48,271 bases of DNA from Flavobacteriaceae bacterium (lineage in GTDB: Bacteria; Bacteroidota; Bacteroidia; Flavobacteriales; Flavobacteriaceae). The stretch is from assembly GCA_024763365.1 (NCBI GenBank), contig JANTFO010000004.1:1-48271 (forward strand), in the 5' to 3' direction. How positions within the stretch are numbered: position 1 is the first letter of the stretch; every line of letters begins with the position of its first letter. Below, in pieces: positions 1 to 48,271 of the stretch. Under the pieces are notes generated by a model, which searched no databases, was not told the origin of the DNA, and was given only the letters and a program-made list of their open reading frames with translations. Position numbers and translations under genes: made by a program.

Positions 1-70
1 CATAATTGCTATTTTGAGCAAATGAGAAAAACGTAATTAAAAATAGAATGGCTAATAATTTTATCTTCAT
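1..70 (-). CDS. Truncated secreted protein (N-terminus only)
   Basis: An ATG at 70-68 on the minus strand opens a frame that runs off the left edge, giving 23 codons. The visible residues form a classic signal peptide: Met-Lys-Ile-Lys, a hydrophobic core of about 12 residues, then SFAQ with likely cleavage before or after Gln, as is usual for exported Bacteroidota proteins. The mature part lies outside the window, so no function can be given. It is divergent from gldA. Confidence 0.6.
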   Translation of the reverse strand, partial: MKIKLLAILFLITFFSFAQNSNY

Positions 71-287
71 AATTTTTGGTTTAAATGACACACAACACTT
101 GTATATACACAATGGCGTATATATCCATTATAACTTTATAATAGCCCAAATTTACATAAAATATTCACAAACAAGCTATTGAAAAATTCACCTATATCAC
201 TAAGTGTTTTTAACCGTTAAAAACGTTTATAAAATGAAAACTATTTCTTGCTAACACCTCACTCAAAAAATTACTTACTTTTGTCCT
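71..287. other. Divergent intergenic region before gldA
   Basis: AT-rich spacer between the truncated secreted protein and gldA. It holds a short hairpin at 206-224 (arms GTTTTTAA and TTAAAAAC, 3-nt loop), an inverted pair TATATAC / GTATATA at 102-108 and 117-123, and a -7-like TACTTTTG at 276-283, only four bases before the gldA ATG. No small gene is visible. Confidence 0.4.
276..283 (+). promoter_or_regulatory. -7 element of gldA
   Basis: TACTTTTG matches the Bacteroidota sigma-A consensus TAnnTTTG. A start site a few bases downstream would fall at or very near the gldA ATG (288), so the transcript could be leaderless. I do not see a well-spaced -33 TTG. Confidence 0.5.
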
Positions 288-1184
288 ATGTCTATCCTTG
301 TTAAAAATATCACCAAGAAATACGGGGCTCAAAAAGCTTTGGATGGGGTGAGTTTTTCCTTACCCAAAGGGGAGATCGTCGGTTTTTTGGGACCAAATGG
401 TGCCGGTAAATCTACTTTATTAAAAATTTTATCTGCCTACGATACGGCTTTTGAAGGGGAAGCTTTTATCCAAGATATTTCTGTCAAGGAAAATCCTTTG
501 GAAGCCAAAAAAAACATTGGCTATTTACCGGAACACAACCCACTGTATGTGGAAATGTACGTAAGGGAATATCTAAGTTTTCATGCGGGTATTCACAAAA
601 TAGGTAAGCAGCGTATAGCGGAAATCATCGAGGAATTGGCTTTGACCTCGCATGCGCATAAAAAGATCAAAGAATTGTCCAAGGGTTATAAGCAGCGCGT
701 TGGCTTGGCAGTAGCCTTATTGCATGACCCGCCGGTTTTGTTATTGGATGAACCTACCACAGGTTTGGACCCTAACCAATTACAGGAGATCAGAAAGTTA
801 ATCAAAAGAATAGGGCAGGATAAGACGCTTTTGTTTTCTACCCACACCTTACAGGAAGTACAGGCCGTTTGTGACCGTATTTTGGTGATTCATCAGGGGA
901 AATTAAAAGCAGACTTGCCGATCGAAGCCCTTTCGTTGTATCAGGATCAAGTGATCATAGTAGAATTTGATCAAGCTGTGGAGGCTCATTTTTTTGAGGA
1001 ATTGCCGTATTTGAATAGTACCCAAAAAATTGATGAAACAAACTGGAAATTATTCTTTGACAAAGAAAAAGACATGCGCTCAGCTATTTTTGACCTGGCG
1101 CAAGCCAATCAGGTGAAAATCTTAGCCCTTAAGCAAGAAACACAGCCATTGGAGGATTTATTCACTTCTCTTACGAAAGACTAG
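288..1184 (+). CDS. gldA: GldA-type ABC transporter ATP-binding protein
   Basis: ATPase of an ABC transporter, 298 residues. Walker A GPNGAGKST lies at about 35-43, the signature region LSKGYKQR at about 128-135 and Walker B LLLDEPTTGLDP at about 150-161, followed by the H-loop region STHTLQEV. The sequence IGYLPEHNPLYVEMYVREYL after Walker A is typical of GldA, the ATPase that works with GldF and GldG and is needed for gliding motility in Flavobacterium. A C-terminal extension of about 90 residues follows the ABC domain. gldF and gldG are not in the window. The stop overlaps the stop of the convergent DUF2807 gene by 4 bp. A general ABC-2 exporter ATPase is the alternative reading. Confidence 0.88.
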   Translation: MSILVKNITKKYGAQKALDGVSFSLPKGEIVGFLGPNGAGKSTLLKILSAYDTAFEGEAFIQDISVKENPLEAKKNIGYLPEHNPLYVEMYVREYLSFHAGIHKIGKQRIAEIIEELALTSHAHKKIKELSKGYKQRVGLAVALLHDPPVLLLDEPTTGLDPNQLQEIRKLIKRIGQDKTLLFSTHTLQEVQAVCDRILVIHQGKLKADLPIEALSLYQDQVIIVEFDQAVEAHFFEELPYLNSTQKIDETNWKLFFDKEKDMRSAIFDLAQANQVKILALKQETQPLEDLFTSLTKD

Positions 1185-1918
1185 TCGAATAGTAGTTCTC
1201 CGGTAAAGAATACTTCAACCTCAACAATTTCGGGTTGATTATAAGAAACCACATTACCGGTTCCGTATAATGCACCGGTTAGTGAAACTTGCGGATTGAC
1301 CCATACATCGTTCCAGCCTTTGTGAATAATATCTACATTTTCAGCCTGTAATTTCTTGGCATTTATAAAACCCAGACCGGAATAAACCCCAATTTTTAAC
1401 CGGTTTGTATGGCCTTTTAAATAGATTCGTGAATTACCGTTGGTCACTGTTTGCACCATTTCATTATCAAGTTCCATGTCAAATAGACCATTATTGAAAT
1501 AATCCGATTGGTTATTTTCACAGAGCAGGGTCAAGCGTGGAAAATGTAAAACTCCATCAGATTCTACGCTGTGTTCGCCTGCGTTTCTGATTTTTAGCAG
1601 ATGAGGGATCGCAACATATATTTCAATAGGTTCAAAAGAAGGATCGAGAAAACAGGAAGCCTCTGATTCGATAAAAAAGGTTTTATCCGAAACTTCATAG
1701 TGTATATTATCAAACTTGTTTTCGCCGGCTTTGATCGTAATAGTCGTTTCTGTACTTTCTTTAATGATCAGTTTAACACCCTGCCCAATGGTGATGTTTT
1801 CAAAAAAAGCTACTGCTATGTTTTTTTCTATCAATTTACCCGGAGTTTCACTACAATCCTTTTGACAGGAAGTCATGGACAGAAGGAAAATGACCGTATA
1901 TGTAAGGGTTCTTATCAT
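1181..1918 (-). CDS. DUF2807 (GIN domain) lipoprotein
   Basis: 245-residue predicted lipoprotein. The N-terminus is a signal peptide ending LLSMTSC, a lipobox with Cys18 as the likely lipidated residue. The rest is strand-rich with repeated short beta units (FFENITIGQGVKLIIKES, then alternating I/V/L patterns), the look of the GIN/DUF2807 beta-helix family, which often sits on the cell surface and is called a putative adhesin or autotransporter-like domain. No enzyme motif is seen. Its start overlaps the stop of the upstream PagL-like gene by one base, so it is probably translated from the dnaE-pagL-like mRNA. Confidence 0.75.
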   Translation of the reverse strand: MIRTLTYTVIFLLSMTSCQKDCSETPGKLIEKNIAVAFFENITIGQGVKLIIKESTETTITIKAGENKFDNIHYEVSDKTFFIESEASCFLDPSFEPIEIYVAIPHLLKIRNAGEHSVESDGVLHFPRLTLLCENNQSDYFNNGLFDMELDNEMVQTVTNGNSRIYLKGHTNRLKIGVYSGLGFINAKKLQAENVDIIHKGWNDVWVNPQVSLTGALYGTGNVVSYNQPEIVEVEVFFTGELLFD

Positions 1919-3033
1919 CAGAAAATTCTTTGGTGGATTCCGATACTGGAAAATTCCGCTTCAAACAAATGCGTTTTGAGATTGATGCTAACAGCCGTTT
2001 TATAGGGAATTAAATAATACTTAAAACTGATTTTTTGATAAACAGGAAAAGGCGGATCAAATTTTTGATAGACATAAGCACCTACTTGCGTTTCTAAATT
2101 AAGACGATCAAAATATAGTTCATGTCCGGCGAAAACAGCCAACTGCTTATGGTCAACAATAGCATCAATTTGATCATCGACAACTTGGTTGTAACGCACT
2201 AAATCTTTGTTAGATAGTGAATTAAAAAAATCAACTCCTACCTGTAATCCTGATTTATGGCCTATTCGTTTAGCAGCATACCCACTTATTTGATAAACAG
2301 GTTTAGAGCCCAAGCCATAAAGTGCTTCATGATACCCTATATTGGGGTTGATATAGAAATGAACAGGTTCTTGTTCAAAACTTTTTTCTGAGGGCTTCTC
2401 GTATTTTTGTGTATTTCCGGTATTTAAATAGTGAAGTCCGATATTGAGAAAAACAGCATTTATACCCAAATTGGGTTTTTGCACGCTAGCATTGGAAAAA
2501 TGACTAAAACTGATGCCGGCTTGTACCCCCACATTCTTAAAAAGCTGTTTTCTTTGGTAATTGAGTTTGAAATGTTGCGTGTAGAGCAAATGAGTGCTCA
2601 TCATTTGATTGGGGATATTTTCGATATGATCAAAAGGCTTGTCATTGTATGCAAAGCCAAATCCCGCTTGAAAAATCAGTTGATTAGTGGCATTGCGATT
2701 TCTCAAATAATGTGTTATAGCATAATATAAACCTATAGTTTTTCTTAAATGTTGATTATGAAAATCTTGAAAATTCAACATAACACCTTGGTCGGGAAAG
2801 TTATAACGGGCTTTCCATGCCTTATCCATATTTGAATTTTTATGCCACCCCAGCATAAAAAGTTCCGGCCGATGGGTGTTGATATTGCCCATATTAGCTT
2901 TGTGTTCAATGATACTACCCAGCGCATAATCGGCTTGCCAATAATGAGAATTTGTTTGCGCTTTCAACTGGATAGCAGCAAGCAAAAGAAAAAAGATACA
3001 GTTAGGTTTGATTATTTTACTGAAAACTTCCAT
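1918..3033 (-). CDS. PagL-like acyloxyacyl hydrolase / lipid A deacylase
   Basis: 371-residue outer-membrane protein. Residues 1-26 are a signal peptide ending KAQ. The central part resembles the lipid A 3-O-deacylase (PagL) family: a glycine-rich beta strand (FQAGFGFAYN, 121-130) followed by SHFSNAS at about 177-183, where His178 and Ser180 match the His-x-Ser of the PagL active site. PagL removes the 3-linked acyl chain of lipid A from the outer leaflet. The protein is about twice the length of PagL; the remaining C-terminal strands probably belong to a larger barrel. Its start lies 22 bp inside the end of dnaE, so it is likely co-transcribed. The catalytic role is inferred from the short motif only. 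Confidence 0.62.
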   Translation of the reverse strand: MEVFSKIIKPNCIFFLLLAAIQLKAQTNSHYWQADYALGSIIEHKANMGNINTHRPELFMLGWHKNSNMDKAWKARYNFPDQGVMLNFQDFHNQHLRKTIGLYYAITHYLRNRNATNQLIFQAGFGFAYNDKPFDHIENIPNQMMSTHLLYTQHFKLNYQRKQLFKNVGVQAGISFSHFSNASVQKPNLGINAVFLNIGLHYLNTGNTQKYEKPSEKSFEQEPVHFYINPNIGYHEALYGLGSKPVYQISGYAAKRIGHKSGLQVGVDFFNSLSNKDLVRYNQVVDDQIDAIVDHKQLAVFAGHELYFDRLNLETQVGAYVYQKFDPPFPVYQKISFKYYLIPYKTAVSINLKTHLFEAEFSSIGIHQRIF

Positions 3034-6000
3034 TGTTGCGCTGCTAGTTCGTCTATAAGTTCTTTATTAATTTCTACTTTGTATTTGTGCCCTTTCATAT
3101 ACAATTTGATGGCCTCATCCATATCATAAATATGAATGTCCATCTCTTTCTTGCCTTTATAAGTCTTGGAAATATTTAATAAATCATCAATTAAATTTTG
3201 GTTAACATCATCGATGCTAATATCAAGCGTAAGCCTTTTGGAAAGTGTTTTGATTACATCGTTCAACAGCATAATTTGGATAAATTGCAATCGTATATCA
3301 CCTTCTTTCCATCCTTTTACATACTTGATTTTCATATAGATAAATGCATTATCGATCAAGAAGTGTTTGAATTTCAGATAATCTTCGCCAAATATGTTGA
3401 AAGTTGATGAGTCTGTGTAATCTTCTACGGTAAATTGCCCCCAGCCGTTGCCATTTTTTGAGATGCGGTGGTTAACATCAGTAATAATACCGCCTATACG
3501 CAATTCTTTATTCAAAAGCTGTAAAGGGTCTTGCAGTAGGTTGAGTGAGGCATTGCAGAAATTTGTCAGTTCAAATTTATAATCATCTAGCGGATGCCCG
3601 GAAATGAAGATCCCTACCACGGATTTTTCTTTACTCAATTTTTCCATGACATTCCATTCTTCGGCTTGTGGGATCAAAGGTTCCTGAAAATTACTCTGAT
3701 TATCCTGTCCGCCAAAAAGTGACATTTGAGCAGAGGAAGCATCATCCTGCACCCTGTTGCCATATCGTATTAATCTGTCAATGAACACCTTACCGCTTTC
3801 ATCCATGGCAAAGAAATGTGAGCGTTTGATATTTTCAAAAGAGTCAAAACCTCCCGCTAATGCCAGGCCTTCAAAAACGCGTTTGTTGACGGCTCTAAGG
3901 TCGACTCTACGTGCAAAATCAAAAATGGAGTTAAACCTGCCTTTTTTCTTTCTTTCTGCCACAATATTTTCAACAGCTCCTTGGCCAACCCCTTTGATAC
4001 CTCCCATCCCAAAGCGAATAGCTCCTTCTTTGTTTACGGCAAACTTATACCAGGATTCATTCACATCAGGGCCTAATACAGGAATACCACTATGTTTACA
4101 TTCATCCATGTAAAAGGTGACTTTTTTAATGTCGTTCATATTATTTGACAAGGTAGCAGCCATAAATTCTGATGGATAATGTGCTTTGAGATATGCTGTC
4201 TGGAAAGCGATAAATGCATAGCAGGTAGCATGTGATTTATTAAATGCATAGGAAGCAAATTTTTCCCAGTCTTTCCAAATTTTTTCAAGGATCTCTTTTG
4301 AATGCCCGTTTTCATGTCCGTTTTTAATGAATTTGGGTTTTAAGGCACTGAGGACCGCTATTTGCTTTTTACCCATAGCTTTACGGAGCTTGTCGGCTTC
4401 CCCTCTGGTAAAGTTTGCCAGTATTTGGGATAGTCGCATGACCTGCTCTTGATAAACGGTTACTCCGTAGGTTTCTTTAAGTATTTCCTCCATTTCGGGA
4501 AGGTCATATTCAATTTGTGAAATGCCGTGTTTACGTTCTACATATTGAGGTATGTAATCCATAGGCCCGGGCCGATACAGTGAAACCATAGCAATGAGAT
4601 CGGCAAATTCGGTAGGTTTGAGGTCTTTCAAACTCTTACGCATCCCTTCGGATTCAAACTGAAAGATGCCGATGGTTTCCCCTTTTTGAAAGAGTTCATA
4701 GGTTTTTTCATCATTCAATGGAAAATTGTCCGGGTCTAATTTCTGACCTTTGGTGGCTTCTACAATTTCAATGGTGTCTTTAATCAAACTCAAAGTTTTA
4801 AGACCTAAAAAATCCATTTTAAGCAAGCCTGCATCCTCTACAACAGCATTGTCAAACTGGGTGACATACATGTCTGTATCTTTCGCAGTGGCTATGGGAA
4901 TGAGATTGGTAATTTCTTCGGGGGTAATGATAAATCCGCAAGCATGCACACCTGTATTTCTAATAGAACCTTCTATTTTTTGTGCTTGTTGTATGGTAAT
5001 GGCTTCCAGATCATCACCATCAGCAATATTTTTTATCTCGTTGACTTTGAGTTGTTCATCTTTGCGCAGGCCTTTTAGCTTGGATTTATTTTTTTCATTT
5101 TCATGAAAAATGGTGTTGAGTTTGATGTTTGGAACGAGCTTTGCGAGGCGATCTGTTTCGTGAAGGGGTAATTCCATGACACGGCCGGTATCACGGATGG
5201 AGGATTTGGCCCCCAAAGTACCATAGGTAATGATCTGGGCTACATTTTCCTGACCGTATTTGTTGGTGACATAGTCAATCACTTTTTGCCGACCTTCATC
5301 ATCAAAATCTATATCAATATCGGGAAGGGAAATACGTTCCGGATTGAGGAAACGCTCAAAGAGTAGATCGTATTTTATGGGATCTATATTTGTGATCCAT
5401 AAGCAATAAGCCACTGCAGAACCGGCAGCCGAACCACGTCCGGGGCCAACCGATACCCCCATCTTTCGGGCTTCAGCAATTAGGTCTTGCACGATGAGGA
5501 AGTAACCCGGGTAGCCTGAAATTTCAATAATTTTTAATTCAAATTCCAGTCTGTCTTCAATCTCCGGTGTGATGTCACCCCACCTTTTTTTGGCGCCCCG
5601 ATAAGTAAGATGTTTTAGATAAGCTTGTTCGCCTCGTACCCCATTATCTATTTTGTCTTCTGCTACTTCAAATTCAACGGGTATGCTAAATTTCGGCAAG
5701 AGTACTTCTCTAGCTAATCTATAGGTTTCTATTTTTTGGACAATCTCATCAATGTTCTTAATCGCTTCCGGCCAATGGGCAAATAGCGCTTTCATTTCAT
5801 CCGGTGACTTGAAATAGTATTGGTCATTGGCCAGTCCTCTACGAAAACCACGGCCACGGCCTTTAGGTGTAGACTGCTGTTCGCCTTCTTTGACGCAAAC
5901 CAAAATGTCCTGGGCCTCTGCATCTTCTTCTTGCAGGTAGTAGGTATCATTGGTAGCCACCACTTTTACTTGATGCTTTTTACTTAGATCTTTAATGACC

Positions 6001-7493
6001 TCATTGACATGTTTTTCGGTGTCTAATCCATGGTCCATTACTTCAAGATAATAATCATCTCTGAAATGCGCTTTCCACCAAAGTAAAGCTTCTTCAGCTT
6101 GTTTTTCACCTACATTCAAGATATTAAAAGCAATTTCTCCCTGTAGGTTACCACTTAGTACGATGAGGTCTTCTTTGTACTCAAGTAATAATTTTTTATC
6201 AATACGCGGCACGTAATAAAAGCCTTCAGTATGAGATATAGAGGATAATTTTGTAAGATTTCGGTAACCATTTTTATTTTTAGCGAGGAGTACTGTTCGA
6301 AAGCCATTGTCTTTGCGTTTTTTATCAAGATGATTTTCACAAATATAAAACTCACTTCCCACGATAGGTATAAAGCCTTTTTTCAAATCGACATTTAGGC
6401 TTTTTGCTTCTGTTAGGTCGATCTCAATTTCTTCTAATTCATCCTCTTTCAATTGATCAATTGCAATAATTTTTTCATTATCCGGGCCTTCCTCCTCAAT
6501 GATTTTCTCATTTTGGGCTGCTAAAAATTTCTTTTTGTTTTCTTTTTCAATGTTTGCATTAAACTTAGCAATTTCTTCAACAAATTGAAAAGCACCCATC
6601 ATATTACCGAGATCTGTTAAAGCTACAGCTGGCATTTGATAATTAATGGCCTGTTGTATGAGATCCTGCACACTGCTGGTAGATTCCAGAATAGAGAATT
6701 GCGAATGATTGTGCAAGTGCGAAAAAGCGACATCTTTTAATTCAGAAAGTTGGGTATCTTTTTGTCTATCTTCAACTTTTTCCTTCTTTTTTTGTCGTAA
6801 TTTTTCACTTTCAAGCTTAAAGTTATGATGCTTTAAACCAATGGGTTGAATGGGTTCAGGATAAAGTTGGATAAAGGCATCCGGATAATCAGGAGTGGCT
6901 TGTAACTCTTGAACTGTAAATACTCTTTTCCTAATCAATTCCAGAAAACAACGTGTGGTGGCTTCTACATCGGCTGCAGCATTGTGGGCATCTTTAAAAT
7001 TTTCTCCAAATAGATGCTTGTGTAATTCGTTGAGTGTGGGTAATTTAAATTTGCCGCCTTTTCCACCGGGAATTTGACAGAGTTTGGCTGTGGTTTCTGT
7101 ACAAGTATCTAATACGGGTTTTTCTGTAAGTTTTGTGTGGATACCGTTTCGATAAAACTCACTTCCGGTCACGTTAATATCAAAATCTACATTTTGACCA
7201 ACGATAAATTGGCATTTTTCAATAGTCGTGTTAAACTCGTCTAAAACATAAGCGAGCTCACGCCCTATTTCATTTGCTAATTCGGTGGAAATACCGTGTA
7301 TTTGTTCTGCCTGATAGGGAATATCAAAGCCATCGGGTTTGATGACATAATCTTTTGACTCCAGTAAAGTCCCCCATTCATCATGCAGCTGCCAGGCAAT
7401 TTGCACACATCGAGGCCAGTTGTCCAGATCACTTATGGGTGCATCATATCGCTTGGGCAAACCGGTGGTCTCAACGTCAAAAATCAAATACAT
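3012..7493 (-). CDS. dnaE: DNA polymerase III alpha subunit with N-terminal 3'-5' exonuclease
   Basis: Replicative polymerase of 1493 residues. Residues 1-190 are a DEDDh proofreading exonuclease: D6 and E8 in FDVETTG, D103/D105 in VGQNVDFD, H170 and D175 in DAHNAAADVEA. A charged linker (about 220-255) leads to a PHP domain starting at SHLHNHSQ (258-265). The polymerase core follows, with GPGRGSAAGSAVAYCLW and the catalytic PDIDIDFDD, then a fingers region (YAFNKSHATCYAFIAFQTA), a helix-hairpin-helix part and a C-terminal OB fold. Fused exonuclease and polymerase is seen in flavobacterial DnaE of about 1500 residues, while Bacteroides and E. coli enzymes are shorter and use a separate exonuclease. 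It heads the operon with the PagL-like and DUF2807 genes. Confidence 0.96.
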   Translation of the reverse strand: MYLIFDVETTGLPKRYDAPISDLDNWPRCVQIAWQLHDEWGTLLESKDYVIKPDGFDIPYQAEQIHGISTELANEIGRELAYVLDEFNTTIEKCQFIVGQNVDFDINVTGSEFYRNGIHTKLTEKPVLDTCTETTAKLCQIPGGKGGKFKLPTLNELHKHLFGENFKDAHNAAADVEATTRCFLELIRKRVFTVQELQATPDYPDAFIQLYPEPIQPIGLKHHNFKLESEKLRQKKKEKVEDRQKDTQLSELKDVAFSHLHNHSQFSILESTSSVQDLIQQAINYQMPAVALTDLGNMMGAFQFVEEIAKFNANIEKENKKKFLAAQNEKIIEEEGPDNEKIIAIDQLKEDELEEIEIDLTEAKSLNVDLKKGFIPIVGSEFYICENHLDKKRKDNGFRTVLLAKNKNGYRNLTKLSSISHTEGFYYVPRIDKKLLLEYKEDLIVLSGNLQGEIAFNILNVGEKQAEEALLWWKAHFRDDYYLEVMDHGLDTEKHVNEVIKDLSKKHQVKVVATNDTYYLQEEDAEAQDILVCVKEGEQQSTPKGRGRGFRRGLANDQYYFKSPDEMKALFAHWPEAIKNIDEIVQKIETYRLAREVLLPKFSIPVEFEVAEDKIDNGVRGEQAYLKHLTYRGAKKRWGDITPEIEDRLEFELKIIEISGYPGYFLIVQDLIAEARKMGVSVGPGRGSAAGSAVAYCLWITNIDPIKYDLLFERFLNPERISLPDIDIDFDDEGRQKVIDYVTNKYGQENVAQIITYGTLGAKSSIRDTGRVMELPLHETDRLAKLVPNIKLNTIFHENEKNKSKLKGLRKDEQLKVNEIKNIADGDDLEAITIQQAQKIEGSIRNTGVHACGFIITPEEITNLIPIATAKDTDMYVTQFDNAVVEDAGLLKMDFLGLKTLSLIKDTIEIVEATKGQKLDPDNFPLNDEKTYELFQKGETIGIFQFESEGMRKSLKDLKPTEFADLIAMVSLYRPGPMDYIPQYVERKHGISQIEYDLPEMEEILKETYGVTVYQEQVMRLSQILANFTRGEADKLRKAMGKKQIAVLSALKPKFIKNGHENGHSKEILEKIWKDWEKFASYAFNKSHATCYAFIAFQTAYLKAHYPSEFMAATLSNNMNDIKKVTFYMDECKHSGIPVLGPDVNESWYKFAVNKEGAIRFGMGGIKGVGQGAVENIVAERKKKGRFNSIFDFARRVDLRAVNKRVFEGLALAGGFDSFENIKRSHFFAMDESGKVFIDRLIRYGNRVQDDASSAQMSLFGGQDNQSNFQEPLIPQAEEWNVMEKLSKEKSVVGIFISGHPLDDYKFELTNFCNASLNLLQDPLQLLNKELRIGGIITDVNHRISKNGNGWGQFTVEDYTDSSTFNIFGEDYLKFKHFLIDNAFIYMKIKYVKGWKEGDIRLQFIQIMLLNDVIKTLSKRLTLDISIDDVNQNLIDDLLNISKTYKGKKEMDIHIYDMDEAIKLYMKGHKYKVEINKELIDELAAQQWKFSVK

Positions 7494-7588
7494 TTATCGA
7501 CTATTAAAGTGAATAATTAGAAGTTTTAAAAGTAAAAAAAATAGCTTCTTTCCGCTTTTAATTTGCGTTTTTTTATTAACATCAATGA

Positions 7589-8464
7589 TTAAAGTACAAT
7601 AAGTTTGTGGGTTTCAGACTTCTTAGGATCACTAATTATCTTTAAGATATATATACCGCTTTTTAAATGAGAAATATAAATGAATTTAGCTGGATTTAGA
7701 TACGTTTTCAGAAGTTTCCCTTGCGTATTAAATAATTGGATTTGTGTAATATGTAGTAAACTGTCAATATGTAGGTTCTTTCCTGTATGAACAGGATTTG
7801 GGTTAATTATAATTGGCTTATCTATGAGGTTTTCACTATTGTTTAAAGAATTGATATAACAAGTGTTTTCAATTTCGTTAAAGTATTCAATTTCCTCATT
7901 ATTATAATAGCATAAAAGTGTCCAAGCGGGACATGTCATATAATACCAGTAAGCTGTATGGATAGGTCCATTCAGGCTGCCAATACCTTCCAGCCAATAT
8001 TCATGACGGTCAGGGTATCCGTCAAATTCCAGTTCCCATCTTATTCGGTCAATTCCATTAACATTAACCAATTCTTTATTGATCACTTCAATGGGTACGG
8101 GATACGTAATATCTGTGAACAGATTGATCACTTCGGCGGTATCTCCAATATCCAAATTAAAGTCATATAAAATGCCTTCATCCTGATTGTTCTGTTTAAA
8201 GTAAACGATGTTATTTTGTTCTCTTAATAATCCTTGTAAAGATGATGTTTCCAGGGAATCAACGGATATCCAAAGTTTTTTATAAGGTACAGAATTATGT
8301 AAAGAATCCCCTTCAATAAAATGAATTTCGGTAGTACTTTGAACCCCATTCATGCCGAGTGCGACCAACTTAGTATTCCACTGCTTGTTTTCTAACACAA
8401 AGTTTTGAGCAATAAATGAAATAGCTGTGAGGGTTAGAACCAAGGTATAGCTATATTTTTTCAT
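7589..8464 (-). CDS. Secreted protein with type IX secretion sorting domain
   Basis: 291 residues. The N-terminus MKKYSYTLVLTLTAISFIAQ is a signal peptide. The C-terminal 75 residues have the type A T9SS sorting pattern: INPNPVHTGKNL, then a beta strand with QIQLFNTQGKLLKTY, then LKSGIYILKI and a final HKLIVL. Such domains direct cargo through the type IX system and are cut off at the surface. The middle part (about 25-190) has a tryptophan- and tyrosine-rich beta look (FDGYPDRHEYWLEGIGSLNG) common in flavobacterial secreted proteins, but I recognise no enzyme. A promoter TATATTTG lies upstream at 8484-8491. Confidence 0.85.
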   Translation of the reverse strand: MKKYSYTLVLTLTAISFIAQNFVLENKQWNTKLVALGMNGVQSTTEIHFIEGDSLHNSVPYKKLWISVDSLETSSLQGLLREQNNIVYFKQNNQDEGILYDFNLDIGDTAEVINLFTDITYPVPIEVINKELVNVNGIDRIRWELEFDGYPDRHEYWLEGIGSLNGPIHTAYWYYMTCPAWTLLCYYNNEEIEYFNEIENTCYINSLNNSENLIDKPIIINPNPVHTGKNLHIDSLLHITQIQLFNTQGKLLKTYLNPAKFIYISHLKSGIYILKIISDPKKSETHKLIVL

Positions 8465-8483
8465 AGGAATTGACTTGATTGTT

Positions 8484-8491
8484 CAAATATA
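8484..8491 (-). promoter_or_regulatory. -7 element of the T9SS cargo gene
   Basis: Reads TATATTTG on the minus strand, matching TAnnTTTG, about 20 bases before the ATG at 8464. The gene appears to be a single transcription unit. Confidence 0.45.
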
Positions 8492-8554
8492 ATCATTTAT
8501 TGAGCAAATGTCAATCTTTAATATCAGAAAATCAATAAGTTATTAAAAACTCAG

Positions 8555-9196
8555 TTACCTGTTAAAAGCAAACTGAATAATATTAGCACCCATATGTAAG
8601 GCTTGTAATCTTACTTCGGGTGGGTCATTGTGTATTGAAGGCGATTCCCAGCCATCACTAAGATCACTTTCGTAATCGTAAAAACAAACCAACTGGCCTT
8701 CATAAAAAATGCCAAAACCCTGTGGTGGTTTACCGTCGTGTTCGTGAATTTTAGGGACACCATTATCGAAATTATATGTTTGGTGGTAAATGGGATGGTC
8801 AAAGGGAACTTCAACAAACGGGATATTAGGAAATATTTTGGCCATTTCACGCCTGATATAAGGGTCTATACCATAGTTGTCTGAGATATGAATAAAACCA
8901 CCTGAAGTGAGATAATTTCTAAGATTTTCAACAGCCTCCTCATCAAAAAACAGGTTGCCATGGCCGGTAATAAAGAGGATGGGGTAATTAAAGATATCTG
9001 TGGATTCAGGTTTTACATATTGAGGTTTTGTGTCAATATTGGTGATGTTTTGTTCATTACAAAATGTGATCAAATTAGGTACAGCGGTGGGGTTAGCATA
9101 CCAGTCACCACCACCCTGGTATTCCAAGCTAGCTACTTCTTGTGAGTTTACTAAGTAACTCACTGCCAGCACTATAAATAACAAACTATTTTTCAT
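8555..9196 (-). CDS. DUF4159 domain protein, exported
   Basis: 213 residues with a signal peptide (MKNSLLFIVLAVSYLVNSQ). The mature part matches the DUF4159 pattern: LEYQGGGDWYANPTAVPNL near the start, PILFITGHGNLFF, LRNYLTSGGFIHISDNYG, a central IPFVEVPFDHPIYHQTYNF and a terminal HMGANIIQFAF. The fold resembles a glutamine-amidotransferase-like alpha/beta domain, but no catalytic Cys is seen and the function is unknown. Its start overlaps the end of rsmE by 11 bp, so the two are probably translationally coupled. Confidence 0.82.
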   Translation of the reverse strand: MKNSLLFIVLAVSYLVNSQEVASLEYQGGGDWYANPTAVPNLITFCNEQNITNIDTKPQYVKPESTDIFNYPILFITGHGNLFFDEEAVENLRNYLTSGGFIHISDNYGIDPYIRREMAKIFPNIPFVEVPFDHPIYHQTYNFDNGVPKIHEHDGKPPQGFGIFYEGQLVCFYDYESDLSDGWESPSIHNDPPEVRLQALHMGANIIQFAFNR

Positions 9197-9935
9197 CCCT
9201 ACTTATAGATTTAAGTTGAATGCTTACCCCACTTACAGTCAGCAATGCTGCTGTTTCTGTTCGTAAACGTTGTGTCCCCAAAGATACAGGTTTGAAAGCA
9301 TTTTTTATGGCCATAGCTATTTCTTCTTTGGCAAAACCACCTTCTGGACCTATTAGTACCAATATATCACTTTTTGGTTTTAAAAGGTCAAAGAGATATT
9401 GATTGTTTTTTTCCTCATCTAATTGATCACAAACTGCTATATATTTATGTGATGTTTTTTTCACTTGATCTGATGTGATAAAATCAGAAAATGGTATCAT
9501 TTCCTGAATTGCAGGCATATGAAATTGCAAGGATTGTTTTAAAGCGCTGATACAAATTTTTTTCAACCTTTCGGGTTTTAGTTGTTTTCTTTCAGAGTGT
9601 TTCGTTTTTACAGGAATAATTTGATCAATGCCTATTTCAGTAGCTTTTTCTACCAGCCACTCCATACGATTCATGTTTTTGGTGGGTGCAATAGCAAGTC
9701 TTAGGAGGTAGTTTCTATTTAATTCTTTTTCTTCATAATGTATAATGTCAACTTCACATTTTTTATCAGAAATACTCGAAATTCTGGCTGTAAAAAGTAT
9801 CCCTTTTCCATTGGTAATATGGATATTATCGTCTACTTGTTTTCTTAAGACCCTAGAGATATGCCTACTTTCAGCTACATCAAAAATAAAATGAGAGGTC
9901 TCAACTCCAATAGTATCATTAAAGAAAAGTTGCAT
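9186..9935 (-). CDS. rsmE: 16S rRNA (uracil1498-N3)-methyltransferase
   Basis: 249 residues, usual length for RsmE, which methylates U1498 of 16S rRNA using S-adenosylmethionine. The N-terminal PUA-like part contains ESRHISRVLRKQVDD. The SPOUT domain shows LAIAPTKNMNRMEWLVEKATEIGI, the knot motifs LIGPEGGF (about 195-202) and SLGTQRLRTETAALLTVSG (about 218-236). Upstream the barrel protein ends five bases before this ATG and downstream the DUF4159 gene overlaps it, so it is the middle gene of a three-gene operon. Confidence 0.93.
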   Translation of the reverse strand: MQLFFNDTIGVETSHFIFDVAESRHISRVLRKQVDDNIHITNGKGILFTARISSISDKKCEVDIIHYEEKELNRNYLLRLAIAPTKNMNRMEWLVEKATEIGIDQIIPVKTKHSERKQLKPERLKKICISALKQSLQFHMPAIQEMIPFSDFITSDQVKKTSHKYIAVCDQLDEEKNNQYLFDLLKPKSDILVLIGPEGGFAKEEIAMAIKNAFKPVSLGTQRLRTETAALLTVSGVSIQLKSISRDEK

Positions 9936-9940
9936 ACAAG

Positions 9941-11041
9941 TTAGTTGTTATCTGAATTACGGCTTCTTCTACTTCTTCGTTTTCGGGGTTCTTTTGCAGT
10001 ATTATCCTCCTTATTTCTCCTTTTGGTTCCCTTTGTCTCGGTCGACTTAGAGCGGGTTCTTGACCTACGATAGTTTTTAACCCGGGGTGGTTTCCCACGG
10101 CGTTTGTTGCTTTTAAATATTCTTTTTAGGAATGGCTCTTTTTTGTATTCTATGTCATTACTTAAATCCTTTGAGGATTTACTTCTAATAAGTCTATCTT
10201 TATGATTATCAATACGATATGAAAGCCCAATATTAGCATACAAATTAAAATAGTCTAGTTGCAAATTGTTTCGGGCATGCAGATCTAATTGTAGGTCTTT
10301 ACTAAATAAATAGGCTACACCGCCTCCCAAGCTATAGTTCTTTGTGTATTTAGTATAGGTGCCTTGATGCTCCCCAAAAATTGAAAATTGGGGGGTTATG
10401 GCATAAGTAAGCGTGGTGATATATCCTAAACTTCTATTTTCATTGATAGTCAAATAATCTCCAACAACATTGGTGATTAATTTAAGGTCGTCTGAGAAAT
10501 CATTTTGAAGCAATAGGCTCGCTTTTGGGCTGATACTTGGTTTTTTATAGTCATGGCTAAGTAGATTAGTATTTAATCCGATATACAATCCCACCGAAGG
10601 TATCAATCTTTTCCAATCAAAAGCCATCTTGGCTTTCCAACTACGTATCTCCTTGGAAGGATCTTTATAAGTGGGCATGTAAAAAAGGTACTTCCCCCCA
10701 ATAGTTAAACTACTTATGCCACCTTTTATGCCATAATCATCTATAAGTAAATTCTGGGCAATTTTATCTTTTTGTAAAATCAGGTTGGCATTAATCTCCA
10801 ATTTTTCGGAAATGAAGCCTGTTCTAAAGAAAAGATCTGTTCCTAGAGATTTGTGTAATCTGAAAAATTCGGGATGATCGTCCTTCAAGTAAAAAATGCC
10901 ACTTTCAAATTGATAAACTTTACTACCTACTCCAAAAGGACTTTCGGAGAAGCCAGGCCTTTTTGAGTTGATGACTTCTGTATACTGAGCTGAAATTTTT
11001 AAGCTTAAGAACAGGATAAAAAAAGCAGTAAAAAATCGCAT
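9941..11041 (-). CDS. Outer-membrane barrel protein, phenol-degradation MetA-like family
   Basis: 366 residues. Signal peptide MRFFTAFFILFLSLKISAQ, then a strand-rich part starting with INSKRPGFSESPFGVGSKVYQFESG, which resembles the putative MetA-pathway of phenol degradation / transporter family (PF13557). Beta strands alternate up to about residue 285. The last 80 residues are very different: highly basic and Arg/Lys/Ser rich, with KRRGKPPRVKNYRRSRTR and a terminal RRSRRSRNSDNN. That tail is unlikely to be a barrel strand and may lie in the periplasm or bind nucleic acid, peptidoglycan or LPS. First gene of the unit with rsmE and DUF4159. Confidence 0.6.
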   Translation of the reverse strand: MRFFTAFFILFLSLKISAQYTEVINSKRPGFSESPFGVGSKVYQFESGIFYLKDDHPEFFRLHKSLGTDLFFRTGFISEKLEINANLILQKDKIAQNLLIDDYGIKGGISSLTIGGKYLFYMPTYKDPSKEIRSWKAKMAFDWKRLIPSVGLYIGLNTNLLSHDYKKPSISPKASLLLQNDFSDDLKLITNVVGDYLTINENRSLGYITTLTYAITPQFSIFGEHQGTYTKYTKNYSLGGGVAYLFSKDLQLDLHARNNLQLDYFNLYANIGLSYRIDNHKDRLIRSKSSKDLSNDIEYKKEPFLKRIFKSNKRRGKPPRVKNYRRSRTRSKSTETKGTKRRNKEDNTAKEPRKRRSRRSRNSDNN

Positions 11042-11057
11042 CTTATTTAGGTTTTCT

Positions 11058-11336
11058 TATGGTGGGTTCTAAAAATTCATTTCTTTCAAAAAACAAAAAT
11101 AAAGAATAAGATACAAGGCACAAATTTTTTGAAATAGCCATAGTTATTTCAATAAAATTTTAACGAAGTAGATTGTTTTTACTTTTTGTTCCATATTGGT
11201 TTTTAGAGCATTCCATATGTTGCTTTAAAAAATTTTATATTATCTTAATAGTGCTTCAATCCCGAAGCTTCGGGATTCATGGTCTATAAAATACTCTGAA
11301 AATTTTGATGCAAATGAATTTTTAGAACCCACCATA
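11058..11336. mobile_element. MITE-like element with perfect 25-bp inverted ends
   Basis: Bases 11058-11082 and 11312-11336 are perfect reverse complements (outer end TATGGTGGGTTCTAAAAATT, continuing five more bases). The outermost two bases are TA on both sides, so the unit may be a 275-bp element with 23-bp terminal repeats flanked by a TA target duplication, as for Tc1/mariner or IS630-derived MITEs. The interior is AT-rich, without an ORF, and contains the hairpin at 11258-11277. No transposase is present in the window. A large intergenic stem-loop is the alternative. Confidence 0.6.
11258..11277. repeat. 20-bp perfect palindrome carrying TCCCGA-N4-TCGGGA
   Basis: AATCCCGAAG followed by its exact reverse complement. 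The inner 16 bases (11260-11275) have the form TCCCGA-AGCT-TCGGGA, the same arms as the hairpins at 26571-26586 and 42023-42038. It lies inside the MITE-like element. Confidence 0.7.
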
Positions 11337-11365
11337 ATACAAAACTACAATTATTTTATGGTAAA

Positions 11366-11806
11366 TTACCACAAATCCGGCCTACGGATGGCTCCTCCCA
11401 AATGAGCTGTGTAAATAAATAGACCTAAACTAAGAATGACAAGGATAAACTGTAAGAAATATAGTGTTTTAACCGGATGTCCTTCTTCATTTTTTTGTAC
11501 ACGATTCATCAATCCTAAGAGTCCTGTTAATATGGCGGCAATGAAAGCAAATCGCCCCAGAAGCGCATGGTTTTCGATAAGTTCTTTATCAAAAGTTTGG
11601 CTTAAATTTTGAAGCCAATCTGCTGTCCCCGGCCCAGTAAAATAAGCTATAGAGGCTGTGATAGCCATAAGTATACTCAGGTAATCAAAATATTTTTTGT
11701 AAACTTCTTTTTGCGATAAAAGGCTTCTCAAACCGGTGTAGGCTACCAAAAAACTTAATACTACGGGAAGGTGAACAACGACAATATGTATATAGGCAGG
11801 ATTCAG
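11366..11806 (-). CDS. Small integral membrane protein, probable CTG start
   Basis: Open frame of 146 codons, with about four membrane helices: the N-terminal helix, SILMAITASIAYF, FAFIAAILTGLLGLM and FLQFILVILSLGLFIYTA, ending in a polar HLGGAIRRPDLW. The only non-CTG start, a TTG at 11749, would cut the first helix. The longer frame begins L-NPAYIHIVVVHLPVV, which looks like the MNPAxxH start of related flavobacterial membrane proteins, and its CTG overlaps the TGA of the upstream gene in the usual coupled arrangement (CTGA in place of ATGA). I therefore place the start at 11806; the TTG is the alternative. Function unknown; the His residues near the N-terminus and in YTAHLGG could bind a cofactor. 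Confidence 0.65.
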   Translation of the reverse strand: MNPAYIHIVVVHLPVVLSFLVAYTGLRSLLSQKEVYKKYFDYLSILMAITASIAYFTGPGTADWLQNLSQTFDKELIENHALLGRFAFIAAILTGLLGLMNRVQKNEEGHPVKTLYFLQFILVILSLGLFIYTAHLGGAIRRPDLW

Positions 11807-12666
11807 TTAGCTCCGGTTTTGATAGCTTCTGTTGGATCTATTCCCTGATCTATTTTATCATAATCCAGTGTAGAGCCGCCCATACTGTGTGGAATCAAAT
11901 ACACAATAGTCATCACAATGGCTGCTACTAATACAATGATGCGGCTTTTGGTTTCTTTTTTCTTTTGTTTGACACCAATCAGGATCAATGCGATCACCCA
12001 GGTGAGCCAAAGGATCAAGGTTTTGTTATCAGTAAAATCACCACCGTAAGGGAATCCTGTCCAATACTCTCCAAAAGCATGTTTTTGCACTATAGGGCCT
12101 AATACCATCCCTCCAATAGACATGCCTATAAGTGAGACGATCACCCATTTTCTCATATTCTCAGTTTGGAATAAAGCACTTAATCCGGCTCTAATGCCAA
12201 ATAATACAGCAAAGAACATAAAGAAAACATGCGGGATTAGTACTCCATTAGGAACCGGGTCTTTATATCTTAAAATGATGCTGTCATGACTTGATTCGGG
12301 AATACGAAAAGTTTTTTCGTCCAATTTTCCGGTGATGTAATATTCCATTTTCCCGGCTGCCGGTTGTACGGGTAAAGCTGCGATTAATTTCTCACCTTCC
12401 AACACAAATGGTAGATGATGGATGCTATCGTTTGTTTGGTAACGCTTGTAGTGTAAATCGGCTTGGAAATCTACATTCTGGATATTTGGTAAAGCAATAG
12501 GAGCACCCTCGGTAGTTTCGTGGGAACGTAATAGTTTGTATTTATAGGTTTCACCATTATTTTCAAATTTACCTTTAACCGGATAGGTAGGCCCGGTACT
12601 TCTTTGGTAAAAAATAGCTATTAGCATTAATAAAACGGACAGTACCCACAATAAAAATGATTTCAT
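11803..12666 (-). CDS. Conserved membrane protein of unknown function
   Basis: 287 residues from the ATG at 12666; a TTG 39 bases upstream is less likely because the ATG starts a normal signal-anchor (MKSFLLWVLSVLLMLIAIFY). An extracytoplasmic domain of about 125 residues follows (GPTYPVKGKFENNGETYKYKLLRS onward, strand-rich), then four to five helices (VFFMFFAVLFGIRAGL, WVIVSLIGMSIGGMVLG, LILWLTWVIALILIG, IIVLVAAIVMTIVYLIPHS). The C-terminus is short and outside or periplasmic. I do not recognise the family by name. It overlaps the next gene by four bases, so both are likely made together and may form one complex. Confidence 0.7.
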   Translation of the reverse strand: MKSFLLWVLSVLLMLIAIFYQRSTGPTYPVKGKFENNGETYKYKLLRSHETTEGAPIALPNIQNVDFQADLHYKRYQTNDSIHHLPFVLEGEKLIAALPVQPAAGKMEYYITGKLDEKTFRIPESSHDSIILRYKDPVPNGVLIPHVFFMFFAVLFGIRAGLSALFQTENMRKWVIVSLIGMSIGGMVLGPIVQKHAFGEYWTGFPYGGDFTDNKTLILWLTWVIALILIGVKQKKKETKSRIIVLVAAIVMTIVYLIPHSMGGSTLDYDKIDQGIDPTEAIKTGAN

Positions 12667-12716
12667 CTTAAAAATTCTAGTTAATGTGCTTAAATATGAC
12701 AGCAAATATATAAGAT

Positions 12717-12746
12717 TTTGTCAGATTTTATTTATGCTTATTTTTG
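12717..12746 (+). promoter_or_regulatory. Promoter of the OsmC gene
   Basis: TTTG at 12717-12720 and TATTTTTG at 12739-12746, separated by 18 bases, close to the TTTG-N19-TAnnTTTG layout of Bacteroidota sigma-A promoters. The predicted leader to the ATG at 12774 is about 20 bases. Confidence 0.6.
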
Positions 12747-12773
12747 CATCGATTTAAATTAAAACAGATAAAT

Positions 12774-13196
12774 ATGTCAACTAGTAAAGTAAAAGTGAGT
12801 TGGATGGATACCATGGCGTTTGAGGGTGAAGTGAATGGCCACAAAATAGTGATTGATGCAGATGAAAAAGTTGGTGGAAAAGACAGAGGCCCCAGGCCTA
12901 AACCCTTTATGTTGTTATCATTAGCCGGTTGTACTGCTATGGATGTGATATCAATTCTTAAAAAAATGCGGGTGGATGTCAAAGACTTTGACGTGTCGGT
13001 TTCCGGTGAATTAACAGATGATCACCCCAAGCAATTTACCAGTATGCACGTTACCTATGAGTTTTGGGGAAATGACCTGCCTATGGCTAAGTTGGAAAAA
13101 GCGGTTTCTCTATCTGAAGATCGTTATTGTGGGGTGAGTGCAGTTTACAAAAAAGTGGTGGAAGTTACTTCTGAGATAGTGGTGCATGAAGCATAG
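12774..13196 (+). CDS. OsmC/Ohr family protein
   Basis: 140 residues from the ATG at 12774; an upstream in-frame extension to 12744 would cover the promoter and is rejected. OsmC-family proteins reduce organic hydroperoxides with two cysteines. One is in LAGCTAMDVISILKKMRVDV and the second in SEDRYCGVSAVYKKV, the usual positions for the peroxidatic and resolving residues. The sequence follows the YhfA-like branch (GGKDRGPRPKPFMLLSLAGC). It stands alone with its own promoter and two hairpins downstream. Confidence 0.88.
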   Translation: MSTSKVKVSWMDTMAFEGEVNGHKIVIDADEKVGGKDRGPRPKPFMLLSLAGCTAMDVISILKKMRVDVKDFDVSVSGELTDDHPKQFTSMHVTYEFWGNDLPMAKLEKAVSLSEDRYCGVSAVYKKVVEVTSEIVVHEA

Positions 13197-13219
13197 AGCG
13201 AAACAGATCATTAAAAGAA

Positions 13220-13260
13220 CTTAAAAACCCAAAGGTTTTCGAAACCTTTGGGTTTTTAAG
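13220..13260. terminator. Bidirectional terminator between OsmC gene and TonB receptor
   Basis: Perfect 19-bp stem with a TCG loop. The arm reads CTTAAAAACCCAAAGGTTT and its reverse complement follows, so T-runs occur on either strand. It separates convergent genes and probably ends both the OsmC message and the carotenoid operon. Confidence 0.85.
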
Positions 13261-13288
13261 TTTTCCAAACAATATAAGTTTGGAAAAC
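13260..13288. terminator. Second hairpin of the tandem terminator
   Basis: Arms GTTTTCCAAAC and GTTTGGAAAAC are perfect reverse complements around a 7-nt loop, starting on the last base of the first hairpin. It is the first structure met by transcripts leaving the TonB receptor gene. Confidence 0.65.
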
Positions 13289-13304
13289 ATTATAATAGCT
13301 TTGT

Positions 13305-15716
13305 TTAAAAATCCACGGTAATACCAATAGAGGGTAATACATTCCCGCTTTCGTTTTCTATCAATTCGTATCGGTAGCTGTTAGGGTCTGACTCAGAAGG
13401 GAGTGGAAGGCCCTGTTCATCATAAATTACGCTGAAATAGGGAGGGTTTTCCACAACAGCAGCATAGACATTTTGCACATCGAGATAGAGATCCAATGCC
13501 CATTTGTTGAAGTACCATTTTTTATCAATTCTTAGATCCAGCCCATGGGTAGCTTTTAATCTTTCCGTATTAAGATTAGTGTAATCCAACACACCTTGTT
13601 GGTTTACATCCCAAACTGTTTTTAAAGCCGAGACCTGTGTGTTAAAAGGCGTAAAAGGAGCACCTCCCAAAAACCTGAATTTTAATCCTAACTCCCAGTC
13701 TTTACTGAATTTGTAGCCGCCTAACACATTAAAGATATGCCGGTTATCCCAAGCTGAAGCCACGTATTTATCATCATTGTTTTCAAATTCACTTCGCACA
13801 TAGGTATATGTGAAACTGCCAAAGATCTTTTTGGTCAGCTTTTGCGTACCTGATATTTCAAAACCATAACTGCGCCCTTTAGCATTAGAAATAACTTCCG
13901 TATTCCCAATCACCCCGTAATCACTACCTAGATTGGCCAAAGAAATGCCGTCTAAAACACTAAAGGGATATTGGTCATATTTCTTATAAAAACCTTCCAT
14001 TTTAAGTTGAAAATAATCGGTAGGTGTCCAACTATAGCCACTTACATATTGCCAAACATTGATATAGGTGACGTCATTTTCTTTATTGATCAAATTACCG
14101 TTATCATCTTTATAGCCAAGAACAGTATAGGCCGGTAATTGAAAGTAATTTCCAATACTCCCCGATAGTGTGTGTTGATTATTAAAATTATAGGATATTG
14201 CCAATCGGGGGGACAATTGTTCCAAAGGATTGGCCATCTTTGCCGAATAAGAGTTAAAATCGCTTCTCAGGCTAAGTGATACATCTAGCTTGTCTTTCAA
14301 AAAACTACGATTGACCTGTGCAAACAGTGCATATTTTTGTAAGCTCAATTCCGAGTCAATATTGACGTTGGTGATCAAATCGCCAATATTGATCTGTTGG
14401 AAAGTTTTGTTATTGTATTTTACATATTGCCAACCTAGACCCGTGTACCATTTCCAACGTCCGTCGGTATAGTGGTATTCATAACGCAATTTGTTCTCAA
14501 TTTCCTGTGATTGGTAGTCGAGTAATTTATTTTCTTCCGTTTCAATATTGTATCTGTATTTATTGGAAGTATTATTCAGCATGTTACGGCTCAAAACGGT
14601 TTGATGATACCCATGGGTAGTATTTCGTCTCCAATTGGCACCTATGGCATAGTTCCATTGTTCAAATTTGGGGATATTGTTTAGGATATAATTATTTCTT
14701 TTTAAGACAGCTTCATCTGTAACGCCCTCATTGACTTTTGTGTTGAGTTCAAAGTTGTCAATGGCTCCCAAGCCTATGATTTTCAACTGGTTTTTATCAT
14801 CAAATTGAAATTTATGGACATATTGAAAATCGTTGTAAATCGGTAAGAACGGAAGTTTCAGTTGCTCAAATAAAAATTGTAAATAAGAGCGTCTGGCAGA
14901 AAGTAGCATACCGGAGTTTTCACCTGTGGGTGTATCTATGGTCAGACCAAAATCAGAAGAACCAATGGTGATATTTCCGGAGAGTTTATCAGGATTGGCA
15001 TTCTTGGTATAAATATCCATTACTGAACTCAATGCATTTCCTCGGGATACAGGGAAAGCACCTGTATAAAAATTCACATTATTAATGAAGTTCACATTGA
15101 TCATACCTACCGGCCCGCCGGATGAGCCCTGCGTGGCAAAGTGGTTGATGTTGGGGATTTCTATCCCATCCATATAAAAGCGGTTTTCGCCGGGTGCTCC
15201 CCCTCGAACGATCAAATCATTTCTAAAGGCACTGGTCGTGGCTACACCGGGCAAATTCTGTATCACACTGGAAATATCACGGTTGGCACCGGGGCTACGC
15301 ATAATTTCTGTCACGCCAATACTGCTGGCACTCACCGGGCTTTCGGCTTTGCGTTGAAAAGCAGAAGTTTTGATGACTACTTCATCCAACTGGGCTAAAT
15401 TTTCTTTGAGATAAATGTCTAAATATTGACTTCTTATATTATTGATAGTCAGCTCGCTAAGCGTATAGGTTTGAAAACCTAAAAAACTCACTTGCAGGTT
15501 GTAGATGCCGGGTTTGATATTTTCTATGCTAAACTTTCCCTCCTTATCTGTAGTAGTATAATAATTGGTGTTTTGTAAGACTACATCAGCAAAAGCGAGT
15601 GGTTGGTTATCAGAAGCACTAAACACTGTCCCGGACAATTTACCGGTTTGGGAAAAAAGGTTTAAACCCAAAAAGAATAAGAATACAGTAGCTGACTTTA
15701 AAATTCTATTTTTCAT
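13305..15716 (-). CDS. TonB-dependent receptor with carboxypeptidase-like N-domain
   Basis: 803-residue outer-membrane importer. Signal peptide (to about residue 23, LFSQ), a CarboxypepD_reg-like domain (GKLSGTVFSASDNQPLAFADVVLQ, about 25-105), a plug domain with LPGVATTSAFRNDLIVRGGAPGENRFYMDGIEIP, then a barrel to the terminal aromatic-ended strand (SIGITVDF). No SusD partner is next to it. It starts three bases after the stop of the lycopene cyclase gene, so it appears to be the last gene of the carotenoid operon, an unusual companion. Its substrate is unknown; cobalamin, iron or a lipid-related compound are all only guesses. Confidence 0.9.
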   Translation of the reverse strand: MKNRILKSATVFLFFLGLNLFSQTGKLSGTVFSASDNQPLAFADVVLQNTNYYTTTDKEGKFSIENIKPGIYNLQVSFLGFQTYTLSELTINNIRSQYLDIYLKENLAQLDEVVIKTSAFQRKAESPVSASSIGVTEIMRSPGANRDISSVIQNLPGVATTSAFRNDLIVRGGAPGENRFYMDGIEIPNINHFATQGSSGGPVGMINVNFINNVNFYTGAFPVSRGNALSSVMDIYTKNANPDKLSGNITIGSSDFGLTIDTPTGENSGMLLSARRSYLQFLFEQLKLPFLPIYNDFQYVHKFQFDDKNQLKIIGLGAIDNFELNTKVNEGVTDEAVLKRNNYILNNIPKFEQWNYAIGANWRRNTTHGYHQTVLSRNMLNNTSNKYRYNIETEENKLLDYQSQEIENKLRYEYHYTDGRWKWYTGLGWQYVKYNNKTFQQINIGDLITNVNIDSELSLQKYALFAQVNRSFLKDKLDVSLSLRSDFNSYSAKMANPLEQLSPRLAISYNFNNQHTLSGSIGNYFQLPAYTVLGYKDDNGNLINKENDVTYINVWQYVSGYSWTPTDYFQLKMEGFYKKYDQYPFSVLDGISLANLGSDYGVIGNTEVISNAKGRSYGFEISGTQKLTKKIFGSFTYTYVRSEFENNDDKYVASAWDNRHIFNVLGGYKFSKDWELGLKFRFLGGAPFTPFNTQVSALKTVWDVNQQGVLDYTNLNTERLKATHGLDLRIDKKWYFNKWALDLYLDVQNVYAAVVENPPYFSVIYDEQGLPLPSESDPNSYRYELIENESGNVLPSIGITVDF

Positions 15717-15719
15717 AAA

Positions 15720-16415
15720 TTAATTATTTTTCCAATGAATTTGTGTAAAACGATCGATCAATAACAAACTCATTAACAACATACTAAAAGTATATCCAAA
15801 ATCTTCTGCCGGGATACTGATAAAACGCACACCTAAATTTTCAAGGTCATTGTACCAAACTACAGGTTCTGTTGTAAACATTCCGGTAAGCAAGCCATTG
15901 ACTAAGGTGAATGGAATCAAAATGATTAAAAAGGCGAGATAAAAGCGCCGCAGTATTTGTGGTTTGAAAATTAGTGCTATTAGTAGGATTATTAAAAAAG
16001 TTGAAAAATTGATCAAGGTATAAGCTTTATTATAATTGAGACCTACTAAGATTAGCACTCCAATAATGAGAAATATACTAATTAATTTCGTAAGCTTAAT
16101 CGAAATTAGCAAGTTGGGTTTAAAATATTGAAGTGAATAGTGTATGAACAGGCTGGCAAAGGGAATCAACCAGAAAAAAAGCCATTCTTCAATGGGTAAG
16201 TGTAAAATTTTAATACCGGAAATATATTTATCATTAAATCCCCAATAGCCATTTTTGGTAAAAAAAACATCCCATATCAGAAAATAACCAGCGGTGATAC
16301 TCATAGCTGCTAAAACTGGTTTCCACCATCTGATCAGCCTCATTTTGGGATGAAAACTGTAAAGAAACGGAATACTAAAAGATACTATAAGGGCAACAAG
16401 ATATGTGTATTTCAT
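15720..16415 (-). CDS. crtYcd: Lycopene cyclase (CrtYc/CrtYd-type fused membrane protein)
   Basis: 231 residues with about seven hydrophobic helices, the fused form of the two-part lycopene beta-cyclase of actinobacteria and Flavobacteriia. The PIEE motif at about 74-77 (LHLPIEEWLFFWLIPF) and FTKNGYWGFNDKYISG just before it are typical. The enzyme closes both ends of lycopene to give beta-carotene at the inner membrane. Its start overlaps the crtZ stop by four bases and its stop is three bases before the TonB receptor. Confidence 0.88.
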   Translation of the reverse strand: MKYTYLVALIVSFSIPFLYSFHPKMRLIRWWKPVLAAMSITAGYFLIWDVFFTKNGYWGFNDKYISGIKILHLPIEEWLFFWLIPFASLFIHYSLQYFKPNLLISIKLTKLISIFLIIGVLILVGLNYNKAYTLINFSTFLIILLIALIFKPQILRRFYLAFLIILIPFTLVNGLLTGMFTTEPVVWYNDLENLGVRFISIPAEDFGYTFSMLLMSLLLIDRFTQIHWKNN

Positions 16416-16885
16416 ACTGCTTTATTAACTTTTCTTTTTTCTCTAAAAAAACGTAAAGGAACCCATAGCATACCAAATGATTCCCCATCCTCTTTAGTTA
16501 AATATTTGTGGTGTACCTTATGACCTTTTCGCAGGGCATTTAAATACCAGTTGTCTATACCATCCAGCCATTTAAAACGCCTGTGTATCATAACATCATG
16601 AATGAGAAAATAGCCAATGCCATAAAATAAAATACCCAGACCAATAAAAAATTTGAAATTTAATGCAGGGTGAACACCATAATAAAACAGCAATATACTG
16701 GGTATGGCAAAAATGACAAAAAACAAATCGTTTTTCTCAAAAACCGAAGTGTATTTGGGTTGGTGATGGTCTTCGTGGAGATACCAAAGAAACCCATGCA
16801 TGACGTATTTATGTGTCAGCCAAGTAACACCTTCCATCAGGATAAATGTTACAAATGTGATAGCAATATAAAGTAAACTAGTCAT
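16412..16885 (-). CDS. crtZ: Beta-carotene hydroxylase, di-iron membrane type
   Basis: 157 residues of the fatty-acid hydroxylase superfamily. The histidine clusters that hold the di-iron site are all visible: H25/H30 (HKYVMH), H37/H40/H41 (HEDHH), H96/H101 (HDVMIH) and H122/H125/H126 (HKVHH). Hydrophobic helices surround them. CrtZ adds hydroxyl groups at C3 and C3' of beta-carotene to give zeaxanthin. It overlaps both neighbours by four bases, which points to translational coupling in the carotenoid operon. Confidence 0.9.
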   Translation of the reverse strand: MTSLLYIAITFVTFILMEGVTWLTHKYVMHGFLWYLHEDHHQPKYTSVFEKNDLFFVIFAIPSILLFYYGVHPALNFKFFIGLGILFYGIGYFLIHDVMIHRRFKWLDGIDNWYLNALRKGHKVHHKYLTKEDGESFGMLWVPLRFFREKRKVNKAV

Positions 16886-17370
16886 GATAAATCGTTTAAA
16901 TGTTTTGCTAAGGTAATTTTAATGTCCTTAATTTTCAACAAGTTTTTAAGCATCTTTTTTTTATGCTTATGAGTCGCTTCAGGATATTTTTTGATAAAAA
17001 AGTCCAGATCGCTTTTTTTGTTTTTATTAAATCCTAAAAAATTAGGTAATTGGTGTTGAAAAACCAACCTGATGTACCTGTATTCAATATTTTCTGGCTG
17101 TTTAGAACAAGCTTCGTTTACCAGTGCTTTTCCCTTTTTGAAAAATTTGTATTTCTGAAAAGGTGAACCTATATATTTTGATTTGTAAAAGTACAATGCA
17201 CCTTTATACAAGAGGGCTAAATCTGATTTTTTTTCATCTATTTTTTCCAGAAATACCATTGTCTCTTGCTCATCAATATAAGGGAACTCCAGCCTAAGTT
17301 TTTCCAGTTCTTGTGCTTGAGTTACAAGTAAGTTCAACAAAAATAATATGTACAGTGAAATTTTTATCAC
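16882..17370 (-). CDS. Unknown secreted helical protein in the carotenoid operon
   Basis: 162 residues. The first 20 form a signal peptide (MIKISLYILFLLNLLVTQAQ). The mature part is lysine-rich and mostly helical, with repeat-like helices (LALLYKGALYFYKSKYIG, KYKFFKKGKALVNEACSKQPENIEYRYIRLVFQ) that resemble TPR-like packing. I recognise no enzyme motif. Its stop overlaps the crtZ start and its start shares one base with the crtB stop, so it is firmly embedded between two carotenoid genes. A periplasmic role in pigment handling or enzyme assembly is possible but unproven. Confidence 0.7.
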   Translation of the reverse strand: MIKISLYILFLLNLLVTQAQELEKLRLEFPYIDEQETMVFLEKIDEKKSDLALLYKGALYFYKSKYIGSPFQKYKFFKKGKALVNEACSKQPENIEYRYIRLVFQHQLPNFLGFNKNKKSDLDFFIKKYPEATHKHKKKMLKNLLKIKDIKITLAKHLNDLS

Positions 17371-18209
17371 TACAAAAGATTAAGTTTGACAATTGCAAAT
17401 GACCGGGCTAATAAACCTATTTTCATAGTATTAGATACCCTTACACGAGCTTGCATGATTTCATGATAAGGTGTCCTTTTGAGTTTTTTCAATAATTTCC
17501 GATAATAAAGATAAGCTGTGTAAACACCTAATTTTGCCTCTAGCGGAAGCTTTTTGATACCTTGGAGGGCTATGTAAAAATCATTTTCAATATCCTTTAC
17601 AATTTGTTGCTTAGTTGCGTGGTTAAATTGCGATTGGTTCAAATTGGGAAAGTAACTACGGTCGAGTTGCTCTATGTCAGCTTTTATATCACGTAAGAAA
17701 TTCACTTTTTGAAATGCAGAACCCAATTTTTCGGCATAAAATTTCAGTTCATCATATTTTTTCTGGTCTCCCTGAACAAAAACTTTTAAGCACATCAAGC
17801 CTACTACATCTGCTGAGCCGTAAATATAGTCTTGATAATCAGCATATGAATCATAGTTGCTCTGTGTGAGATCACGGCGCATACTTTTTAAAAAGTGCTG
17901 GATTTGAATATCATCAATGTTGTTTTTTTTGACAGTATGCTGAAAAGCATTCAATACAGGATTTAAACTGATGCCATCTTGGAAAGCTTCGTAGTAATCA
18001 TCTTCAAATTTATCCAAGAGCCTTTCTTTTTCAAAACCGTGAAAACTATCAACAATCTCATCGGCCAATCTTACAAAAGCATAAATATTATAAATGTCTT
18101 TCCTTATTTTTGGTGCTAATAAATTGACAGCAAGTGAAAAGGAGGTGCTGTACTTTCTGGTAACAACCTGACTGATCCGCTCAGAGGTTTGATCAAATAA
18201 AGCTTTCAT
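17370..18209 (-). CDS. crtB: Phytoene synthase
   Basis: 279 residues, squalene/phytoene synthase family. It joins two geranylgeranyl diphosphates head to head to make phytoene. The two aspartate-rich Mg-binding motifs are seen: DEIVD at 50-54 (after IYAFVRLA) and LRDIKADIEQLDRSYFP at about 170-186. YGSADVVGLMCLKVF is also typical. It sits 11 bases after crtI and overlaps the next gene by one base. The GGPP synthase gene crtE is not in the window. Confidence 0.93.
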   Translation of the reverse strand: MKALFDQTSERISQVVTRKYSTSFSLAVNLLAPKIRKDIYNIYAFVRLADEIVDSFHGFEKERLLDKFEDDYYEAFQDGISLNPVLNAFQHTVKKNNIDDIQIQHFLKSMRRDLTQSNYDSYADYQDYIYGSADVVGLMCLKVFVQGDQKKYDELKFYAEKLGSAFQKVNFLRDIKADIEQLDRSYFPNLNQSQFNHATKQQIVKDIENDFYIALQGIKKLPLEAKLGVYTAYLYYRKLLKKLKRTPYHEIMQARVRVSNTMKIGLLARSFAIVKLNLL

Positions 18210-18220
18210 TTTTGTAATTT

Positions 18221-19681
18221 TTAGTTAGTAGTTTTTAGGATATGGTCAGCTACAATCTTTCCAGATATCAATGCCGGTGGAACACCAGGGCCGGGAACAG
18301 TTAACTGGCCGGAGAAATACAGATTTTTTAATTTATGATTCTTAATTTTTGGCCTCAAGAATGCAGTTTGTTTTAAAATATTGGCTAAACCGTAGGCATT
18401 TCCTTTATAAGAGTGGTAGTCTTCAATAAAATCATTAACTGCATAAGATCTGTAGAACAGAATATGATCTTTCACAGTTTGTCCTGTTAATTTCTCTAGC
18501 CTGTTCAGTACCATGTCCAGATATTTTAATCTTGTCACAGGTTCGTCCTTTAATCCCGGTGCTATGGGAATTAAAAAAGTAGCGGTTTCTTTGCCCTTAG
18601 GAGCCATGCTAGGGTCAGTTTTTCCGGGGAAACTAGCATAAAATAATGGACTTTCAGGCCATTTTTTACTGTCGTATATTTCTGCAGAATGCTTCTTAAA
18701 GTCTGTGTCAAAGAATAAGGTATGGTGCAATACATTGTCTAATTCCTTGTCAAAAGCAATGTAAAACAATAGTGAGGATGGCGCAAAAGTTTTCTTTGAC
18801 CAATATTTTTCTGAATACCTACGGAAGTGCTCTGGCAGAAGTTGTTCAGTATGATGGTAATCTGCACCACTAATAAAAATATCAGCAGGGAAATAGTCGG
18901 TTTTAGTATTAATACCCACTACTTTATCTTTTTCGATCTCAAATCCTTTTACTTCCTGATTAATATGGTATTTTACTCCCAATTCCTTGCCTAATTCAAC
19001 CATACCTTTTACGACTGCACTCATTCCACCTTTGGGATGCCAGGTGCCTAAACCAAAGTCTGCATAGTTCATAAAATTATAAAATGCTGGGGTATTAGTA
19101 GGCTTGGCACCTAAAAACAGAACTGGAAATTCTAGGATTTGCCTTAGTTTAGGGTTTTTGAATTTCTGATGAATTTTTTTACTGATACTACTAAAGAAAA
19201 GTGGCAACCTTTTCATGGTGTCCAAATTCACCAATTCAAAGGGACTGATCCCAGGCTTATATACCAGATCTTTGATGGCTATGTTATAGTTATTTGCAGC
19301 TTGCGTAATGTACTTTTCTAATTTTTTACCACTTCCTTTCTCAATTTTATCAAATGTTTCAATGATTTCGTATAAAAAAGCTGATATATCAATATAGTCG
19401 TTTTTCTCAAAGTAAACTCGATAGGCCGGATTTAGTTTTTCTATTTTGTAAAAGTCATTAGGTTGTTTTCCAAAATCCTGAAAAAAAGATTCAAATACGT
19501 CAGGCATCCAGTACCAGGTAGGGCCCATATCAAAGGTGAAGCCGTTTTTTTGAAAAACTTGAGCACGGCCCCCCAAGTAATTGTTTTTTTCAAATACATT
19601 TACCTCGTACCCTGCTTTAGCCATGTAGGCTGCAGAAGCGAGACTAGAAAAACCGGATCCTATGATGTTAACTTTTTTCAT
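18221..19681 (-). CDS. crtI: Phytoene desaturase
   Basis: 486 residues from the ATG at 19681; an upstream TTG (19711) would add a run of residues encoded by the repeat region and is rejected. The N-terminus is a Rossmann FAD site (VNIIGSGFSSLASAAYMAKAGYEVNVFEKNNYLGGRA). The C-terminus contains LYFSGQLTVPGPGVPPALISG, a signature of the bacterial CrtI family. It converts phytoene to lycopene by four dehydrogenations. Upstream, two perfect 13-bp repeats separate it from the regulator gene. A carotene isomerase or ketolase paralogue is the main alternative, but the place in the operon favours the desaturase. Confidence 0.93.
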   Translation of the reverse strand: MKKVNIIGSGFSSLASAAYMAKAGYEVNVFEKNNYLGGRAQVFQKNGFTFDMGPTWYWMPDVFESFFQDFGKQPNDFYKIEKLNPAYRVYFEKNDYIDISAFLYEIIETFDKIEKGSGKKLEKYITQAANNYNIAIKDLVYKPGISPFELVNLDTMKRLPLFFSSISKKIHQKFKNPKLRQILEFPVLFLGAKPTNTPAFYNFMNYADFGLGTWHPKGGMSAVVKGMVELGKELGVKYHINQEVKGFEIEKDKVVGINTKTDYFPADIFISGADYHHTEQLLPEHFRRYSEKYWSKKTFAPSSLLFYIAFDKELDNVLHHTLFFDTDFKKHSAEIYDSKKWPESPLFYASFPGKTDPSMAPKGKETATFLIPIAPGLKDEPVTRLKYLDMVLNRLEKLTGQTVKDHILFYRSYAVNDFIEDYHSYKGNAYGLANILKQTAFLRPKIKNHKLKNLYFSGQLTVPGPGVPPALISGKIVADHILKTTN

Positions 19682-19687
19682 GTTTAA

Positions 19688-19695
19688 CAAAAATA
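19688..19695 (-). promoter_or_regulatory. Candidate -7 element just before crtI
   Basis: TATTTTTG read on the minus strand, directly next to the 13-bp tandem repeats and only six bases before the crtI ATG. A start here would give a nearly leaderless mRNA for the carotenoid genes and would place the repeats at the -15 to -40 region where a repressor could block RNA polymerase. Confidence 0.5.
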
Positions 19696-19721
19696 CAAAA
19701 AAGTTAAACAAAAAAGTTAAA
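19696..19721 (-). repeat. Two perfect 13-bp tandem repeats (candidate regulator sites)
   Basis: On the minus strand TTTAACTTTTTTG occurs at 19721-19709 and again at 19708-19696 without a gap, just upstream of the TATTTTTG element of crtI. CarH-type regulators bind direct repeats that overlap the -35 region of their target promoter, so these are good candidate operators for the adjacent B12-MerR protein. The last base of the repeat array is one base from the merR stop. Confidence 0.6.
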
Positions 19722-20621
19722 TCATATATTATTTAACAAATCTTTAATATTTTTGAAGACCTTAATTTTCGGTTTTACAAGGTTTAAATCTATTTCATTG
19801 GTCTTTTGTCCACTTACCCAACATTCACTATCACTACTTTGTAATAATTTTTGGTAGATTTTATCCAGGTAATCATGAATTTGATCTCCCGGAGGGTTCA
19901 CAATAAACTGTGTAACAAAAACGGTATGCTTAAAGATTTTCTGAACTTTCTGCAGGTCACAAAGCGGTATGCTATGCCCTAAAAAGATAGTGTGATATGA
20001 TTTTAGAATCAGTTCATATTGAATATAAAGAAGCCCTAAATTGTGTATTTCATTCTCAGGGAGGAATAAAACAAAGGTTTTATTTTTGTTAGGAATAGAA
20101 CTTTGTGTTTTTTCAATATTGATATGTAATTTATTTTCAATTAATTGAGAGATGAAATGCTCGTGAGCAGGAGAGATCGTGTTAGTCTGCCAAAGAAATC
20201 CTATCATATCCAGAAGCGGTATAAATACTTCTTGAAATATTTCCCTAAAGCTGTACTGTTGCAGTAAACCGAAATAGGTGGCATTAAACAATTGTACATC
20301 AAAACTAAACATGGCCAATTGGAATTGCTTAATGGCTTCATTTTTCATAAGATCACCGAAAGTTAATTCTTTGACAGTAGCTTGAAGTTCTATGGGTTTG
20401 AGTTTGGCTATTTTAGATATTTTCCATCCGTTATTATTTAAAAAACTGATATTGAGTAACTTTTTTAAGTCCTCAATATCATATAACCTTTCATTATTTC
20501 CATGCCTTGTGGGATTAAACAGATCATAACGTTTTTCCCATATCCTTATCGTATGAGCTTTGATCCCGGATAAGTTTTCAAAGTCACTGATGGAAAATTG
20601 ATTTTTTATATTGTTCAACAT
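19722..20621 (-). CDS. MerR-family regulator with B12-binding domain (CarH/LitR-like)
   Basis: 299 residues from the ATG at 20621; the TTG 21 bases upstream is less likely. Residues about 10-75 are a MerR winged helix (FSISDFENLSGIKAHTIRIWEKRY). The C-terminal part matches the cobalamin module of CarH: W144 followed nine residues later by E154-H155 (the Wx9EH motif that caps adenosylcobalamin), then E191-I-H193-N-L-G196, the ExHxxG motif whose His ligates cobalt in CarH. In CarH the residue after the Trp is the His that forms the light-state bis-His adduct; here it is Gln. The gene lies directly upstream of the carotenoid genes, fitting a light-sensing repressor. B12 binding is inferred from motifs. 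Confidence 0.85.
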   Translation of the reverse strand: MLNNIKNQFSISDFENLSGIKAHTIRIWEKRYDLFNPTRHGNNERLYDIEDLKKLLNISFLNNNGWKISKIAKLKPIELQATVKELTFGDLMKNEAIKQFQLAMFSFDVQLFNATYFGLLQQYSFREIFQEVFIPLLDMIGFLWQTNTISPAHEHFISQLIENKLHINIEKTQSSIPNKNKTFVLFLPENEIHNLGLLYIQYELILKSYHTIFLGHSIPLCDLQKVQKIFKHTVFVTQFIVNPPGDQIHDYLDKIYQKLLQSSDSECWVSGQKTNEIDLNLVKPKIKVFKNIKDLLNNI

Positions 20622-20642
20622 AGATATAAATATATTGAACAA
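20611..20642. promoter_or_regulatory. Inverted TTGTTCAA half-sites across the merR start
   Basis: TTGTTCAA at 20611-20618 and its reverse complement at 20635-20642, 16 bases apart, bracket the ATG at 20619-20621. The upstream arm overlaps the -7 element TATTTTTG (20640-20647, minus). The same half-site form TTGTTnAA recurs upstream of crtI. This suggests autoregulation, but AT richness makes chance matches easy. Confidence 0.45.
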
Positions 20643-20647
20643 AAATA
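20640..20647 (-). promoter_or_regulatory. -7 element of the merR-carotenoid operon
   Basis: TATTTTTG on the minus strand, about 19 bases before the merR ATG. I see no good -33 element. It would start the whole regulator-carotenoid-receptor transcript. Confidence 0.45.
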
Positions 20648-20681
20648 TTAAAAATATTTAAAACTTATAACTTGTTGAAAT

Positions 20682-21050
20682 TTATATATTGCTTAAATAG
20701 GTGTTAATAATTTCTTTAATACTTTCTCCTTTGACCATTTTGTAATTAATGCCAGCTTCAATAACTTCAGCTTTGAAGTATTTACCAATATGTCCGACCA
20801 AGAAAATGTCAATTCCTTTCAAAAGATCGATGATTTCGCGGTGGGAGTGTTTGCCATGATTGTGTCCGTGTCCATGTCCGTGTCCATGTCCGTGTCCGTG
20901 GTGATGATCATCCTCATGCTTGTGTGTATTAGTTAAATATTGAACGTCATTAACCTCTTTGTTTTTAACCTCATAAATAGCAAACTCTTTAGCTCGGCCT
21001 GTACGTTTGGCTATGTGTTTGCGGTCGTTGGTTGGAATGGCTATTTTCAT
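20682..21050 (-). CDS. NifX/NafY-like dinitrogenase cofactor domain protein with His-Gly tract
   Basis: 122 residues. The N-terminal MKIAIPTNDRKHIAKRTGRAKEFAIYEV and C-terminal VGHIGKYFKAEVIEAGINYKMVKG match the NifX/NifB/NafY metallocluster-carrier domain (PF02579). Between them lies a His-rich insert at about 44-69 of alternating Gly-His pairs, which may bind Ni, Co, Zn or Fe. No nif genes are nearby, so a general metal or cofactor-binding role is more likely than nitrogen fixation. It follows the terminator of the cytochrome bd operon and precedes merR by 60 bases. Confidence 0.82.
   Translation of the reverse strand: MKIAIPTNDRKHIAKRTGRAKEFAIYEVKNKEVNDVQYLTNTHKHEDDHHHGHGHGHGHGHGHNHGKHSHREIIDLLKGIDIFLVGHIGKYFKAEVIEAGINYKMVKGESIKEIINTYLSNI
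20863..20898. repeat. In-frame hexanucleotide repeat encoding the His-Gly tract
   Basis: Six copies of TGTCC(G/A), alternating G and A in the last position except for the final unit. Slippage would change the number of Gly-His pairs by one without shifting frame, so the metal-binding tract may vary in length between strains. Confidence 0.8.
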
Positions 21051-21062
21051 GATAGATTAGTT

Positions 21063-21106
21063 TAAAAAAAAGTTGCCTTCATTGATTAACAAAATAAAGG
21101 CAACTT
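21063..21106 (-). terminator. Intrinsic terminator of the cytochrome bd operon
   Basis: Arms AAGTTGCCTT and AAGGCAACTT are perfect reverse complements around a 17-nt loop, with a run of T on the minus strand after the stem. It lies between the 47-residue peptide gene and the NifX-like gene, whose ATG is only about a dozen bases further on, so the latter probably depends on read-through or on an unseen promoter. Confidence 0.85.
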
Positions 21107-21118
21107 ATCAAATATCAA

Positions 21119-21262
21119 TTAATTAAGGTTTTCAGTTTTTTCAACCGATTCATTTATAGGGTACTTTTTTTCATAAATTCTAATAGCCCAAAGCGATAAC
21201 TTGTAGGTTAGATATATAAAAAAAGGCCATCCGAGATAGGTGAGTATTTCTTTAATGTACAT
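21119..21262 (-). CDS. 47-residue membrane peptide, possible CydX/CydS-like subunit of cytochrome bd
   Basis: ATG at 21262-21260 and TAA at 21121-21119 give 47 residues. The N-terminal half is a single hydrophobic helix rich in Trp and Tyr (EILTYLGWPFFIYLTYKL), followed by an amphipathic and charged tail. It starts 27 bases after the cydB stop and ends 13 bases before the intrinsic terminator, so it is the last gene of the cyd transcription unit. Position, size and a lone helix are those of the small third subunits CydX, CydS or CydH of bd oxidases, although the sequence is not obviously homologous to the E. coli peptide. Function is inferred from context. Confidence 0.7.
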   Translation of the reverse strand: MYIKEILTYLGWPFFIYLTYKLSLWAIRIYEKKYPINESVEKTENLN

Positions 21263-21289
21263 ATTCTTTAAATTTATAGGTTTTAATAA

Positions 21290-22471
21290 TTAGTATGCGT
21301 GCCCATCAGCGTTGACTTCTTCTTGTGATATCTTACTGGCATCCATTTTACGCCAAGCGTAAACAATATATGCTAACACAAAAGGCACCATTAAGGAGAC
21401 ATAACTCATCGCTATCAAAGTAAATTTACTGGACGATGCATTTTCTATTGTAAGTGAATCTTGTAGGTTAAAAGTAGACGGATAGAAAGCAGTATTGTTA
21501 TAACCTGCAACAAAAAATAAAGTCAAAACAGTGAGCACCGTGCCAATCCCAGTAAACCAAATACCATTTTCAGAACTTGCGAAAAGGCTACGGTATAAAC
21601 CCCAAAGTACTCCAATGAGCCCAATGAGTAGTAGTATTAGTACAACTGGCATTTCCAGATAATTATGCAGATACTTATTCGTTTCCAGAAAAACTTCTTT
21701 TGTTTCCGGGTTTACTGCAAAACCCTTAAGCAATAAAAGTCTTATAAACCAAAACAAAAAGAAAACCAAAAATATTGCGGCATTAATTTTTAATTTTTGT
21801 TTACTTCGATTAACTAACTCCTGGTGGTCAATACTTTTAATAAAATATTGTAAAGCCAATGTTCTGGCTAAGAAAAAAACGGCTAATCCTAGAGTGATAT
21901 TTTGTAGAAATGCCAAATTTTCAAGTGTCCATAAAGCTTCTAAACCATGGAATGGAGTTTGCCAGGCAGATATAATCGACGAACCTGTGTTCTCAAAGTC
22001 TACGATGTTCATTTTGTTTACTGAAAACTGAGAACCGGTAAAGAATGTAGATACAGCTGTACCTAATAAAATACTACCCAAAAGACCGTTAATATATAAA
22101 AATATTTCATAGGTTTTGGCACCCAAAAAATTACCTACTTTCGTTCGGTATTCGTATGAAACCGCTTGAATAATGAATGCAAAGAGAATGGCCATCCATA
22201 CCCAATAAGCACCACCAAAACTGGTTGAATAAAAAAGTGGAAAAGAAGCAAAGAATGCTCCGCCAAAAGTAACCAAGGTAGTAAAAGTAAATTCCCATTT
22301 TCTACCTAGTATATTAATAATAATTTTTCGTTCGTCATCTGTTTTACCTATACTGTAAATTAGCGTTTGACCGCCTTGTACAAATAATAGAAAAACTAAT
22401 AAAGCTCCTAATAGTGAGATAATTGCCCACCAATATTGCTGTAATTGTAAATATGATAATTGTTCAAACAT
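21290..22471 (-). CDS. cydB: Cytochrome bd oxidase subunit II
   Basis: 393 residues with about eight or nine helices. The N-terminus YLQLQQYWWAIISLLGALLVFLLFVQGGQTLIYSIGKTDDERKIIINILGRKWEFTFTTLVTFGGAFFASFPLFYS contains the typical CydB Gly-rich helix and the conserved W-E-T segment. CydB forms the membrane heterodimer with CydA and reduces O2 at low oxygen. Twelve bases separate it from cydA, and a small peptide gene follows. Confidence 0.95.
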   Translation of the reverse strand: MFEQLSYLQLQQYWWAIISLLGALLVFLLFVQGGQTLIYSIGKTDDERKIIINILGRKWEFTFTTLVTFGGAFFASFPLFYSTSFGGAYWVWMAILFAFIIQAVSYEYRTKVGNFLGAKTYEIFLYINGLLGSILLGTAVSTFFTGSQFSVNKMNIVDFENTGSSIISAWQTPFHGLEALWTLENLAFLQNITLGLAVFFLARTLALQYFIKSIDHQELVNRSKQKLKINAAIFLVFFLFWFIRLLLLKGFAVNPETKEVFLETNKYLHNYLEMPVVLILLLIGLIGVLWGLYRSLFASSENGIWFTGIGTVLTVLTLFFVAGYNNTAFYPSTFNLQDSLTIENASSSKFTLIAMSYVSLMVPFVLAYIVYAWRKMDASKISQEEVNADGHAY

Positions 22472-22483
22472 GATGATGCATTT

Positions 22484-24019
22484 TTAATGTTTATTTCCTT
22501 TTTTTATTTTATGGAGTATAATCTTAATATCTGCTATAAGTAGTATGGTAAATACAACAAGAAACAAGAAAAATGTAATTTGCACGCTATAAGTATCAAT
22601 TTTAGATACTGCTACAAGATTGGGCATTAGATCTTGAATTACCCATGGTTGTCTTCCTACTTCTGCGACTACCCATCCTGCTTCTGTTGCCACATAAGCC
22701 AAAGGTATGGTCCATACAGCTATCCATAATAACCATCTCATTTTGGGAAGTTTATTTTTATACATGAAGTAAACGAGTAGTATAAATAGAATAAGGAAAT
22801 GTGTGCCCAAGATAACCATGGTGTGGAATGAATAAAAGCTCATTTTCACATTAGGTACTAATAAATGAGGATCTTTTCCAAAATAATAACCATAGCCAAA
22901 ATGTTCAAAATTATCTTCAAAAATCTTCAGGTTTTTGGCAGCGGCTACTTCATCACCGGCTTTTTTTGCTTTTTTATATGCTGCTAACCCATCTATTGAT
23001 TTTTTACCTAGCGCTATGCGTTCTTCATAAGATGGAATATTTTGCTTTTTATTACCGTGAACCAGATCTCTGATACCTGGTACAAATGCGTCCGGATCAA
23101 GGAACGCCAGATAGGAGAGCGCATTAGGAATTTCAATTTCCAGTGCAAAATTTTCCTTGTTAGGTTGTTGAGGATCTCTTTCACCAAACAGGCCTAAAGC
23201 TATCAGTGGAGCACTTTGTTGTCCATCATAAAGACCTTCCATAGCAGCCAATTTCATAGGCTGGTATTTGGCAACTACTCTAGCGGACTCATCACCGGTA
23301 AGGAATGTAGCTAAAGAAGCGGCTAAACCAAAAACCGAAGCAATGATGATAGATCGCTTAGCTAAAATTACATTTTTGTTTTTAAGTAAATACCACGCAC
23401 TGATCCCGGCTACGAAAACGGCTGCAACTATATATGACGACACTAAAGTATGTACAAATTTATTGGCAGCAACAGGGTTTAAAAGCACTTCCCAGAAATT
23501 GTCCATTTCATTACGCATGGTATCAGGATTGAAATGCATACCTATGGGGTTTTGCATCCAGCCATTGGCAACTAAGATCCATAGTGCTGATAGGTTAGAT
23601 CCAATTGCGACAAGCCAAGTGGATAGTAAATGTACTTTTTGACTCACTTTATTCCATCCAAAAAACATGATGGCGATAAAAGTAGATTCCATAAAGAAGG
23701 CCATAATTCCTTCAATTGCCAAGGGTGCTCCAAAAATATCACCTACAAACCATGAGTAATTAGACCAGTTTGTTCCAAACTCAAACTCCAGTATGATTCC
23801 TGTGGCTACACCAATAGCAAAGTTGACACCAAAAACACCCATCCAAAACTTGGTAATTTCTTTCCATTTTGGATCCTGTGTTTTAACATAGATACTTTCC
23901 ATAAAAGCTATGATAAAAGTAATACCCAATGTCAGCGGAACGAATATCCAATGATACATGGCAGTAAGTGCAAATTGGGCTCTAGACCAATTAATTAAAC
24001 TCCAATCTATTGATTCCAT
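22484..24019 (-). CDS. cydA: Cytochrome bd oxidase subunit I
   Basis: 511 residues. Haem ligand candidates are visible: His22 in TAMYHWIFVPLTLG (haem b595 ligand position) and the His of NKFVHTLVSSY (b558). The haem d region contains EGIMAFFMESTFIAIMFFGW, and GRQPWVIQDLMPN is a CydA hallmark near the C-terminus. The Q-loop region (about 255-345) faces the outside and binds quinol. The enzyme oxidises menaquinol and reduces O2 without pumping protons. It lies 41 bases after the SQR-like gene. Confidence 0.96.
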   Translation of the reverse strand: MESIDWSLINWSRAQFALTAMYHWIFVPLTLGITFIIAFMESIYVKTQDPKWKEITKFWMGVFGVNFAIGVATGIILEFEFGTNWSNYSWFVGDIFGAPLAIEGIMAFFMESTFIAIMFFGWNKVSQKVHLLSTWLVAIGSNLSALWILVANGWMQNPIGMHFNPDTMRNEMDNFWEVLLNPVAANKFVHTLVSSYIVAAVFVAGISAWYLLKNKNVILAKRSIIIASVFGLAASLATFLTGDESARVVAKYQPMKLAAMEGLYDGQQSAPLIALGLFGERDPQQPNKENFALEIEIPNALSYLAFLDPDAFVPGIRDLVHGNKKQNIPSYEERIALGKKSIDGLAAYKKAKKAGDEVAAAKNLKIFEDNFEHFGYGYYFGKDPHLLVPNVKMSFYSFHTMVILGTHFLILFILLVYFMYKNKLPKMRWLLWIAVWTIPLAYVATEAGWVVAEVGRQPWVIQDLMPNLVAVSKIDTYSVQITFFLFLVVFTILLIADIKIILHKIKKGNKH

Positions 24020-24060
24020 TATATAAATATTTAATATTAAATAATTGTTTTATTTGTTCA

Positions 24061-25227
24061 TTACATCCCCGGTATTCTAAACATGCGTTTCATTTTAGAT
24101 TTTTTATAGTACCATCCCCAGGCTTTTTTGAGCCAATGTCCTACTATTGGTAAAGGTATTATAATTTCTTTTTTGGCGGTTCTCATTACAAAAGCTGCCC
24201 CGTCTCCGCTGTCCATCACGCATATAATATGGAGTTTTTCCCAGTAACTTTTTCTTTTACCTTTGTGTTTTATCTTGTTGTTGAAATTATAAGTGGCTAT
24301 ATCTGCCATCACCTCAGCAACATGTCCTTGTTTAGCCGCCCAGGGGTGATCAATAATGGCTGCCGCATCACCTATGGCGTATATATTTTTGTGCCCCTCA
24401 ACTCTACACATTTCATTTATTTCTATAAAACCGGTTTCATTTTGAGGGAGGTCAGATTCTTTGATGATTTTAAGGCCATCTCCTCCTGAAATAAAGAGGT
24501 TTAGATCAGTATTCATTAGGATGTCGTCAGCAAAAAGAATAGCATTTTGTGTAAATTCTTTAATACTTTTACCAAAATGGGTATGTACTTTATATCGTTT
24601 AAAAAAACTATCCATTTTAGTAAATGCCGTATTTCCCATTCGTTTCCCCGGTTCGGCCATGGGTGCATAGAAAGTAAGCTTAAATTTATCTTGTAAGCCT
24701 TTTTCTTTCAGCATGACACTAATGTTAAATAAGAGCTCAAAAGCGGGGCCACCTCTTACAGTTGTTGCTGTGGGATCTTTGGGGTTACCACCAAAGCCTA
24801 CCGTAATATGTCCGCTACCTTTAGCAATTAAGTTTTCAATTTTTTTCTTGATAATTGTAGACTCCTCCGGTTTACCGCAAATTGAATGTGTAAACTCTAA
24901 TCCGGGAATTGGGTATTTACCCATACCTAATGCAATGAACAAATAATCAAATTCAAAACTTTTCGTAGCTGTATGAATTACATTTTTCTGCGCTTCGATT
25001 TTAGTGATCTTATCGATGATGACTTTAAAATCATGTCTTTTTGCTAAATCGGATAACTTAAGTTGGGTATCTTCAAAACTCCTTTTGCCTACAGGAATCC
25101 ATATAGATACCGGATAAATAAACATATAATCTCTATCCGAAATCAATGTGACTTCGTATTTATATTTTTTGAGCTTTATGGCTGCTTCAAGTCCGGCAAA
25201 TCCCCCTCCAAGTATTAGTATTCTCAT
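24061..25227 (-). CDS. SQR-like FAD-dependent NAD(P)/sulfide:quinone oxidoreductase family protein
   Basis: 388 residues. N-terminal FAD site ILILGGGFAGLEAA and a second Rossmann part around VGFGGNPKD. The C-terminus has IYAIGDAAAIIDHPWAAKQGHVAEVMA. HSIC (Cys117) and ICVMDSGDGAAFV resemble cysteine regions of sulfide:quinone reductase, but the middle redox cysteine site reads ATTVRGGPAFE, with no Cys. The protein may therefore be a membrane-bound dehydrogenase feeding quinone with another donor, or a divergent sulfide enzyme. Its start overlaps the DUF4492 stop by one base and cydA follows, linking it to quinol oxidation. Confidence 0.8.
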   Translation of the reverse strand: MRILILGGGFAGLEAAIKLKKYKYEVTLISDRDYMFIYPVSIWIPVGKRSFEDTQLKLSDLAKRHDFKVIIDKITKIEAQKNVIHTATKSFEFDYLFIALGMGKYPIPGLEFTHSICGKPEESTIIKKKIENLIAKGSGHITVGFGGNPKDPTATTVRGGPAFELLFNISVMLKEKGLQDKFKLTFYAPMAEPGKRMGNTAFTKMDSFFKRYKVHTHFGKSIKEFTQNAILFADDILMNTDLNLFISGGDGLKIIKESDLPQNETGFIEINEMCRVEGHKNIYAIGDAAAIIDHPWAAKQGHVAEVMADIATYNFNNKIKHKGKRKSYWEKLHIICVMDSGDGAAFVMRTAKKEIIIPLPIVGHWLKKAWGWYYKKSKMKRMFRIPGM

Positions 25228-25448
25228 TATTTGTTAGGGATTTTAGTTAGTTCGTCAGAGATGTGTTCTATTTTTTCAGTGTCGGTTTCGTAACGTTCAT
25301 TTAGATAATTTTTAAAGAAAAATACTTTTAAAACACCAAACATGATTATTAGTTTTAAGAAAATTATCAGCCAAAGTCTCTTGCTTGTAGTCGACATATT
25401 TTTAAAGCCTTCTTTGTAAAAGAAAAATATGTTTTTAAGTAACTTCAT
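25227..25448 (-). CDS. DUF4492 membrane protein
   Basis: 73 residues from the ATG at 25448; the upstream TTG would lie next to the -7 element. The pattern NIFFFYKEGFKNMSTTSKRLWLIIFLKLIIMFGVLKVFFF is the DUF4492 signature, with a single helix and a positively charged N-terminal part. In Bacteroidota this family is usually encoded just before cydA, which fits here: it is the first gene of the unit with the SQR-like protein, cydAB and the small peptide. It may help assemble or dock the bd oxidase; no experiment is known to me. Confidence 0.85.
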   Translation of the reverse strand: MKLLKNIFFFYKEGFKNMSTTSKRLWLIIFLKLIIMFGVLKVFFFKNYLNERYETDTEKIEHISDELTKIPNK

Positions 25449-25466
25449 TAAATTGATTTTATAGTG

Positions 25467-25494
25467 CAAATTTATTTAGAATTATTCTAAATAA
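25467..25494 (-). promoter_or_regulatory. Cytochrome bd operon promoter with palindromic operator
   Basis: On the minus strand the -7 element TAAATTTG occupies 25474-25467. A perfect 23-bp palindrome (25472-25494; half-site TTATTTAGAAT, one central base) overlaps its first three bases and covers the -10 to -30 spacer. The core half-site ATTTAGAAT is the same as that at 46244-46262 before the Mrp gene. The form resembles Fur-family and related iron-sensor boxes (NNNANNATTC-type inverted repeats), so an iron or Fe-S responsive repressor is likely; the exact regulator is not known. Confidence 0.65.
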
Positions 25495-25630
25495 AAGAAA
25501 CAATTGTTGCATTGAAAAAATAAAAGTAATATATTTTTGTTACGAAAGTTACCAAAAGCCTACATATTAATTATCACTAATTTACAATACTTTAACTATG
25601 ATTGTTTTATAGAATTATTAATAGATTTAA

Positions 25631-25638
25631 TACTTTTG
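25631..25638 (+). promoter_or_regulatory. -7 element of the DUF4834 gene
   Basis: TACTTTTG, about 18 bases before the ATG at 25657. Divergent from the cytochrome bd promoter, which lies about 150 bases away. Confidence 0.5.
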
Positions 25639-25656
25639 TGACATAATCTAAAAATA

Positions 25657-25923
25657 ATGATAGAAGCCTCTATGACCGGATTATTAAAAACCATTCTAAT
25701 TCTCTTGATCGTTTATTATGGATTTAAATTTCTGATGAGATATATATTTCCTTTATTCGTGAAACGAACTATAAATAAGATGGAAGATCGTGTGAGAAAA
25801 GAATATGAAGCACAACAGCCTCAAGCCCCTGAAGGAGAAGTTAGCATCACTAAAGTTCCTAAAAAAGAGCAGGAAAATAAAAGTAACCATGGTGAGTATA
25901 TCGATTATGAAGAAATTGAATAG
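25657..25923 (+). CDS. DUF4834 family membrane protein
   Basis: 88 residues. One helix (LLKTILILLIVYYGFKFLMRYIFPLF), then a charged cytoplasmic tail with KMEDRVRKEYE and an acidic C-terminus YIDYEEIE. This is the pattern of DUF4834, a small membrane-anchored protein common in Flavobacteriia and of unknown role. It ends two bases before the TTG start of the next gene. Confidence 0.82.
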   Translation: MIEASMTGLLKTILILLIVYYGFKFLMRYIFPLFVKRTINKMEDRVRKEYEAQQPQAPEGEVSITKVPKKEQENKSNHGEYIDYEEIE

Positions 25924-25925
25924 CT

Positions 25926-26258
25926 TTGAATTTACTAGGAAAACTTAAACCACCCTATTACGCTGTAATATTCACATCCATTCTTCGGGATCATGTTAAA
26001 TATTATCAAGAAACCAATCAAAATTTGATGGCTTTGGCAAAAGACATTCCGGGCTATCTAGGGGAAGAATCTATCAGAGATGGATTGGGAATTTCTGTTT
26101 CATATTGGAGAGATTTGGAGTCAATTGACATTTGGCGTAAAAACATGGATCATATCCTTGCTAAAAAAAGGGGGAGAGAAGAATGGTATCAAGCCTATAC
26201 CATAAGAATAGCAAAAGTGGAATGGGATAATGAGTTTTTAGGCTTTTCTAATAAATAA
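25926..26258 (+). CDS. Antibiotic biosynthesis monooxygenase (ABM) domain protein
   Basis: 110 residues with the ABM / dimeric ferredoxin-like pattern: PPYYAVIFTSILRD at the start, then MALAKDIPGYLGEESIRDG, ISVSYWRDLESIDIWRKNMDHILAKKRG and EWYQAYTIRIAKVEW. The family includes small monooxygenases and haem-degrading enzymes; no catalytic role can be assigned here. The start is a TTG two bases after the upstream stop; the only early ATG would remove the first strand, so TTG is preferred. A hairpin follows. Confidence 0.82.
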   Translation: MNLLGKLKPPYYAVIFTSILRDHVKYYQETNQNLMALAKDIPGYLGEESIRDGLGISVSYWRDLESIDIWRKNMDHILAKKRGREEWYQAYTIRIAKVEWDNEFLGFSNK

Positions 26259-26259
26259 A

Positions 26260-26290
26260 AAAATCCCGTTGTTTTCGCTATGGGATTTTC
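26260..26290 (+). terminator. Hairpin after the ABM gene
   Basis: AAAATCCC pairs with GGGATTTT around a 14-nt loop, starting two bases after the ABM stop. The following T-run is short. Probable terminator of the DUF4834-ABM unit. Confidence 0.6.
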
Positions 26291-26293
26291 TTT

Positions 26294-26311
26294 GCGGAGG
26301 AAGAGGGATTG
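26294..26311 (-). repeat. Fragment of the tRNA-Ser 3' end
   Basis: GCGGAGGAAGAGGGATT is identical to the first 17 bases at 26455-26471, which form the 3' end of the tRNA-Ser gene plus its flank. The rest of the tRNA is absent. The fragment then forms part of a small hairpin with the following CAACATCCCT. Confidence 0.7.
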
Positions 26312-26387
26312 TTGTTCCAACATCCCTTATAACGTGAGGTCAAAATGAAAAATCATATGAAACGATAGTTTCAAATGATCTAAAAAT

Positions 26388-26425
26388 AAAAAAGTCGCAA
26401 AGAAGTAAACTTCTGCGACTTTTTT
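26388..26425. terminator. Terminator of tRNA-Ser (minus) / bidirectional
   Basis: Arms AAAAAAGTCGCA (26388-26399) and TGCGACTTTTTT (26414-26425) are perfect reverse complements, with an additional GAAG/CTTC pairing in the loop and T-runs on either strand. It lies 30 bases beyond the 3' end of the tRNA. Confidence 0.8.
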
Positions 26426-26455
26426 AAATTTTAGAATGATTTTTCATTCTCTAAG

Positions 26456-26540
26456 CGGAGGAAGAGGGATTCGAACCCCCGGTACCTCGCGGTACAACGG
26501 TTTTCAAGACCGCCGCATTCGACCACTCTGCCATTCCTCC
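26456..26540 (-). tRNA. tRNA-Ser (anticodon UGA)
   Basis: 85 bases on the minus strand. The acceptor arm pairs GGAGGAA at the 5' end with TTCCTCC at the 3' end and G is the discriminator. The anticodon loop is CTTGAAA with anticodon TGA, decoding UCA. A long variable arm (TACCGCGAGGTA) identifies a class II tRNA, and GGTTCGAATCC is the T loop region. CCA is not encoded. Confidence 0.96.
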
Positions 26541-26560
26541 TAAAATATGTTACTTCTGCT

Positions 26561-26599
26561 GCATTCGACCTCCCGATGCTTCGGGACTGCCATTCCTCC
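26561..26599 (-). repeat. Interrupted fragment of the tRNA-Ser 5' end
   Basis: GCATTCGACC (26561-26570) and GCCATTCCTCC (26589-26599) match the 5' part of the nearby tRNA gene (26515-26524 and 26530-26540), but here a 16-bp hairpin TCCCGA-TGCT-TCGGGA sits between them. It cannot form a tRNA. It is a partial duplication lying 20 bases beyond the true 5' end. Confidence 0.7.
26571..26586. repeat. 16-bp hairpin TCCCGA-TGCT-TCGGGA
   Basis: One of three copies of the TCCCGA-N4-TCGGGA form in the window (also 11260-11275 and 42023-42038). It interrupts the tRNA fragment, so it looks like an insertion rather than an original part of that sequence. Confidence 0.65.
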
Positions 26600-26675
26600 A
26601 AAAATTGGACTGCAAATTTAGAGATTATTTTAATATGGGCAAGTAGGAATTATATGTTTATTTCGGTGAAACTAA

Positions 26676-27128
26676 TTATTCTTGATCCTCAGCATACCAC
26701 TCAGCATAAGAAGTACCGGTTTCATGAAGTTTTAAGCTATGAAGGGCTACTTCTTTAGGAAGCTTAGCTTTGATACGCTCTGCAAAATCCAACAACATCA
26801 TCTCACTGGTGGGTTGGTAATTTACCAAAATGACGCGTTGACCTTTGTCCGCTAAGGTTTTAGCCAGTTCTTTGTGGGGTGTATTGTTGTTAAAGATTGT
26901 AGCATGGTCAAAGATATCTACGATTTCAGCTTTTACAATTTTTTTTAGGTCTCCAAAGTCTATCACCATGCCGAGTTTGAAATGACCTACTTCAGAATTA
27001 GGTTCACCCAAAACGGTAACGGCTAGCTTATAGCTATGTCCGTGAATGTTTTTACACTTACCGTCGTATCCGTATAAGGCATGCCCTGATTCAAAATAGA
27101 ACTCTTTGGTCAAACGTATTTTTTTCAT
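26676..27128 (-). CDS. queD: 6-carboxytetrahydropterin synthase / PTPS family
   Basis: 150 residues, 6-pyruvoyl-tetrahydropterin synthase family. Zn ligands are His16 (SGHALY) and His29 and His31 (NIHGHSY), with Cys25 as the catalytic cysteine and a conserved Glu near LKLHETGTSYAEW. QueD converts dihydroneopterin triphosphate into carboxytetrahydropterin for queuosine synthesis. The promoter TAATTTTG is at 27157-27164. No queE or queC is adjacent. Its 3' end faces the tRNA-Ser region. Confidence 0.9.
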   Translation of the reverse strand: MKKIRLTKEFYFESGHALYGYDGKCKNIHGHSYKLAVTVLGEPNSEVGHFKLGMVIDFGDLKKIVKAEIVDIFDHATIFNNNTPHKELAKTLADKGQRVILVNYQPTSEMMLLDFAERIKAKLPKEVALHSLKLHETGTSYAEWYAEDQE

Positions 27129-27156
27129 TATCTGTGACTTAGATTAAAGAAGTTTG

Positions 27157-27213
27157 CAAAATTAAGAAAAGTCTATGGTAAGTTTATAAAAAATTAAAAA
27201 AAGCGTAATTTTG
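27157..27213. promoter_or_regulatory. Divergent promoter pair for queD and the TerB-like gene
   Basis: TAATTTTG occurs on the minus strand at 27164-27157 (queD) and on the plus strand at 27206-27213 (TerB-like), both matching TAnnTTTG with leaders of about 20 to 25 bases. Confidence 0.55.
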
Positions 27214-27238
27214 CACTAGATAATAAAATATAAAATTT

Positions 27239-27670
27239 ATGTCATTATTAGATCTTTTTACCAGTGGAGAGCACCAAAAGGCTAAATCTTATTTTGCCGC
27301 TCTTGTTAATATAGCTTTTGCAGATGGTAATATGGAGAAGCATGAGTTAGAATTCCTAAACAGAATGGCTATTAAACTGGGAATATCTGATGAAGAGTAT
27401 GTCAAAATATTAGAGAATCCAAATATATATCCTATTGATTCACCACTTGATTATAATGACCGTATTGAACAATTATACAATTTTACACGTATGATTTTTT
27501 CGGATGATGAGATCAAACTGGACGAGGTAAAATTGGTAAGAAGGTTGGCAGTAGGTTTGGGCTTTCCCGTAAAAAATGCAGAAAAAATTACTGACGAAGC
27601 CATTCACCTCATTGTAAATGGGAATGACTTGGATAATTTTACAGAATCGATTAAAGCAGTCAACCAATAG
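27239..27670 (+). CDS. TerB-like tellurite resistance family protein
   Basis: 143 residues, all helical. YFAALVNIAFADGNMEKHELEFLNRMAIKLGIS and a second, similar unit (FTRMIFSDDEIKLDEVKLVRRLAVGLGFP) give the acidic two-repeat pattern of the TerB/DjlA-like fold, which may bind metal through Asp and Glu. No other ter gene is nearby, so tellurite resistance should not be assumed. It ends three bases before the stop of the convergent NlpC/P60 gene. Confidence 0.78.
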   Translation: MSLLDLFTSGEHQKAKSYFAALVNIAFADGNMEKHELEFLNRMAIKLGISDEEYVKILENPNIYPIDSPLDYNDRIEQLYNFTRMIFSDDEIKLDEVKLVRRLAVGLGFPVKNAEKITDEAIHLIVNGNDLDNFTESIKAVNQ

Positions 27671-27673
27671 GGC

Positions 27674-28453
27674 TTATAAATAAGATTTGATTAGCCTCAA
27701 TTTATGTGTATAGCGCATGAGTTCTTCATTTAAAATACCTTCCTGATCTATCCTGTCGATTTTTACTCGGCCATGGGAAGCATGAATGATTTGCCCATCA
27801 TATAGTAGGATACCTACATGGGTGATATTTCCTTCTTCATTATCAAAAAATGCCAGGTCTCCGGCCTGAGCCTCTTGTAAAAATGGAACATGGACACCTT
27901 GTACAGCTTGTTGTGATGCATCACGGGCTATTTGTACGCCGTTGAGAAAATATACTATTTGACTAAAACCTGAACAATCAATACCCATCATGGTTTTACC
28001 TCCCCATAGATAAGGGGCGCCTAAATATAGTATGGCCGTTTCTACAAGACTACCTCTATCTTTTACACCTTTAATGACCGATGTTTTTATGGGGACTTTT
28101 TGAGAATTTTTATAAGTAAAAGTTTGATCCTGATAAGAAGGTAAAGTACTACCTTTTATAAGCCGTAATTTCAACTTTTGGTTTTCCCAAAAGTCACTAA
28201 CTAATTTTACCTTTTCTTGAGATTGGTATTTTTCAAAATATTCCTTGGATATCACGGTAAGTTGTGACTTTTCTATCCACCCTTGATACGTATCTTGAGC
28301 TATTTCCACAAAAGCCCAATCATCTTGATATTTTTTGATGACAAGTGCTTCTCCAAAAAGCACCTGCGAACTCATCTCGCTTCTATGATTGGGCTCGACA
28401 CGCAGTGGAGCTATGGTCAAATACATTAAAGCATAAGCGATATTTTCGTTCAT
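27674..28453 (-). CDS. NlpC/P60 (C40) cell-wall peptidase with SH3-like domain
   Basis: 259 residues. An N-terminal SH3-like part (about 10-70, with WAFVEIAQDTYQGWI) is followed by an NlpC/P60 domain with Cys160 in MMGIDCSGFSQIVYF, His212 in THVGILLYD and His224 in IIHASHGRV, the complete Cys-His-His set. Such enzymes cut the D-Glu to diamino-acid bond of peptidoglycan stem peptides. No signal peptide is visible, so it may act on recycled muropeptides in the cytoplasm, as YkfC does. A long hairpin separates it from the thiolase gene upstream. Confidence 0.88.
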   Translation of the reverse strand: MNENIAYALMYLTIAPLRVEPNHRSEMSSQVLFGEALVIKKYQDDWAFVEIAQDTYQGWIEKSQLTVISKEYFEKYQSQEKVKLVSDFWENQKLKLRLIKGSTLPSYQDQTFTYKNSQKVPIKTSVIKGVKDRGSLVETAILYLGAPYLWGGKTMMGIDCSGFSQIVYFLNGVQIARDASQQAVQGVHVPFLQEAQAGDLAFFDNEEGNITHVGILLYDGQIIHASHGRVKIDRIDQEGILNEELMRYTHKLRLIKSYL

Positions 28454-28491
28454 TAGTCGATTAATTTATAGACATTGGTCGTTAGACGGAG

Positions 28492-28541
28492 ATCTTCAGT
28501 ATGCAGAAATAGACAAAATATTAATACAGCATACTGAAGAT
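28492..28541. repeat. 13-bp perfect stem between thiolase and NlpC genes
   Basis: ATCTTCAGTATGC (28492-28504) and its reverse complement (28529-28541) flank a 24-nt AT-rich loop. No T-run follows on the minus strand, so it may be an mRNA-processing or regulatory structure rather than a terminator. Confidence 0.65.
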
Positions 28542-28558
28542 TATTGGGTTAAGATTTT

Positions 28559-29734
28559 TTATAAATTCTCAATCACCATAGCACCTGCACCACCACCTCC
28601 GTTACAAATACCCAGAGCGCCAAGTTTGGCATTATTTTGTTTCAACACGGTGATTAACGACATCAATATTCTGGCGCCACTCATCCCTAGGGGATGGCCT
28701 AGCGAAACTGCGCCACCGTTGACATTAACTTTGGCGGGGTCTAATTTCATCAAGTCCATATTGACTAAACCTACCACAGAAAAAGCTTCGTTTAACTCAA
28801 AATATTCAATATCTGACATTTGTAAATTAGCTTTTTTCAAAGCTTTTGGGATAGCAACAGCCGGTGTAGTAGTAAACCATTTGGGGTCTTGAGCAGCATC
28901 TGCATGAGCAATAATTTTTGCAAGTGGTTTGAGACCTAATTCGTTAGCTTTTTCGAGGCTCATTAAAACCAATGCAGCAGCACCATCATTTAAGGTGGAA
29001 GCATTGGCTGCGGTGACGGTTCCTTCTTTAGTAAATACGGGCCGGAGTGTTGGTATTTTTTCGAGTTTTACATTCGTAAACTCTTCGTCTTTATCCACAA
29101 TGACAGGTTCACCTCTGCGTTGCGGTACTTCCACCGGAACGACCTCATCTTTAAATCTGTTTTCTTTCCAGGCTTCTGCAGATCTACGATAAGATTCTAT
29201 AGCAAACTCATCTTGACGTTCGCGGGAAATATGATATTCCGTAGCACAAAGATCTGCAAAAGTACCCATATGTGCCTGATTGTATACATCAGTTAATCCG
29301 TCGAGTACCATTCCGTCTTTAATTTTGATATCACCAAGTTTGGTGGCTTTTCTTGCATTTTGGTAAAAAGGTACTTGCGACATATTTTCCATACCTCCGG
29401 CCACGACAATTTCTGCATCTCCGGATTTGATTATTTGAGCACCTATCATCACCGATTTTAAACCCGAGGCACAAACTTTATTGATAGTAGTACAAGGGGT
29501 GGTATTTGGTATGCCTGCAAAAAGGGCAGCCTGGCGTGCGGGCGCTTGACCCAAACCGGCTTGTAACACATTACCCATCAATACTTCGTCAACCTGATCG
29601 GGTTTTAAATTGATTCTTTCTAAAGCGGCTTTTATGGCAGTTGCACCTAATTTTGTAGCACTTACTGAGGATAGGTTACTTAGAAAACTACCAACTGGTG
29701 TACGAGCCATGGATACTATAACTATTTCTGACAT
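28559..29734 (-). CDS. Acetyl-CoA C-acyltransferase (thiolase)
   Basis: 391 residues, usual thiolase length. The acylated cysteine is Cys88 in NKVCASGLKSV; the C-terminal motifs NEAFSVV, GGAVSLGHPLGMSGAR and GICNGGGGAGAM supply the catalytic His and second Cys. The enzyme joins or splits acetyl-CoA units. The similarity is to acetoacetyl-CoA thiolases (AtoB/PhaA-like), but beta-oxidation use is also possible; no partner genes are nearby. Confidence 0.93.
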   Translation of the reverse strand: MSEIVIVSMARTPVGSFLSNLSSVSATKLGATAIKAALERINLKPDQVDEVLMGNVLQAGLGQAPARQAALFAGIPNTTPCTTINKVCASGLKSVMIGAQIIKSGDAEIVVAGGMENMSQVPFYQNARKATKLGDIKIKDGMVLDGLTDVYNQAHMGTFADLCATEYHISRERQDEFAIESYRRSAEAWKENRFKDEVVPVEVPQRRGEPVIVDKDEEFTNVKLEKIPTLRPVFTKEGTVTAANASTLNDGAAALVLMSLEKANELGLKPLAKIIAHADAAQDPKWFTTTPAVAIPKALKKANLQMSDIEYFELNEAFSVVGLVNMDLMKLDPAKVNVNGGAVSLGHPLGMSGARILMSLITVLKQNNAKLGALGICNGGGGAGAMVIENL

Positions 29735-29879
29735 GTTTGTATATTTTTAAATTTGTTGCTAAGTTAAAAAATTAAGACTAAAGAAAACAGGATTTAAGTA
29801 TTCAATATGGGAAATAATATAAAACAATAATAAGCCATAGAATTATGTAATTTAGCAAGTTAATAATCATACTGATCAA

Positions 29880-29976
29880 ATGAAACCACCATGTATAATT
29901 CTTTTTTCACACAGAGATATGATTTTGGTGGTTCCATGTTTTACCTATAAAAAAACAGAATAATAAAAACATGAAA
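29880..29976 (+). repeat. 97-bp repeated leader, copy 1, ending at the PgpH start codon
   Basis: Matches 38946-39042 on the opposite strand over 97 bases with four substitutions and no gap. It begins ATGAAACCACCATG and ends with the start codon and second codon ATGAAA of the downstream gene. It contains AACCACCA (29884-29891) that can pair with TGGTGGTT (29926-29933). No ORF; possible mobile leader or regulatory RNA element. Confidence 0.85.
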
Positions 29977-32034
29977 TCACTTTTAAATAAAATGTTTCAA
30001 AATCATACCCTGATCTACAGGCTGTTTCTATTCTTGATCTCTGTAGCTGTAATTGTATATTTATATCCCCGGGGGGGAAAATTTAAATATCAATTTCAAA
30101 AAGGGAAAATTTGGTATTATGATGACCTGTACGCTCCTTTTGATTTTGCTATCTACAAAACAGATGCTGAGTTTGCTCTGGAAAAGGAGAAAATTAAGGA
30201 GGAGCGTAAAGCGTATTTTGTGTTAAAAGATTCTATAACAAATCACGTAAAAGACCTCATTAACCAACGTATTAAACAAAACTTATTCTTTAATGACCTT
30301 GACGCATCAGATAGCGTTATGGTGAATCAATTGATTAATGATTTTATCCAAAATGATTATGCAAAAGGATTTGTAGCAGATGATGAGAATTATAGTTTTG
30401 ATAAAAAGAATTCGCTGATTTCCTTACAGAAAGGAAATGAAGTATTTCAAAGTGAATACAAAGATCTACTTCATGTGGACAATATCCATGAAAGGCTTGC
30501 CCAATTTTTCCATCCAATACAGGACAGTACTTTGCAGATTGAAATTATTGATTTTTTACTCGAGCATTTATCTCCTAATGTTTATTATGATAAAGACCTG
30601 ACAGAAAAAGCTTTACAAGATGATTTGAATGCATTGGTTCCCTACAAAGGCCTAGTTTCCAAAAAAAGCTTAATTATATCAAAAGGAGAAACGGTGGAAG
30701 GTGAAAGCTTCCTGCAACTAAATTCACTTAAAAAGGAATTTGAATCAAAAATATGGTCTCAATCTAATGTATATTGGTTATTGGCAGCTTACACTTTTTT
30801 GATAGCACTGACACTCCTGATGTTACTTTTGTTTATTAAAAAATTCCGTCCGAATATATTTGAAAACACTAGTAAAATATTTTTTATATTCTTTAATGTA
30901 GTAATGGTAGTGTTGATCACTACATTGGTGTTGAAATTCAATGCCAAGTTGTTATACGTCATTCCATTTGTCATTTTGCCTTTAGTGACCAAAGCTTTTT
31001 TTGACGAACGCCTTGGCTTGTTTACTTTTGTGCTAACAATCTTGCTTCTAGGTTTTATAGTGCCCTATACTTTTGAGTTTATTTTTATCCAGATTATTGC
31101 CGGTATAGTAACTATTTTGAGGGTTTCTGAATTGAACAAACGAGCCAGCCTTTTTAATTCTGTGGCACAAATTACCTTGGTCTATTTATTGTCTTATTTA
31201 GCTTTTTCCATAATTCAGGAAGGAAATGTTTCTCAGATCAATTGGATTAATTTAGGCTTGTTTCTGATTAATGGAATGTTGACGATTTCTTTGGTCATAC
31301 CATTGATATTTTTATATGAGAAGCTTTTTGGATTGATCTCAGATGAAACATTGAGGGAATACTCCGATGGGACTAACAAATTGTTACGGGAACTCAATGA
31401 AAAAGCACCCGGAACTTTTCAGCATTCTATGCAAGTAGCCAATTTGGCAGAAGCAGCAGCTGAAGAAATTGGTGCTAATGCTTTATTAGTTAGGACGGGC
31501 GCAATGTACCATGATATTGGAAAGATGTTTAATCCGCTGTATTTTACCGAAAATCAGTCTACAGGAGTGAATCCTCACGATGAATTATCACCCACTGATA
31601 GCGCTCAAATTATTATTGACCATGTGATACGTGGAATAGAAATAGCTAAAAAAAATAAATTGCCGGATAGGTTGATAGATTTTATCAGAACCCATCATGG
31701 GACAAATCTAGTTTATTATTTTTATAAAAAAGAGGAAGAACTCCATGAAGAAACACCTGATGCTTCTAAATTCAGTTATCCGGGGCCTATTCCTTTTTCT
31801 AAAGAAACGGCCATTTTAATGATCTGTGATGCAGCGGAGGCCGCATCAAAAAGTTTAAAAGAACCCTCTGCTCAAAAAATAGATGATCTGATCGAAAAAA
31901 TTGTCAAAGGTCAAATGGATAGCGGGCAATTTAAAAATGCGGCCATCACTTTTAAAGAGATTGAGATTGTGAAAACGGTGGTCAAAAAAAAGCTAAACAA
32001 TATCTATCACTTAAGAATAGAATATCCGGATTAA
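29971..32034 (+). CDS. pgpH: 7TM-HD family phosphohydrolase (PgpH-type c-di-AMP phosphodiesterase)
   Basis: 687 residues. A first helix (residues 14-34), an extracytoplasmic 7TMR-HDED domain up to about 260, then a bundle of seven helices to about 450, and a cytoplasmic HD domain with His485 (FQHSMQVANLAEAAAEEIG), His514-Asp515 (YHDIGKMFNPLYF) and later HVIRGIEIAKK and RTHHGTNLVYYFY. PgpH hydrolyses cyclic di-AMP to pApA and responds to the HDED domain. A G7 tract (30071-30077) lies at the outer border of the first helix. The 97-bp leader repeat ends at its start codon. It converges on the response-regulator gene with two bases between the stops. Confidence 0.9.
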   Translation: MKSLLNKMFQNHTLIYRLFLFLISVAVIVYLYPRGGKFKYQFQKGKIWYYDDLYAPFDFAIYKTDAEFALEKEKIKEERKAYFVLKDSITNHVKDLINQRIKQNLFFNDLDASDSVMVNQLINDFIQNDYAKGFVADDENYSFDKKNSLISLQKGNEVFQSEYKDLLHVDNIHERLAQFFHPIQDSTLQIEIIDFLLEHLSPNVYYDKDLTEKALQDDLNALVPYKGLVSKKSLIISKGETVEGESFLQLNSLKKEFESKIWSQSNVYWLLAAYTFLIALTLLMLLLFIKKFRPNIFENTSKIFFIFFNVVMVVLITTLVLKFNAKLLYVIPFVILPLVTKAFFDERLGLFTFVLTILLLGFIVPYTFEFIFIQIIAGIVTILRVSELNKRASLFNSVAQITLVYLLSYLAFSIIQEGNVSQINWINLGLFLINGMLTISLVIPLIFLYEKLFGLISDETLREYSDGTNKLLRELNEKAPGTFQHSMQVANLAEAAAEEIGANALLVRTGAMYHDIGKMFNPLYFTENQSTGVNPHDELSPTDSAQIIIDHVIRGIEIAKKNKLPDRLIDFIRTHHGTNLVYYFYKKEEELHEETPDASKFSYPGPIPFSKETAILMICDAAEAASKSLKEPSAQKIDDLIEKIVKGQMDSGQFKNAAITFKEIEIVKTVVKKKLNNIYHLRIEYPD

Positions 32035-32036
32035 GT

Positions 32037-32681
32037 TTATAGTTTAACCAAATCATTCCTTATGGCATACAGTACCAGGCCAATTCTATTTCTTACTCCT
32101 AATTTATCAAAAAGATCTTGTCGGTATCCATCAATGGTTTTGGGATGTTTACACATGATGTCGGCGATCTCGTTATAGGTTTTTTCCTGACAAACTAATT
32201 TTAAAAATTCCAGTTCGGTTTCTTTTAGTGCATCATCTTTTATGACATCTCCTGTTTTTGATTGATGTAGCAGAGCATCTGCTACAAGTTGGGTATGGAA
32301 GAACCCATTTGTAAGAACAGTATCCAGTGCTGATTTTAGAATATCGGGTTCTGTGTCTTTTAGTAAAAAGCCTTTAGCTCCCAGTTTAAGCATTTTGAGA
32401 ACCGTATTTTCGTGGTCTTCCATGGATATGACAATTACCTGTACATTAGGTTTGTTAGTATGAAGCCATTCCATGGTTTTAAAGCCGTCCATGACAGGCA
32501 TTTTTACATCGAGTAAGATGATTTCCGGATCTTTAGTTCCGGCATTGAAACCGGCGATGAGTTCTGCTCCGTTTTTAAAAGTATCTAATACTTTATACTC
32601 ATCAAATTCATTCACTAGGCCGGCGAGTGCCTGCGCCATCAATGAATGATCGTCTACGATAATTACTGCGTGTTTTTTCAT
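32037..32681 (-). CDS. NarL/FixJ-type response regulator
   Basis: 214 residues. Receiver domain with Asp10, Asp11 and phospho-acceptor Asp58 (IILLDVKMPVMDG), and Lys in GAKGFLLKDTEPD. The C-terminal LuxR-type helix-turn-helix is seen in ETELEFLKLVCQEKTYNEIADIMCKHPKTIDGYRQDLFDKLGVRNRIGLVLYA. It overlaps the kinase gene by four bases and is surely its partner. The target genes are not known. Confidence 0.93.
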   Translation of the reverse strand: MKKHAVIIVDDHSLMAQALAGLVNEFDEYKVLDTFKNGAELIAGFNAGTKDPEIILLDVKMPVMDGFKTMEWLHTNKPNVQVIVISMEDHENTVLKMLKLGAKGFLLKDTEPDILKSALDTVLTNGFFHTQLVADALLHQSKTGDVIKDDALKETELEFLKLVCQEKTYNEIADIMCKHPKTIDGYRQDLFDKLGVRNRIGLVLYAIRNDLVKL

Positions 32682-33454
32682 CCTTTATTAGTTTTGTTGG
32701 GGTAAGTTAGCGTGAGTGTAGTACCCTCTTTATCAGAGGTTATATTCATTTGAGTACCGATGATGGTAGCTCTACTTTGCATATTGATCAGTCCTGAGTT
32801 TTTCTTGACTTTTTCAATATCAAAACCTTTACCATTGTCACTGGCAGTGATAATCATTTTATCTGCTTGATAGTTGATCTCTACTTCTAGGTGGGTTGCT
32901 TCAGCGTGTTTGATGGTGTTGGCAAAAAATTCCTGTACGATTCTGAATAAGATGATCTCATCATCATTGGGTATATCATATGCTTCACCGATTATTTCTA
33001 GTTTGGAATCTAAAAAACTCAATCGGTTAAAACGCTCTATTTCGCCTTTGATTGAAGGTACGAGCCCTAAATTATTGATTACGTCCGCATTGAGTGTTCT
33101 GGAAAGACTCCGTATCTCTTCCAAGCTATCACCAATGAGTTGATTTACTTCAGTTAACTGAGGTTTTTGTTCTTCTTTTTTGGACAATCTGTTTAGTTGA
33201 ATTCTCGCAACAGAAAGCATCTGCCCGATATTGTCGTGCAATTCCCAGGAAATGTTTTTCAAAGCATTTTCATTGATCTCTATTTGAGAATTGACAAGCA
33301 TCTCCTCAAACTCTTTTTCTTGTTCTTTTTGCTTGATGATCATGTTTAACTTCTTTCTTTGGAAATAATTAAATAACACAAAGACCAGAATCAAGATAAC
33401 AAATAAGAGTATACTTGAAAAGTAAATTACGAATGGTAAGGCTTGCTGCTCCAT
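32678..33454 (-). CDS. HisKA_3-type sensor histidine kinase, single N-terminal helix
   Basis: 258 residues. One membrane helix (about 8-30), a short coiled coil, then the HisKA_3 dimerisation part with His73 (ISWELHDNIGQMLSVARIQLNRL) and a HATPase domain with N-box FFANTIKHAEATHLEV and G-box ASDNGKGFDIEK and GLINMQSRATIIG. There is no extracellular sensor domain, so the signal probably comes from a partner. The upstream seven-helix gene overlaps its start by 28 bases. Confidence 0.93.
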   Translation of the reverse strand: MEQQALPFVIYFSSILLFVILILVFVLFNYFQRKKLNMIIKQKEQEKEFEEMLVNSQIEINENALKNISWELHDNIGQMLSVARIQLNRLSKKEEQKPQLTEVNQLIGDSLEEIRSLSRTLNADVINNLGLVPSIKGEIERFNRLSFLDSKLEIIGEAYDIPNDDEIILFRIVQEFFANTIKHAEATHLEVEINYQADKMIITASDNGKGFDIEKVKKNSGLINMQSRATIIGTQMNITSDKEGTTLTLTYPNKTNKG

Positions 33455-34089
33455 ATTATACCTATTGTGATGATACCGTAATATAAAATATTGCTAGTAT
33501 TGAGAATGATATTTCTAAATCTGTATGTTGTGTCATCAATAAACTCTTCTCTTGATAAAAAAAAGTCACTGATATTGATAGGAAAATTGACCACATAATA
33601 TATCAAAGCACCGATGCTTACCCAGTAGATCAGATATTTCGCCATATAGAGTACTTTATCTGATTTAAACATTTCGATCAGTAACCAGAATATGGCAAAA
33701 ATGATAAATAAGCTGCCAAAGGAGTAGGGAAAACTCTGAGATATATTATAATTTTCTGATAAGATTAAAAAACTAACTAAATAGTATATTTCAAAGCTTA
33801 TTCCTCCCCATAGTAAAACTTTCTTGACGATTTTGTTTTCAATATATTGGTAGAATATATATAGGTAAAAAAGTACTTCAATATTCATATAAATATTGCT
33901 CCACCAAATATTGTATTGTCGAAAAACATGCCATAAAATATAGGAGAATGTTTGGCTAAATACAGTGAAGCCTAAGAAAAAACTTAGCAAATATAAAGGC
34001 TCTTTCTTAATTTTTTTATAGTAAATAAGACTGACAATAAATGACAATACCAGAATACCAAAATATATATACAAAACCGTTTCTTTCAT
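33427..34089 (-). CDS. Seven-helix membrane protein, probable sensor partner of the kinase
   Basis: 220 residues with about seven hydrophobic helices (approximately 4-24, 32-52, 63-82, 89-109, 119-139, 148-170 and 198-216), rich in Tyr, Ile and Phe. I recognise no named family. Its last 28 bases overlap the histidine kinase gene in another frame, and the two probably form one operon. A seven-helix protein paired with a kinase lacking a sensor domain suggests that it detects the signal, but this is inference only. Confidence 0.68.
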   Translation of the reverse strand: MKETVLYIYFGILVLSFIVSLIYYKKIKKEPLYLLSFFLGFTVFSQTFSYILWHVFRQYNIWWSNIYMNIEVLFYLYIFYQYIENKIVKKVLLWGGISFEIYYLVSFLILSENYNISQSFPYSFGSLFIIFAIFWLLIEMFKSDKVLYMAKYLIYWVSIGALIYYVVNFPINISDFFLSREEFIDDTTYRFRNIILNTSNILYYGIITIGIIWSSKPYHS

Positions 34090-34098
34090 ATAAACATT

Positions 34099-34509
34099 TT
34101 ATCTTTCTGGACAATTATCTGGACAATCAGTTCCCATATTAAATATGGAAGAAGCCATACTTGTTGGTGGATTAGCTAACAAATCACCCAAATCTTTAGG
34201 GTTTCCTCTTGTTGAGTACTTAGGGTCAAAGGAAATTTGATCTTTACCTTCTCTTAGCCTATCATCATGATAAGTAGGGCAGAATGCCAAGCTTACAGGG
34301 TTCCCTTGCTCTTGATGTGCCGTTAGATAAATTCTAAAACCGCTGACATCTATATCGAGATTATTGGCATCATCTATGCAGGATTGTAAGTATTGCATCA
34401 AAGCCTCCGCTTCAAACCAAACCGATTTGGTTTGATCGTTTGATCTTACGTTATTTATATAGTTGTCTTTTTCGTTTTTAAATGCTGTAATACTGATAGT
34501 TTGTGACAT
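34099..34509 (-). CDS. Unknown 136-residue protein upstream of the two-component genes
   Basis: 136 residues without signal peptide or membrane segment. Visible features are ISITAFKNEKDNYINNVRSND, FRIYLTAHQEQGNPVSLAFCPTYHDD, an Asp/Gly-rich tail, and two cysteines at the end in CPDNCPER. The last four residues and the CxxxC pair could bind a metal. I do not recognise the family. It is nine bases before the seven-helix gene and has its own likely -7 element, so it appears to be the first gene of the unit. Confidence 0.6.
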   Translation of the reverse strand: MSQTISITAFKNEKDNYINNVRSNDQTKSVWFEAEALMQYLQSCIDDANNLDIDVSGFRIYLTAHQEQGNPVSLAFCPTYHDDRLREGKDQISFDPKYSTRGNPKDLGDLLANPPTSMASSIFNMGTDCPDNCPER

Positions 34510-34538
34510 ATCTTATTTATTTTAGGTTAATTATATTA

Positions 34539-34546
34539 CAAATGTA
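34539..34546 (-). promoter_or_regulatory. -7 element of the 136-residue protein unit
   Basis: TACATTTG on the minus strand, about 30 bases before the ATG at 34509, matching TAnnTTTG. It would drive the four-gene sensor unit down to the response regulator. Confidence 0.5.
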
Positions 34547-34678
34547 TTTATAATATCTTGTTTCTGAAAATCACTTTGATTTAGAGGGATACATTTTTTA
34601 AAGACGAAATTATATATAAAGTGCAGAATATCATATGAATAAGATTCACTTTTACTGATTTCAGGTAATGTGGAGTTT

Positions 34679-34722
34679 TAAAAAACAGGAAAAACCCTGA
34701 TCATTTTCAGGGTTTTTCCTGT
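34679..34722 (-). terminator. Strong terminator after the barrel gene
   Basis: Perfect 16-bp stem (34685-34700 with 34707-34722; arm ACAGGAAAAACCCTGA) around a 6-nt loop, followed by six T on the minus strand. It would end the flavin reductase-LOG-barrel transcript, with an untranslated 3' part of about 170 bases. Confidence 0.82.
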
Positions 34723-34837
34723 CATCAAAATTCAACAATCATCGCATTTTTGTACAAAGAAAAGGAAATAAAGTATAAGAAAATATAAGGGGGAAATTGT
34801 AAGAGAAAAAGTTAAACAACAGAATTATTTTGGGGGT

Positions 34838-34884
34838 AAGGGGTTACAACTAATATCAACCATGAGTTTAGTAACCCCTTTTTC
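34838..34884 (+). terminator. Hairpin with plus-strand T-run, no plus-strand gene upstream
   Basis: AAGGGGTTAC (34838-34847) pairs with GTAACCCCTT (34871-34880) and is followed by TTT on the plus strand, while the minus strand has no such run. No plus-strand gene lies upstream, so it may end an unseen small RNA or simply be a 3' stem of the minus-strand gene. Confidence 0.55.
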
Positions 34885-34887
34885 ATT

Positions 34888-37740
34888 TTAGAAAAAACCA
34901 CGTCTAACAAAATTATATAAGCTATTAAAATCTGCTTTAAAGACAAATCTGATCTTTTCCTGATAGTTGGCTTCAGATACTTCCCAACCGTTTGTGGAAT
35001 GTATAGGAAAATATATTTCTAAATAGTCTTCAACAAAATTGAGTCTGATTCCTTTATCATGAATAAATGTGATAGGTACTTGATGGTTTTTTACCCAACC
35101 TACATCTGTATATAACTCTATCCACCTCCATAAACTAATGTTTGTTTGAATAGTTCCGAGCCAGTTATTGGCATATTTTACAGGCATTTCAGCAATAAAA
35201 CCACCTTCGCCAATAATAATCTGTTGACTGAATATTCCGGTGTCTTCAGATCGTCCATAATAATTATTAGTAAATGAGTAATCATTAGGTCTGTTGACGC
35301 CAAAACTAAAAAAGTCACTGGCTGTTTGATTGTATAAAAATGTACCCATAAATAACCTTACTCCAAATAATTGATTGTTATGAGCCAATTTTTTCCATCG
35401 CATATCTGCAAAAACTTTGCTGTACTTTGATCCGAACTCCAAGTTAGACTTGAAAGAGAAACGATTAATCAACTCCGGATTCTGAAAGCTATATTGTAAA
35501 TTCAAAATCTGATATTTGTCTTTATCCCTAATTAGTTCATCAAGTGGAATTTCTTTACGAACATGGGCATAATTAATACCTAAAACACTATTTTTAACTG
35601 AACGCAAATTCTTTTTTCTAAAAAATACTTGAGCGTAAGGAATGATATTTAGGTAAGATAACTCCGGTTTGTAATGGTAATGACTACCAACAAATCCTAG
35701 TCGATAACTATTTATAATTTCATTATCTAAATATTTATGATAAGTGAATTTTACGGAACCGTTTATTGAGTTATTTTTTGTCCCATAGGCTGGTTTAATG
35801 GAAAATTCAAAATTTTTGGGAATAAAAGTTTTGTTTTTAATTGAAGTAGCCAGAATAAGACCATCATAAAGGTTGTAGTCTATTTTTGGTTCTAAAAATA
35901 ATTGATAGTGCTGAGAAGATTCTAAATCTCTCAGTAGTTTTATTTTCAGTGACTTATTAAACAAACCGCCATTAGTTTTGATTGTATTATCCCTATAATT
36001 TGATTCCGGCAAAGTAAGTTCCTGATTGATGACCCATTTTTTAGTTTCTTCTATGGGAAATTGTAGTTTGGTTTTTAAAGTAGTAGATTCTATAAATTGA
36101 CGTTTGATAATAGAATCTTTGTCAAATTGTGTAAGTTGAACAGGTATTTTACTATCATATTGGTCCAAAAGGCATAACGTAATACTATCATTCGTTTTCT
36201 TGATTTTTCTCAGTTTATAATTGATATTTTTATCACTTGCTATCAGTTCATCATAGAACCAATGAACATCTTTGGTTGCGTTTTTATTTAAAAAATCTAT
36301 AAAAAAATCGCTTGAATAATTGGCACTTGATTGAAAATACGCTTTGATGCCTCTGGACACTGTGCTGTCTTTTAGATATTGATTTAAATATCTTAAAGAA
36401 AGACCTCCTTTAAACTTACTGAATATTAAGCGATTAAAATTTGTTAAAGAATCTGAAGGAGTTATAAGTGATTGATCATTATTAGAGCGGGTAGTATATT
36501 GATAAAGCAATTGATAACGTTCATTAAAGCGATGCTTGGCCATTTGGTATGACCTCAAACCCCATATGTCAGAGAGTTTTCCTATCAAGTTTACTTCTGG
36601 ATAATAAGTGTCGATGTATTGGATCATCAGATAGGTTTGTATGGCATCACGTAACCATCTGTCTTTACGGGTATGATAGTAAAGAGATTGGTCTAAGTAA
36701 TTGCCGGTTAAGGTTTTAAACATACGCATGTCCCACTCAAAACTATCAGAAAACGGCCGTAGGAAAGAGGGCAATTGATTCATACCATATAATGGATTCT
36801 TATCATAACTTGTTTTATTAACCCACAAAATATCATGAGTATAGGGACCTAATTGTTTATCTAAATAATTGAGTTGACGGGCTAACAAATCTTTTTTAAC
36901 TTCTTTATTGAGCTCTATATTATTGAGGTTGGTGACTACTTCTGTATAATCTGTTTTAAAATGATTAAATGTATCTTCCTGACTGATAAGTATCTGTATA
37001 TCTTTAGTGTTTTTGCCACTTAACAAATATTGACCTTCAGAACCTTGTTTTATATTAAGGTTTGAATCAAGAATCATATCTTTAGGCATCTCAATATATA
37101 GCTCAAAATCTGTCGGTGCTTCATAAAGGTCATCCATGTCTAGATGGTGCATCAATTGCCATTGTTCATCATAAACTGCGGGTGTCAAGTACCAGTATCG
37201 CAAGTTATAAACCTCTTTGTCTACACCGTAGGAAGTGAATCTGGCATGCGGAATAACAATAGCATAGTATAAATCTATTTGAATTCTTTCATTCGGTAGG
37301 AGTGGCTTGTCTAAATGAACTTTTATGATATCATCGTCATTAATTCGTTCCCATTTCAATGTTTTGGTTTGCTCATTAAGGCTATAGATTTTGGTAAAAC
37401 CGCGATCTTTTTCAGGGGCAAAATAGAATTTTTTGGAGTAGTTTTCCACAAAGCGTTTTCCCAATGCCGTGTTTTTATGTGAAAAAGCATGGTTCCAATC
37501 GTGAAAATATATTTCACGTAAGGTGTCTTGAGAATGATTGTAATAAGTGAGATTTTGTTGGATATTCAGTTTTTTTTCATCGGGTAAAAACCGAATTTTC
37601 ATATTTATTTTGTTGCTCTGCGCTTGTAAAGAAATATATGCCCCTAACAGGAATAGAGCGAGTAATATGTTTTTTTTATGATACAACAAAACCTCAAAGT
37701 TTGTAAGATTAGAAGTTTGGCGATAAGTTATATTTAGCAT
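34888..37740 (-). CDS. Degenerate M1-like metallopeptidase fused to an outer-membrane barrel
   Basis: 950 residues. A signal peptide ends at SLQAQ (about 41). The next 500 residues resemble the M1 aminopeptidase fold: an N-terminal sandwich (YNHSQDTLREIYFHDWNHAFSHKN, PHARFTSYG), then WLRDAIQTYLMIQYID, the equivalent of the conserved W-x-DEG-Y region. The zinc motif HExxH is absent, so the domain is probably not an active peptidase. From about 600 the sequence is strand-rich with a terminal Phe, like a barrel. The ATG at 37740 lies 32 bases inside the LOG gene; a TTG at 37689 or 37686 is an alternative that leaves the signal peptide intact. Confidence 0.72.
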   Translation of the reverse strand: MLNITYRQTSNLTNFEVLLYHKKNILLALFLLGAYISLQAQSNKINMKIRFLPDEKKLNIQQNLTYYNHSQDTLREIYFHDWNHAFSHKNTALGKRFVENYSKKFYFAPEKDRGFTKIYSLNEQTKTLKWERINDDDIIKVHLDKPLLPNERIQIDLYYAIVIPHARFTSYGVDKEVYNLRYWYLTPAVYDEQWQLMHHLDMDDLYEAPTDFELYIEMPKDMILDSNLNIKQGSEGQYLLSGKNTKDIQILISQEDTFNHFKTDYTEVVTNLNNIELNKEVKKDLLARQLNYLDKQLGPYTHDILWVNKTSYDKNPLYGMNQLPSFLRPFSDSFEWDMRMFKTLTGNYLDQSLYYHTRKDRWLRDAIQTYLMIQYIDTYYPEVNLIGKLSDIWGLRSYQMAKHRFNERYQLLYQYTTRSNNDQSLITPSDSLTNFNRLIFSKFKGGLSLRYLNQYLKDSTVSRGIKAYFQSSANYSSDFFIDFLNKNATKDVHWFYDELIASDKNINYKLRKIKKTNDSITLCLLDQYDSKIPVQLTQFDKDSIIKRQFIESTTLKTKLQFPIEETKKWVINQELTLPESNYRDNTIKTNGGLFNKSLKIKLLRDLESSQHYQLFLEPKIDYNLYDGLILATSIKNKTFIPKNFEFSIKPAYGTKNNSINGSVKFTYHKYLDNEIINSYRLGFVGSHYHYKPELSYLNIIPYAQVFFRKKNLRSVKNSVLGINYAHVRKEIPLDELIRDKDKYQILNLQYSFQNPELINRFSFKSNLEFGSKYSKVFADMRWKKLAHNNQLFGVRLFMGTFLYNQTASDFFSFGVNRPNDYSFTNNYYGRSEDTGIFSQQIIIGEGGFIAEMPVKYANNWLGTIQTNISLWRWIELYTDVGWVKNHQVPITFIHDKGIRLNFVEDYLEIYFPIHSTNGWEVSEANYQEKIRFVFKADFNSLYNFVRRGFF

Positions 37741-38419
37741 AGAACCTCACAAAGTGATCTACTGCTTCATCCGCGGTATCTACGATTCTAAACAGATTCA
37801 AATCTTTTTCACTGATATTTCCATTCTTTTCAAGAAGTGTGTTTTTAATCCAATCTAATAACCCACTCCAAAAGTCACTATTTACTAAAACAATTGGAAA
37901 ACGACCTATTTTATTGGTTTGAATCAATGTGATGGCTTCAAAAAGTTCGTCCATAGTGCCAAAACCTCCCGGCATCACAACAAAACCCTGTGCATATTTG
38001 ACAAACATGACCTTTCTGACAAAAAAATAATCAAAGTCCAGGCTTTTATCCCTGTCTATAAAAGGATTGTCATGTTGCTCAAAGGGCAGGTCAATATTTA
38101 AACCGACGGAAACCCCTTTTCCCCGGTGTGCTCCTTTATTTCCGGCTTCCATGATACCCGGGCCACCACCGGTGATAACTCCAAAACCATTTTGCGTTAG
38201 TTTATAAGCAATCTCTTCGGCCATGATATAATTCGGATGATCTGGTTTAGTCCGTGCAGAACCGAAAATACTTACACATGGCCCGATCCTACTCAAGCGT
38301 TCATAGCCCTCTACGAATTCGGACATGACTTTAAATATAGCCCACGAGTCATTGGTCTTGATTTCATTCCATGTTTTGGGCTCAAATTTACTTCTGATTC
38401 TTCTGTCGTCTTCTGTCAT
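37709..38419 (-). CDS. LOG family protein (TIGR00730), probable nucleoside 5'-monophosphate phosphoribohydrolase
   Basis: 236 residues. SIFGSARTKPDHPNY, GFGVITGGGPGIMEAGNKGA and MPGGFGTMDELFEAITLIQ are the signature of the lysine decarboxylase-like / LOG family, in which PGGxGTxxE lines the active site. LOG enzymes free cytokinin-like bases or other nucleobases from their monophosphates; the exact substrate in bacteria is often unknown. It starts 13 bases after the flavin reductase and overlaps the barrel gene. Confidence 0.88.
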   Translation of the reverse strand: MTEDDRRIRSKFEPKTWNEIKTNDSWAIFKVMSEFVEGYERLSRIGPCVSIFGSARTKPDHPNYIMAEEIAYKLTQNGFGVITGGGPGIMEAGNKGAHRGKGVSVGLNIDLPFEQHDNPFIDRDKSLDFDYFFVRKVMFVKYAQGFVVMPGGFGTMDELFEAITLIQTNKIGRFPIVLVNSDFWSGLLDWIKNTLLEKNGNISEKDLNLFRIVDTADEAVDHFVRFYAKYNLSPNF

Positions 38420-38432
38420 TTTTTAGTATGTT

Positions 38433-38951
38433 TTATGCGTTAAATTTGTTAGTTAGTTGTTGGGCAAAATTCTCAATTCTCTGAATGACTTCTTGATCGA
38501 GCTGATCTGTTTGCACCCAGGTGTGAACATTACCTATGTAGTTCATGCCGAGATAATTGGCACTTTTTTCAAAAGGGATGAAAAAACTGTCGATTTCTGT
38601 ATTGCCATAGCCACAACTTAAGGCAGCCATAGATTTGCCACGTAATTCTCTGCCAAGATCTTTATGCACTCTAATAAGGTCAGAGATACGGTCAAAAAAA
38701 ACTTTTGTATACCCACTCATCGTATACCAATATACCGGAGAAGCAAAAATGATAAGATCGTAATTCTCTGCTATATTTTTGATCAAGGGGTAAAAATCGT
38801 CCCCTTCATTTTTATAATCATAATCAAAATGTCCGATATTTTTATCAGCGAGATGTACCAAATCACAATTTAATTTTTCTTGTAAAACCCTGCTTACTTT
38901 AGCTGTGTTGCCTTCTGTGCGGGCACTTCCTTGTAGTATGATAGCTTTCAT
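38433..38951 (-). CDS. Flavodoxin-fold NAD(P)H-dependent FMN reductase family protein
   Basis: 172 residues. The FMN phosphate-binding loop is in QGSARTEGNTAKVSRVLQEKL, with FASPVYWYTMSGYTKVFFDRISDLI and LSCGYGNTEIDSFFIPFEK following the usual family pattern. Such proteins reduce flavins, quinones or azo compounds. Its start codon is the last part of the second copy of the 97-bp repeated leader. It is the first gene of a unit with the LOG and barrel genes. Confidence 0.85.
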   Translation of the reverse strand: MKAIILQGSARTEGNTAKVSRVLQEKLNCDLVHLADKNIGHFDYDYKNEGDDFYPLIKNIAENYDLIIFASPVYWYTMSGYTKVFFDRISDLIRVHKDLGRELRGKSMAALSCGYGNTEIDSFFIPFEKSANYLGMNYIGNVHTWVQTDQLDQEVIQRIENFAQQLTNKFNA

Positions 38952-39042
38952 GTGTTTATTATTCTGTTTTTTTATAGGTAAAACATGGAACCACCATAAT
39001 CATATCTCTGTGTGTAAAAAGAATTATACATGTTGGTTTCAT
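38946..39042 (-). repeat. 97-bp repeated leader, copy 2, ending at the flavin reductase start codon
   Basis: Reverse-strand partner of 29880-29976, with 93 of 97 bases identical. It lies in the 109-bp gap between uvrA and the reductase gene and ends ATGAAA, the start of the latter. The changes are C to A, T to A, T to A and A to C, and one of them breaks a base pair of the stem seen in copy 1. Confidence 0.85.
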
Positions 39043-39058
39043 TATTTTAAATAATTAT

Positions 39059-41884
39059 TTAGAGTTCATTTTTAAGATATTTTGCGGTATAACTTTCTTT
39101 ACATTCAATGAGCTCTTCCGGTGTTCCGTAAAAAAGTATTTCCCCGCCTGCTTTTCCGCCTTCTTTCCCAAGATCAATAATATAATCGGCTAATTTAATC
39201 ACATCTAAGTTATGTTCAATAATTAATACGGTATTTCCTTTATCCACTAATTTTTGAACTACTTTCATCAGTACGTTAATATCTTCAAAATGTAATCCGG
39301 TGGTAGGTTCATCAAGAATATAGAAAGTTTGTCCGGTAGCTTTTTTCGATAGTTCGGAGGCCAATTTGATACGTTGTGCTTCTCCACCACTCAAAGTAGT
39401 AGAAGGTTGTCCTAGTGTGATATAATCCAAACCTACATCGTGCAGGGTTTTTAACTGACGATAGATTTTAGGAATATTCTCAAAAAACGGCACAGCCTCT
39501 TCTATGGTCATATTCAAGATATCAGAGATGCTTTTTCCTTTGTATCTAATTTCTAAGGTTTCTCTGTTAAATCGCTTTCCTTGGCAAGTTTCACAGGCTA
39601 CTTGAATATCAGGTAAAAAGTTCATTTCAATGACTTTTACTCCTGCTCCCTGACAGGTTTCACATCTTCCGCCTTTAACATTAAAAGAGAACCTGCCGGG
39701 TTTATAGCCTCTTATCTTGGCTTCGGGGGTGATGGAAAAAAGTTTGCGTATTTCGGTAAACACACCCGTATAAGTAGCCGGATTGGAACGAGGCGTACGT
39801 CCGATAGGAGATTGGTCAATATCAATGACTTTGTCTATGTGTTTTAATCCTGAAATACCTTTATAAGGGAGTGGTTCCTTGACGCCTTTGTAAATATGTT
39901 TGTTGAGAATAGGGTATAAAGTATCATTGATCAAAGTGGATTTTCCACTGCCGGAAACGCCGGTTACACAAGTCAAGGTGCCTAATGGAATACTGATATC
40001 AACATTTTTTAAGTTATTCCCTGTAGCCCCTTTTAATATAAGTTTTTTCCCGTTACCTTTTCTACGCTCTTTAGGTGTTTCAATGATTCTTTTCTCATTG
40101 AGATAGTCTGCGGTGAGGGTATCGTGTTCCAGTAAATCTTGATAAGTGCCTTCACTAACGATCTTTCCCCCGTGGTAGCCGGCACCGGGGCCAATATCTA
40201 TCACATGATCAGCGTGTTGGATCATTTCTTTGTCATGCTCCACTACAATGATGGAATTGCCCAAATCACGTAGTTGGATCAAAGAATCTATTAAACGTTG
40301 GTTATCTCGTTGGTGTAATCCGATACTGGGTTCGTCTAAAATATATAAAACACCTACCAATTGTGAACCGATCTGTGTGGCTAAGCGGATACGTTGGGAT
40401 TCACCCCCCGAAAGTGATTTGGCTGAGCGGTTCAAATTCAAATAACCCAAACCTACGTCCATGAGAAATTGAATACGTGTTTGCAACTCTTTCAAGATTT
40501 CATGGGCAATGATATTTTGTTTTTCATCCAATTTTTGATGAACCCTTTTCATCCATTTTTGTAAATCCTGGATGTCCATCATAGACAGGTCTGCAATGTT
40601 CTTACCTTTAATTTTAAAGTGTAAAGCTTCTTTTTTCAAACGGGCACCTCCGCATACATCACAGTTTTTTTTGATCATGTAAGACTTAGCCCAACGTTTG
40701 ATAGAGTGGGAATCACTATCTTTAAATTGGTTATCAATAAAGGATATGATGCCTTCAAAATCTATTTTATAATTTCTGGTTAAGCCCATCGTTTTTGAGC
40801 TTACTTCAAAACTTTCTTTTCCACCATACAGGATCATCTGCATGGCTTTTTTAGGGATTTTTTCAATAGGGTCTTGCAGGCTGAACTCAAATTTTTCAGC
40901 GATGATTTGTAGCTGTTTAAAAATCCAGGTGTTTTTTTGTTCACCTAAAGGGACTAAACCGCCTTTTTTAATGGAAACTTTTGGGTCGGGGATAATTTTA
41001 TCCAGACTTACTTCCTGGACATAACCCAAGCCCAAACAATGTGGACAAGCACCTTTCGGTGAGTTAAAAGAAAACGTATTGGGTTCGGGTTCAGGGTAGG
41101 CAATTCCTGAGGTGGGACACATCAAGTTACTACTAAAATACCGTGGAATAGCTTCTTCCGTTAAAGGGAGTACTTGCATCACTTTATCCCCGTGATAGAG
41201 GCAGGTATTGATGCTTTCTTGTAGTCTTTTGGCGGAAGCATTATTAACTTCCAGCCTGTCGATGACTATACTAATGTCGTGAGTTTTATAGCGGTCCAGG
41301 CGCATGCCTTTGGTGATCTCCCTCAATTCACCATTGACGTATACACGGAGGTAGCCTTGCTTGGCAATGCTTTCAAAAAGCTCTTTGTAATGTCCTTTTC
41401 GGGATTTGACGACGGGAGCCATCAGGTAGATCTTTTGGCCTTCATACTCTTTTAATAACAATTCTGTGATCTGCTCGGCAGAATAGTGAACCATTTTTTC
41501 CCCTGTTACATAGGAGTAGGCTTCTCCCACACGGGCAAAGAACAATCTTAAAAAATCATAGATTTCCGTGATGGTGCCAACGGTAGAACGCGGGTTTTTA
41601 TTCGTGGTTTTTTGTTCAATGGCTATCACGGGTGAGAGCCCGTCTATTTTATCCACATCGGGGCGTTCTAAAGCACCCAAAAACTGCCGGGCATACGCCG
41701 AAAAAGTTTCGATATAGCGGCGCTGTCCTTCTGCATAGATGGTATCAAAAGCCAGTGATGATTTTCCACTACCACTCAAGCCGGTGATGACTACCAGCTT
41801 TTCGTGCGGGATACGAACATCTATCTTATTCAAGTTGTGGACATTAGCCCCGTATATCTCTATGTAGGATTGTTTTTCGGACAT
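39059..41884 (-). CDS. uvrA: UvrABC excinuclease subunit A
   Basis: 941 residues from the ATG at 41884; a TTG 15 bases upstream is rejected. Two ATPase domains carry the Walker A motifs ITGLSGSGKSSLAF and VTGVSGSGKSTLIN and signatures LSGGESQRIRLATQIG and LSGGEAQRIKLASELS. The zinc-binding cysteines are in CPHCLGLGY, CDVCGGARL and CETCQGAGV with CETCQGKRF. UvrA finds DNA damage and loads UvrB in nucleotide excision repair. No uvrB is adjacent. Confidence 0.97.
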   Translation of the reverse strand: MSEKQSYIEIYGANVHNLNKIDVRIPHEKLVVITGLSGSGKSSLAFDTIYAEGQRRYIETFSAYARQFLGALERPDVDKIDGLSPVIAIEQKTTNKNPRSTVGTITEIYDFLRLFFARVGEAYSYVTGEKMVHYSAEQITELLLKEYEGQKIYLMAPVVKSRKGHYKELFESIAKQGYLRVYVNGELREITKGMRLDRYKTHDISIVIDRLEVNNASAKRLQESINTCLYHGDKVMQVLPLTEEAIPRYFSSNLMCPTSGIAYPEPEPNTFSFNSPKGACPHCLGLGYVQEVSLDKIIPDPKVSIKKGGLVPLGEQKNTWIFKQLQIIAEKFEFSLQDPIEKIPKKAMQMILYGGKESFEVSSKTMGLTRNYKIDFEGIISFIDNQFKDSDSHSIKRWAKSYMIKKNCDVCGGARLKKEALHFKIKGKNIADLSMMDIQDLQKWMKRVHQKLDEKQNIIAHEILKELQTRIQFLMDVGLGYLNLNRSAKSLSGGESQRIRLATQIGSQLVGVLYILDEPSIGLHQRDNQRLIDSLIQLRDLGNSIIVVEHDKEMIQHADHVIDIGPGAGYHGGKIVSEGTYQDLLEHDTLTADYLNEKRIIETPKERRKGNGKKLILKGATGNNLKNVDISIPLGTLTCVTGVSGSGKSTLINDTLYPILNKHIYKGVKEPLPYKGISGLKHIDKVIDIDQSPIGRTPRSNPATYTGVFTEIRKLFSITPEAKIRGYKPGRFSFNVKGGRCETCQGAGVKVIEMNFLPDIQVACETCQGKRFNRETLEIRYKGKSISDILNMTIEEAVPFFENIPKIYRQLKTLHDVGLDYITLGQPSTTLSGGEAQRIKLASELSKKATGQTFYILDEPTTGLHFEDINVLMKVVQKLVDKGNTVLIIEHNLDVIKLADYIIDLGKEGGKAGGEILFYGTPEELIECKESYTAKYLKNEL

Positions 41885-42158
41885 AAAAAATGTGGGCAAA
41901 GTTAGTTAAAAATTAGGCAATTTCAATGTGTGTATAAGACTGAATGAATTATAGAATTAACTTTATAAATACAAGTAAATTATCCAATCAACTTTAAAAA
42001 CTATAAGCTTGGAATACGATGCTCCCGAGAAATCGGGAGTGCATTAGCGGGGTTAATGAGTTACTAAGTATAAGTGCTATGTGCAATTAATTAAGAATGA
42101 AAAAAGAATAAGTCCCCAAAATTCACTAAAATTGCATTAACAAAAATGAATAACTCGC
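41885..42158. other. Spacer between uvrA and the PspC gene, with a TCCCGA hairpin
   Basis: 274 bases, AT-rich. The one clear structure is the 16-bp hairpin at 42023-42038 with a GAAA tetraloop. I see no TAnnTTTG element and no small gene. Confidence 0.4.
42023..42038. repeat. 16-bp hairpin TCCCGA-GAAA-TCGGGA
   Basis: Third copy of the TCCCGA-N4-TCGGGA hairpin. Here the loop GAAA is a GNRA tetraloop, which would stabilise it as RNA. Flanking ATGC and TGCAT add partial pairing. Confidence 0.65.
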
Positions 42159-42386
42159 ATGCGCCTGGTTCATCAACTCAAATATTTTTTTGAAAAAAAC
42201 GGATTTAATGTTTTGTCGCGACTGGCAGACCGTCTCGGTATGCGCGCTTCTAATGTGCGTTTGTTTTTTATTTATATCACATTTGTAACAGTAGGCTTGT
42301 CATTTGGCGTATATTTGACATTTCACTTTTTATTCAAGTTAAAGGACATGATCTACACCAAACGAAGTTCGGTATTTGATCTTTAA
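42159..42386 (+). CDS. PspC-domain membrane protein
   Basis: 75 residues. VLSRLADRLGMRASNVRLFFIYITFVTVGLSFGVYLTFHFLFKLKDMIY matches the PspC family, with one or two helices and a basic part before the membrane. In Flavobacteriia a short form with the end KRSSVFDL is common. PspC acts in the phage-shock response or as a membrane stress sensor, but no pspA is here. It starts 9 bases before the K+ channel gene and is probably in one unit with it. Confidence 0.82.
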   Translation: MRLVHQLKYFFEKNGFNVLSRLADRLGMRASNVRLFFIYITFVTVGLSFGVYLTFHFLFKLKDMIYTKRSSVFDL

Positions 42387-42394
42387 AAAGAGAG

Positions 42395-43396
42395 ATGAAT
42401 TATATCAATAACAAACTATACAAGGCTTTGGCTATGATGTTTGTACTCATCTTAGTGGGTACCTTTGGCTATAAGTTAATCGGAGATGCTTATTCTTGGA
42501 TAGAGGCCTTGTATATGACTATAATCACCATGACTACGGTGGGCTTTAGTGAGGTACATCCCTCTACAGATTTTGAAAAACTATTTACTATTTTCTTAAT
42601 ACTAATGAGCATAACCATTTATGCTTATGTTGTAACGGTAGTCTCAGAATATATCTCAACCGGCCAATTTTTTTCACAATTAAATAAAAGAAAAATGCAA
42701 CGAAAAATTTCAAAACTTCAAGGACATACCATAGTTTGCGGGTATGGTCGTAATGGCGAACAAGCGGTGGAACGATTAAAGTCTTATGATCAGCACTGTG
42801 TAGTGATAGAAAGTGATAAAGAGGTCATAGATGAATTAGAAAATAAATCTATCAAATACATTGAAGGTGACGCTACAGATGATTCAGTACTCACATTAGC
42901 CAATATCAAAAAAGCCGATAACCTGATCACTACCATGCCCTCTGATGCCGATAATTTGTTTGTAGTATTGACAGCCAGGCAATTAAATAAAGATTTAACA
43001 ATCATCAGTAGGGCTTCATACGCTTCATCTTACTCAAAATTAAAAGTTGCCGGTGCCGATAATATCATTATGCCCGATAGGCTGGGTGGTAATCACATGG
43101 CTTCATTGATTGTCACACCCGATCTAATAGAATTTGTGGAACGTCTTACTATTGAGGGGAAGGAACATACCAATCTGGAGGAGATTTCTATTGACGATCT
43201 CTCAAAAGATTTTACCAATAAGACCATTTTTGACTTGAATATCCGTAACAGAACGGGTTGTCTGGTAATCGGCTTGAAAAAGGCAGATAATGAGTATATC
43301 ATTAACCCTGAGGGAGATACCATGCTCGATCCCGGCTCTCACCTAATTGTCCTTGGAAATAGCGAGCAGATCAGTAAACTTCACGAAGTATTTTAA
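42395..43396 (+). CDS. Potassium channel with RCK (TrkA-N) domain
   Basis: 333 residues of the two-helix MthK-like type. Outer helix about 10-30, pore region AYSWIEALYMTIITMTTVGFSEVHP with filter T48-V49-G50-F51-S52, and inner helix to about 85. The cytoplasmic part starts IVCGYGRNGEQAVERL with an RCK/TrkA-N nucleotide-binding motif, followed by a TrkA-C-like end. The filter reads TVGFS instead of the canonical TVGYG. An AAAGAGAG sequence a few bases before the ATG may be a ribosome site. Confidence 0.88.
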   Translation: MNYINNKLYKALAMMFVLILVGTFGYKLIGDAYSWIEALYMTIITMTTVGFSEVHPSTDFEKLFTIFLILMSITIYAYVVTVVSEYISTGQFFSQLNKRKMQRKISKLQGHTIVCGYGRNGEQAVERLKSYDQHCVVIESDKEVIDELENKSIKYIEGDATDDSVLTLANIKKADNLITTMPSDADNLFVVLTARQLNKDLTIISRASYASSYSKLKVAGADNIIMPDRLGGNHMASLIVTPDLIEFVERLTIEGKEHTNLEEISIDDLSKDFTNKTIFDLNIRNRTGCLVIGLKKADNEYIINPEGDTMLDPGSHLIVLGNSEQISKLHEVF

Positions 43397-44305
43397 ATGG
43401 TTAAATTGCTAAAAGTTGTTGTTATAGGTAGTAATGGTTTATTGGGCCAAACTCTGGTCAATAAACTGGTGAAAAATGATGATTTTGAAGTTTTTGCCAT
43501 GGCTCATGGAGCTAACAGGAATAAAGGTGCCATTGAGTTTTCATATCATGAAATATCAATAGATGACAACAGTCATATCAAAATTTTACTAAAAGAAATT
43601 GCCCCGGATTATGTCATCAATGCCTTAGCCATGACCAATGTGGATGCCTGTGAGGTGGAACAAGAAACCTGTTATGATATCAATGTACGTTTTGTGGAGG
43701 ATCTAACAAAGATATGTAAGTCAATTAATAGTTTTTTAATCCATATATCCACCGATTTCATATTTGATGGGGAACATGGGCCCTACAAAGAAACCGATAG
43801 GCCAAACCCATTGAATTACTATGGTGAGTCCAAACTTCTAGCCGAAAAAGTTGTTCAAGAAAACTTAAAAAGCTATGCTATTTTACGAACAATCTTAGTC
43901 TATGGAAAAGTGGATGGCATGAAGCGTAGCAATATCTTATTATGGCTGAAAGGTGCTTTGGCTAAAGGGGAAAAAGTTACTATTGTCAATGATCAATTTC
44001 GTATGCCGACATACGTGGGTTCGCTGGCAGATGCCTGTATTTTGGTTATGCAAAAAAAAGCTGCCGGAATTTATCATATCTCTGATGATGAATTCTTGTC
44101 AATTTACGATATGGCCTTGCAAATAGCTGATTTTTATAAGTTTTCAAAAGATTTAATACATCCTATTTCTACATCTATATTAAACCAAAAAGCCAAACGC
44201 CCATCCAAAACAGGATTTGATCTTTCTAAGGCTAAAATAGAATTGGGTTTTAAACCTTTGACTTTTAAAGAGGCTTTAACCAGATTTGAAAACGAGTTAA
44301 CTTAA
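43397..44305 (+). CDS. RfbD-like NAD(P)-dependent sugar reductase (extended SDR)
   Basis: 302 residues. A Rossmann site VVVIGSNGLLGQTLVNKL, ISTDFIFDGEHGPYKETDRPNPLNYYGESKLLAEKVV with the Tyr-x3-Lys pair in YGESK, and RMPTYVGSLADACILVM match the dTDP-4-dehydrorhamnose reductase family. No rhamnose pathway genes are adjacent, so the substrate is not certain. Its ATG follows the channel stop directly (TAA-ATG), which suggests translational coupling with an ion channel, an unusual pairing. Confidence 0.85.
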   Translation: MVKLLKVVVIGSNGLLGQTLVNKLVKNDDFEVFAMAHGANRNKGAIEFSYHEISIDDNSHIKILLKEIAPDYVINALAMTNVDACEVEQETCYDINVRFVEDLTKICKSINSFLIHISTDFIFDGEHGPYKETDRPNPLNYYGESKLLAEKVVQENLKSYAILRTILVYGKVDGMKRSNILLWLKGALAKGEKVTIVNDQFRMPTYVGSLADACILVMQKKAAGIYHISDDEFLSIYDMALQIADFYKFSKDLIHPISTSILNQKAKRPSKTGFDLSKAKIELGFKPLTFKEALTRFENELT

Positions 44306-44312
44306 ATATATA

Positions 44313-44474
44313 ATACCAAAAGCAACAAATATTTAGTCCAATCTTGCTATAATAATTCCAAATATTATCACCAAAAAGCCTCATCATAACTTAGGCTATA
44401 TCTACGTTTTTTGACTTAGTCTTTGAAATTTTTCTTACACAATCTTAAGCCTAAATATTTATTTCCTTTGGTAT
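44313..44474. repeat. Imperfect 24-bp inverted repeat bracketing 114 bases
   Basis: Bases 44313-44336 and 44451-44474 are reverse complements at 21 of 24 positions (outer end ATACCAAA, inner end AATATTTAG). The middle contains a small AGCCT/AGGCT stem. It occupies the spacer after the reductase gene. It may be an old MITE or a large RNA structure before the alanine symporter. Confidence 0.5.
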
Positions 44475-44570
44475 AACTTTTCAACTCGTAACTCATCTAC
44501 TAAATATTAATTTGTCAATCTTTTATATTTTTAAGATATTGCACAATATTTTTTTAAAATCAACCCACAC

Positions 44571-46205
44571 ATGTTAAAAAAAACACTGTTATTTTCGTTA
44601 TTTTTTATCAATCAATTTATCCTTCTGGCACAAGAAAATACCGAAAAAGTGGGTATTGATGACAAGATAGAAGCTTGGTTTGCCCCCATTTCTGAGTGGG
44701 TGACTGCTTTGGTCTTTACACCCATAACGATTGTTGGCATGAAAGTACCTGTTGTGGTGATCGTATTGGTTTTAGGTGCTTTGTACTTTACACTGTATAA
44801 CAATTTTGCTAATTTTAAGTTGATTGGTGTCGCCATCAGGGCAGCAAGAGGAAAATATGATGAAATAGACCACCATATAGTTGAAGAAGCTGCGGGTGAT
44901 CCCACACCTGGAGGTGACATTATCGAAGTGCCTCAAAAAGAAGGGGTCATAGGAGAAGTGACGCATTTTCAAGCTTTGACAGCTGCTCTGTCGGCTACAG
45001 TAGGTTTAGGGAACATTGCCGGTGTAGCCGTAGCTATTGCTTTGGGTGGCCCGGGGGCGACGATATGGATGATCTTGGCCGGATTTCTGGGGATGTCCTC
45101 TAAAATGGTGGAAGCTACACTCGGTGTAAAATATCGTAAAGTGGATGAGAATGGTAAAATTTACGGTGGTCCCATGTATTATCTTTCTGATGGGCTGAAG
45201 GGTCTTAAATTTGGTTTTATTGGTAAGATATTGGCCGCTTTTTTTGCTTTAATGGTCATTGGTGGATCTTTTGGGGGGGGGAATATGTTCCAAGCCAATC
45301 AGGCGGCTTCTCAATTTAAATTGCTCTTTAATTTAGATTCTAAATTTGCGGGTTTTGCTTTTGGTGTTATAGTGGCTTTAATTGTTGGTTTAGTGATTAT
45401 TGGAGGTATTAAAAGAATAGGTCGTGTAACGGAAAAAATAGTTCCATTTATGGCGATTATTTATGTGGGTGCAGCCTTGGTAATTATTTTACTCAATTTA
45501 GGTGTTTTACCTGAAGCAGTTAGATTGATATGGGATGGTGCTTTTAATTTTAAAGCCGGTTTTGGGGCATTTATAGGCGTGATGATCGTTGGTTTTCAAA
45601 GAGCCGCTTTTTCTAATGAAGCCGGTGTGGGCTCCGCTTCTATTGCGCATTCAGCAGTAAAAACAAGATTTCCTGCCAGTGAGGGTATTGTAGCCTCTAT
45701 AGGGCCTTTCGTTGATACCGTTATTATTTGTACGATGACCGCTATGGTCATCGTGGTGATGAATATCAAACAAGGCTTATTTGATTACGGGAATGTGCAG
45801 GGAACCAGTGTGTTGCTAAATAAAAATGCAGAATACATTGGAGGGGTGGATCTAACTTCTGTTGCTTTTGATGCTGCTATTCCACATTTTTCTATAGTGC
45901 TTACCATTGCAGTAATCTTATTTGCTTTCTCTTCTATGTTGTCATGGTCTTACTACGGATTGCAAGGTTGGAAATACCTATTTGGAAGAGGAAGAACAAC
46001 AGATATAGTTTACAAATTATTATTCTTAGTTTTTGTGGTGGTGGGTTCTTCTGCCAGTTTGAATTCCGTGATTGATTTTTCCGATGCCATGATCTTTGCC
46101 ATGGTATTCCCCAATGTGATTGGTTTAGTACTATTAGCACCTCAAGTGAGGCGAGAAATCAAGCGTTATTTAGTCGCTATTGGACATATTAAAGAAAAGA
46201 GTTAA
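44571..46205 (+). CDS. Sodium:alanine symporter (AGCS family)
   Basis: 544 residues with about ten to eleven helices. The N-terminus is a cleavable-like segment ending LLAQE. AGCS hallmarks include QALTAALSATVGLGNIAGVAVAI, GGPGATIWMILAGFLGMSSKMVEATLGVKYR, GGPMYYL, FGGGNMFQANQAA and FSNEAGVGSASIAHSAVKT. It brings alanine or glycine into the cell with Na+. A run of nine G (45273-45281) encodes the conserved FGGGN, a possible slip site. Confidence 0.93.
   Translation: MLKKTLLFSLFFINQFILLAQENTEKVGIDDKIEAWFAPISEWVTALVFTPITIVGMKVPVVVIVLVLGALYFTLYNNFANFKLIGVAIRAARGKYDEIDHHIVEEAAGDPTPGGDIIEVPQKEGVIGEVTHFQALTAALSATVGLGNIAGVAVAIALGGPGATIWMILAGFLGMSSKMVEATLGVKYRKVDENGKIYGGPMYYLSDGLKGLKFGFIGKILAAFFALMVIGGSFGGGNMFQANQAASQFKLLFNLDSKFAGFAFGVIVALIVGLVIIGGIKRIGRVTEKIVPFMAIIYVGAALVIILLNLGVLPEAVRLIWDGAFNFKAGFGAFIGVMIVGFQRAAFSNEAGVGSASIAHSAVKTRFPASEGIVASIGPFVDTVIICTMTAMVIVVMNIKQGLFDYGNVQGTSVLLNKNAEYIGGVDLTSVAFDAAIPHFSIVLTIAVILFAFSSMLSWSYYGLQGWKYLFGRGRTTDIVYKLLFLVFVVVGSSASLNSVIDFSDAMIFAMVFPNVIGLVLLAPQVRREIKRYLVAIGHIKEKS
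45273..45281 (+). repeat. G9 homopolymer inside the alanine symporter gene
   Basis: Nine consecutive G, unusual in this AT-rich window. They encode three glycines of the conserved FGGGN motif. A change of one base would shift the frame after residue about 237. Confidence 0.75.
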
Positions 46206-46233
46206 AAATATTCCCCTATTTGAGAAATATGCC

Positions 46234-46262
46234 TAAATTTGTAATTTAGAATCATTCTAAAT
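46234..46262 (+). promoter_or_regulatory. Mrp operon promoter with palindromic operator
   Basis: The -7 element TAAATTTG is at 46234-46241 and a perfect 19-bp palindrome (half-site ATTTAGAAT, central C) starts two bases later, at 46244-46262, where it would cover the start site. The same half-site occurs before the DUF4492-cytochrome bd operon. Likely the operator of an iron or Fe-S responsive repressor. Confidence 0.65.
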
Positions 46263-46283
46263 CTCAATTCGAAAAATCAAACC

Positions 46284-47402
46284 ATGAACAAACAAGATAT
46301 CATCAAAGCTTTAGATAAAGTAATTGCTGTAGGTAGCAGTCATAGTATTATTGACAGCAATGCTGTAAAAAATATAGATATAGCTGAAAACAGAGTTTTG
46401 GTAGAGGTAGAGATAGGAAATCCTACTTTACAAGCCAAAAAGAAATTAGAAACAGATGTAATAAGTGCGATTAAAAAAACTTATCCTGAGGCAGAAATCA
46501 AGGTACATGTGGTAGGTAAAATCGCAACACAAGCGGTAAATGTAAAACCCGAACGCCCGCTACCTAATGTGAAAAATATTATTGCGGTCGCTTCCGGCAA
46601 GGGAGGGGTTGGAAAATCAACGGTTACTTCTAATATAGCGGTCACTTTAGCCAAAATGGGCTTTAGTGTAGGATTGCTTGATGCTGATGTTTACGGCCCG
46701 TCTATGCCTTTGATGTTTGATGTGGAAAATGCACGCCCCACATCTGTTACTGTGGATGGTAAACCAAAAATTAACCCGGTGGAAAATTACGGGGTTAAGA
46801 TGTTATCGCTTGGATTTTTTGTAGATCCTAATGATGCGGTAATCTGGCGTGGTGCTATGGCCAATAAAGCATTGAATCAATTACTCTTTGATGCTGAATG
46901 GGGTGAACTGGATTTTATGTTGGTCGACCTGCCTCCAGGAACGGGTGATATCCACCTTTCTATGGTCCAGGCAGTACCTTTAACAGGAGCTGTTGTAGTG
47001 AGTACACCACAACCCATAGCTTTGGCCGATGCCAAAAAGGGAGTTGCGATGTTTGCCCAACCGGAGATCAATGTACCTGTTTTTGGAATCGTGGAGAACA
47101 TGAGCTATTTTACTCCGGATGAATTGCCGGACAATAAATACTACATATTTGGACAGGATGGTGCTAAAAATTTATCCAAAGATCTGGATGTACCATTTTT
47201 AGGTGAAATTCCATTGGTGCAGAGCATACGTGAAGCCGGTGATGTAGGACGTCCTGTGGCTTTGCAAGATAACAGTCCTTTAGAGAAAGCTTTTACCGAA
47301 ATCACTAAGAATATGTTGACCCAACTGGTCAAGCGCAATAAAGAACTACCTCCCACAGAAATTGTGCGTATTACAAATACAAGTGGTTGCGCTGCTGATT
47401 AA
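46284..47402 (+). CDS. apbC: Mrp/NBP35-family Fe-S cluster carrier ATPase
   Basis: 372 residues. An N-terminal MIP18/DUF59-like domain (about 1-80) precedes a deviant Walker A at 104-112 (SGKGGVGKS), MLVDLPPGTGDIHLSM, and IVENMSYFTPDELPDNKYYIFG. This part usually carries a CxxC pair for cluster binding in other Mrp proteins; here it does not, and the only late Cys is in SGCAAD at the end. The family carries Fe-S clusters to apoproteins. It is six bases before the NifU-like gene. Confidence 0.92.
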   Translation: MNKQDIIKALDKVIAVGSSHSIIDSNAVKNIDIAENRVLVEVEIGNPTLQAKKKLETDVISAIKKTYPEAEIKVHVVGKIATQAVNVKPERPLPNVKNIIAVASGKGGVGKSTVTSNIAVTLAKMGFSVGLLDADVYGPSMPLMFDVENARPTSVTVDGKPKINPVENYGVKMLSLGFFVDPNDAVIWRGAMANKALNQLLFDAEWGELDFMLVDLPPGTGDIHLSMVQAVPLTGAVVVSTPQPIALADAKKGVAMFAQPEINVPVFGIVENMSYFTPDELPDNKYYIFGQDGAKNLSKDLDVPFLGEIPLVQSIREAGDVGRPVALQDNSPLEKAFTEITKNMLTQLVKRNKELPPTEIVRITNTSGCAAD

Positions 47403-47408
47403 CAGGAT

Positions 47409-47639
47409 ATGAACTCATTGGAACAAAAAGTTGAGAAGGTCTTGGCAGAATTACGTCCGTTTTTGCAACGTGACGGCGGTGATGTGGTATTAGATAAAGT
47501 AGAAGGGGAGCAGGTTTTTATCACTTTCACCGGATTTTGTTCTGTATGTGACAAAAGCCCTATGACTTTATACAGTATTTCTGAAACGATCAAAGAGAAA
47601 ATTCCTGAAATTAAAAAGGTGATAGAATCTGAAAATTAA
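47409..47639 (+). CDS. NifU-like Fe-S scaffold protein
   Basis: 76 residues, the C-terminal NifU domain alone. LRPFLQRDGGDVVLDKVEGEQVFITFTG is typical, followed by Cys44 and Cys47 in the CSVC motif that binds a cluster between two subunits, then SISETIKEKIPEIKKV. With Mrp it forms a small cluster-delivery operon. Its stop overlaps the stop of the convergent Smr gene by four bases. Confidence 0.92.
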   Translation: MNSLEQKVEKVLAELRPFLQRDGGDVVLDKVEGEQVFITFTGFCSVCDKSPMTLYSISETIKEKIPEIKKVIESEN

Positions 47640-48145
47640 ACAATTCTTTTGTGTTTTTTAGGTAAGTAGATCTCTATAGCACCTTGCCCGTATGTATGAT
47701 AAGGGGCATCGCCAAATTGTATGTTGTGTCTTTTCAAAATACGGTCAATTTCTTTACGTAATACACCATTACCACTTCCATGAATAAAAATGATACGTTC
47801 AAAAGATTTGCCGATCGCGCTATTGAGTTCCATTTTAAAAATCCTGATTTGATTAGGTAAAATCTCATTTTTAGCAAGGTAGCGACTGGTGTTGTGTAAA
47901 TCGATGACTGGAAATTCCTTGGGTGTATTCCGTTGTTTTTTTACTGATTTATCTTTAACTTTTGGGATAACTTTAGCTTGGTCCAATGTGTCGTCATACA
48001 CGATAATTCTGTTGATGGGATAAACCCTTTCAAAACCATCCTCATCAAAAATAGTGACCGTTTTATCAGTCACAATTTGAACGATACCTTTAATATGGTC
48101 GTCCATGGATACGACGGTATTTCCTTTTTTAATTTGTTTTTTCAT
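47636..48145 (-). CDS. Smr-domain protein with N-terminal DUF2027-like part
   Basis: 169 residues. An N-terminal KOW-like or DUF2027-like strand region (about 5-55; VVSMDDHIKGIVQIVTDKTVTIFDEDGFERVYP), then a charged linker and a C-terminal Smr nuclease domain with DLHNTSR and IIFIHGSGNGVLRKEIDRIL. The Smr domain is found in MutS2 and in ribosome-rescue nucleases that cut mRNA. Divergent from the ArfB gene, 31 bases apart, which is a suggestive pairing of ribosome-rescue factors. Confidence 0.85.
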   Translation of the reverse strand: MKKQIKKGNTVVSMDDHIKGIVQIVTDKTVTIFDEDGFERVYPINRIIVYDDTLDQAKVIPKVKDKSVKKQRNTPKEFPVIDLHNTSRYLAKNEILPNQIRIFKMELNSAIGKSFERIIFIHGSGNGVLRKEIDRILKRHNIQFGDAPYHTYGQGAIEIYLPKKHKRIV

Positions 48146-48164
48146 AATCCAAGTGTAAAAATAC

Positions 48165-48172
48165 TATTTTTG
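48165..48172 (+). promoter_or_regulatory. -7 element of the ArfB-like gene
   Basis: TATTTTTG four bases before the ATG at 48177; the mRNA could be leaderless or nearly so. Confidence 0.45.
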
Positions 48173-48176
48173 GCTT

Positions 48177-48271
48177 ATGGATTTTAATCAGGTTCTTAAT
48201 GAAGTGAATTTTAGCTTTTCCCGTAGTAGTGGAGCAGGTGGACAGCATGTCAATAAAGTGGCAACAAAAGT
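48177..48271 (+). CDS. arfB: Truncated ArfB/YaeJ-like peptide-chain release factor
   Basis: Frame of 31 codons that runs off the right edge. The visible part MDFNQVLNEVNFSFSRSS is followed by GAGGQHVNKVATK, where GGQ is the catalytic motif that frees the peptide from tRNA and HVNKVATK is characteristic of ArfB/YaeJ. ArfB rescues stalled ribosomes. The C-terminal basic tail is outside the window. Confidence 0.85.
   Translation, partial: MDFNQVLNEVNFSFSRSSGAGGQHVNKVATK

Follow-up and report, generated by a model that had tools for sequence, protein, structure and literature searches.

Predicted CarH-type light control of carotenoid genes and a linked TonB-dependent receptor in a Flavobacteriaceae bacterium

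Why does a gene for an outer-membrane receptor directly follow a set of carotenoid genes beside a CarH-like regulator, and does that receptor import the cobalamin such a regulator would need? CarH is the founding B12 photoreceptor; what is understood of its mechanism comes from a small number of proteins that have His132, most of them tetramers acting on direct-repeat operators. The locus lies in a 48,271-nt stretch of DNA from a Flavobacteriaceae bacterium (assembly GCA_024763365.1, contig JANTFO010000004.1), which we call the window. The reading that we favor, and hold to be reasonably probable, is that a Bacteroidota CarH light switch places the crt genes and a TonB-dependent receptor (TBDR) in one light-induced transcript, and that the cargo of the receptor is probably not cobalamin.

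Seven genes on the minus strand encode, in order, a CarH/LitR-like MerR regulator (299 aa; 19722-20621; assigned by Pfam, phmmer, and residue alignment), the phytoene desaturase CrtI (486 aa; 18221-19681; NF058655 CrtID, 712.7 bits with a cut-off of 640; TIGR02734, 406 bits), the phytoene synthase CrtB (279 aa; 17370-18209; PF00494, 2.1e-49), an uncharacterised 162-aa protein (16882-17370), a CrtZ-like beta-carotene hydroxylase (157 aa; 16412-16885), the fused heterodimer-type lycopene cyclase CrtYcd (231 aa; 15720-16415; PF18916 at 1.7e-36 and TIGR03462, two stretches each), and the TBDR (803 aa; 13305-15716), which has a CarboxypepD_reg-like domain, a plug, and a beta-barrel. carH and crtI are 40 bp apart, crtI and crtB 11 bp, and crtYcd and the TBDR gene 3 bp, and overlaps of 1 bp (crtB and the 162-aa gene), 4 bp (the 162-aa gene and crtZ), and 4 bp (crtZ and crtYcd) join the others. 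These positions confirm the carotenoid gene set and the overlaps or near-overlaps of the original prediction, and the placement of the TBDR start 3 bp past crtYcd and ahead of a terminator-like hairpin was also borne out. A terminator-like hairpin of 20 pairs with a T-rich tail (13218-13262; strand unassigned) lies between the convergent TBDR and OsmC genes; terminator-like sites were no commoner in the sequence than in shuffles (4 vs 5.1), although the stem of this one is long.

The CrtZ-like protein had no match in Pfam and NCBIfam searches; we take it to belong to the CrtZ family from the motifs HX4H, HX2HH, HX4H, and HX2HH in its sequence, and it is 77% identical to its counterpart at locus L121. 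The 162-aa protein also lacked Pfam and NCBIfam matches. It has a hydrophobic N-terminus and is predicted to be all-helical, TPR-like by eye; its AF2 model (pLDDT 88) found no Foldseek PDB match at E ≤ 0.001 (best, 0.077), and homologues occur at 19 loci, two of them repeats of another.

Profile searches with the regulator matched PF13411 (MerR_1; 7.1e-13) and PF02607 (B12-binding_2, four-helix; 8e-9), with no match to PF02310 at E ≤ 0.001, and phmmer aligned it with the CarH structures 5c8d and 3whp at about 1e-12. Both cobalamin motifs claimed for it were found, as WQTNTISPAHEH (W-x9-EH) and EIHNLG (ExHxxG), aligning to W131, E141/H142, and H177 of TtCarH, and all four of these AdoCbl contacts are present. 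Across 82 homologue rows (8 of 90 carH rows were omitted for mis-called starts, and genome G031 counts twice, through L085 and L123), conservation was 82/82 at W131, 82/82 at E141, 78/82 at H142, and 80/82 at H177. The score of the regulator with the NCBIfam equivalog NF052513 (TransRegCarH) was 69.9 bits, below the cut-off of 400. The genome encodes a cobalamin adenosyltransferase and methylmalonyl-CoA-mutase-family genes. Together, the AdoCbl-contact residues, a dyad at the crtI promoter (below), and the adenosyltransferase make CarH/LitR-type control of the crt genes a well-supported prediction. Another MerR protein that was considered, MliR, is described in part of PMC9478572 as having no effector domain, and it is not of the family of the window regulator.

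In light-state TtCarH, His132 serves as the second axial ligand. The original prediction observed correctly that Gln replaces it here; as a peculiarity of this regulator the replacement did not stand, Gln being the family norm (53 of the 82 rows, with His in 3). If the photochemical end-state is altered, which is plausible, this would concern the family as a whole and not the window regulator in particular. TtCarH H132A is reported to be mostly still tetrameric after light (PMC10442372), and the residue at this position varies among photoreceptors and is also Gln in the photoreceptor SasPcob (PMC11796333). Because photoreceptors vary at that position, we treated His132 as non-defining for CarH/LitR class I.

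The predicted CarH operator is an inverted repeat, GTTTAAC-N14-GTTAAAC (19682-19709, minus strand), that abuts the crtI ATG and overlaps TATTTTTG (19695-19688), which we take to be a -7 element on an assumed Bacteroidota consensus. Since the best predicted promoter and operator lie between carH and crtI, crtI is probably where the crt-TBDR transcript begins; carH, said to lead the operon, is physically its first gene but probably does not head that transcript. A sigma-70 promoter scan was uninformative (34 sites vs 33.8 in shuffles). The arms of the operator are near-palindromic, so its reading as an inverted repeat is itself a prediction. We disfavored a direct-repeat reading, since only the crtI sites generally carry TTTG ahead of the second arm, and in them it is the -7 element; this argues for the inverted repeat. 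A looser operator, TANNTTTGTTNAAY, was not enriched genome-wide (14 hits vs 12 in the control) and was useless for defining a regulon; the dyad was used instead. Before carH itself, a degenerate half-site on a -7 element (TATTTTTGTTCAAT; 20634-20647, minus strand) offers one imperfect arm, a weak candidate through which autoregulation of carH is possible.

In its general form the operator is a 28-bp pattern, GTTTAAY-N14-GYTAAAC. Among 77 crtI upstream segments, 21 had the arms at N14 and one at N15, and no segment had them at any other spacing tried between 8 and 25. The dyad occurs once in the 2.0-Mb assembly (control, 0), and it was present in 32 of 43 carH+ genomes compared to 3 of 28 genomes without carH, with a real background of 31 control strand hits vs 94 hits in the carH+ genomes. 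Just outside the searched pattern, the flanking T and A are symmetric, with 96-100% conservation, and all 21 crtI dyads contain a TAnnTTTG element. In relatives the dyad also precedes FAS1, crtW-like, and other genes. Inspection of 20 dyad regions, picked by eye, assigned 21 of 24 dyads to recognisable genes, five proteins by Pfam and the rest by N-terminal similarity.

Does the TBDR belong to this unit? A survey of gene order, proposed with the original prediction, showed the enzyme order to be common: of 60 loci around carH in relatives, 42 have carH-crtI-crtB-crtZ in that order. The full window order with the TBDR last recurred only at L141 among 80 TBDR loci, some on cut contigs. There the same seven genes stand in the same order at identities of 62, 68, 70, 49, 77, 58, and 64%. 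Two sister species (G003 and G005) have an empty site, which implies that the whole unit behaves as one cassette.

A tree built from the window receptor together with 75 of the 80 TBDR loci and 7 family loci (83 rows in all) placed it in a clade, clade A, that is linked to crt and carH genes. L157, L198, and L212 were left out of the tree for want of a full ORF (L198 is crt-linked), as were L182 and L187, at under 700 aa. We scored a receptor as linked when crtI/crtB, carH, or FAS1 was a neighbor on its locus (L143 and L153 through FAS1 only), and, for the 75 loci, as unlinked when none of these occurred and the locus extended 6 kb or more before the TBDR and 5 kb or more after it. On this basis 25 of 36 clade-A members were linked to crt, carH, or FAS1 genes (6 unlinked, 5 unscored), compared to 0 of 40 in the sister clade (26 unlinked, 14 unscored). 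None of 500 label shuffles matched the clustering of linked receptors on the tree, and the linked members span many Bacteroidota.

These counts bear on whether the receptor is a hitchhiker, placed by chance downstream of crtYcd and functionally unrelated to light or pigment. The six unlinked clade members have adequate flanks and no substrate is known for the receptor, as a hitchhiker would allow; however, linkage holds for 25 of the 31 scoreable members and comes in at least seven arrangements, and the difference from the sister clade is strong (Fisher 7.5e-11, with rows treated as independent though they are not). We consider chance placement improbable.

Divergent carH/TBDR pairs, separated by 61-154 bp, provided further evidence. 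TTGTTTAA occurs in all 10 such loci examined, and the strict dyad lies in the intergenic region at L159, L166, L173, and L203. Directly upstream of the TBDR, TTGTTTAA was found for 12 of 35 clade members vs 4 of 42 others, and TTTGTTNAAY for 11 of 35 vs 7 of 42. Where a linked TBDR is not transcribed divergently from carH, a motif immediately upstream is mostly missing; this is consistent with operon membership without proving it independently. Six of 13 clade-A genomes tested, mostly picked for a crt-less locus, had no crtI-family gene over the cut-off, implying that the receptor is not strictly tied to carotenoid synthesis. The tie between the TBDR and the light regulator nevertheless looks real, and inclusion of the window TBDR in the crt unit is supported, as far as sequence can tell, by the 3-bp gap, the order at L141, and the phylum-wide linkage of the clade to crt and carH.

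Import of cobalamin or another cobamide, by which the receptor would supply the cofactor of the photoreceptor, was the original suggestion. Light destroys AdoCbl, so resupply would presumably make sense; clade TBDRs are linked to carH at L147 and L167, in genomes with no crtI-family gene over the cut-off; and the generic fold of the window TBDR aligns to BtuB as well (Z 35.7). Against this, the only cobalamin riboswitch detected in the genome, on contig C12, is directly followed by a separate gene for a 604-aa BtuB-like TBDR (matching the BtuB structures 8p97, 8p98, and 8bmx at 1e-36 to 5e-36). Rfam scans, which took in 23 of the 36 clade-A receptors (the window, L091-L094, and 19 further loci), found no cobalamin riboswitch in the window or on the 22 other loci, although such riboswitches do occur somewhere in 27 of the 34 clade-A genomes searched. 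At E ≤ 0.01 the window TBDR had no match among PDB sequences, those of BtuB included. Because the BtuB-like receptor encoded elsewhere serves B12, the cargo is probably not cobalamin, and we regard cobamide import as highly improbable.

The fold did not single out another substrate. The AF2 model (pLDDT 84.8) is a generic TBDR fold; Foldseek gave PqqU as the best match (4.5e-31 at 15% identity) and BtuB at 1.2e-26, and the VIA-align 2 top rows were tied, with BtuB level with siderophore receptors, making structure uninformative about substrate. A SusC/RagA identity was rejected (TIGR04056, 61.3 bits with a cut-off of 368, N-terminal part only), and no SusD match was found among eight proteins scanned. 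Stress and metal genes are often combined in regulons of the light-stress kind, and the receptor may have joined the light regulon because photo-oxidative stress alters metal demand, importing a metal chelate (iron, copper, or haem) or another nutrient. Its structural neighbors are mostly siderophore, copper, and PQQ receptors, as PDB content would predict, but tied fold matches carry no substrate information, and no siderophore, haem, or metal gene was recognised beside the clade loci, where most neighbors have no annotation. We hold this reading as possible, though on the unlikely side.

Alternatively, the receptor could handle carotenoids or similar pigments, importing xanthophylls from outside the cell, perhaps delivered to it by FAS1 proteins. 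Linkage of the clade to crt genes, FAS1 genes directly before the TBDR at eight loci (L142, L143, L144, L147, L153, L204, L122, and L123), FAS1 genes with the dyad in six other genomes, and persistence of clade TBDRs in some crtI-less genomes are consistent with this idea, as is the match of the L123 FAS1 protein to the AstaP structure 8c18 (1.4e-15). However, TGFBI and periostin are better matches to that protein than AstaP, and the window operon has no FAS1 gene. Moreover, we know of no TBDR with a carotenoid cargo. Adhesion is the usual role of FAS1 domains. A cyanobacterial homologue of AstaP is described in part of PMC10147662 as binding no carotenoid. Pigment uptake is, in our judgment, doubtful. 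A link to a retinal or rhodopsin antenna was set aside: the genome has no Bac_rhodopsin gene, and one is carried by 7 of 25 TBDR-linked genomes compared to 10 of 25 others.

Returning to the light-induced transcript that we favor, we infer its operation from the gene content, residue conservation, dyad, clade linkage, carH-TBDR intergenic dyad shared elsewhere, and empty sites. Without light, the adenosylcobalamin-bound CarH-like protein would occupy the inverted repeat over the crtI -7 element and block transcription; light would break the Co-C bond and release the protein from DNA, allowing a single crtI-crtB-unknown-crtZ-crtYcd-TBDR transcript. The enzymes would yield a beta-ring hydroxylated carotenoid, probably of the zeaxanthin type, and the TBDR, co-made in this light-induced burst, would drive TonB-dependent import of a substrate useful under light stress. 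Thus, light probably induces a yellow-pigment gene set by way of a B12-based sensor, and an outer-membrane uptake receptor is probably under the same control, its cargo probably being something other than vitamin B12.

If so, sunlight sensed through B12 would switch on pigment, photoprotection, and outer-membrane uptake of a specific extracellular compound, connecting light sensing to nutrient or pigment uptake; literature searches found no publication on a light-controlled TonB receptor. Many Bacteroidota appear to have a CarH version that lacks His132 and has a predicted palindromic operator, which tests the generality of the mechanism, and such an operator would make light regulons readable from genome sequence.

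Among known systems, the Chryseobacterium lacus carotenoid cluster (PMC7064467, main text) shares flavobacterial crt genes, light-induced pigment, and a hypothetical protein by crtB; that text does not contain "TonB" and calls the light-regulated mechanism unknown. BtuB cobalamin receptors share the general TBDR fold, but the window TBDR has no riboswitch, no match to BtuB structures, and an extra CarboxypepD_reg-like domain. CarH/LitR class I proteins (Thermus, Bacillus megaterium, and Myxococcus) share MerR and B12-binding domains, W131/E141/H142/H177, crt neighbors, and an operator overlapping a crt promoter, which is predicted in the window. They have His132, whereas the window regulator has Gln and an NCBIfam CarH score below cut-off. 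Thermus and B. megaterium CarH bind tandem 11-bp direct repeats, according to sections of PMC9304148 and PMC8156234, in contrast to the predicted 28-bp inverted repeat. The same part of PMC9304148 supplies precedents, an inverted-repeat operator over a crt promoter for Myxococcus CarA and a dimeric CarH in Cystobacter, and because operators vary in myxobacteria we treated the direct repeat as non-defining for class I. CarA is B12-independent, whereas the window regulator, from another phylum, keeps the four AdoCbl-contact residues. We put at slightly under even the chance that a distinct Bacteroidota TBDR clade belongs to a CarH light regulon with a palindromic operator, no His132, and a dimer-type switch unlike the tetramer paradigm.

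The window carries, on the minus strand, a CarH-like MerR regulator gene (20621-19722; MerR_1 and B12-binding_2 matches; CarH crystal sequences at ~1e-12), followed by crtI, crtB, a 162-aa gene, crtZ, and crtYcd in that order, and by the gene for an 803-aa TonB-dependent receptor (TBDR) that ends the unit at 13305. From crtB to crtYcd, each gene overlaps the next by 1-4 bases, the TBDR gene starts after a 3-base gap, and beyond it lies a 20-pair hairpin followed by a T-rich stretch (13262-13218). Gene calls and domain matches thus confirmed the gene set, near-overlapping layout, and terminal hairpin of the original prediction. The CrtI protein scored 712.7 bits and passed the NCBIfam CrtID cut-off of 640. 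A CarH-type light switch for this operon is well supported.

Short words containing TTGTTTAA were strongly enriched upstream of carH (56/90 segments) and crtI (40/77) compared to 2.6% of 1758 control segments, and the enriched element resolved to GTTTAAY-N14-GYTAAAC, a dyad that is the predicted CarH operator. When spacings of 8-25 were tried, the strict dyad occurred with N14 in 21 of 77 crtI upstream segments, with N15 once, and with no other spacing; it was found upstream of carH in 2 of 90 segments. The T and A flanking the dyad, which the search pattern did not include, show 96-100% conservation on both sides, and a TAnnTTTG element is present in the right half (21/21 crtI dyads); we therefore read the dyad as an inverted repeat. 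TAnnTTTG corresponds to the Bacteroidota -7 consensus. In the window, the dyad (19682-19709) touches the crtI ATG, which implies that the crtI mRNA is likely leaderless. This dyad is the sole copy in the 2.0-Mb assembly (84% complete; palindrome counted on both strands), where the control gave 0. Among 71 genomes, at least one dyad was present in 32 of 43 with carH versus 3 of 28 without; strand hits compared to control were 94 to 31 and 5 to 8, respectively, and the background is therefore not zero. A literature search covering few subscription journals found no published account of a Bacteroidota CarH operator.

We fetched 20 regions containing 24 dyads from the genome-wide dyad list and assigned targets by similarity, with Pfam searches of five proteins. 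The dyads precede genes for TetR-like (7), FAS1 (6), 142-aa (5), and desaturase-family (2) proteins and folE (1), and three have no clear target; some lie between divergent genes, where the assignment is a guess. The desaturase-family targets are presumably crtW-like. The six FAS1 (fasciclin) genes lie away from the crt locus behind the same 28-bp dyad, and their products may be light-induced envelope proteins. The TetR-like gene (~218 aa) has the dyad in seven genomes, and the one protein tested contains a TetR_C_23 domain; the 142-aa protein has it in five, and the one tested gave no Pfam match. At four loci from other families of the order (L080, L081, L083, and L084), carH and crtI are separated by a short gene with the dyad just ahead of it; by eye, its product looks like an ECF sigma factor. 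Elsewhere in the window's own genome (L241:3681-3701), two overlapping opposed half-sites (TATTTTTGTTAAAC and TAGGTTTGTTTAAC) precede the gene for a 193-aa secreted-looking protein, a possible second CarH target.

The gene order of the cluster is ordinary; the presence of the receptor is not. A survey of operon order, proposed in the original prediction, showed that carH-crtI-crtB-crtZ is widespread, occurring on 42 of 60 relatives' loci sampled around carH homologues (L031-L090), and that the receptor is rare there, with one high-identity homologue (53%, on L085, where it is divergent and lies upstream) and weak, short matches on two more loci. Among 299 genomes of the family, a receptor homologue (E<=1e-100) occurs in 41 and crtB (E<=1e-30) in 265. 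crtB lies <5 kb away in the top four receptor matches (the window, G266, G305, and G031); in the next three, it is on a different contig (G321 and G256) or 2.1 Mb off (G183).

A scan of species genomes with four crtB-linked receptors as queries yielded 80 loci with named records, of which 20 contain crtI or crtB and three more, lacking crt genes, contain carH (L147, L160, and L167). In a receptor tree of 83 rows, a clade of 36 that includes the window receptor (clade A; SH-aLRT 90) holds all 25 rows linked to crtI/crtB, carH, or FAS1, together with 6 unlinked and 5 unscored rows, whereas its sister clade of 40 holds 0 linked, 26 unlinked, and 14 unscored (Fisher on scored rows, 7.5e-11, indicative only because rows are related; ten linked clade rows form one close group). 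The receptor gene directly follows crtYcd in the window and L141, crtYcd plus an SDR gene in L150 and L154, and crtYcd plus one gene without assignment in L158, and lies some genes downstream of the crt genes in L146. It is divergent from carH at ten loci (61-154 bp between), and from crtI, with a small putative ORF between, in L184 and L219. Elsewhere it lies behind genes that are themselves divergent from carH, encoding FAS1 (L142, L144, L147, and L204) or DUF1295-TspO and pyrimidine-dimer glycosylase (L167). Photolyase genes occur nearby (<=8 kb) in L141, L154, L158, L184, and L219, and these neighbourhoods look like light-protection loci. In L159, L166, L173, and L203, a dyad stands between carH and the receptor gene, a direct tie between this receptor clade and the predicted operator of CarH. 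This comparative evidence supports the receptor as a member of the light regulon; the literature search, with the same coverage, found no published description of a CarH regulon that includes a TBDR.

The CarH homologues divergent from the receptor at ten loci lack the full ExHxxG motif. Those among them shown in the residue alignment keep W, EH, and ExH and have Ala at Gly180 and an altered corrin-side loop, which make their B12 dependence uncertain. The 162-aa gene (16882-17370) is frequent in receptor-linked clusters (the window, L121, L122, L123, L142, L144, L150, L154, L158, L198, and L204) and rare among carH-sampled loci (3/60 by profile, and a fourth, L087, by tblastn); its product is possibly a partner of the receptor, or the pattern reflects shared ancestry.

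The idea that the receptor imports cobalamin, and so supplies the photoreceptor cofactor, is disfavoured. The window's genome encodes a cobalamin adenosyltransferase (PF01923) and methylmalonyl-CoA-mutase-family proteins, and its one detected cobalamin riboswitch (contig C12:5805-6012) directly precedes the gene for a separate 604-aa TBDR that matched Bacteroides BtuB structures at ~1e-36. The window receptor had no PDB sequence match at E<=0.01, and its predicted structure, although confident (pLDDT 84.8), ties with receptors of many substrates. A cobalamin riboswitch occurs somewhere in 27 of 34 clade-A genomes searched, and none was found on the scanned loci of 23 clade-A members (4 including the window, plus 19). 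The BtuB-like TBDR, the lack of a PDB match, and the lack of locus riboswitches make B12 import by the window receptor unlikely.

A crtI-family gene over cut-off was missing in 6 of 13 clade-A genomes tested (L147, L149, L151, L161, L167, and L195), which is not a clade rate, as most were chosen for a crt-less locus and some assemblies are incomplete, and in 1 of 20 sister-clade genomes (L171). The receptor can thus exist without carotenoid synthesis. Together with its proximity to carH in the crtI-less L147 and L167, this result favours a role in light-stress uptake over handling of home-made pigment.

The carH-to-receptor unit is one cassette, gained in the window lineage or lost in sister species, since its two flanking genes, NifX-like and OsmC, adjoin in G003 and G005 (51 and 36 bases apart). 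The empty site in these two sister species (L251 and L253) is the counterpart of window 13197-20681. The six other genomes of the genus contain no full carH homologue, and G004, the only other same-genus genome in the crtB sample, has no crtB match. Among the loci compared, L141 (same place as L121) is the closest match for 7/7 operon genes. Gain would be a simpler explanation than repeated loss.

The original prediction had noted Gln in place of His132 of CarH. Gln is indeed present in the window protein, and it is no peculiarity, as it occupies this position in 53 of 82 aligned homologue rows (His in 3), with the remaining AdoCbl contacts nearly invariant. The Bacteroidota CarH-like protein thus probably still senses light with AdoCbl but without the bis-His end state, which Gln would make impossible. 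TtCarH H132A is described as remaining mostly tetrameric after light, although an earlier report quoted there contradicts this (PMC10442372), and the B12 photoreceptor SasPcob, which is also predicted to contain a biliverdin-binding region, shares Gln at this position with the Bacteroidota proteins (PMC11796333). According to two further papers (PMC9304148; PMC8156234), TtCarH and B. megaterium CarH bind as tetramers to tandem arrays of three or four 11-bp direct repeats, unlike the inverted repeat predicted here, whereas CarA binds as dimers to inverted repeats, like the predicted dyad, and Cystobacter CarH is a dimer.
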